IMG/VR virus record: IMGVR_UViG_3300045996_001123
Location: 1-30,840 of that record
From: a virus
Reading direction: 5' to 3' (one strand)
DNA: 30,840 nucleotides
In this document: piece after piece, positions 1 through 30,840 of the stretch
Position numbering within the stretch: position 1 is the stretch's first letter
Layout: every line of letters starts with the position of its first letter
The notes under the pieces: generated by a model
What the model was told of the DNA's origin: nothing
The model's input: only the letters and a program-made list of their open reading frames with translations
Database searches by the model: none
Translations under genes and position numbers: made by a program

Positions 1-52
1 CCTATTATTTCGCATCCACAATTCTAGATACAGGCTAATCAAGGACTTACGA

Positions 53-433
53 ATGCCACGGCCAAGGCTGCCGCAAGCGAAGGCTGAGGCTTCCGGCGCG
101 GTACTGAAAAACGCCGGTCGATTCAAAGGTCGCAAGCCGCCGAAACGTACGCGCCCACTCGGTGAGCCGTACTTGACGATGACAGATGCTGAGAAGACAG
201 CATGGGCGGAATTGGCGGGTGACATGCCCTGGTTGCATGCGGCTCACAGGACGTTGCTGCTTATGACATGCCGGATTAAGGCCAGGTTGGATGCCGGGGA
301 AGAGGTGGGTGTGTCGGCGATGAATTTGCTGTCCGCGCTGTTATCCAAGCTCGGCGCGACCCCGATCGACGAAACAAAGGTCACCCATGCAGACGGCGAG
401 GAAGAAGACGCCGCAGACAAGTTCTTCAACTGA
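53..433 (+). CDS. terS: Terminase small subunit (P27-like)
   Basis: A 126-residue protein and the first gene of the late region. Small terminase subunits recognise the packaging site on phage DNA and hand it to the large subunit. The basic N-terminus (PRPRLPQAKAEAS, then a GRFKGRKPPKR stretch) followed by a predicted helical region (TMTDAEKTAWAELAGDMPWLHAAHRTLL) matches the general pattern of P27-type small terminases. The position, directly before and overlapping an unmistakable large subunit, is the stronger evidence. The ATG at 53 is preceded by AAGGA at about 40-44. The last 47 bases overlap the next gene. The acidic C-terminal tail (GEEEDAADKFF) is the likely partner-contact end, by inference. 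Confidence 0.8.
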   Translation: MPRPRLPQAKAEASGAVLKNAGRFKGRKPPKRTRPLGEPYLTMTDAEKTAWAELAGDMPWLHAAHRTLLLMTCRIKARLDAGEEVGVSAMNLLSALLSKLGATPIDETKVTHADGEEEDAADKFFN

Positions 434-2267
434 CCGCACTGCCGAGTACGCGGAGGCAGTTGTCTCCGGTGAGATCGTTGCGGGCCCGCATGTTCGGAAT
501 GCGTGTCGGCGGCACCTGAAGGATCTCAAGGACGCGCACGAGCGCGGACTGTACTTCGATCACGGGGCCGCGCAGCGCGCGTTCGATTTCTTCGAACAGG
601 TGTTGCGGTTGTCGGAAGGACAGTTTGACGGCAAGCCGTTCGATCTGCATCTTTCGCAGGCGTTCATCGTTGGCTCCGTCTTCGGGTGGAAGCGGTCGGA
701 CGGTACGCGGCGCTTTCGGCGCGCATACATCGAACAAGGGAAGGGGAACGGCAAAAGTCCGATGGCGGGAGGCATCGGCCTGTACGGGATGACCGCCGAC
801 GGCGAGGCTGGCGCGCAGGTCTATTCCGCGGCGGCGAAGCGTGAGCAAGCGGGTATCTTGTTTGCCGATGCCGTGAAGATGGTGAAGCAATCACCTGCGT
901 TGGCGAAGCGGATCCAGTTCTCGGGTGGTCCGGGCCGTGAATACAACATGGCGCACCACACAAGCGGCAGCTTCTTCCGCCCCGTGTCGCGCGACACGGG
1001 CAAGTCAGGATCTGGACCGCGTCCGTACTTCGTCCTGGCGGATGAGGTGCACGAGCTCCCAGACGGCAAGATCTTGGAGATGCTCGAGCGCGGATTTAAG
1101 TTCCGCCGCCAGCCGCTGCTGTTCATGATCACGAACTCGGGTTCCGATCGTAACTCGGTAGCATGGCATGAGCACGAATGGGCGGTGAAGGTTGCCGCTG
1201 GCCACGAGGATGCGGTGACTGATCCGACCTTTGTCGGGCGTCCGCTTGATGACGAGCTGTTCTCGTTTGTTTGCTCGCTGGATGACGGTGATGACCCGCT
1301 GAATGATCGGTGTTGCTGGGCGAAGGCAAACCCTTTACTTGGCGTGACGATCACCGACGAGTACTTGGCCAGCGTCGTAGCGCAGGCGAAGAACATCCCC
1401 TCGAAGCAGAACAATATCCTGCGGCTGCACTTCTGCATGTGGACTGATTCGGACGTTGCATGGATGAGCCGAGAGGTGGTCGAGCCACTACTGGCCGACT
1501 TCGATCCGGCTGAGCACAAGGGCAAGGAAATTTTCTGCGGCCTCGATCTTTCGCAGAATCGCGACTTGACGGCACTTGGCAACGTCGTCGTGACGGGCGA
1601 AAAGGAAGTCGAGATTCGAGACAAGGATGGCGCACTTCGAAAAGTGCGCAAGCCGACGTTCGATGTTTGGATTGAAGCATGGACGCCGGGTGACACGATG
1701 CAGGAGCGATTTGAGCGGGACAAGATTCCCTATCCGGTGTGGGCGAAGCAAGGATTCCTGCATGCACCACCTGGCGAAAATATCAATTACCTGCACGTCG
1801 CTCAGACGCTGGTCGATTACGACCGTGACTATCGGGTGCGGATGGTTGCCTATGACCGATATGCGTTCCGACGCTTCGAGGAGGACTCGGCACAAGTCGG
1901 CCTGTCGCTGAATTTCGTAGAGCATCCGCAAGGGGGTACGAAAAAGGCGAAGCCAACGCCTGAGATGGAGGACTCGGCGAAGCGCGAAGGAAAGCAAGCG
2001 GAAGGGCTGTGGTTCCCCGGTTCCTTGCGTCTGCTCGAGGACGCGATGCTGGAAGGGCGGATTCGATTTCGGAGGAATCCAGCGCTCATCTCCGCAATCA
2101 TGTCGGCAGTAGTGGAAAAGGATAAGTGGGACAACGCTTGGTTATCCAAGCAGAAATCCACTAACAAGATTGATCCGATTGTGGCGGTCGTGATGGCGTT
2201 TGGTTCCGCTCATTCTGTGCCAGCGAAGCGGCCGAAGATTCTGATGTTCTCCGTTGGTGGAAGGTGA
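387..2267 (+). CDS. terL: Terminase large subunit (Terminase_1 type)
   Basis: A 626-residue packaging motor: ATPase plus nuclease that pumps DNA into the prohead and cuts concatemers. A Walker A-like motif, EQGKGNGKS, is at residues 116-124. The Walker B segment YFVLADE is at about 214-220, with E220 as the catalytic glutamate. The RuvC-like nuclease half shows the usual spaced acidic residues: D387 in CGLDLSQ, D490 in MVAYDRY and D596 in NKIDPIVA. The length is slightly above the usual 500-600. The start at 387 has AAAGG about 7 bases upstream and overlaps the small subunit gene in another frame, implying coupled translation. The family call is firm. Confidence 0.95.
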   Translation: MQTARKKTPQTSSSTDRTAEYAEAVVSGEIVAGPHVRNACRRHLKDLKDAHERGLYFDHGAAQRAFDFFEQVLRLSEGQFDGKPFDLHLSQAFIVGSVFGWKRSDGTRRFRRAYIEQGKGNGKSPMAGGIGLYGMTADGEAGAQVYSAAAKREQAGILFADAVKMVKQSPALAKRIQFSGGPGREYNMAHHTSGSFFRPVSRDTGKSGSGPRPYFVLADEVHELPDGKILEMLERGFKFRRQPLLFMITNSGSDRNSVAWHEHEWAVKVAAGHEDAVTDPTFVGRPLDDELFSFVCSLDDGDDPLNDRCCWAKANPLLGVTITDEYLASVVAQAKNIPSKQNNILRLHFCMWTDSDVAWMSREVVEPLLADFDPAEHKGKEIFCGLDLSQNRDLTALGNVVVTGEKEVEIRDKDGALRKVRKPTFDVWIEAWTPGDTMQERFERDKIPYPVWAKQGFLHAPPGENINYLHVAQTLVDYDRDYRVRMVAYDRYAFRRFEEDSAQVGLSLNFVEHPQGGTKKAKPTPEMEDSAKREGKQAEGLWFPGSLRLLEDAMLEGRIRFRRNPALISAIMSAVVEKDKWDNAWLSKQKSTNKIDPIVAVVMAFGSAHSVPAKRPKILMFSVGGR

Positions 2268-2269
2268 TT

Positions 2270-2854
2270 ATGGAACTTTCAGATCGCGCATATGCCGTTT
2301 TCGAAGTGAAGGCGATCAACGCTGACAAGCGCACGTTCTCAGGATGGGCAACGACACCATCTATGGACCGTGTTGGGGACACCATCAACCCTCTTGGGGT
2401 TAGTTTCCGGAACCCTCTGCCGTTGCTTCACGGGCATCGCCATGAGCTACCTATCGGCACCGCTACCTTCAAGAAGCCAACGAGGAAAGGCATCGAATTC
2501 GATGCAGAAATTCCCGTTGTAGATGAGGAATTCGGGTCTCTTCGAGATCGCGTAAATACCGCGTGGGGTGAACTCAAGTACGGTCTGGTACGCGCGGTCA
2601 GCATCGGGTTCCGCGCGATCAAATATGCCTACACGGATGATGGCGTGGACTATCAAGAAATCGAAGTCTATGAGCTTTCGACCGTATCAATACCGGCATT
2701 GCCAGATGCAGTTATTACTGCGGTTAAGTCCATGCAGCCTTTGTCTGTGGACATGGTGAAAACACTGCGCGCCGCAGAGAAGCGCGGCATACCGCTGATC
2801 AAGTCGCGCCAGAGCCATCTTGCGCGTGGCGCGGTGGAGATCATTCGCCGCTGA
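2270..2854 (+). CDS. HK97-family prohead protease
   Basis: A 194-residue serine protease that matures the capsid by removing the N-terminal delta domain of the major capsid protein. The catalytic His lies in LLHGHRHELPIG (about residues 56-67). The catalytic Ser lies in the conserved segment RAVSIGFRAI (about 108-117). ELSTVSIPALPDA near residue 145 is the family's typical C-terminal signature. I chose ATG 2270 over the in-frame GTG at 2264 because GGAAGG at 2258-2263 gives better spacing to 2270. It sits between terminase and capsid, whereas in HK97 itself the portal precedes the protease. Confidence 0.93.
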   Translation: MELSDRAYAVFEVKAINADKRTFSGWATTPSMDRVGDTINPLGVSFRNPLPLLHGHRHELPIGTATFKKPTRKGIEFDAEIPVVDEEFGSLRDRVNTAWGELKYGLVRAVSIGFRAIKYAYTDDGVDYQEIEVYELSTVSIPALPDAVITAVKSMQPLSVDMVKTLRAAEKRGIPLIKSRQSHLARGAVEIIRR

Positions 2855-2864
2855 ATCCCCGTTA

Positions 2865-2921
2865 GCTACGGCGGTCAATCCGTAGCGCGTCTCAAAGTGG
2901 CCACCGTCCTTGGCTGGACGG
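2865..2921 (+). promoter_or_regulatory. Two hairpins in the capsid gene leader
   Basis: The 149-base gap between protease and capsid genes contains two perfect inverted repeats. GCTACGG (2865-2871) pairs with CCGTAGC (2880-2886), leaving an 8-base loop. CCGTCC (2904-2909) pairs with GGACGG (2916-2921), leaving a 6-base loop. Neither is followed by a T run, so they do not look like intrinsic terminators. An mRNA-processing or stability role ahead of the most highly expressed gene is an inference only. Confidence 0.4.
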
Positions 2922-3003
2922 GTTCGTAGCCGCTCAACCCTGACTAACACGCAGAAACGCATCGTCGCAAGGCGAGGTGTCTCTGTGTCCGAAGGAAACG
3001 CAA

Positions 3004-4416
3004 ATGAACTACGCAGAACACATCGCCAACTTACAGGCGACGCGCGAGGAGAGGTCCAAGCGCATGAAGGCAGTCCATCAGAAGGCCGTCGATGAAGGCC
3101 GTACGATGGATACAGCGGAGCGCGAGGAATTCGACACGCTGAAGTCCGAGATCAAAAGCATCGACGCCGATCTCGTGAGCACGCGCGAATTGCAGCAGAT
3201 CGAGGAGGCCGAGAAGGCTACCGCGCAGCCCGTGGATGACTCGTCGAAGCGCAAGACCAAGATTGCGGAGAAGTCGGTCAATACACTTCAGGCGAAGAAC
3301 ACCGAGAAGCTGGAGCCGGGCATCGCATTCGCGCGGCTTGCCCGCGTCAAAGCGCTGGCATTCACGGGCCAGGCTGGCACTCGCGATGAGGCGCAGATCG
3401 CAAAGAATCTGTATCCCGGCGATGATCGTTTGATTCAGTCGATGACCCAGAAGGCCCCCGTGCCGGCAGCGAACACTCTGTCCGAGACCTGGGCTGGCAA
3501 CTTGATCAATGAGGGTGGCGCCGCGTTCGCTGACTTCGTGGAGTATCTTCGACCCCGCACCCTGTTCGGGCAGGTGTCCGGCCGCTTCCGTCGTCTCCCG
3601 TTCGATGCTCCAGTTTTGGTGCAGGGATCTGGCGGCACGGCTCAATGGGTGAAGGAAGGCGAGGCGAAACCACTCACCCAATGGACCTACACCCGTGCCA
3701 AGCTGGTTCCGCTCAAAGTGGCGGCGATTGCTGCCGCGACCAAGGAAACACTGATGCGCGCGTCTGCATCTGCGGACACCTTCCTGCGTGACGAACTCGC
3801 TCGTGCGGTGGGTTCTCGGATCGATACCACGTTGATCAGCGACGACGCAGCAGTCACGGATGAGGCACCCGCCGGATTGCTTGACGGCACCTCTGCTCTG
3901 ACTCTTTCAGGGGATGGCAGCGTGGCCGGCATTCGTTGCGACATCGCCAACTTCCTGAAGACGCTCGTCGGCGACAATCTCTCGGTCTCTGGCGCCTTCT
4001 GGGTCATGCCCGAAACAGTGGCTATCGATCTGTCATTGGCTACCAATGAAGTCGGTGCTGCGGCATTCCCCGGCATTACGCCCACTGGCGGCACGCTTGC
4101 TGGTCTGCCGGTGTTCACCACGCAGTATGTGCCAGAGGTTACGGCAGGTCCGGTGGTTGCTCTGGTCAAGGGCGATGAGATCTTCCTCGGCGATGAAGGC
4201 GGTATCCAGGTATCAGTGTCTGATCAAGCGACACTCCAAATGGACAACGCGCCGACACAGAGCAGCGTCGCCCCGACCGCGACCGTTGGCGTTTCGATGT
4301 GGCAGACAAACTCTGTCGCGTTCCTGGTTGAGCGTTTCGTCAACTGGCAGAAGCGCAGGCCGGCGGCCGTTGCATGGGCCTACGTAAATTGGGATGCCTG
4401 CGCATCCATGTCGTAG
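3004..4416 (+). CDS. Major capsid protein, HK97 fold
   Basis: A 470-residue shell protein. Residues 1-75 are highly charged and helical, with a coiled-coil pattern (ATREERSKRMKAVHQKAV and onwards). This is the scaffold-like delta domain that the upstream protease would remove. The remainder has HK97-family features: LAGLPVFTTQYVP, AALVKGDEIFLGDEGG-type beta segments and a C-terminal block (TVGVSMWQTNSVAFLVERFVNW) typical of these capsids. ATG 3004 is chosen over the upstream in-frame GTG 2977 because GAAGGA lies at 2991-2996. No separate scaffolding gene is seen, consistent with the fused delta domain. The C-terminus (AVAWAYVNWDACASMS) is ordinary for the family. Confidence 0.92.
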   Translation: MNYAEHIANLQATREERSKRMKAVHQKAVDEGRTMDTAEREEFDTLKSEIKSIDADLVSTRELQQIEEAEKATAQPVDDSSKRKTKIAEKSVNTLQAKNTEKLEPGIAFARLARVKALAFTGQAGTRDEAQIAKNLYPGDDRLIQSMTQKAPVPAANTLSETWAGNLINEGGAAFADFVEYLRPRTLFGQVSGRFRRLPFDAPVLVQGSGGTAQWVKEGEAKPLTQWTYTRAKLVPLKVAAIAAATKETLMRASASADTFLRDELARAVGSRIDTTLISDDAAVTDEAPAGLLDGTSALTLSGDGSVAGIRCDIANFLKTLVGDNLSVSGAFWVMPETVAIDLSLATNEVGAAAFPGITPTGGTLAGLPVFTTQYVPEVTAGPVVALVKGDEIFLGDEGGIQVSVSDQATLQMDNAPTQSSVAPTATVGVSMWQTNSVAFLVERFVNWQKRRPAAVAWAYVNWDACASMS

Positions 4417-4424
4417 TAACCATC

Positions 4425-4453
4425 AGGAGGGGCGGCGATGTCGCCCCTCCTTT
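4425..4453 (+). terminator. Stem-loop after the capsid gene
   Basis: A perfect 10-bp stem, AGGAGGGGCG (4425-4434) with CGCCCCTCCT (4442-4451), and a 7-base loop. It begins 9 bases after the capsid stop. Only TTT follows, so termination would be partial. It is a plausible attenuator that keeps capsid expression above that of the downstream genes. Confidence 0.6.
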
Positions 4454-4467
4454 GCTTGGGGTAGTCA

Positions 4468-4680
4468 ATGCAGATTGAATATGTGGCAAATGGATCCAAG
4501 CGCGAGGTCTCTGAGCGCATTGGCAAGGCGCTGATCGCCAGGAAAATCGCGCGCCCGGTTTACCAGACTCGTGAACTGCGCGCGGAATCGCTGGATGTCT
4601 CAGATCCTGCAGAAATCTCTGCGAGAACAGGAAAACCTAAGCGTCGCTACAAGCGTCGAGATATGAAGGCTCAAGAATGA
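4468..4680 (+). CDS. Small basic hypothetical protein
   Basis: A 70-residue protein between capsid and portal. It is Lys/Arg-rich, especially at the end (KPKRRYKRRDMKAQ). The N-terminal segment, MQIEYVANGSKREVSERIGKAL, resembles small head-region proteins found beside capsid genes in other tailed phages. I recognise no named domain. The start has GGGG 8-10 bases upstream, just after the capsid hairpin. The stop overlaps the next gene as ATGA, so it is probably translated together with it. A head-assembly or decoration role is suggested only by position. Confidence 0.65.
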   Translation: MQIEYVANGSKREVSERIGKALIARKIARPVYQTRELRAESLDVSDPAEISARTGKPKRRYKRRDMKAQE

Positions 4681-4853
4681 GGGATAAGGCGCTTGATCCG
4701 CTGACGTATGTGATTGCATTCGCATTATGCGGGGCGGGAAGCGTTGTAACAGGTGTTGCTGTTTTGGTCGGTTTAGGTTGGGCATTGGTCTGTGCAGGAT
4801 CATTCCTGTTAGCAGCGGCTGGTTACATTACGCGTGGTATGACTAATGGCTGA
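4677..4853 (+). CDS. 58-residue two-helix membrane protein
   Basis: A small open frame: ATG 4677 overlaps the previous stop (ATGA) and its own TGA at 4851-4853 overlaps the portal start by 8 bases. The product begins MRDKALDPLTYVIAFALC. It has two hydrophobic segments (about residues 9-32 and 34-50, with GVAVLVGLGWALVCAGSFLLAAAGY), then a short TRGMTNG tail. It looks like a hairpin inner-membrane protein. The tight double overlap and clean hydrophobic pattern support a real gene. Its function is unknown. Confidence 0.65.
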   Translation: MRDKALDPLTYVIAFALCGAGSVVTGVAVLVGLGWALVCAGSFLLAAAGYITRGMTNG

Positions 4854-6252
4854 ATTGACCATTTTCGGTGTCCTGCGCAACGCAGGCCGCCGTAAGGCAC
4901 TGCAGCCAGTCAATAACTGGAGGCGAGGCTGGCGTGTCATCAGCGAGCCCCTCACGGGAGCGTGGCAGAGAAACGAATCCGAGAGCATCGGGAATTTGAC
5001 GTGTTACCCGACGCTCTATGCTTGCCTGTCGTCGATCGCGCAGGACATTGCGAAACTCCCTTTCGTACTCGTAGAAAAAACCGATGACGGGATCTTCAAG
5101 GAGATCAAGGAGTCCCCATATCTGACCGTATTGCGTGAGCCGAACGGATATCAGAATCCGCAGCAGTTTCGAGAATCGTGGGTGCTTTCCCTTTTGACCG
5201 ATGGCAATACGTACATCCTAAAAGGGCGCGATGCGCGAGGAGTCGTGAATCGACTCTATGTGCTCGACCCCTGTCGCGTAACTCCGATGGTGTCAGAGAC
5301 TGGCTCTGTCTTCTATCAGATCCACTATCTTAGTGCTCAGAACCTATTGCCGGTGTCTTACCCGGCTGAACAGTTGATCATTCCTGCTCGGGAGATGATC
5401 CATGCGCGTATCAATTGCTTGCATCACCCTCTGATCGGGATTCCTCCGCTGTGCGCGGCTGAATTAGCCGCCGGTAAGAATCTGAAGATCCTTCGTAGCA
5501 GTTCGCTCTTTTTCCAGAATAGTGCTCAGCCTGGCGGATTACTCACTGCGCCTGCCGGCATGAACGAGACCGATGCAGCGGCCGTGAAAACCTACTGGGA
5601 CACCGAGTATGCCGGCGACAACGCGGGGAAGATTGCTGTGATCGGTGCGGACATGAAGTTCACATCCTTCGCCATGAAAGGTGCTGACGCTCAGGTCATT
5701 GAGCACCTGAAATACAGTGATGAGCAGATCTGCCAGCCGTTCCGTATCAAACCCTACAAGATCGGTATCGGAAATCCCCCTTCCGGGTGGAAGTCCGATG
5801 ACGTCAATGTGGAATATCACGGGGACGCGCTGAGCCCGATTATCGAATCCATGGAAGATTTGCTGGCAGATGGTCTTGGCGTCCGTCCCTATCAAATCTG
5901 GCTGGATGACGAGACGTTGTGGCGTATGGATGCAGGAAAGCTGGCGGACGTCGAGACGAAGCTCGTCAGCGGCATGATTAAGACGCCTGACGAGTCAAGG
6001 CGGAAGATGAATCTTCCAAAGACTGGCGGTGGCGACACCTTGTGGGGCCAACATCAGGACTATCCGCTTGGGATGCTGCGTGACCGTAATGACCTGAACT
6101 CTGTCGTTAATCCAGCGCCTGAGACCGATGACTCATCCACCGATGAAGAGCTGGAGGCGGCTAACGAAGAAGTTAGGCGGCTTACTGCTGAGATATGGCA
6201 GCGCAAGGCGCTAGAGGCGACTCGAGAGGCGACCAAATGCTTGACCCCGTAG
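4846..6252 (+). CDS. Portal protein, HK97 family
   Basis: A 468-residue protein forming the dodecameric ring at the capsid vertex through which DNA enters and leaves. Diagnostic stretches are the N-terminal SIGNLTCYPTLYACLSSIAQDIAKLPF, the middle LLTDGNTYILKGRDARG (non-ring DNA-packaging region), and later SSLFFQNSAQPGG, then the NVEYHGDALSPIIESMEDLLADGL region. The C-terminal end is Glu-rich and helical. The gene overlaps the small membrane protein upstream and the collagen-like gene downstream, implying translational coupling. It follows the capsid gene, the reverse of HK97 order. Confidence 0.93.
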   Translation: MAELTIFGVLRNAGRRKALQPVNNWRRGWRVISEPLTGAWQRNESESIGNLTCYPTLYACLSSIAQDIAKLPFVLVEKTDDGIFKEIKESPYLTVLREPNGYQNPQQFRESWVLSLLTDGNTYILKGRDARGVVNRLYVLDPCRVTPMVSETGSVFYQIHYLSAQNLLPVSYPAEQLIIPAREMIHARINCLHHPLIGIPPLCAAELAAGKNLKILRSSSLFFQNSAQPGGLLTAPAGMNETDAAAVKTYWDTEYAGDNAGKIAVIGADMKFTSFAMKGADAQVIEHLKYSDEQICQPFRIKPYKIGIGNPPSGWKSDDVNVEYHGDALSPIIESMEDLLADGLGVRPYQIWLDDETLWRMDAGKLADVETKLVSGMIKTPDESRRKMNLPKTGGGDTLWGQHQDYPLGMLRDRNDLNSVVNPAPETDDSSTDEELEAANEEVRRLTAEIWQRKALEATREATKCLTP

Positions 6253-7133
6253 AGTTCGGTAAGGCGATGGCTGCGATCGTCATCGACGCGACCATGCCTT
6301 TACTGAAGCGAATAGAGCAACTCGAAAGCTGTCATCCCATCAAAGGCGACAAGGGTGATCGTGGAGAGCGCGGTGCGGATGCACCCGAGGTAACGGACGA
6401 GAAGATCTATGCACAGGTTGCTAGATATCTGTCCGAGCATACTCCTGCTGCTGGAGAGAAAGGTGAGCGCGGCGAGAAAGGCGAGAAAGGCGAGAAAGGT
6501 GATGAGGGGAACCACGGAAGGGATGCAGATCCAATGGACGTGCGCGAGGTTATTCGCGGAATGATCGAGTCTGACGATCTATTGTCACTGGTCGAACTGC
6601 GCGTTAAGGAAGAGGTGACTCGCATCCCTGCACCGAAGGGCGGAGAGAAAGGCGACCGCGGTGAGAGGGGCGAAAAGGGCGCTGAAGGTACCGGTGTTGC
6701 GGACCTTCTGATCGATCGGGACGGAAATCTCGTTGCGACGATGACAGACGGACGAATGAAGTCGCTCGGCGTCGTATGCGGAAAGGACGGAAAACCTGGC
6801 CGTGACGGGAAGGATGGCACTGACTTCTCTGGCTTCGATGTGGACTACGACGGCGAGCGCACGCTGACGATTCGAGGCAACGGCGGTGATCTTGTGAAGC
6901 GTCTTCCGATCCCCATGGACCGCGGGTACTGGCGCGAAGGCCGCTATGAAAAAGCCGATATCGTTACTGAAGGCGGAATTGCTTACATCGCGCAGAAGGA
7001 TACAAAGGAAAAGCCTTCGCTGTCGTCCGCCGATTGGCGAATCTTCGCACGCAAAGGACGCGACGGAAAGGACGGCCGCAATGGCATCGACAAGACCCAG
7101 CCGACGAAGCTAAAGGACTGCGTCGATGCTTGA
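6237..7133 (+). CDS. Collagen-like repeat protein of the head region
   Basis: A 298-residue protein. Residues 1-30 form a helical start, then blocks of Gly-X-Y triplets alternate with non-collagen spacers. Examples are GDKGDRGERG, GEKGERGEKGEKGEKGDEG, GEKGDRGERGEKGAEG, GRDGKDG and a final GRDGKDGRNG. Near the C-terminus, GYWREGRYEKADIVTEGGIA followed by YIAQKDT resembles small carbohydrate-binding or chitin-binding-like beta modules. ATG 6237 is preferred to 6195 because GAGAGG lies about 7-12 bases upstream. It overlaps the portal end by 16 bases and the connector gene by 8. Collagen-like phage proteins usually form trimeric fibres. Here the position points to a head- or neck-associated fibre, by inference. 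Confidence 0.8.
   Translation: MLDPVEFGKAMAAIVIDATMPLLKRIEQLESCHPIKGDKGDRGERGADAPEVTDEKIYAQVARYLSEHTPAAGEKGERGEKGEKGEKGDEGNHGRDADPMDVREVIRGMIESDDLLSLVELRVKEEVTRIPAPKGGEKGDRGERGEKGAEGTGVADLLIDRDGNLVATMTDGRMKSLGVVCGKDGKPGRDGKDGTDFSGFDVDYDGERTLTIRGNGGDLVKRLPIPMDRGYWREGRYEKADIVTEGGIAYIAQKDTKEKPSLSSADWRIFARKGRDGKDGRNGIDKTQPTKLKDCVDA
6471..6497 (+). repeat. Three tandem 9-bp copies within the collagen-like gene
   Basis: GGCGAGAAA occurs three times back to back (6471-6479, 6480-6488, 6489-6497), encoding repeated Gly-Glu-Lys. Exact 9-bp repeats can slip without breaking the frame, so triplet number may vary between isolates. Confidence 0.85.
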
Positions 7134-7518
7134 GCTTGTAACCGTTGAGGAAGCGGTGATCCAGTGTCGTGGGGATGAGGAAATCGATGAGCCATGGTTG
7201 TCGGTTTTCATTCCTGCGGTATCTGAGGCCGTGCGGACTTGGCTCAAAGATGATTGGCGCATCTACTTGCCTGCGAGAGATTCTTTCGGAGACATCATCG
7301 TTGACAGTGATGGCGTACCCATTCCGGAGGAGGAAGCCGGTGTGCCAGTAGTGCATCCGACCGTGCGGGTTGCCGTTCTTCTGGAGATCGCGAGCCAGTA
7401 CAGGTTTCGCGAAGGAGAAGGCGATAACCGCGTCGAAAGCCATCATGGTCATGGGTATGTGCTGTCACGCGCGGCTACCTCGCTGCTGAATGGGCTGCGA
7501 AAGTCTACGGTGGTCTAG
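7126..7518 (+). CDS. Head-tail connector protein (gp6-like)
   Basis: A 130-residue protein of the gp6-like connector family, which forms the ring below the portal. The pattern fits: an N-terminal helix (VTVEEAVIQCRGDEEIDEPWLSVFIPAVSEAVRTWL), a variable loop, then VVHPTVRVAVLLEIASQYRFREG and a C-terminal helix ending GYVLSRAATSLLNGLRK. The spacing of these helices and the position between portal and head-closure genes are diagnostic. The ATG at 7126 overlaps the collagen-like gene's end. Confidence 0.85.
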   Translation: MLELVTVEEAVIQCRGDEEIDEPWLSVFIPAVSEAVRTWLKDDWRIYLPARDSFGDIIVDSDGVPIPEEEAGVPVVHPTVRVAVLLEIASQYRFREGEGDNRVESHHGHGYVLSRAATSLLNGLRKSTVV

Positions 7519-7878
7519 ATGGCGCTCGCGGCTGGACGGCTTAGGCACCGAATCACAATCCAAGAGCAGCGGCAGCAGCAGGATCCAACAACCGGAACGA
7601 CCCGCACCGTGTGGCTTAACTTTGCCACTGATGTCCCTGCTGAGATCGTACTTCCCAGTGTACGAGAGAGGCTCGCTGCGAAGCAGATGCAGAGTGAAGC
7701 ATCAGGAAGAATCACGATCAGATACCGCCCAGGTATGTCTGCAACGATGAGATTGATAGGGCTATCTGGTCCGTACAAGGGAATGATCTTTAACCCTGAA
7801 GGATGGTCGCCTGATCAAGAAAGCGGGCTCGAATTCTTGACCGCCCCCTGTAGTCAGGGCGTCAACGACGGTGATTAA
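7519..7878 (+). CDS. Head closure / head-tail joining protein
   Basis: A 119-residue protein of the head-tail joining family (HK97 gp7 / SPP1 gp16 type). The start AAGRLRHRITIQEQ and middle GTTRTVWLNFATDVPAEIVLPSVRE are the classic signature, followed by RITIRYRPGMSATMRLI and the C-terminal beta region. It closes the connector channel and receives the tail. The ATG follows the previous stop directly (TAG then ATG). The end overlaps the first accessory gene by one base (TAATG). Confidence 0.88.
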   Translation: MALAAGRLRHRITIQEQRQQQDPTTGTTRTVWLNFATDVPAEIVLPSVRERLAAKQMQSEASGRITIRYRPGMSATMRLIGLSGPYKGMIFNPEGWSPDQESGLEFLTAPCSQGVNDGD

Positions 7879-8408
7879 TGTCGCTCGTCGTTGTGATTGC
7901 GACTGGTCAGTCACTGACTCTCCAGCAGGTCGATCGCGTCTATGAGTTTCACGCGGCTGGCAAGTGCAAGGTGATCGCGGTGTCGAACGCATACCAGCTT
8001 GCGCCGTGGGCGGATGCGCTGGTGAGTAACGACAGGGCTTGGTGGAATAATCACCCTGATGCGATGAAGTTCTCAGGTCGTCGGTTTTGTGGAACCCAGC
8101 AGACTGGGATGGAACTGATCCCATCGAACGGGAGGTTCCGATCGGGTTCGAATAGCGGCCTGCAAGCAATGCGGGTAGCCAAAGAGACTTTCGGCGCAAC
8201 GCATATCGTATTACTTGGCGTAGACATGCACGGGACGCACTACTTCGGTCCGCATCCCGAGCCGTTGAGAAACACCACGGAGAAGCGGTTCCAGGCGCAT
8301 ATCGCACAGTTCAGGAACTGGCGCGGATGCGAGGTCACCAATTGCTCGCCGTGCAGCGCGCTCAAGCAGTTTCCGATGAAGGAGTTGGATGAAGTTCTTT
8401 GTCCTTGA
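7878..8408 (+). CDS. DUF115/MAF-like putative glycan-transfer protein, copy 1
   Basis: A 176-residue protein resembling the nucleotide-sugar-binding core of DUF115 / motility accessory factor and GT42-type proteins. ATGQSL (residues 8-13) matches the G-x-G-P-S-L loop. WADALVSND (44-52) matches the 'pDy...D' motif. GSNSGLQAMRVA (90-101) and GATHIVLLGVDMHG (106-119) match the LG..I.L.G.D motif. It is shorter than cellular members, so it may be only a catalytic core. A paralogue lies at 11312-11836, with about half the residues identical by eye. It shares one base with the head-closure gene upstream and 20 bases with the ATP-grasp gene downstream. Related phage proteins are sometimes labelled 'morphogenetic'. 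Substrate and acceptor are unknown. Confidence 0.6.
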   Translation: MSLVVVIATGQSLTLQQVDRVYEFHAAGKCKVIAVSNAYQLAPWADALVSNDRAWWNNHPDAMKFSGRRFCGTQQTGMELIPSNGRFRSGSNSGLQAMRVAKETFGATHIVLLGVDMHGTHYFGPHPEPLRNTTEKRFQAHIAQFRNWRGCEVTNCSPCSALKQFPMKELDEVLCP

Positions 8409-9282
8409 CGAACGCCACGTTTGGTTCGGGTCGATCATCAAGGCAGCAAAAGCCCGCGGCTACTCGGCAAAGCGAATCTTCCGTGGCGATGAAGTCGATG
8501 CAGAGGGTGCTGGCTTCATCCGGCCCCATGCCGATCCCGTCGAGCTGAAGAAAAACCAGCGCGACTACGACTTGATGGCTGCTCGCCTGACCCTGATTCA
8601 GGACGAGACGCAGGTCAGGCTGTACGAGAACAAGAGCGCGCAGTTCGAGCGGTGGTCCGAATGGATGCCGCCGACTTGGCGATTCGCGGATCGCGACGCG
8701 GCGCTCGCGTTCTGCGAGTCGTCGGCTCCATATCCGCTGGTGTCCAAGGCGGATGTCGGAGCGAGCTCGGTGAATGTCCGCATCCTTCGGGACCGATACC
8801 AAGCGATTGCTCACGTGGCATCACTATTTGGCGCTGGTGTTGAGGTCAATCACTGCTCTGGCAAAGCGCGATCGATGCAGAAAGGGTACGCACTGCTGCA
8901 AAAGTTCATTCCCCACACGGTGACGTGGCGCGTGAACGCTGTTGGAACGAAGCGAGCGGCCTTCCGACGGTATTGCTACCCGGACCGCTCCGTCGCCCAG
9001 ACCGGCAATGTCGAGCCGGTGACGATTTTGACGCCGCAGGTCGAGTCGCTACTGGACTTTTCCAACAAGTTTCTTGAGATCGCCGACACGAAATGGTGTG
9101 CGATCGATGTTCTGCAGGACGGTGATTCGTGGCGTTTGCTTGAAACATCGCTCGCGTGGCCCTGGCCGTCTCCCGGAAAATGTAACGAAGCACCGTTCTT
9201 CGGCACAAGCCGGCGCTGGATTGAGATGTTTGATCTGATGATGGACGAATTAGAGGCTGGAACGTGGCAGAAGAAGCACTAG
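8389..9282 (+). CDS. ATP-grasp-like ligase
   Basis: A 297-residue protein with the layout of an ATP-grasp enzyme (carboxylate-amine/thiol ligases). The N-terminal pre-ATP-grasp region starts KFFVLDERHVWFGSIIKAAKARG. The ATP-binding Lys lies in YPLVSKADVGASS (K120, with a flexible glycine/serine loop). There is a hinge strand, YALLQKFIPH. The metal-binding end is WCAIDVLQDGDSWRLLETS, with D240 and E252 as candidate ligands. It overlaps both neighbours, so it is coupled to the accessory block. Substrate is not predictable: amino-acid or peptide ligation to a sugar, lipid or protein are all possible. Family call moderate to good, specific function unknown. Confidence 0.7.
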   Translation: MKFFVLDERHVWFGSIIKAAKARGYSAKRIFRGDEVDAEGAGFIRPHADPVELKKNQRDYDLMAARLTLIQDETQVRLYENKSAQFERWSEWMPPTWRFADRDAALAFCESSAPYPLVSKADVGASSVNVRILRDRYQAIAHVASLFGAGVEVNHCSGKARSMQKGYALLQKFIPHTVTWRVNAVGTKRAAFRRYCYPDRSVAQTGNVEPVTILTPQVESLLDFSNKFLEIADTKWCAIDVLQDGDSWRLLETSLAWPWPSPGKCNEAPFFGTSRRWIEMFDLMMDELEAGTWQKKH

Positions 9283-9584
9283 CAGTCGCGAATCAAATTG
9301 CATCACGTCGCCCGCTGTGGAGTCGGTTCCTCGCGCGCGTGTTTGTTTTGTACATCGTGATCAACATGGGGCTCTGTGCCGTTGTGTTTCTTCCGTGGGC
9401 ACTGCCTCGCGAAACGATTTCAGGGCTGCTGGGCCGCTGGATTTCGACGGAGCGTGGATGGAAGCGAATTGCCGGCCTCCTGATGGGCGCGCTGGCAGAC
9501 CGGATTTACTTCTGGGAGCCGAATCACTGCGTCGAAGTCTATCGATGCGAGCACCGTGCGCGCGAAGTTCTCTATCCGTGCTGA
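9264..9584 (+). CDS. Small membrane protein of the accessory block
   Basis: A 106-residue protein starting with GTG at 9264, within the end of the ATP-grasp gene (19-base overlap). One strong hydrophobic segment spans about residues 25-47 (FLARVFVLYIVINMGLCAVVFLPWAL). A second, weaker one is at about 66-80. Cys residues near the C-terminus (EVYRCEHRAREVLYPC) form no known motif. I do not recognise the family. Its position between a ligase and a phosphodiesterase suggests a membrane anchor or partner for them (inference). Confidence 0.6.
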   Translation: MAEEALAVANQIASRRPLWSRFLARVFVLYIVINMGLCAVVFLPWALPRETISGLLGRWISTERGWKRIAGLLMGALADRIYFWEPNHCVEVYRCEHRAREVLYPC

Positions 9585-10225
9585 GAGATCGGATCGTCGC
9601 TCACCGCGGCAATGCCATGGAGCATCGAGAGAACTCAGTCGCCGCCATCCGCTCAGCTGTTGATCTCGGCGCTCGGTTCGTCGAATTCGACGTGCAGATG
9701 TCGAGCGATATGGTTCCGGTGCTGATGCACGACGCTTGTTTGCTGCGGATGTACGGCAAGGACCGTGATTCGTTCGATACAAGCGCACAAGGACTGAAGG
9801 CGCTGGGTGTCGAGACCTTGTCGGAAGTCATTCCGGCCTTGGGTGAGGCGACGGCGTTCGTCGAGATCAAGCGGGACGGCGTGGCCAAGTTCGGCGCGCG
9901 CACCGTCGTGGACCGGATTTGCGAAATCTGTCCGCCTGATCAGTGCGTGATTATCTCATTCGATCAGGACGCGGCGTTGCTTGCTCGAGCGAAAGGCTTC
10001 CGGATCGGCTTCGTCCTGCCGGATCTCGGCCCAGCGAGCCGAGCGCACTGTGATGTGCACAAACCTGAGTACGTGTTCATAGACCAGAGGCACGTCACGG
10101 GCCCCGTGTGGCCCGGATTCCTCTGGGTCTCATACGAAGTCGCCGACAAGGCCATGGCGGCTCGCCTGATGGGTTACGGAGTGCATCTGCTGGAAACGAT
10201 GCGCGTCCGGCAGTTGATGCAATGA
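9578..10225 (+). CDS. Glycerophosphodiester phosphodiesterase-like protein
   Basis: A 215-residue GDPD-family TIM barrel, which hydrolyses glycerophosphodiesters to glycerol-3-phosphate and an alcohol. The catalytic HRGN is at residues 9-12, followed by EHRENS. The metal ligands E37 and D39 sit in RFVEFDVQMS, the second histidine in VLMHDA (H51), and the EIK motif in AFVEIKRDG (about 96-98). Downstream barrel strands are present (CVIISFDQDAALLARAKG, RIGFVLPDL). GTG 9578 is chosen because it overlaps the previous stop and places HRGN close to the start as in relatives. The frame stays open back to 9317 but that extension is a shadow. No signal peptide is seen, so it would act in the cytoplasm. 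Confidence 0.85.
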   Translation: MLRDRIVAHRGNAMEHRENSVAAIRSAVDLGARFVEFDVQMSSDMVPVLMHDACLLRMYGKDRDSFDTSAQGLKALGVETLSEVIPALGEATAFVEIKRDGVAKFGARTVVDRICEICPPDQCVIISFDQDAALLARAKGFRIGFVLPDLGPASRAHCDVHKPEYVFIDQRHVTGPVWPGFLWVSYEVADKAMAARLMGYGVHLLETMRVRQLMQ

Positions 10226-10941
10226 TCGCAATTATTTGCTTCAAGTGGTCGAAGCCGGGCTACCGCAGCACATTCTTACCGGTCCATGCCAACACATTGC
10301 GGCGCATGGTGGCTCGCCACTATCCGCATCCGTTCCGCTTCATCTGCGTAACGGACGATGCGACCGGGCTGGATCCCGAGGTAGAGCACATTCCGCTGTG
10401 GGACGACTATGCAGCGATCCCGAATCCTTCGTGGCCGACCGGTCCGAGCTGTTACCGGCGGTTGAAGGTGCATTCGGACTGGTTCGCGCAGTTGATCGGG
10501 CTCGGCACACGAATGGTGTTGATCGACCTTGACGTTGTGATTACCGATGATCTGACGCCGATCTTCCATCGCGAAGAACCATTTTTGATGTGGGAGACCG
10601 GAAATCCAATGATCACGCACTGTGCATCAATGGTGATGGCGACTGCGGGCGCGCATCCCGAGATTTGGGACACCTTCGATCCGGTGAAGTCGCCGCGGCT
10701 CGCGACCCAAGACGGCCGCATGAAGGGCAGCGATCAATCGTGGCTGTACTACGTGATGCGTAAGAAGCTCGCCGGTTGGGGCCCGAAACATGGTGTCTAT
10801 TCGTATCGCGATCACTGCGTCAAGCAGTACCAGAGCAAGCTGCCAAAAGGCGCACGCATCGTGATGTTTCACGGCAAGCCTGATCCTTGGTGTTATTCGG
10901 CGCTCCAGGCGTCTCCCTGGATTCACGATCACTACTACTAG
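10222..10941 (+). CDS. GT-A type glycosyltransferase
   Basis: A 239-residue glycosyltransferase of the GT-A fold, GT8-like. The N-terminus (MIAIICFKWSKPGYRSTFL) and FICVTDD form the nucleotide-sugar binding strands. MVLIDLDVVITDDL holds the DxD metal/nucleotide motif (D102, D104). Later, MKGSDQSWLYY is the usual acceptor-side 'DQ' motif, and IVMFHGKPDPW the C-terminal His-containing motif of this group. The ATG overlaps the GDPD stop (ATGA). Donor sugar and acceptor are unknown. Being in the late operon, it most likely acts late in infection, on virion proteins, on phage DNA or on host surface glycans (inference). Confidence 0.82.
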   Translation: MIAIICFKWSKPGYRSTFLPVHANTLRRMVARHYPHPFRFICVTDDATGLDPEVEHIPLWDDYAAIPNPSWPTGPSCYRRLKVHSDWFAQLIGLGTRMVLIDLDVVITDDLTPIFHREEPFLMWETGNPMITHCASMVMATAGAHPEIWDTFDPVKSPRLATQDGRMKGSDQSWLYYVMRKKLAGWGPKHGVYSYRDHCVKQYQSKLPKGARIVMFHGKPDPWCYSALQASPWIHDHYY

Positions 10942-10943
10942 CA

Positions 10944-11312
10944 ATGACGCCAACAGTGTTCGCCTATGTCTCTGCATCTGCTCTGTGCAGGGCGCAGCTG
11001 GGCACTCCACCGAACATGCGTTTCTATGCGTTCGGCGAGTCGCCACAGGGCGTGGCTTTGCCGTATGCAGTTTGGCAAATGATCACGGGCACGCCCGCCA
11101 ACTACCTCGGGCAGTTGCCTGATATGGACGGGTCGAGAGTCCAGATTGATGTCTATGCAGCGACGCAGGCGGTGGCGACCGCTGCAGCTGTTGCAATTCG
11201 GAACGCCATCGAACCTTCTGCGCATCTCGTGAACTTTGCCGATCGCGGTCGAGATGCGACGACCCGAAACTACGGGTACATGTTGGACTTCGACTTCTTC
11301 ACGTCTCGTTAA
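10944..11312 (+). CDS. Tail completion protein (DUF3168-like)
   Basis: A 122-residue protein of the DUF3168 / gp17-like tail-completion family, which caps the head-proximal end of the tail tube. The telltale pattern is an N-terminal helix (TPTVFAYVSASALCRAQLG), RFYAFGESPQGVALPYAVWQMI, then SRVQIDVYAATQAVATAAAVAIRNAIE, a beta hairpin and the ending MLDFDFFTS. ATG 10944 lies 2 bases after the glycosyltransferase stop. It is separated from the head-closure gene by five accessory genes, which is unusual. Confidence 0.85.
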   Translation: MTPTVFAYVSASALCRAQLGTPPNMRFYAFGESPQGVALPYAVWQMITGTPANYLGQLPDMDGSRVQIDVYAATQAVATAAAVAIRNAIEPSAHLVNFADRGRDATTRNYGYMLDFDFFTSR

Positions 11313-11836
11313 TGACAACTTGGGTCGTCCTTGCTACGGGCCAGAGCTTATCGCCTGAGCAGATCGATCGCGTAAGGCAGGCGCACGAGCAGCAGCGTTG
11401 CAAGGCGGTCGCGGTATCGAACGCCTACCAGCTCACACCTTGGGCCGACGTGATGGTGAGCAACGACATCAAGTGGTGGAGACAACATCCGCAAGCTTTG
11501 CAGTTTGCAGGGCGCAAGTTCTGCGGCGGCGAGCACAAGGGGACGGAGAGGCTCAAACCGGAGTCGATGTTCCCGGCCGGATCAAATAGCGGCCTGCAGG
11601 GAATGCGCGTTGCACTGATGCTCGGTGCTACAAAAATCGTCCTGCTGGGTATGGACATGCACGGCACTCATTACTTCGGGAAGCATCCATCGGCACTGAA
11701 GAACTCAACGCCCGCCGACTTCCATCGGATGCTGCGGCAGTTTCAGCGTTGGAAGTCGGATGTGGAAGTCATCAATTGTTCGCCCGGGAGCGCACTCACT
11801 TGTTTCAAGACGGCAAGCCTCGCGGACGTGCTGTGA
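11312..11836 (+). CDS. DUF115/MAF-like putative glycan-transfer protein, copy 2
   Basis: A 174-residue paralogue of the 7878-8408 product. It keeps ATGQSL (8-13), VSNAYQLTPWAD with VSND (about 35-52), the GSNSGLQGMRVA motif (90-101) and GATKIVLLGMDMHGTHYFG (105-123). The most divergent stretches are residues 20-32, 70-88 and the C-terminus, so this is an old duplication, not a recent one. Like copy 1, it follows a structural gene with a TAATG one-base overlap. Two retained copies imply separate roles or acceptors. Function is inferred from family resemblance only. Confidence 0.6.
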   Translation: MTTWVVLATGQSLSPEQIDRVRQAHEQQRCKAVAVSNAYQLTPWADVMVSNDIKWWRQHPQALQFAGRKFCGGEHKGTERLKPESMFPAGSNSGLQGMRVALMLGATKIVLLGMDMHGTHYFGKHPSALKNSTPADFHRMLRQFQRWKSDVEVINCSPGSALTCFKTASLADVL

Positions 11837-11937
11837 CGGCGTGCAAGCCATGCGCGGCCGCGCGCAGGATCCTGCCACGAAAACTGCGTGAGCGTTTGGA
11901 ACAGGTAGAAAAGCGATGGCGGAAGTCGAAGGCTTAG
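11833..11937 (+). CDS. 34-residue CxxC micro-protein
   Basis: A tiny frame starting GTG 11833 on the previous stop (GTGA) and ending inside the start of the gp10-like gene. The product begins MTACKPCAAARRILPRKL, with one CxxC pair, then a charged helix (RERLEQVEKRWRKSKA). The double overlap and phage-like composition favour a real gene, but its size leaves doubt. Half a zinc ribbon (dimerising) or a disulfide pair are both possible. Confidence 0.45.
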   Translation: MTACKPCAAARRILPRKLRERLEQVEKRWRKSKA

Positions 11938-12392
11938 GCGAGCTCCTGAAGACGCTTCAGGCGCTTCCAAAGGAGATCGTAAGCGTCAAGGGTGGGCCAG
12001 TCCGCGTCGGGCTTCGAAAGGCTGGGCAAGTGTTCCAGCGTGCCGCGCAAGCGAACATTGATCGCATAGTCGCGGAACCTAACAAGGACGCTAGGCCAAG
12101 CGTCTCTACCGGCACACTCAGGAAAGCCGTGATCGTCAGCCGCGACCCGAACCCACAGAGATCAGGTGCAAACGAGCGCGTGCTGGTCCGGCTTCGGCGG
12201 AAGGATCGTGCGCCGAATGGCGCCTCCGTGCATGCCTACGGAGGCATGCTTGAGTTCGGCAATGAGCAAGTGCGAGCGAAGCCCTGGCTTCGTCCGGTGG
12301 TGCCCGAGAGGTCATCCGAGGCACTGAGTGTGTTTATCACCGAATCGAGAAAGGCGATCGACCGCGCTGTGAAGAAGGCGCGTCGCCGGTAA
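11916..12392 (+). CDS. HK97 gp10-like head-tail / tail component
   Basis: A 158-residue protein of the HK97 gp10 family (tail terminator or neck-associated). Signature features are the N-terminal EGLGELLKTLQALPKEIV, then LRKAGQVFQRAAQANIDRIV, a central STGTLRKAVIVSR, the HAYGGMLEFGNEQVRAKPWLRPVV block (the family's most conserved segment) and the basic C-terminus KAIDRAVKKARRR. It overlaps the CxxC micro-ORF. The two terminators just downstream close this part of the operon. Confidence 0.88.
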   Translation: MAEVEGLGELLKTLQALPKEIVSVKGGPVRVGLRKAGQVFQRAAQANIDRIVAEPNKDARPSVSTGTLRKAVIVSRDPNPQRSGANERVLVRLRRKDRAPNGASVHAYGGMLEFGNEQVRAKPWLRPVVPERSSEALSVFITESRKAIDRAVKKARRR

Positions 12393-12414
12393 ATGTTTTG
12401 TAAGTAGCGTCGAG

Positions 12415-12463
12415 AAGCCCGCTTCGTGCGGGCTTTTTTGTGCCCGCCACGTGCGGGTTTTTT
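12415..12463 (+). terminator. Tandem intrinsic terminators before the tail tube gene
   Basis: First hairpin: AAGCCCGC (12415-12422) with GCGGGCTT (12428-12435), a 5-base loop and a six-T run from 12434. Second: CCCGC (12443-12447) with GCGGG (12453-12457), followed by six Ts at 12458-12463. Both read well on the + strand. They probably tune readthrough into the tail genes, or processing may leave the tail-tube mRNA protected. Confidence 0.85.
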
Positions 12464-12482
12464 CATTTTGGGAGACTGAAAC

Positions 12483-12965
12483 GTGGCGAAGAAAACACAG
12501 GGCACGATGCTGTACGTCATCGTGCCTGCCGATGAGTCCAACGTCGCACAGTTGCTGCGAGTGGGTTGCGTTACGAATCTCACGGGAGTGAGCGCGACGC
12601 GCGATCAGATCGAAACGACGTGCTTGGAATCCCTCGCGCGTACTTACGAGGCCGGCATGCCGACGCCTGGTACCGCGACATTCACGGTGAACTTCGATCC
12701 GGAGGATACGACGCATCTGGCGGTGCATGCCTTGTTCCGCTCCGGCGACAAGGTGGATTGGGCGATTGGCTGGTCCGATGGCACGACTGCTCCGACCCTC
12801 GCGTCCGAAGACGAGTTCGACCTGCCCGACACGCGCACGTGGATCCTCTTCAACGGATTCGTCAACGACGTTCCATTCGACTTCGCGCTCAACACGGTCG
12901 TGACGTCGAACATCGGCATTCAGCTGTCGGACTTCCCTGAAATCTTCCCGCGGACGGCGAGCTGA
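12483..12965 (+). CDS. Major tail (tube) protein
   Basis: A 160-residue tail tube protein of the lambda gpV-like type. The start AKKTQGTMLYVIVPADES, then CVTNLTGVSATRDQIETTCLES, is characteristic: the 'TRDQIETTCL' motif recurs in siphovirus tail tube proteins. A beta-rich remainder includes TATFTVNFDPEDTTH and WILFNGFVNDVPFDFALNTVV. Start GTG 12483 has GGAGA about 8 bases upstream. It directly follows the tandem terminators and precedes the chaperone genes, the standard order. Confidence 0.9.
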   Translation: MAKKTQGTMLYVIVPADESNVAQLLRVGCVTNLTGVSATRDQIETTCLESLARTYEAGMPTPGTATFTVNFDPEDTTHLAVHALFRSGDKVDWAIGWSDGTTAPTLASEDEFDLPDTRTWILFNGFVNDVPFDFALNTVVTSNIGIQLSDFPEIFPRTAS

Positions 12966-12967
12966 TT

Positions 12968-13342
12968 ATGGATTTCGACACTGAACGTCATGCCGTCACG
13001 GTTTCGCACAACGGCAAGGAAGTCACGTACTACGTCCGGGAGCTTGGCTACTACGAGTTCCAGGAACTCAACCAGGACGCGGCGAGAGTATATCCGGAAA
13101 AGTCAGATACCAATCGTCGCGGCCTGAAGGTAATGCACGAAACTGCCGTTGCTTCCATCGAAGACAAGGACGGAAATCCTGCGTTCACGCTTTCGACTTG
13201 GAAAAGGCTGCCCAAAGAGCCAGCAAAGATTCTGACAAACGCTGCAATGAAGGCACAGGGCATCGACCTTCAGAAGGCTGCGGAAGAGGCAGAGGACGAG
13301 CCAGCTGAAAACTCGCAGGGAGACAGCGCGGGAAACGCGTAA
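12968..13342 (+). CDS. Tail assembly chaperone, short form (gpG-like)
   Basis: A 124-residue tail-assembly chaperone made by normal termination. It is beta-rich at the start (HAVTVSHNGKEVTYYVREL) and helical and acidic at the end (LQKAAEEAEDEPAENS). Chaperones of this type bind the tape measure protein during tail assembly and are absent from the virion. The ratio of this form to the frameshifted form (see 12968-13650) is what the slippery site controls. The TAA stop lies two codons after the slippery heptamer. Confidence 0.85.
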   Translation: MDFDTERHAVTVSHNGKEVTYYVRELGYYEFQELNQDAARVYPEKSDTNRRGLKVMHETAVASIEDKDGNPAFTLSTWKRLPKEPAKILTNAAMKAQGIDLQKAAEEAEDEPAENSQGDSAGNA

Positions 13343-13650
13343 CGGTTGTCGATCTGTGGCACGAGATCGCGTGCGCGATTGGGCGACCGGTACGCGAATG
13401 CAAGCGGACGATGACCCACAGGGAGTGGATTGAATGGATCGAATATTTCAACCGCAATGGAAGACTTGATCCCATACGTATGTACGACAGAGGTTCGGCG
13501 CAATTGTGTTCCATCGTAGCTAACGCATTGGGGGGCAGCGGCACCGTGGAAGACTTCCTGCCGTACAAGCCGCAGCGAGAAAACCCGCTAGCAAGCCTGG
13601 ATGACGTCGTCAAAGCCTTTGGCATGGTGAAAAATGGCCGGTCTCGGTAG
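12968..13650 (+). CDS. Tail assembly chaperone, -1 frameshift product (gpGT-like)
   Basis: A predicted fusion of about 227 residues. The upstream frame is read to AAC at 13334-13336, then shifts -1 and continues from CGC at 13336 to TAG at 13648. The added 104 residues begin RVTVVDLWHEIACAIGRP. They contain RTMTHREWIEWIEYFNRNGRLDP, which matches the tail-assembly protein T pattern (short helix, 'MTxREWxEWxxYF'). The downstream frame is closed by TGA at 13306-13308 and has no convincing independent start before the ATG at 13411, so it must be reached by frameshift. It overlaps the tape measure start at 13634. Confidence 0.82.
13330..13336 (+). promoter_or_regulatory. -1 ribosomal frameshift site GGGAAAC
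   Basis: G GGA AAC (13330-13336) sits exactly in frame with the chaperone short form and fits X XXY YYZ. A one-base slip gives GGG AAA and enters the downstream frame. Lambda uses the near-identical GGGAAAG. It lies two codons before the stop. No strong 3' pseudoknot is obvious to the eye. Confidence 0.85.
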
Positions 13651-15841
13651 CTTATTCATTGATCTTCTCGCTCGGACGGGAAAGTTCGAGACGGATATCG
13701 GTCGTGCCGCGCGAGTAGCAGAGAGGCGCGCAAAAGAGATAGATCGCTCTTTCAGTCGGCTCGGATCACGGATTACCGGCGCACTGGGCGGCATTGCCGC
13801 AGGCTTCTCAGTAGCCGCAATCATCGAAGAGACGAGCAAGGCTGAGCGGGCGCTGGCGGCGTTGGACATTGCCGTTCGAAACAACGCCGGTGCGGCCGGA
13901 GTGACGACGCAACAACTCGCCGACCTATCCTCGGAGTTGCAGCGCCTAACGACTTACGGCGACGATTCGATCCAGGAGATGCAGGCTCTCCTGCTGACCT
14001 TCCGCCAGATTGGCGGTCCGGAATTCGAACGTGCGCAGACAGTGATACTGGATCTTGCGACGGCCCTTGGAAAGGACCTGAACTCAGCCGCAATGCTCGT
14101 CGGTCGCGCCCTTGCCGATCCCGAGAAGGGGATGAAACAGCTGGCGCGTTCCGGGGTCGTGCTTAGCGATGAACAGAAAAAGCTGGTTAAGCAGCTGGTC
14201 GAGACCGGTCGTGCCGCAGAAGCCCAAGGTTATCTGCTTGATCAGCTCGAGCAGCGCTTTGGAGGCGCGGCGCAGGCGGCGAGAAACACCTTCGGCGGTG
14301 CACTGGCTGGGCTGAAAAATGCGTTCGGTGATCTGTTGGAGGCCAAGGGTGGACTTCCAGAAGCTACCGCTGAACTTAACAAGCTCAGCGCGCTGCTCCA
14401 GGATCCATCGACGATCGCAGCTGCGGATGCGCTGACGAGTGGGCTCATCGTGGGCTTCGGGAAAGCTGCAAAAGCGATAGCTGACACTGCTGGTACGTTC
14501 AAGTTTCTAGGTGAGTCGGTTGCGGCCGCCCTACATGGTGCCGCGATCGACGACATCGTGAGGCTGGAGGATCAACTCAAGGAACTGCAAGAGTTTCGCA
14601 GCAAAGGGATCTTCAACGAAGACTGGCTTGACCGGCTGCGGTTCTTCGATAGCAAAAACGGTTTCATCGAATGGTACTCGGATGCAGATCTCGACAAGGC
14701 AATCGCCGAGATCCAGACGAAGATAAAGAGCTTCTACGAACGCGGCTCTAATCGTCCCGTCATTGTTCCGCCTGTGGGTGGCGGATCTGGTACGTCCTTC
14801 ACACCTCCACCATCCGAAGAATTCGTCAAGCTTTCCGAGAAGCTCGAAGAGCAGATCGCGCTCTATGGAAAGGTCGGCAAAGCAGCCGAGATCGCCTATC
14901 AGATCCAATCGGGTGCGCTGGATGAGTTAAGTAAGTCCGAGCAGCAACAACTTCTCGCGCTGGCTCGCCGATACGACGCGATCGTCAAGTCTTCGGATGC
15001 GCAAAAGAAGGCTGCTGAGGAGCAGAAGCGCGCCGTTGATGAAGTCCAGAAGATGACGAGATCTCTGGAAGAGCAGATTGCGACGTTCGGAATGGGCGAG
15101 ACAGCGGTCCTTGAGTACAGACTAACCCACGGTGATCTGGCCAAGGCGTTTGCTGACGGCAGCGAGGAATCTGAGAAGCTCAAGCAAAGGCTGCTGGATC
15201 TAACACGAGAACTTGAGATTATGACTGAGGCTGCTGAGAAGGCGGCTGAGGCGATCGAAGAGTTCGCGAAACAGAATGAGGAAAGTCTAGAGGCAAGCAT
15301 TGAAGCATTCGAAGCGGATGTTGAAGCAAAGTTTAAGAAGGGCGGCGATGCGATGACGGTGTTCGTGGAGGAGGCCGCTCGTGGTACTCAAAACATCATT
15401 GCCGACTCGCTGATCAATGGATTCGATAAGGGTGCAAAGGGTGTACTGCAATCCTTCGGCGAGATGATGGTGAAGATCACTGCGGAGATCGTGGCAGCGG
15501 ATCTAACCCGAAGGCTGTTTGGCGCCCTCGGAACCCTTGGCGGAACCGGAACAGCCGGCACAGGTTGGCTCGCCGCATTCGGTGGTGGCCGAGCCATCGG
15601 TGGACCCGTGCTTGCCGGCACAACCTACCGCATCAACGAACGTGAGCCAGAGTTCTTCCGCCCGCGGGTCGGCGGCAACGTCATCCCACTATCGAAGATG
15701 AACATGGGTGGCGGAATGGTGGTCAATCAGAACTTCAGCGTGCGCTCGGAGACCGGCGAGCGTGTCAGTCGAAGCACAGAGCAGCAGATCGCGGCGGCCG
15801 CATCCCGCGGCATGGCTGTGGCCAGCAGGCGAAACAACTGA
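13634..15841 (+). CDS. Tape measure protein
   Basis: A 735-residue tape measure that sets tail length and helps deliver DNA. The N-terminus (GLGSLFIDLLARTGKFETDIGRAARVAERRAKEID) and the MKQLARSGVVLSDEQKKLV region are the usual signature of lambda-type tape measures. A hydrophobic Gly/Ala segment follows at about residues 47-60. The middle is long and helical with coiled-coil stretches (about 400-600). The C-terminal part is Gly-rich (GRAIGGPVLAGTTYRINEREPEFF). Assuming about 0.15 nm per residue, the tail would be about 110 nm. It starts inside the end of the chaperone frame. Confidence 0.92.
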   Translation: MAGLGSLFIDLLARTGKFETDIGRAARVAERRAKEIDRSFSRLGSRITGALGGIAAGFSVAAIIEETSKAERALAALDIAVRNNAGAAGVTTQQLADLSSELQRLTTYGDDSIQEMQALLLTFRQIGGPEFERAQTVILDLATALGKDLNSAAMLVGRALADPEKGMKQLARSGVVLSDEQKKLVKQLVETGRAAEAQGYLLDQLEQRFGGAAQAARNTFGGALAGLKNAFGDLLEAKGGLPEATAELNKLSALLQDPSTIAAADALTSGLIVGFGKAAKAIADTAGTFKFLGESVAAALHGAAIDDIVRLEDQLKELQEFRSKGIFNEDWLDRLRFFDSKNGFIEWYSDADLDKAIAEIQTKIKSFYERGSNRPVIVPPVGGGSGTSFTPPPSEEFVKLSEKLEEQIALYGKVGKAAEIAYQIQSGALDELSKSEQQQLLALARRYDAIVKSSDAQKKAAEEQKRAVDEVQKMTRSLEEQIATFGMGETAVLEYRLTHGDLAKAFADGSEESEKLKQRLLDLTRELEIMTEAAEKAAEAIEEFAKQNEESLEASIEAFEADVEAKFKKGGDAMTVFVEEAARGTQNIIADSLINGFDKGAKGVLQSFGEMMVKITAEIVAADLTRRLFGALGTLGGTGTAGTGWLAAFGGGRAIGGPVLAGTTYRINEREPEFFRPRVGGNVIPLSKMNMGGGMVVNQNFSVRSETGERVSRSTEQQIAAAASRGMAVASRRNN

Positions 15842-16482
15842 TGCTGATCCCAGACACGACGGAAATATTCCCTGGTTGTCCTTCGTTCGGCTTCACAAGC
15901 GGGCCACGCTACAAGGTCAAGATCATTGAGCGCGAGGGTGGTCATGAACGGCGCACGCGTAAGTGGTCTCGTCCGTTGCACCGATACGTCGCGGTCCCGA
16001 TGGGTAATCGCGCGGACGAAGAGATCCAGGAGATTCTCTACTTCTGGCATGCGATGGGCGGCCAGGCGACCGGGTTTCGTCTCAAGGATCACGCTGATTT
16101 CAAGAGCTGCAAGACGCACGAGACGCCGACGCCGATCGACCAACCGTTTATCTTCATGGAAGACAGTCCGTCGGGTTACCAGATGGTGAAGACGTACACA
16201 TACGGTGCTATGGAGCAGATCCGGGAGATATACAAGCCAAAGGGTGACACGATCCGAGTGGCGAATGAATCCGGCGTCGAGCAACCAGATACCGCGTGGA
16301 CCCTTGACGAAGCGACCGGCCTACTCACGCCGGAGGAGTCATTCGTTGGCACGCCGACGGCTTGGGGCGGTGAGTTCTACGTGTACGCACGATTCGACAG
16401 TCTGCTGGACATCGCGGTCACCGAAAAGCAAATTCAAGCCTGCGATTTCTCACTTGCCGAGATTCGGGTGCCACGCGTATGA
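15841..16482 (+). CDS. Distal tail protein, DUF2460 (GTA-like)
   Basis: A 213-residue DUF2460 family protein, a distal-tail component linking tube and hub in gene transfer agents and related siphoviruses. Matching features are the N-terminal FPGCPSFGFTSGPRYKVKIIEREGG, a central motif FWHAMGGQATGFRLKDHAD, then KTYTYGAMEQIREIYKP and the ending DSLLDIAVTEKQI, DFSLAEIRVPRV. It overlaps the tape measure stop (TGATG) and the next gene by four bases. Confidence 0.9.
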   Translation: MLIPDTTEIFPGCPSFGFTSGPRYKVKIIEREGGHERRTRKWSRPLHRYVAVPMGNRADEEIQEILYFWHAMGGQATGFRLKDHADFKSCKTHETPTPIDQPFIFMEDSPSGYQMVKTYTYGAMEQIREIYKPKGDTIRVANESGVEQPDTAWTLDEATGLLTPEESFVGTPTAWGGEFYVYARFDSLLDIAVTEKQIQACDFSLAEIRVPRV

Positions 16483-17381
16483 GAACAGTCTCTGCGGAAC
16501 TGCTGGCGCATATGCGCGGCGAGCTCGCGACGTTGGCGATATGCTGGACGATCGAGAAGGGTAACGGCGAGGTTATCCGCTCAACCGATCACGATCGAGA
16601 CATCGAGATTACCGTGGGTCCGCGTGCCGGCGTCTATCGCTCGGCCGCAAACATCACCGGCTCTGACGTTCGGTCAACCAGTGATCTGTCCGTGGACAAT
16701 ATGGAGGTCGATGGCGCACTTCCCGTCAATGACGATCAGTTTGAGATCCCTGACATCACGGTTCAAGAGATCGAGGCGGGGCTGCTCGACAATGCGCCGG
16801 TCTATGTCTTCGGTATCAATTATCTTGCCCCGAACGACGGTCAGCTCATCGAGCGGCGCGGATATCTAGGGATTCCCTCCCGCGATTCGGACGGCCGCTA
16901 CAAAGTCGAAGTGCGTGGAATGACGCAACGACTTCAGCAGAATATTGGCTGGACGTACTCCGAGCGCTGCAACGTTGTGGAATTCGGCGACGTGCGCTGC
17001 GGATTCAATGTAGCTGCCGCTACGCGAGAGGCGATCGTCACTGCGGTGACTAGCAGGCGTAGTTTCGATATTGAGATCACAGCAGGGGATCCGCCACCGA
17101 ATCCAACGTACTTCGACGGTGCGAAACTGACATTCACGTCCGGTGACAATGACGACTTCTTCCGAGAAGTGAAGCGGGCTGTTGTTGCTGGCAGCACTCT
17201 GACGATCACCACATGGGAAGAGTTCCCAGCCGACCCAATCGTCGGCGACACACTCACGCTACCCCCCGCATGTGACAAGCGACTCTCGACCTGCCGAGAC
17301 GTACATAACAACATTCTGAACTTCAGGGGCTACGGCGTTTTCATTCCGGGTGTTCTGGCGATGCTGAAAGGCCCGACGTGA
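16479..17381 (+). CDS. Hub protein DUF2163 / BR0599 (gpL-like)
   Basis: A 300-residue baseplate-hub protein with an N-terminal DUF2163 domain and a C-terminal BR0599-type domain. Four cysteines, C164 and C174 (ERCNVVEFGDVRCGF) and C265 and C272 (PACDKRLSTC), are spaced like the iron-sulfur ligands of lambda minor tail protein L. The final NNILNFRGYGVFIPG is the usual end of the family. An Fe-S cluster is therefore likely but inferred. It overlaps both neighbours by ATGA-type junctions. Confidence 0.88.
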   Translation: MRTVSAELLAHMRGELATLAICWTIEKGNGEVIRSTDHDRDIEITVGPRAGVYRSAANITGSDVRSTSDLSVDNMEVDGALPVNDDQFEIPDITVQEIEAGLLDNAPVYVFGINYLAPNDGQLIERRGYLGIPSRDSDGRYKVEVRGMTQRLQQNIGWTYSERCNVVEFGDVRCGFNVAAATREAIVTAVTSRRSFDIEITAGDPPPNPTYFDGAKLTFTSGDNDDFFREVKRAVVAGSTLTITTWEEFPADPIVGDTLTLPPACDKRLSTCRDVHNNILNFRGYGVFIPGVLAMLKGPT

Positions 17382-17809
17382 TCACTGCTGATCAACTGAT
17401 TACCGCTGCGCGTTCCCTGAAGGGAGTGCCTTGGCATCATCAAGGCCGGACCAAGAATGGCGTTGACTGCGCTGGATTCGTCGATCTGGCGACAAAGACT
17501 GCCGGTCACGATATGGAGGAGTATCTGGGCCAGCGTGCACCGAAAAACTACTCGCGCAGCGCCAGCCCGGTGTTGCTTGAACTTACTGCGAAGTATGGCG
17601 AGCGAATCTCTAAGCCCTGTCCGGGTTGCCTAGTCTTGTTCAAGTTTGACGGTGAGATCCACCCACGGCATTACGGCATCGTGACCTATGACGGTTACGT
17701 CATACACGCGAACTCCATGCATGGTGGTGTCATGGAGCATGGATTGAGGGCGCAGTGGGCCCGATGGGTACATTCATACTGGAAAATTCCTGGAGTGCTT
17801 TACCCATGA
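17378..17809 (+). CDS. NlpC/P60 tail peptidase
   Basis: A 143-residue cysteine peptidase that probably cuts host peptidoglycan stem peptides during DNA entry. The catalytic Cys is C31 in GVDCAGFV, and the catalytic His is H98 in RHYGIVTYDG. IHANSMHGGVMEH (from about residue 109) supplies the remaining active-site strand. It corresponds to GTA gp14 or the C-terminal domain of lambda K. The overlap with the upstream hub gene and downstream cupin gene indicates co-translation. Confidence 0.9.
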   Translation: MITADQLITAARSLKGVPWHHQGRTKNGVDCAGFVDLATKTAGHDMEEYLGQRAPKNYSRSASPVLLELTAKYGERISKPCPGCLVLFKFDGEIHPRHYGIVTYDGYVIHANSMHGGVMEHGLRAQWARWVHSYWKIPGVLYP

Positions 17810-18258
17810 AGGGACTGGTTGAGTTCGCAAGAAGCGTTCTCACAATGTCGTTCGCCGACTTTCGGCCGCCACCAGATGCGCTGCGGGCCTATCGCATAGG
17901 GACGGCGGAGTTCCACACCCTTATTCTCTTTCGACAGGGGCAGTATCAGGTGGAGTACATCACGTGCTCGCCATCTCCTGGAAATGTCTCGGTTGTGCCT
18001 GAGCACAGCCATCCAAATGTGAATTCCATCGACATGTTTGTGCACGGCCAAGTCGGCCCACTCAGTGGAGTGGTTCACTGTCCGTACGGCAGTAAAAGGC
18101 GTATCCCGCACGGTGTTTTACACGGCGCTACAGTGGGCGAGGCGGGTAGCGCAATCTTGTGCTTCCAGCAGTGGATCAACGGCATTGAACCGACAAGCAT
18201 TGCGCTCGACTGGCGCGGACCTGATCACCATGAGGTCCGCGCCGTGCGGCTAGGCTGA
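17806..18258 (+). CDS. Cupin-like protein, copy 1
   Basis: A 150-residue protein with cupin-like features. QGQYQVEYITC is followed by VVPEHSHPNVNSIDMFVHGQVG (H67, H69, D76 as candidate metal ligands), then RRIPHGVLHGATVGEAG (H102, H106). The C-terminal CFQQWINGIEPTSIALDWRG matches its neighbour closely. Cupins can bind metals or sugars, isomerise sugars or serve as structural beta barrels. ATG 17806 (ATGA with the peptidase stop) is chosen over the upstream in-frame ATG. It sits inside the conserved hub-peptidase-tip gene run, where this gene is not normally found. Confidence 0.6.
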   Translation: MKGLVEFARSVLTMSFADFRPPPDALRAYRIGTAEFHTLILFRQGQYQVEYITCSPSPGNVSVVPEHSHPNVNSIDMFVHGQVGPLSGVVHCPYGSKRRIPHGVLHGATVGEAGSAILCFQQWINGIEPTSIALDWRGPDHHEVRAVRLG

Positions 18259-18746
18259 TGGAGTTCGATAGCCTTCCAAGTTTCGCGCGATGGTTTCTGT
18301 CGCAGCCATTCAGGGCACTTCGTCCACCGCGTTCACTCGTGTACTTCTACCAAACAGAAGGTGGCGTCGTCATAAGCACTGTGCTTTGCAGGCATGGGCA
18401 ATACCAAGTCGAGTTATTCGCTGGTCCTGGTCCTGGGTTCTTTCCTCCTCATCGTCACCCGAATGTGGATAGCATCGAAGTAATGTTGGGTGGGGATGTC
18501 GGGTTCAGAGTTGGCGAGCGCACCGTGTTCAGCGAGGCGCAGCTCGCATCGACCGCGTCGGATGGGGCAAGCCTCGTGACAGGTCAGCGTATACGCGTGC
18601 GTCCTACAGACCAACATGGCGCAAGCGTCGGCGAGGCCGGCGGTGCGTTCCTGTCAATTCAGCGCTGGCTCAATGATGTTGAGCCGACGTCAGTTGGCTT
18701 GGACTGGGATGGCCCTGCGCATCTCGCTATCCGTGGCGTTGCATGA
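18258..18746 (+). CDS. Cupin-like protein, copy 2
   Basis: A 162-residue paralogue of the previous gene. RHGQYQVELFAGPG, PPHRHPNVDSIEVMLGGDVGF (H65, H67, E74) and VRPTDQHGASVGEAGGA (H120) follow the two cupin motifs better than copy 1 does. The end WLNDVEPTSVGLDWDGPAHLAIRG is shared with copy 1. It overlaps the upstream gene by one base and the tip gene by four. Tandem duplication with divergence at the metal-site region suggests specialisation. Function is unknown. A role at the tail tip or in host-surface binding is inferred from position. Confidence 0.62.
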   Translation: MEFDSLPSFARWFLSQPFRALRPPRSLVYFYQTEGGVVISTVLCRHGQYQVELFAGPGPGFFPPHRHPNVDSIEVMLGGDVGFRVGERTVFSEAQLASTASDGASLVTGQRIRVRPTDQHGASVGEAGGAFLSIQRWLNDVEPTSVGLDWDGPAHLAIRGVA

Positions 18747-21700
18747 GCAATACCGGTCAAGCCGCCTCCGCCATTGTCGGCGGCATAATCGGTTACATCG
18801 TTGGAGGTCCTTCCGGTGCAGCCTACGGAATCCAACTTGGCTTGCTGGCCGGCCAGGTTCTGTTTCCAACTCAGCTGCCACAACAGTTCGGGCCAAGAAT
18901 GGAGGACATGGCGAGTACCACCGCTCAAGTCGGCGTGCCAGTCATAGAGACGTGGGGAACCATTACTGTCCCAGGCACTGTCATGTGGCTTGGTCCGTTG
19001 GTCGAAGTTGCGACGACCGAGGAGTTAGGCGGCAAAGGCGGGCCGGAACAGCAGCAGACGACCTACACCTATTTTCAATCGATTGCCGTTGGACTATGCG
19101 GATCCTTCAACCGACCTATCGGCGGAATTCTACGAATCTGGGAGAACGGAAAGCTCGTCTACGACTTACGTCCCCAGCAGGATGACGAAACGGCGCAGGA
19201 GTTCTTAGAGCGCACCGAAGCGTCGGTCCGTTTCGCAGCTCGGCTGACGGTCTACACCGGCGCAATTGATCAGATGCCGGATCCGGTGATTGAAGGCGTC
19301 GAAGGCGTCGGCAATGTACCGGCTTTTCGAGATCTCGCCTATGTCACGTTCTACGAACGACAGCTAACAGACGATCAGGCAAGGCGCCATCCACAGTGGC
19401 GTTTCGAAGTCTTTGACGGAGTAAGCGAGCCGGAACGGATTGCACCGACTATATCGTCCGATGGGCCGATGGACAGCTTTCAGAATAATCACCTCCTAGT
19501 GGACTGGGCGCGAGGTCGATACATCGTACTTGATCAAACGGGTGGTGCTGACGAGGAAGGATTTCGCGAGTTCCGACTGGAAGATAATACTGAGCTCCGG
19601 CAGGTTCTGTTCACTGACGCTTTAGCGTCAACCCCGCGTCCATTTCCCGATCTGGGTGTCGGCGCGATGACGATCGGCCGCCTCGGCCACATCTACTTTT
19701 GCTGGTTTACGAGTGGAAGCGAGGTCGCGATAGCTCGCCTCAATCCAGATACGCTGGTGGTGGAGAACCTGAGACTGGGTGGGGGGTCAGAGGCGTTCTG
19801 GCGGGAAGCAGTCACGATGTACGTTCCCGGGTACTTCGACGTCATAGTTGCCGTCTCTCTGCTGGGACCTCATTTCTCGTGGTACGACGGAATGACCATG
19901 GATGGCTTCACGTTCTGGACGCCGGGAAGTCCGTATGATCAGGGAAAGGTCTGCCGCGGTGGCAATACTTTCTTTCGTGAATATGCGTACGCCCTAGCGT
20001 TAGCTTCTGACTCGACGGTATCACCGGCACTGCTGCTTCGTCGTGTGACAGCACAGTATTCGGTCCTTTTTGTGCATCTCAGTTTGTCGCAAGAGTCGAT
20101 CGGTTCTATCGATGCGGTGGAGATAGATCCGACTTGGACACGCTTTGTCCAATGCCCTGTCTTTCTGTTCGATGTATGGGATCAAACTCTCCTCATCGGC
20201 GTAACGGGTGGCGATGATATTGGGAGCCCGGCCTACTCGCGGTTGCTCAAGTGGGATCCAGAGACCAATACGATTCTCTGGAACATTGAGACAACCCTGC
20301 CGTCAGTTCACTCGAACATGAACCTTGGCCGTGTGCAGAATCACGCGCTCTCTTGGCCTGCCGGCGGAGGCACTCGGTACCTAGATACCAGAGATGGAAC
20401 CTACGTAGACATCTCTTGGCTTGCTGAGGGTCAGGCGGGAACGTTTGTAGGTCAGACAGTTTTCGATGCCGGGACAAATCGAATGGTCACATTCGAGACC
20501 GGCGTGGGTCCCGTGGTGCTGGAGTTCGGTGCGCCGTCGCCTGAGGACGTATCGTTGGCGACAATCGTCGCCCGCGTATGTGGCGACTGTGGGTTGACGC
20601 CTGATGACATCAATGTGTCTGACCTGGAGCCGATTTTTATTCACGGCTACGCCCGGACAAGGCCGATGGCCGGTCGTGGTGCCATCGAGCCGACTCGTAT
20701 GATCGGTTTCTGGGACGCGGTGGAGTCGGACGGTGTCCTCAAGTTCGTGACCCGAGGAAAGGCGGCTGTTGCGACGATCACTTCAGATGAGATGGGCGCG
20801 CACGAGTCCGGTCAGGACGACCCGCCATTGATCACCACGCGCAAGCTCGACGCTGTCGATCTGCCGCGGATGATGCGGGTCCACTACATCGCCCCGAGTC
20901 GGGACTACGAGCCCGGCGAACAGATCAGTCCGGTGCGCCTTACTACGGACGCCGTCAACGATGTTGATGTCGATCTGGTGGCCGCCCTTGATGACGATCA
21001 GGCGGCGCAGATCGCAGAAATTATTTGGGCGGACGCCTGGCGCGCCAGATGGATTCACGACATCTCATTCGATCGGTACTGGACTGAGTTAGAACCGGCC
21101 GATGCAGTCGTAGTACCGGTTGATGGACGCAATGAGCGAATGAGGATCGGCGCAATTACGTCGTCCGACTTAATTCTGCGACGTGCCGAATTGGTTCGTG
21201 ATGATGATGGCGCCTACGAGTCCACTGCGGTTGCAGACGTTCCGCAACGCCAACCCAGTCGATTGACGTTGCAAGCCGAGACCGAGCTTCTGCTGATGGA
21301 CCTGCCGGCACTCCGTGAAGTGGACGACGACGCCGGAATCTACGCCGCCACTAGGCGGTCAGGAATAGGCACCACATGGACGGGCGCGGTTATCTATCGC
21401 AGCCCCGACGGCCTTGGCTCATGGGTGCAAGTGGGTTCCGTCGTTAATGAGGCTACCACCGGACGGATCAACACCGCGCTTCCTGCCGGTATCACGAGCA
21501 CGTGGGACTACGAGAACTCAATCGACGTGATCGTGCCTGCAGGCACCACGCTGGAGAGTCGCACAGAGGATGCAGTGCTGCTCGGGGCGAACGCCGCGGC
21601 CATCGGCGTCAACGGTCGATGGGAGATCGTGCAGTTTCAAAACGCCGAACTGGTGGCGTCGAATCGGTATCGGCTGACCACGCTTTTGCGCGGCCGTCGT

Positions 21701-22216
21701 GGCACTGAGCACATCGTCGGCACGAGCGAAGTGAACGATTTCTTCGTGCTCGTCTCGGGCCCAGGAATCATTCGATTGCCGCTCACGACCGGCCAAATTG
21801 GCGCAGAGCTGTTCTATCGCGCGGTAACGTTTGGATCTCAGTTCGTTGCCTCGACGAGCCAATCGTTCACGGGTACCGGTATGGCGCTCGAAACCTTCTC
21901 GCCAGTGCACATCCTTGGGGAGCGGGATGAGATCACGGATGATCTGACAATCACCTGGATTCGTCGCGATCGTCTGCATCAGACCATGCGCAGCGGCGTG
22001 GATGTGCCTAACTCGGAAGCGAGCGAATCCTATTCGATCGACATCATGGACGCCGACACTGTCGTTCGTACCCTCACGAGCTCCACCACGTCGGTGGTGT
22101 ACACCGAGGCTCAACAAACAACCGACTTTGGCGGGCCTGTCTCTGAAGTGACAGTGCGCGTCTATCAATTGTCCGCGATCGTAGGCCGCGGAACGCCTGG
22201 GGTAGCAACAGTATGA
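18743..22216 (+). CDS. Tail tip / host-specificity protein (GTA gp15-like)
   Basis: A 1157-residue tip protein. Residues 1-40 are Gly/Ala-rich and hydrophobic (IVGGIIGYIVGGPSG). Residues 60-225 match the conserved N-terminal tip domain (VPVIETWGTITVPGTVMWLG, AVGLCGSFNRPIGGILRIWENGKLVYD). About 235-600 is an inserted beta-rich region with propeller-like repeats. From 601 the standard domain resumes (SLATIVARVCGDCGLTPDDINVSDL, then RKLDAVDLPRMMRVHYIAPSRDYE). About 840-1157 is the beta-rich C-terminal part (RLTTLLRGRRGTEH). It starts on an ATGA overlap with the second cupin. It likely pierces the envelope and contacts the receptor. Confidence 0.88.
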   Translation: MSNTGQAASAIVGGIIGYIVGGPSGAAYGIQLGLLAGQVLFPTQLPQQFGPRMEDMASTTAQVGVPVIETWGTITVPGTVMWLGPLVEVATTEELGGKGGPEQQQTTYTYFQSIAVGLCGSFNRPIGGILRIWENGKLVYDLRPQQDDETAQEFLERTEASVRFAARLTVYTGAIDQMPDPVIEGVEGVGNVPAFRDLAYVTFYERQLTDDQARRHPQWRFEVFDGVSEPERIAPTISSDGPMDSFQNNHLLVDWARGRYIVLDQTGGADEEGFREFRLEDNTELRQVLFTDALASTPRPFPDLGVGAMTIGRLGHIYFCWFTSGSEVAIARLNPDTLVVENLRLGGGSEAFWREAVTMYVPGYFDVIVAVSLLGPHFSWYDGMTMDGFTFWTPGSPYDQGKVCRGGNTFFREYAYALALASDSTVSPALLLRRVTAQYSVLFVHLSLSQESIGSIDAVEIDPTWTRFVQCPVFLFDVWDQTLLIGVTGGDDIGSPAYSRLLKWDPETNTILWNIETTLPSVHSNMNLGRVQNHALSWPAGGGTRYLDTRDGTYVDISWLAEGQAGTFVGQTVFDAGTNRMVTFETGVGPVVLEFGAPSPEDVSLATIVARVCGDCGLTPDDINVSDLEPIFIHGYARTRPMAGRGAIEPTRMIGFWDAVESDGVLKFVTRGKAAVATITSDEMGAHESGQDDPPLITTRKLDAVDLPRMMRVHYIAPSRDYEPGEQISPVRLTTDAVNDVDVDLVAALDDDQAAQIAEIIWADAWRARWIHDISFDRYWTELEPADAVVVPVDGRNERMRIGAITSSDLILRRAELVRDDDGAYESTAVADVPQRQPSRLTLQAETELLLMDLPALREVDDDAGIYAATRRSGIGTTWTGAVIYRSPDGLGSWVQVGSVVNEATTGRINTALPAGITSTWDYENSIDVIVPAGTTLESRTEDAVLLGANAAAIGVNGRWEIVQFQNAELVASNRYRLTTLLRGRRGTEHIVGTSEVNDFFVLVSGPGIIRLPLTTGQIGAELFYRAVTFGSQFVASTSQSFTGTGMALETFSPVHILGERDEITDDLTITWIRRDRLHQTMRSGVDVPNSEASESYSIDIMDADTVVRTLTSSTTSVVYTEAQQTTDFGGPVSEVTVRVYQLSAIVGRGTPGVATV

Positions 22217-22893
22217 CGACACCGATTCTTGAGCTTGACGAACTAGCGGCAGCACAGAGTCAGCCCGAGGTCATCGTCAACGCGGCGTTTCGCGCGCTCG
22301 AGGCGGCGATCAACATTCAGGCGCTCGGATATCAGAATGATCCACCTGGATCACCGGCCGAGGGCGACCGCTACTTGGTGGGAGCCACGCCGACGGGGGC
22401 GTGGGTTGGTCATGCTCAAGAAGTGGCGTACTACTCGGGAGGTTGGCAATTTTTGGATCCGCTGCCGGGGTGGCGTGCTTATGTGCCTGGTGACAGCGAG
22501 TACGTCTTTGATGAGAGCAGCTCCGGATACTGGGAGCCTGGCGGTGGAGGAGGGGCGCCACCGTATGACGTGGGCGCCATGGTTGCTGGCGTTCCTGACG
22601 CAAGCGCCGTGTGCTTGCGATACGCATTCCCGCGTGAGGTCACGTTCGCTGCCGGGCTCTCCCCATCACAGGGCGTTGCGAACGTGGCAGCCACTGGCGA
22701 TACAGACTTCGACATCCAGGTAAACGGAGTCAGCGTCGGCACCATGTCCTTCGGTGCGGCGGCGGATGTGGCGACATTCGATATGAGTTCCGAGACGGTT
22801 TGCGAGGTGGGCCACGTCCTGACTGTGGTCGCGCCCGCTTCGCCGGATGCGACTCTGGCCGATATCTCCTTTGTGCTAGCTGGCACGCGCTGA
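22213..22893 (+). CDS. DUF2793-domain tail-associated protein
   Basis: A 226-residue protein. Residues 1-110 match DUF2793: LAAAQSQPEVIVNAAFRAL, then NDPPGSPAEGDRYLVGATPTGAWVGHAQEVAYY, then WQFLDPLPGWRAYV. After a Gly-rich linker (about 113-119) the second half (AVCLRYAFPREVTFAAGLSPSQGVAN) is a beta-sandwich-like domain common at the ends of phage tail genes. It is coupled to the tip gene (ATGA). It is probably a fibre-base or receptor-contact accessory protein (inference). Confidence 0.8.
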   Translation: MTTPILELDELAAAQSQPEVIVNAAFRALEAAINIQALGYQNDPPGSPAEGDRYLVGATPTGAWVGHAQEVAYYSGGWQFLDPLPGWRAYVPGDSEYVFDESSSGYWEPGGGGGAPPYDVGAMVAGVPDASAVCLRYAFPREVTFAAGLSPSQGVANVAATGDTDFDIQVNGVSVGTMSFGAAADVATFDMSSETVCEVGHVLTVVAPASPDATLADISFVLAGTR

Positions 22894-22920
22894 CCAAGCA
22901 GTTGAGTCCATTCTCTTCTC

Positions 22921-22945
22921 AACCCGCCCAAGTGGCGGGTTTCTC
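22921..22945 (+). terminator. Stem-loop before the fibre genes
   Basis: AACCCGCC (22921-22928) pairs with GGCGGGTT (22934-22941) over a 5-base loop, then TCTCATTTC. The T run is broken, so it is probably a partial terminator between the tail tip and fibre genes. Confidence 0.65.
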
Positions 22946-22962
22946 ATTTCTGAGGTCTCAAA

Positions 22963-23985
22963 ATGGCGCTTCGATTCGTTGACTCCTTTGACCACTACGC
23001 TACTGCTGATCTTTTACAGAAGTGGTCCACTGTTGCGGGCGTTAGCCCAACCATTACGGCATCTGGACGGCGCAGTACCTCTTGTTTACGTATCACAGGC
23101 TCCAACAGCAGCAGCATTACTAAGACATTAGACTCTCAAGCGACCTGGGTGATTGGGTTTGCTTTGAATGTGTCCGCAGCCCCTAGTTCCGCGACTCAGT
23201 TGGTAGCCTGTTACGACGCGGGAACTGAGCACTTGCGACTTCGGCTGAATGTGGACGGAACGATTTCGGTATTGCGTGGTGGCTCTACCGTACTGAGCAC
23301 AAGTGCGTCGCCGATCACCTTCGCATCGTTTGGTTACTTGGAGTGGAAGTTCACTATCGACGATGCATCGGGCTCATATGAAGTGCGTTATAACGGTGCC
23401 ATGATCACCAATGGCAGCGGCGCTGACACGCGCAACGGTGCGAATGCGACAGCCAATCAGTTTCAACTTCGCGCAGCCGCTACACCGGGCGGAAATTTTG
23501 ACTTTGAGGATCTGTACATCCTCGACAGCACGGGATCTACGAACAACAATTTTCTCGGCGACGTTCGCGTGGATACCTATTTGCCTAACGGCAATGGCAA
23601 TAGTAGCCAGTTGGTGGGTTCAGACGCCGATAGCACCGACAACTACGCTTTAGTCGATGAGACACTCCAGAACGGCGACACCGACTATGTGCAATCGGCC
23701 ACCGTCAATAACAAAGATACTTACGCGTTCACCGACATGTCGCATACCCCAGCGAGCATTTTCGGTGTGCAAATAAACATGATTGCCAAGAAGGATGACT
23801 CGGGCACGCGATCGATCTGTTCAGTCACCCGGTCAGGCGGTTCCGATACCGACGGTGCGACTCAGGCGCTTAGTACATCGTATCTTTGCTATCGCGAAAT
23901 CAGGGAAACCGATCCTAACACTGCTGCCGCCTGGACCAGAGCAAACCTCAACAGCGCGGAGTTCGGCGTCAAGGTTGCGGCGTAA
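22963..23985 (+). CDS. Probable tail fibre / receptor-binding protein
   Basis: A 340-residue beta-rich protein. The first half (FVDSFDHYATADLLQKWST, GYLEWKFTIDDASGSYEVRYNG, FDFEDLYILDSTGSTNN) has the outline of a concanavalin/LamG-like jelly roll seen in phage fibre proteins. The second half starts NFLGDVRVDTYLPNGNG. It is Ser/Thr/Asn-rich throughout, as adhesive proteins often are. GAGG lies about 8 bases before ATG 22963. It follows the tail tip module and a partial terminator. Receptor binding is inferred from fold pattern and position. Confidence 0.72.
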   Translation: MALRFVDSFDHYATADLLQKWSTVAGVSPTITASGRRSTSCLRITGSNSSSITKTLDSQATWVIGFALNVSAAPSSATQLVACYDAGTEHLRLRLNVDGTISVLRGGSTVLSTSASPITFASFGYLEWKFTIDDASGSYEVRYNGAMITNGSGADTRNGANATANQFQLRAAATPGGNFDFEDLYILDSTGSTNNNFLGDVRVDTYLPNGNGNSSQLVGSDADSTDNYALVDETLQNGDTDYVQSATVNNKDTYAFTDMSHTPASIFGVQINMIAKKDDSGTRSICSVTRSGGSDTDGATQALSTSYLCYREIRETDPNTAAAWTRANLNSAEFGVKVAA

Positions 23986-24888
23986 ATGGCTTTTCCCTCC
24001 GTCGTCGCTCGGACGACTAGCGAACAAACGTCGGATGCCGATGGCTTCACCGTAGGACTTGGAGGGCCTTCTGCCGGCGAATTGATTGTCGCGATTGTAT
24101 CGGTCGATTACACCAATCTTGGGACCGCCGACTATCTCAAGTGGCAAGTTGATGAGGTTGTATCTGGAAAGAATTGGTGGTTGGCTGGAAAAGTACTCAG
24201 TAACAACGCCGTCATAGCGCTCGTTGCGATCAAAGTCGCGGCCGGCGGTGATGCACTCCGCCTGATGTTTCCGGATGGATCCCCGCAGCAAGCGTCGGCG
24301 ATTACTTTCCGAATCTCGGGACACGGTAGCTATGCGAGCGTCGCCTCTGCCATAGGGAACAGCACCAACGGTGATCCTCCCAACGTTGCTATAACGGGAT
24401 CGGCGCAGGATTGCTTGTTTATCGCTGCGCTTTGCACAGATGCCCAGGTCGTCGCGTCGGCTGCACCAGCCTCCTACGGGAATCTGACGACCAAGGCTGC
24501 AACAAATGCGGCGGGTGCATCGGTTTCGGTTGCTGACCGAAACTTGAATGCAGCCAGTGACAATCCGGGCACATTCACAAGTACGACCGAGCAGTGGGTT
24601 GCGTTTTCTATAGCGATCCCTGAGAACAACATAACGACGAATGTGCGCGCGACACAGGCGCCTGTCGAGGCTTTGTCACAGGTCAGCGCGAACGCTCGGA
24701 CTACACAGATCGCTGTGGAGGCTGTGACTTCAAACTCCTTGCACATGGTCGTTACACAGGCCGTCCTGGAAACGGTGACGCCGCAGACGCAGCGCCTGTA
24801 CGCGACCCAGGTCGTCCTGGAAGTGCTATCAGGAGACCCTGCCGTTTCGAACGCAAACAAATACAGGCAGATCCAGATCGCCTGCTGA
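23986..24888 (+). CDS. Fibre-like protein with C-terminal repeats
   Basis: A 300-residue protein starting directly after the previous stop. Residues 1-210 form a beta-rich domain (AFPSVVARTTSEQTS, TVGLGGPSAGELIVAIVSVDY). Residues about 220-285 hold four imperfect repeats of about 17-22 residues with the core (A/V/T)TQ-x-x-(V/L)E-(A/V/T)-(L/V): ATQAPVEAL, TTQIAVEAV, VTQAVLETV and ATQVVLEVL. Such repeats occur in phage tail proteins and probably form a beta stalk. The start has only weak ribosome-binding sequence, so it may rely on coupling. Function is inferred. Confidence 0.7.
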   Translation: MAFPSVVARTTSEQTSDADGFTVGLGGPSAGELIVAIVSVDYTNLGTADYLKWQVDEVVSGKNWWLAGKVLSNNAVIALVAIKVAAGGDALRLMFPDGSPQQASAITFRISGHGSYASVASAIGNSTNGDPPNVAITGSAQDCLFIAALCTDAQVVASAAPASYGNLTTKAATNAAGASVSVADRNLNAASDNPGTFTSTTEQWVAFSIAIPENNITTNVRATQAPVEALSQVSANARTTQIAVEAVTSNSLHMVVTQAVLETVTPQTQRLYATQVVLEVLSGDPAVSNANKYRQIQIAC

Positions 24889-24895
24889 CACCGTC

Positions 24896-25267
24896 ATGGA
24901 CAAGCCACCGCCTGACGATTTCGATCCTTACGAGAGGGAAGCAATGTTTGCAGTGAGTGGAGATAGCGCAGGGAGGCAATGGATCATGCAATTGCTGCAG
25001 GCCCTTATTCTTGCTGGCATAGTAGCGCTCTTCGGCATCATGTGGAGCTTCGCAAGCTCGTTTGCCGAAATTCGAGTGATGCTCAACGAAAGGGAGAAGC
25101 AGAATGCCAGAGACGTTGCCAGGTTCGAATCAGCCGACGCCCGTCACGACAACTCAGACTCCAGGCACGACACAGAACTCCGGGGACTCGATAGTCGCGT
25201 TACCACTCTTGAGCGAGCAGAAAGGGCCGATCAGCCTGACGCTTACGATCGACAAAAGCGTCGGTAA
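24896..25267 (+). CDS. TM plus coiled-coil protein, lysis region
   Basis: A 123-residue protein. An acidic N-terminus (PPPDDFDPYERE) precedes one transmembrane helix (about residues 30-52, WIMQLLQALILAGIVALFGIM), then a charged helical tail with heptad character (LNEREKQNARDVARFESADA, ELRGLDSRVTTLERAE). The form fits an inner-membrane spanin or a holin-associated protein. ATG 24896 keeps the DPYERE segment. The in-frame ATG at 24944 has the better ribosome-binding site (GAGGGAAG) and may be the true start. The last 164 bases overlap the next gene in another frame. Confidence 0.65.
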   Translation: MDKPPPDDFDPYEREAMFAVSGDSAGRQWIMQLLQALILAGIVALFGIMWSFASSFAEIRVMLNEREKQNARDVARFESADARHDNSDSRHDTELRGLDSRVTTLERAERADQPDAYDRQKRR

Positions 25268-25466
25268 GGTCGCGGCATGGGTCGTCGGGCTGGTTATCGC
25301 TTTAGCGATGCTGGTCGGCGCAGGTATCGTCATGTCAGCGTGGATGATCATTTCCTATCGCGAGATGGAGCGGGAAGTCCGGCTGCAGCGCCTTGAGACA
25401 GACGAGATGAACGTACGGCTTGAGATGGCGAAGATCCCCAAACACAAACCAGGAGACAGCCCGTGA
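25104..25466 (+). CDS. Overlapping TM plus coiled-coil protein
   Basis: A 120-residue protein read in a different frame across the end of the previous gene. The N-terminus is Pro/Thr/Asn-rich and probably disordered (GSNQPTPVTTTQTPGTT). Then come a membrane segment (about 57-84, AAWVVGLVIALAMLVGAGIV) and a charged helix (YREMEREVRLQRLETDEMNV). The AGGGAGAAG just upstream of ATG 25104 is a good ribosome-binding site and supports this start. No lipobox or Cys is present, so it is not an Rz1-type outer-membrane spanin. Function is unknown; a lysis role is inferred from context. Confidence 0.65.
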   Translation: MPETLPGSNQPTPVTTTQTPGTTQNSGDSIVALPLLSEQKGPISLTLTIDKSVGKVAAWVVGLVIALAMLVGAGIVMSAWMIISYREMEREVRLQRLETDEMNVRLEMAKIPKHKPGDSP

Positions 25467-25639
25467 GTCACAAGTCGGGACACGTGATCATTCAAGCAAT
25501 CAAGCCGCTTCCGGCAGTTACGCCCGAGCAGCGGCGCGTTCTGGAAGAGATCGAAGCGCGCAACGAATACAACCTGCAGGACCGCCTGTATCTGGGCTAT
25601 ATCGCTTCCAAGGTCGCGCCGTTGCCGGCCGGCGACTAG
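25463..25639 (+). CDS. 58-residue hypothetical protein, lysis region
   Basis: A short frame with GTG 25463 on the previous stop (GTGA) and a strong AGGAGA ribosome-binding site at about 25450-25455. The product begins MSHKSGHVIIQAIKPLPAV. It has a helical acidic middle (TPEQRRVLEEIEARNEY) and ends ASKVAPLPAGD. No signal or membrane segment. The translation signal makes it likely real; family not recognised. Confidence 0.6.
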   Translation: MSHKSGHVIIQAIKPLPAVTPEQRRVLEEIEARNEYNLQDRLYLGYIASKVAPLPAGD

Positions 25640-25648
25640 GCATGATCG

Positions 25649-26047
25649 ATGAGCGTCGAAGCCTGGATCGCCATCGCACTTGCGGTCTTAAGCCCGGCTG
25701 TGGCGTGGCTGATCCAATCGAAGCTCTTTGCGGAAAAGACTAGCGAATGGCGCCAGTCGGTGACCGAGCGCCTCGATCGTATTGAGAAGACCCAAGGTCT
25801 TTCCGATCTGGCGTCCTTTAAGGCCATGGACGCGCGCCGAGAAATGGACTGGGCCCAATGGCGCCACTCAGTTGATTTGCAACTCCTGGCGATCGTCAAG
25901 AGCTTTGCTGATTGGCGACACAACGACTACGCGCCCGAAGCCCGAGCTCAGTCTCGCGCCATTTCAACGATCGAAGAGCAGATCCGAAGCCTAGACAAAC
26001 GGATCGGTCACCTTGAGCGCAGGGTGTTCGACGGGAAGCATGACTGA
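25649..26047 (+). CDS. N-terminal TM, long coiled-coil protein
   Basis: A 132-residue protein with an N-terminal transmembrane anchor (about residues 4-22, EAWIAIALAVLSPAVAWLI) and a long helical, charged remainder with heptad-like spacing (SEWRQSVTERLDRIEKTQG and TIEEQIRSLDKRIGHLERR). This is the layout of an inner-membrane spanin: short cytoplasmic end, one TM, periplasmic coiled coil. The later lipoprotein gene (26893) is a possible outer-membrane partner. The assignment is by architecture only; many small phage membrane proteins share it. Confidence 0.6.
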   Translation: MSVEAWIAIALAVLSPAVAWLIQSKLFAEKTSEWRQSVTERLDRIEKTQGLSDLASFKAMDARREMDWAQWRHSVDLQLLAIVKSFADWRHNDYAPEARAQSRAISTIEEQIRSLDKRIGHLERRVFDGKHD

Positions 26048-26055
26048 GATGCGGC

Positions 26056-26574
26056 ATGACTAGAGACTATGGTCTTGACCCCGAGCAACTAGTCATCCAC
26101 GTCATCCGCCCGACCCTGCAATACATCGATCTTTGGTCACCCGCAGCAGGTGTTCTTGTTCTCGGCACTGGCTTGACCGAGAGCAAGTTGCGGTACGTCG
26201 ATCAGATCGACCAGACGAACAATCCGGGCCCAGCGTACGGAATTTTTCAGTGCGAAGAGCCGACACACAAGGATTATTGGGACAACTTCCTGCGCTTTCA
26301 GAATGGACTACGCGAGAAGTGCATCGCACTCGTGTCCCGACGAAGCGCACTGTTCCCGCCCGTCGGTGAGATCGTGTTCAACCTGGCTTATGCGGCGGCG
26401 ATGTGCCGCGTTCATTACCGGCGCGTAAAGGCACCGTTGCCAGACCGTCACGACGCGCTCGGCATGGCCGAGTACCACAAGCGGTACTACAACTCCATGG
26501 CCGGGAAAACCAACGTGAGCGAGTCCGTGAGGCACTTCGAGTTCGCAACCAAGCTGAGGATATTCGATGAGTGA
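26056..26574 (+). CDS. Lysozyme/transglycosylase-like protein, candidate endolysin
   Basis: A 172-residue protein. GTGLTESKLRYVDQID (E42) followed by NPGPAYGIFQCEEPTHKDY (about 56-74) resembles the ES...G.A.G..Q active-site pattern of SLT/goose-lysozyme-type enzymes, with E42 as candidate catalytic acid. EIVFNLAYAAAMCRVHYRRV (about 104-123) would be the next core helix, and the end has EYHKRYYNS, as in families that finish with a YN motif. No signal peptide is seen, so export would need a holin. Relatives in other phages are usually called hypothetical, so the endolysin role is inferred. It is the only cell-wall hydrolase candidate in this region apart from the tail NlpC peptidase. Confidence 0.55.
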   Translation: MTRDYGLDPEQLVIHVIRPTLQYIDLWSPAAGVLVLGTGLTESKLRYVDQIDQTNNPGPAYGIFQCEEPTHKDYWDNFLRFQNGLREKCIALVSRRSALFPPVGEIVFNLAYAAAMCRVHYRRVKAPLPDRHDALGMAEYHKRYYNSMAGKTNVSESVRHFEFATKLRIFDE

Positions 26575-26896
26575 CACACAACCGATTCTACCCGCCGAAC
26601 CATGGTACCGGAGCGAGGTGCAGGTACGAGCTGTGGTCGCGATCGCCGCTCAGCTCGTGTCGATCATCATTCGCATCGTTGGGCGATATACCGAGGTGAC
26701 GATCACCAGCGAGATGGTTGACGCCGTTGTCGCAGACCTGACTCAGGGTGTTGCTGTCGTGTTCGGCTTACTGGCCGTCACGAAACGGAGCAGGACCGAT
26801 GTCGCTCCACTCACTTTGACCAAGGAAGCTGCAGAAATTCGCAACGCTCAAAACCCGCCCATTCTGGGCGCTGATCCTACGAAGGAGAAATCATGA
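26567..26896 (+). CDS. Holin-like membrane protein
   Basis: A 109-residue protein. The N-terminus ILPAEPWYRSEVQVRAVVAIA leads into a hydrophobic helix (about residues 18-40). A second hydrophobic stretch spans about 52-70 (VADLTQGVAVVFGLLAVT), then a polar tail, KRSRTDVAPLTLTKEAAEIR. This 'WY+S.VQ... two TM ...PLTLT' pattern recurs in small phage proteins next to lysis genes. It overlaps the lysozyme-like gene by 8 bases and has GAGGA upstream. Holin activity is inferred from topology and neighbours. Confidence 0.6.
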   Translation: MSDTQPILPAEPWYRSEVQVRAVVAIAAQLVSIIIRIVGRYTEVTITSEMVDAVVADLTQGVAVVFGLLAVTKRSRTDVAPLTLTKEAAEIRNAQNPPILGADPTKEKS

Positions 26897-27207
26897 AGCT
26901 CAAGCTGTTGATCGTACCCTTAATACTGATTCTGACCGCGTGCGCATCGTTCGACGCCAGGCTCACGTCGGCTGCCGACATCCACGCCGCCACGACGCGC
27001 TCAGTGACCAGTGCGCTGGATGCTCACCTGATCTCGAGCACCGATGCCGAGGCGTATCAGGAGATTGCGATCAACTCCAGCTACATCCTGGATTCGGCGC
27101 GAGCCTTGAAGGACACCGACGTCCAGTCCGCTGAGGCTAAGTTGGATCTGGCGAACAAGCTGCTTATTGAGCTCCACAAGTATCTTCTGGAACAGGAGGG
27201 CAAGTGA
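26893..27207 (+). CDS. Small lipoprotein (possible outer-membrane spanin)
   Basis: A 104-residue lipoprotein. Signal peptide MKLKLLIVPLILILTACAS has an LTAC lipobox (Cys at 17), so the mature protein would be lipid-anchored, with Ala and Ser next (not Asp), consistent with outer-membrane sorting. The rest is helical (AEAYQEIAINSSYILDSARAL, then AKLDLANKLLIELHKYLLEQ). A strong AAGGAGA ribosome-binding site precedes the ATG, which overlaps the holin-like stop (ATGA). It is larger than typical Rz1 proteins and not proline-rich, so the spanin idea is tentative. Confidence 0.72.
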   Translation: MKLKLLIVPLILILTACASFDARLTSAADIHAATTRSVTSALDAHLISSTDAEAYQEIAINSSYILDSARALKDTDVQSAEAKLDLANKLLIELHKYLLEQEGK

Positions 27208-27413
27208 TGGATTCCCAAGACGTGGCGAAGGCGCTGACGATCACTCAGTTGGCACAGATGGGCGTGAGCTTGTTTACTGTTATCGCGAACGCTGCAGCAG
27301 CTGGCAAGGACTCTGTGACGCCGGAAGAACTCGCGGCTTCATTCGATGCAAAGGATGAAGCGTTGGTAGGCTTGGCCGCTGCGATCGCCAAAGCGAAGGC
27401 TGAAGGCCGCTAG
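27207..27413 (+). CDS. 68-residue protein at the end of the late operon
   Basis: Last + strand gene of the late region. ATG 27207 has an excellent AGGAGGG site six bases upstream (27194-27200) and overlaps the lipoprotein stop (TGATG). The product (MDSQDVAKALTITQLAQMGV...) is helical with an amphipathic first half (LFTVIANAAAAGKDS) and an Ala/Lys-rich end (AAAIAKAKAEG). VTPEELAASFDAKDEAL resembles helix-loop patterns but no known domain. Function unknown. Confidence 0.7.
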   Translation: MDSQDVAKALTITQLAQMGVSLFTVIANAAAAGKDSVTPEELAASFDAKDEALVGLAAAIAKAKAEGR

Positions 27414-27572
27414 TCAAGCCTCAGCGGTCTCATCTAGCTTCAGCAGGTGGGACTCAACGGCATTCTGTATGGCCTGCGCCAGATCGTTCTTTGCATCGTC
27501 GGGCGAGTCGTCCGGTAGAAAGTGGCCGGCGAGTTCGAGGCATAGCGGATCGAAGTTGTATTGACTGCTCAT
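27414..27572 (-). CDS. 52-residue acidic protein
   Basis: A short - strand frame whose stop directly abuts the end of the late operon. The product starts MSSQYNFDPLCLELAGHFLP. It continues with an acidic linker (DDSPDDAKNDLAQ), then a helix, IQNAVESHLLKLDE. The LA...IQ...E helical pattern resembles small phage proteins often found singly on the opposite strand. Ribosome-binding sequence is weak. It is unlike a shadow ORF because no + gene overlaps it. Function unknown. Confidence 0.55.
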   Translation of the reverse strand: MSSQYNFDPLCLELAGHFLPDDSPDDAKNDLAQAIQNAVESHLLKLDETAEA

Positions 27573-27690
27573 TTCTGTAGCACGCGAGTGGTCCGTCTCG
27601 ATGCGAATCTATCGATCGTTCAACCTAACATCAATGGGCCAAAGGGCAATGTTGATTGCTGCGGAGGCGGTGTCGAGGCGCGTTACACGC

Positions 27691-28053
27691 TTAGTCAGTC
27701 GGCAGCAGAATGAACCGAAGATCTCGGTAGATCCTCGCGAGTGATTTAAGCACTGGCTGCGATCCGAGCCCCATCGATCTGGCGATGTCTCGATGATTCA
27801 TGCCGGCCCGATGCTGCAAGTACATCGTACGTTGCGGCTCCTGTAGCGACTCGATGTAAGCGATTGCGTGCTTCCTTTGTTGTTCCGGCACGTCTTCGGG
27901 AGTCTGGGAAGACAGATCCTGCACCCGATCGATAAATTCGCGCGGATTCAGAGATTCGTTCTCGGCGACTTTCTGCAGGCTCTCAATCTCGGCGCTCGTG
28001 AGACCACCGTCACGCTTGGCGAGATCCTTGTTGTCTATGATGCTATGCGTCAT
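27691..28053 (-). CDS. Sigma-70 region 4-like regulator
   Basis: A 120-residue protein. The C-terminal half (about residues 66-112) reads like sigma-70 region 4 or a related helix-turn-helix: AYIESLQEPQRTMYLQHRAG, then MNHRDIARSMGLGSQPVLKSLARIYRDLR. The N-terminal 60 residues are acidic and helical (TSAEIESLQKVAENESLN). No region 2 is present, so it cannot be a complete sigma factor. It could be an anti-terminator-like or late-gene activator, or a repressor. GGAG lies six bases before the ATG. It is divergent from the XRE-type gene, sharing a 109-base intergenic region. Confidence 0.65.
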   Translation of the reverse strand: MTHSIIDNKDLAKRDGGLTSAEIESLQKVAENESLNPREFIDRVQDLSSQTPEDVPEQQRKHAIAYIESLQEPQRTMYLQHRAGMNHRDIARSMGLGSQPVLKSLARIYRDLRFILLPTD

Positions 28054-28162
28054 TGGCTGCTCCGTGCTCGTTGTCCCCGGCGAAGCGTAGCACTGTCACA
28101 GGTGCCCCTAATTTCGAGTATTACGTAGTCAGGCGCTATTCACGCGGCCTTTTGGGCTGCGC

Positions 28163-28393
28163 GTGAAGCAACGAAACGGACGGCGTTACAATAAGCTGAG
28201 AGCGATCCTGAAGGCTGCCAGGCTTGAGGCTGGCCTAACTCAGCGCGAACTGTCGGCGAAGCTCAGGCGCGATAAGAACTTCGCTCAGCTCGTCGAGTCG
28301 GGTGAGCGTGCGCTCGATGCGGTAGAGTTCATTGAATACGCGGAGATGGTGGATGTCGATCCGCGGGATGTCATCGACGAACTGATGAAATAA
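28163..28393 (+). CDS. XRE-family helix-turn-helix protein
   Basis: A 76-residue DNA-binding protein. The classic HTH runs from about residue 10 to 62: LRAILKAARLEAGLTQRELS, then AKLRRDKNFAQLVESGERAL, then VEFIEYAEMVDVDPRDVI. The recognition-helix segment is unusual: RRDKNFAQLVESGER replaces the common 'g.sqs.is.iE.G.r', but the spacing is right. Start is GTG 28163, the first start codon of the frame. It abuts the convergent gene at 28395. A local repressor or Cro-like role for the divergent promoter region is plausible but not shown. Confidence 0.75.
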   Translation: MKQRNGRRYNKLRAILKAARLEAGLTQRELSAKLRRDKNFAQLVESGERALDAVEFIEYAEMVDVDPRDVIDELMK

Positions 28394-28394
28394 G

Positions 28395-28586
28395 CTACCG
28401 TTCCTTGATGAACTTCTCGATCGCGGCGGCTCGGTCGCGCCATCGATCGGACTCGGCCATCGCATCCTTAGCGCCTTCAATGTCCCCGGTCTCGCCAAGG
28501 TAAAGGCAGCCGGCGGCCCAGCGTTCTTGCATATCGATGCAGCGGGCGAGCTCGGCGAAGATGGGCTGAATGTCCGGGGCAACCAT
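28395..28586 (-). CDS. 63-residue hypothetical protein
   Basis: A - strand protein, helical and charged (IQPIFAELARCIDMQERWAAG; ESDRWRDRAAAIEKFIKER). GGGAGG lies only one base from the ATG, so the true start is uncertain, though the frame is closed just upstream. The end is helical and Lys/Glu-rich. It follows the membrane-protein gene by six bases and is probably co-transcribed with it. No domain recognised. Confidence 0.5.
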   Translation of the reverse strand: MVAPDIQPIFAELARCIDMQERWAAGCLYLGETGDIEGAKDAMAESDRWRDRAAAIEKFIKER

Positions 28587-28592
28587 GCCTCC

Positions 28593-28841
28593 CTAACGAT
28601 CGGGGGCGGCCGGCGGTTCTGCTGATCCGTTTCGACGGGCATCAAGGTATTTGCAGTAAGTCGCCAACGAGTACAAGAGGCCCACAAGAACGAACAGCCC
28701 GGCGGCGAGTGCCTGAAGCCAAAGGCGACCATCCGCGGCCGCGATCGCAAACATCGCCAGCCCCTCGACGATTATCCAGCGAGTGGTCAACAATTCGCCT
28801 AAGGTAGCGAAAGCTCTTTTTATCATGTGGAACAACAGCAC
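28593..28841 (-). CDS. Small two-TM membrane protein
   Basis: An 82-residue protein with two hydrophobic segments (about residues 22-36, TTRWIIVEGLAMFAIAA, and 42-63, LQALAAGLFVLVGLLYSLATY). A short charged tail (CKYLDARRNGSAEPPAAPDR) follows. The first possible start is GTG 28841, and ATG 28826 (MIKRAFATLG) is an alternative; neither has a strong ribosome-binding site. It belongs to a run of small - strand accessory genes between the late operon and attP. Function unknown; superinfection or lysis-timing roles are only guesses. Confidence 0.55.
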   Translation of the reverse strand: MLLFHMIKRAFATLGELLTTRWIIVEGLAMFAIAAADGRLWLQALAAGLFVLVGLLYSLATYCKYLDARRNGSAEPPAAPDR

Positions 28842-29031
28842 GGTGTTTAGGTTGAGGAGGCCGGCCCGAAGACCGGCGTCCCCAAAAACGGATGAATCAG
28901 GGGGAGAGTGTTTTTCTTTGGTTTTACTCCAGGTGACGTCTTTCGACAGATACCGTCACTGACCGGTGGTGTGGCGCGAGTCACCCGTCGGGTTATATCC
29001 CCGTTATATCAGGGCGTGTGTTGTGCGATGA
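28842..29031. other. 190-base gap with a short repeat
   Basis: No gene seen. GTTATATC occurs twice, three bases apart (GTTATATCCCCGTTATATC, about 28997-29015). On the - strand this gives two GATATAAC -10-like boxes but no convincing -35, so a - strand promoter here is only possible. GCCGG/CCGGC near 28861-28878 forms a short weak hairpin. Confidence 0.35.
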
Positions 29032-29235
29032 CTAGCGGCCTTCGCCGACGATAAACTTGCCGTCGTTCTTCACAATGCCGATTGGGTTCTTGCATCGGTA
29101 TCCAGTGCCGGTGAACTCAACCTCGCAGCCAGCCGTCATCGCGATGGCCGTGCGCTCCAGGTCGGTCAGTTCCTCGGCCGACTTGTCTTTGCAGGACGTC
29201 GCGATATTGAACGCTCGTTCTAGCCACTCAAGCAT
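29032..29235 (-). CDS. 67-residue hypothetical protein
   Basis: A - strand protein beginning MLEWLERAFNIATSCKDKSA. Cysteines at about residues 15, 37 and 48 might bind metal, and the Gly/Lys-rich end (IGIVKNDGKFIVGEGR) is beta-like. Two adjacent ATGs exist (29238, 29235). AGGAG placed 7 bases from 29235 favours the second. The ribosome-binding site begins at the stop of the upstream gene, so the two are translationally linked. No known family. Confidence 0.6.
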   Translation of the reverse strand: MLEWLERAFNIATSCKDKSAEELTDLERTAIAMTAGCEVEFTGTGYRCKNPIGIVKNDGKFIVGEGR

Positions 29236-29249
29236 CATCCCTCTCCTGA

Positions 29250-29459
29250 TCAGAAGCTCCCGCCGAAGACATCAATCTTCTTGATGCGGGCGGATACCTC
29301 GATGGCTCGCTGAACCGTGCGGGCATCGAAGCATTGGACAGATGTGGGATCGGTTTTGAACTCGGCCGCGATCACGTCCAGCAGCTGCACCGCCTCCCGG
29401 CGAAGCGCCCACAGTTCCTCAACGTCGCGCTGAGCCCTTGGTGTCAATTGCGCTCTCAT
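29250..29459 (-). CDS. 69-residue helical hypothetical protein
   Basis: A - strand protein starting MRAQLTPRAQRDVEELWALR. It is helical and mostly charged (LRREAVQLLDVIAAEFKTDP; RTVQRAIEVSARIKKIDVF). GGAGA lies 7 bases before the ATG. It is the first gene of the small - strand operon and lies just left of the attP region, so integration next to it would not break it. No domain recognised. Confidence 0.6.
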   Translation of the reverse strand: MRAQLTPRAQRDVEELWALRREAVQLLDVIAAEFKTDPTSVQCFDARTVQRAIEVSARIKKIDVFGGSF

Positions 29460-29490
29460 CGAGCTTCTCCGTTCAGAGGAAACGCTCCGG

Positions 29491-29519
29491 ATTTTGGACA
29501 GATCGCTGGATTTTGGACA
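29491..29519 (+). repeat. Left arm-type repeats beside attP
   Basis: ATTTTGGACA occurs at 29491-29500 and again at 29510-29519, 19 bases apart, each preceded by GG. They lie about 60-90 bases left of the tRNA-derived core and match the right-side copies at 29678-29687 and 29741-29750. They are probable integrase arm-binding sites. Confidence 0.7.
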
Positions 29520-29577
29520 ATCGTGAGATTCGCATCTCCAATGAAGTGTCGTAACTGCTTGTTGATGTTATTCATTT

Positions 29578-29627
29578 TGGCGCCCCCGGCCGGAGTTGAA
29601 CCGACGACCTACCGCTTAGGAGGCGGT
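29578..29627 (-). other. attP: attP core: 3' half of tRNA-Arg(CCU)
   Basis: Read on the - strand, this is a perfect tRNA 3' half. It has a 5-bp anticodon stem ACCGC/GCGGT with loop CTCCTAA (anticodon CCT, tRNA-Arg), variable loop AGGTC, T-stem GTCGG/CCGGC with loop TTCAACT, acceptor strand CGGGGGC, discriminator G and encoded CCA (29578-29580). Upstream (29628 on), no D-arm or 5' acceptor strand is found, so this is not an intact tRNA. Many temperate phages recombine in such a segment and restore the host tRNA on integration. The adjacent integrase and flanking repeats support this reading. Confidence 0.85.
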
Positions 29628-29677
29628 TCCTCGTTTGGTTGTAAGTTGTTGGTTGAAAGAAATAAATAACAAACACG

Positions 29678-29751
29678 CGTCCAAAATAATGCGCAACGCA
29701 TCACGTTGTAACTGCCTGATTGGCCGAGATGCGAATTTGGATTTTGGACGC
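29678..29751 (+). repeat. Right arm-type repeats beside attP
   Basis: CGTCCAAAAT (29678-29687) is the inverse of ATTTTGGACG (29741-29750). The match extends one base more, to ATTTTGGACGC. The direct copy ends three bases before the integrase stop. A further inverted pair, ATTCGCATCT (29528-29537) and AGATGCGAAT (29727-29736), and a direct GTAACTGC (29551-29558, 29708-29715) frame the core. Confidence 0.7.
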
Positions 29752-29753
29752 AT

Positions 29754-30734
29754 TTAGACGCCGCTCTTCAGCTTCGTGACGAGCGCTTTCGCACGCTTCG
29801 GTAGGCGCCTATAAACGCGCTGGGTGAGCTTCACATCGCTGTGACCCAACCGGTCGGCCGCGGACTGATCGTCGTCAGAATCGCTTGCTGATTTGGCTCG
29901 CAGGTCGTGGAAGTGAAAGTGCTCGGTGAAGCCGTCTTTCTTGCACTTCCTCATCAGCCGCTGCCATTGGCTTTGAAATCCGTTGGCGGAGTAGGGCTTG
30001 CCCTGGCGATTACAGATCAGCACCTGCCGAACCTGGGGCGACAGGCGCAGGATGGATTTCACCACCGCACGCAGTTCGTCGTTCCACTCGATGAGTTGTA
30101 GCTTGCCCGTCTTGCCACGCTCAAACTCGATGCCGTCGTCGGTGAGGTTACGGCGCTCGAGCTTTCGGATCGTGCCTTCATCCATGCCGGCGAGCAAAGC
30201 CAGATCCATCGCGAAGCCGATCATCGGTTGAGCTCGGTCGCGAACGAACGAGAACGCGTCGTCGGTGACGTAGTGGTCTCGCGGCTTGGAGTCTGGGAAC
30301 CGCAGCTTGTAGCAGGGGTTCTCGTGCGATATGACGCCGGTCTGACGCGCATAGGTCATCAGCGCCGATAAGCATCGCACTTCCTTCTTGGCCTGTTCGA
30401 TCTCGCCGCGCTTCTTCCAGTAGTTCCACGCGTGGTGCGGCTCGATGTCCTTGGGATGCATCGCCCCGAACACCGGCTCCAGCATCGACCATTCCTGGTG
30501 ACGATTCTTCTGCGTCTTGGCTGCCTTCTTGTGCAACTCGGCCAGCTGGTACTTGGCCCAGAGCGCCGACATCGTTTCACTGGCGTCGGCTGACTCCACG
30601 ATCGCGGCCCACGTCTTCAGCCCATCCGGCAGCGGAATCCATTCCTCGGTGCCAGGCTTGACGTAGTAGAGCTTCCCGCGGCGCTGATAGACGCGCGGCG
30701 GCAGGTGGCGATTCTTTTTTCTGTTGCGCCCCAC
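29754..30734 (-). CDS. int: Tyrosine site-specific integrase
   Basis: A 326-residue tyrosine recombinase that would integrate the phage at attP/attB. The N-terminal segment HLPPRVYQRRGKLYYV is an arm-binding-like domain, then a core-binding domain (about 50-140), then the catalytic domain. Catalytic residues present: K208 or K211 (RGKTGKL), H276 and R279 (HFHDLRAKS), H298 (LGHSD) and the nucleophile Y308 (QRVYRR). The place of the first Arg, normally in G-L-R-x-x-E, reads LLAGMDEGTI, giving Asp at 185. Start is GTG 30734, one base after the upstream - strand stop, so it is co-transcribed with that gene. The 3' end faces the att core, the usual arrangement. Confidence 0.93.
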   Translation of the reverse strand: MGRNRKKNRHLPPRVYQRRGKLYYVKPGTEEWIPLPDGLKTWAAIVESADASETMSALWAKYQLAELHKKAAKTQKNRHQEWSMLEPVFGAMHPKDIEPHHAWNYWKKRGEIEQAKKEVRCLSALMTYARQTGVISHENPCYKLRFPDSKPRDHYVTDDAFSFVRDRAQPMIGFAMDLALLAGMDEGTIRKLERRNLTDDGIEFERGKTGKLQLIEWNDELRAVVKSILRLSPQVRQVLICNRQGKPYSANGFQSQWQRLMRKCKKDGFTEHFHFHDLRAKSASDSDDDQSAADRLGHSDVKLTQRVYRRLPKRAKALVTKLKSGV

Positions 30735-30735
30735 A

Positions 30736-30840
30736 CTAGCTCGCTTTGCGGACCTTGCTGAAATCCGGCTCGGTGCGCTTCTGGACTTTCGTGGTCGTCA
30801 GGCCGGCAACCGCTTCGCGCGGTACGCGGACCTTGTTCAA
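30736..30840 (-). CDS. Partial gene upstream of the integrase (3' end only)
   Basis: The last 34 codons and stop of a - strand gene that begins beyond the window edge. The visible C-terminus reads VRVPREAVAGLTTTKVQKRT, ending FSKVRKAS. It ends one base before the integrase start, so they share an operon. An excisionase or other integration accessory protein is plausible from position, but the visible end carries no diagnostic motif. Confidence 0.6.
   Translation of the reverse strand: MNKVRVPREAVAGLTTTKVQKRTEPDFSKVRKAS

Follow-up and report, generated by a model that had tools for sequence, protein, structure and literature searches.

A candidate glycan-assembly cassette anchored by a Maf/CstII-fold protein in a late-operon slot of HK97-like siphophages

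The window analysed here is the whole stretch of 30,840 nucleotides (positions 1-30,840) of IMG/VR record IMGVR_UViG_3300045996_001123. Between its head closure and tail terminator genes lies a cassette of five genes (7878-10941), to which we assign, with a probability slightly above one half, the role of an exchangeable glycan-assembly cassette in a late-operon slot of HK97-like siphophages; we infer that it most likely decorates virion proteins. The slot is anchored by a DUF115-type transferase of Maf/CstII fold, and in related phages this protein is accompanied by varying partners.

Organization of the locus

All genes described here are on the plus strand. The upstream border is the head closure protein Hc1 (7519-7878; Pfam Phage_HCP, 3.4e-19; PHROG_25, 5.9e-27). 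It is followed by DUF115-type copy a, a minimal putative glycosyltransferase (7878-8408; PHROG_4603, 1.8e-30), a RimK/Ddl-type ATP-grasp ligase (8389-9282), a small single-pass membrane protein recognized by eye (9264-9584; weak match to PHROG_3342, 0.0012), a compact glycerophosphodiester phosphodiesterase, GDPD (9578-10225), and a putative GT-A-type glycosyltransferase (10222-10941). Next come the gp17-type tail completion protein, or tail terminator (10944-11312; Pfam Tail_completion_gp17 and PHROG_78, both 1.4e-12), and DUF115-type copy b (11312-11836; PHROG_4603, 3.6e-32), a second Maf/CstII-like paralogue 56% identical to copy a. The HK97 gp10-type neck/tail protein (11916-12392), assigned from the gene order hc1-cassette-gp10 in relatives, closes the slot downstream in most of them. 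The first-pass annotation had placed five overlapping genes between head closure and tail completion genes. All five ORFs are present, the identity of both flanks is now confirmed, and the claim is stronger than it was; the gene count had missed copy b, beyond the tail terminator.

Successive cassette genes overlap by 20, 19, 7 and 4 nt, copy a overlaps Hc1 by 1 nt, and 2 nt separate the end of the glycosyltransferase gene from the tail terminator. There is no space for individual promoters, and the five genes form a single operon; no sigma-70-like promoter was found in 7000-13000, where 2.1 were expected. A longer mechanical ORF starting at 9317 was rejected as the GDPD gene, the real frame of which begins at about 9578 with GTG.

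Predicted activities of the cassette proteins

The AF2 model of DUF115 copy a (pLDDT 88) aligned by VIA with the flagellin glycosyltransferase Maf (5mu5, Z 13.8 over 158 residues) and with CstII (1ro7, Z 10.9). The predicted fold is common to nearly the whole 176 aa protein and to the Maf nonulosonate transferases and CstI/CstII sialyltransferases of family GT42 (Z 10.9-10.5 for the latter), and its GxS and NSG regions align with CstII. Maf proteins have additional N- and C-terminal domains, whereas the protein described here corresponds to the catalytic core alone. Pfam family PF01973 gave no match to copy a, and its match to copy b was below the cut-off (14.5 bits versus 34.6, E 0.031). The modelled fold nevertheless agrees with the initial DUF115/MAF-like assignment and makes the protein a putative GT42-like transferase, the donor of which is probably a CMP-activated nonulosonate-like sugar. 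Flagellin, which Maf enzymes modify by O-glycosylation, is a surface protein that forms polymers (PMC11339370).

The ATP-grasp assignment made earlier holds for both fold and active site. Foldseek returned 85 matches at or below 0.001 (best E 1.5e-5), with RimK, MdnC and PsnB among the top ones, and VIA gave Z values up to 8.9, its top rows being mostly Ddl, RimK and biotin-carboxylase-type ATP-grasp proteins; an ATP-grasp fold is thus predicted, from a model of low confidence (pLDDT only 55). The putative ATP-binding lysine K120 and acidic metal ligands D240 and E252 are invariant in eight sequences, including bacterial members of the RimK Pfam family, and R181 is likewise kept down to bacterial RimK-family relatives; the third metal ligand would be S254 in place of N. 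No Pfam family matched the phage protein at 0.1 or 0.05, and no homologue was present among 50,697 phage records. A scan of bacterial genome contigs returned nothing, and 399 genomes from the order of a Rubrivivax locus yielded remote RimK relatives only. One bacterial relative adjoins a sugar-transfer-associated ATP-grasp gene (PF14397, 7.8e-30).

The membrane protein, which had no match among phages, carries the motifs PRET(I/V)SG..GR and EP.HC and adjoins the ATP-grasp protein in each locus read that far. The GDPD call of the first reading was borne out, with a PF03009 match well above the Pfam cut-off (75.5 bits versus 23.6, E 9e-21) and a match to PDB entry 3qvq (8.7e-15); the HRG, EN, ExD, HD and ExK motifs are invariant, and with them the catalytic residues H9, E36, D38, H51, E96 and K98. 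No signal peptide was seen by eye. The GT-A call is weaker: it finds support in an invariant D102-L-D104 (DxD) motif and in a match to the glycosyltransferase family PHROG_1962 (3e-13), while the match to glycogenin (GT8) is marginal (E 0.056).

The slot in related phages

A set of 50 contigs was selected by portal similarity, without regard to the cassette. In 18 of these Hc1 abuts gp10 (gap of -8 to +20 bp) and the junction is empty; in 30 it holds a cassette of 1.7-5.9 kb, and all 30 cassettes include a DUF115 gene. Wherever both borders of a DUF115 run could be recognized (n=47), the run was in a virion-gene position, bordered upstream by a head gene (protease to Hc1) or the tail terminator and downstream by Ad1, Hc1, gp10 or the tail terminator. 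Glycosyltransferase genes are found inside the virion gene module, the slot contents of relatives including Glycos_transf_2, GT-D, GT29 and GT9 proteins, FkbM and other methyltransferases, Polysacc_synt_2 (3.4e-88), a nucleotide-sugar dehydratase and a 2OG oxygenase. Judged by these families the variable contents are carbohydrate-themed, and the present cassette is one of many alternatives for a general slot in which DUF115 is the anchor. The five-gene version is rare and coherent.

The block of DUF115, ATP-grasp, membrane protein, GDPD where present, and glycosyltransferase was also found in nine other IMG/VR contigs. Two of these carry it outside the Hc1/gp10 slot, near other virion genes: in L048 the unit adjoins terL, and in L033 it lies among virion genes. 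GDPD is missing in L033, L048 and L157. A six-frame HMM search detected the DUF115 genes of L157 and L048, and the sole DUF115-like gene of L033 is of a distant MptE type, positioned after the glycosyltransferase. The first reading took the five genes to be co-expressed and asked whether they are conserved as a block. They are not scattered independently and randomly, but the conserved unit has to be restated as DUF115, ATP-grasp, membrane protein and glycosyltransferase, with GDPD as an optional insert. A DNA-level search of isolate phages gave only one short match, of 72%.

Compared with three relatives, dN/dS was 0.05-0.21 for the ATP-grasp, membrane protein, GDPD and glycosyltransferase genes, with the ATP-grasp gene highest; values for gp10 and the major tail protein were close (0.03-0.12). 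These four genes are under purifying selection, and this, together with the recurrence of the block, makes them more than chance ORFs. Against L005, L031 and L034, identities were 30-61% for head genes, 59-63% for DUF115 copy a, 74-96% from ATP-grasp to glycosyltransferase, 78-93% for copy b (which has an equivalent position in these three contigs and in L047), 88-96% for gp10 and 84-90% for the major tail protein. Since the ATP-grasp-to-glycosyltransferase identities match those of the tail and exceed those of the head, this part of the cassette follows the tail module in these close relatives. This linkage would point to the tail side for its function, but may reflect mere adjacency.

Since collagen is glycosylated on hydroxylysine, a collagen-like gene (6195-7133) was considered as a specific glycan acceptor; it was rejected as such because it is present in all 48 full portal-selected regions, with or without a cassette.

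Family PHROG_4603 includes P1 PmgO, P7 HdmB, D3 Orf7 and PAJU2 ORF010, about 30% identical to the DUF115 protein described here. In D3 and PAJU2, too, the gene lies next to those for the head-tail adaptor or head closure; in the stretches of D3 and P1 that were read, no partner of ATP-grasp or GDPD type was found. The neck region of Tetraselmis viridis virus S20 carries two DUF115-type genes, other glycosyltransferases and a methyltransferase, all before Hc1; one glycosyltransferase is 47% identical to ours, and no ATP-grasp or GDPD gene was found in that stretch.

Possible roles of the cassette

A short glycan would be assembled on virion proteins in late infection by both DUF115 enzymes together with the GT-A enzyme, the latter using an NDP-sugar. 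The most likely acceptor would be a protein of the tail or neck, for instance gp10 or the major tail protein. The ligase of ATP-grasp type would cap or cross-link the glycan through an amide or ester bond, with an amino acid or similar group; we know of no such ATP-grasp-type linkage on virions. A glycerophosphate-type group would be trimmed or supplied by GDPD, with the membrane protein as a helper. No gene for nucleotide-sugar synthesis was recognized in this cassette, so the sugars would have to come from the pools of the host. The benefit would lie in changed antigenicity, stability or adsorption and not in assembly itself. More tentatively, 'neck-slot' cassettes might form a broad undescribed class in HK97-like phages, with an obligate first Maf-type enzyme and partners swapped as in a serotype locus, each producing a phage-specific virion glycan, the ATP-grasp enzyme here attaching a group such as an amino acid to the glycan or directly to a tail protein.

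GDPD and the membrane protein equally fit envelope or lipid chemistry, which counts against the virion reading. The cassette could instead modify LPS, capsule or phospholipid of the host during lysis, for example to keep progeny from binding again to debris, or to prevent superinfection. Loci for surface polysaccharides also typically contain glycosyltransferases, methyltransferases and dehydratases, and the PF14397 neighbour of the bacterial ATP-grasp relative fits as well. However, among the genes named in the scanned cassettes there was no flippase, polymerase or lipid-carrier transferase, the slot is always within the virion operon, and GDPD is missing from three contigs; we regard envelope modification as a minority possibility, at perhaps one chance in five.

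A non-enzymatic role of the DUF115-type protein, as a structural component of the neck or a factor in its assembly, is unlikely. Its location is fixed at Hc1/gp10, and its homologues are annotated as 'putative morphogenetic' in P1 and 'structural protein' in PAJU2, but its nearest folds are glycosyltransferases and the junction is empty in the 18 relatives mentioned above. Furthermore, in P1 neither PmgO nor PmgQ, which is encoded nearby, is essential by CRISPRi (PMC10695390), as expected for decoration and not for assembly.

Hypermodification of phage DNA with sugars or amino acids, one of the targets first proposed, is very improbable. Some viruses do encode glycosyltransferases for DNA hypermodification (Pyle 2024, as cited in PMC12619734), but the cassette sits in a late virion operon, and the hypothesis gains no support from 15 related, possibly incomplete records (12 of them >40 kb), in which no thymidylate-synthase family gene (PF00303) was found with a working control; a PF12851 (TET/JBP) search gave no match, its control being silent too. 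Equally improbable is a part in lysogenic conversion, with the genes as morons that the prophage would express to change the host serotype: an integrase-like ORF noted by eye at 29754-30734 suggests a temperate phage, but the overlaps of the genes with one another and with Hc1, together with the lack of promoter-like sites, should leave the cassette silent in a lysogen, and its operon position argues against such a role.

Phage virion glycosylation is documented mainly in mycobacteriophages. There, glycans were reported on the C-termini of capsid and tail-tube proteins (Freeman 2023, as cited in PMC12619734), and, as here, the glycosyltransferases are phage-encoded. As far as the literature could be searched, that system is not described as combining a Maf-fold anchor with ATP-grasp and GDPD proteins. 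The literature search returned no paper combining phage, DUF115 and glycosyltransferase, nor any joining at least four of the five parts. If virion decoration by this cassette is correct, such decoration would seem to be common and diversifying, given that 30 of the 50 relatives carry a filled slot; this would matter for the recognition of phages by antibodies, for adsorption and for phage typing. Through P1 pmgO, the question can be addressed in a laboratory strain.

The slot between Hc1 and gp10

In the window, a 30,840 bp IMG/VR virus record, the order of genes is terminase, protease, capsid, portal, collagen-like, Ad1, Hc1, cassette, tail terminator, DUF115b, gp10, major tail protein and tail genes (genes without a family scan were labelled by position and by eye). 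The five genes reported in the first-pass annotation at 7878-10941 are all present, with overlaps of 20, 19, 7 and 4 nt, and Hc1 overlaps the first of them by 1 nt. A second DUF115-type gene that had been overlooked (DUF115b, 11312-11836) is 56% identical to the first copy (DUF115a, 7878-8408). No promoter-like site was found in 7000-13000, and the sole convincing terminator, judged by eye, lies 3' of gp10 (about 12,420-12,460); this operon position suggests that the cassette is expressed late.

DUF115 searches yielded 79 viral loci and 4 loci from genomes. All 47 DUF115 runs with two recognised borders were located between genes of the head-tail region (upstream: protease, capsid, portal, collagen-like, Ad1, Hc1 or tail terminator; downstream: Ad1, Hc1, gp10 or tail terminator). 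In a control set of 80 loci, chosen by portal similarity irrespective of DUF115, Hc1 and gp10 were both present in order in 50. Because they abut in 18 of these 50 loci (gap -8 to +20 bp) and are separated by a 1.7-5.9 kb insertion in 30, DUF115 being found in all 30, the Hc1/gp10 slot is accessory, often filled, and has DUF115 as its constant member; these counts are not independent events, since the two sets have contigs in common and some control loci are near-alike (e.g. 1,708 bp cassettes). The remaining two loci had a spacing of only about 0.2 kb. Other slot contents, many labelled by clustering with a Pfam scan on a sample only, were GT2, GT-D, GT29, GT9-like, FkbM and other methyltransferases, Polysacc_synt_2 dehydratase and 2OG oxygenase. 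The 2OG-Fe(II) oxygenase encoded inside one neck-slot cassette (contig L056, 11195-11779; PF13640, 4.2e-15) suggests that hydroxylation may precede glycosylation in some cassette versions.

Recurrence and linkage of the ATP-grasp block

The ATP-grasp gene was present in 10 contigs: the window, L003, L005, L031, L034 (with the related L013), L032, L011, L157, L048 and L033; IMG/VR records may be fragments. Of the proposed five-gene neighbourhood, the order ATP-grasp, TM, GT recurs in every ATP-grasp contig long enough, but GDPD, which lies between TM and GT in six contigs, is missing from L157, L048 and L033 (L003 stops too early). A DUF115-type gene is upstream of ATP-grasp in nine of the 10; L033 instead has a distant MptE-type relative after GT. 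Block genes are separated in places by small inserts, for example an O-methyltransferase (L034), an endonuclease-like ORF (L005) or a second GT (L011). In L048 the block has terL on one side and the protease and capsid genes on the other; in L033, as judged by eye from neighbours without family match, it lies in an apparent head-gene region of a different phage type.

Compared with L005, L031 and L034, the window showed 30-61% identity in head genes and 59-63% in DUF115a, with a jump to 74-96% from ATP-grasp (DUF115b 78-93%, gp10 88-96%, major tail protein 84-90%); among themselves the three contigs are 74-98% identical in head genes. The window thus looks like a natural recombinant relative to them, with its junction between DUF115a and ATP-grasp, the remaining cassette following the tail. 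These genes are co-inherited and under selection, dN/dS being 0.05-0.21 for the four genes from ATP-grasp to GT and for DUF115b (some dS values are rough from saturation).

Protein families and proposed role

Both DUF115-type copies matched PHROG_4603, annotated alpha-2,3-sialyltransferase. The DUF115a model (17 sequences, pLDDT 88) agreed with the DUF115/MAF-like assignment: its top structural match was Maf glycosyltransferase 5mu5 (Z 13.8 over 158 residues), followed by CstII/CstI (Z about 10.9-10.5), although SteA, a regulator of cell division (Z 10.8), and MptE-type HPPK (Z 10.2) have this core as well. Foldseek alone gave nothing at E <= 0.001. In contig L043, a DUF115-type domain is fused to an apparent methyltransferase domain (1791-2897), and 3' of it, within one and the same slot, are genes for a Polysacc_synt_2 (PseB/CapD-type) dehydratase, a methyltransferase, GT2, GT-D and a GT. 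PAJU2 ORF010 (L191, 2971-3540) is DUF115-type and annotated 'structural protein', likewise PAJU2 ORF015.

The phage ATP-grasp had no Pfam match. Its low-confidence model (pLDDT 55) matched RimK, MdnC, PsnB, ArgX and Ddl (best Foldseek E 1.5e-5; VIA Z up to 8.9, the model being poor), and its bacterial relatives (26-27% identity), which match Pfam RimK (about 2e-14 to 5e-14), keep K120, R181, D240 and E252, in agreement with the original call. One bacterial RimK-type relative adjoins a sugar-transfer-associated ATP-grasp (PF14397) gene (L111, 1156-3342). GDPD was unambiguous. The GT has a DxD and a PHROG glycosyltransferase match, but its GT-A class is weakly supported, the glycogenin likeness being faint. 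The TM protein belongs to a conserved family without assigned function.

Virion decoration appears favoured over assembly. It is made more likely by Maf enzymes, which use CMP donors to attach nonulosonic acids to flagellin by O-glycosylation (PMC11339370), by the glycans reported on mycobacteriophage capsid and tail tube (PMC12619734, citing Freeman 2023), and by the non-essentiality of P1 pmgO and pmgQ under CRISPRi (PMC10695390). For such decoration we infer the donor sugars, acceptor, step order and roles of GDPD and the TM protein. The chief alternative is still modification of the envelope late in infection, since the cassette includes GDPD and a membrane protein. Lysogenic conversion is unlikely, as the operon structure speaks against it. 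Phage DNA, named earlier as a possible target, is not supported: none of 15 records had PF00303 in a search whose control worked, though a TET/JBP search was uninformative.

Other genes

The collagen-like gene between portal and Ad1 (window 6195-7133; also L032, L034, L035 and L038) was present in 48/48 full portal-selected regions. Among DUF115 relatives, its product has uninterrupted Gly-X-Y runs of 2 to 80 triplets, and its C-terminal part resembles, by eye, a carbohydrate-binding module. Two adjacent related proteins (17806-18258 and 18258-18746), cupin-like by eye and without match in Pfam, PHROG or NCBIfam, are flanked by NlpC/P60-type and large tail-tip genes; relatives are present in L005 and L031.
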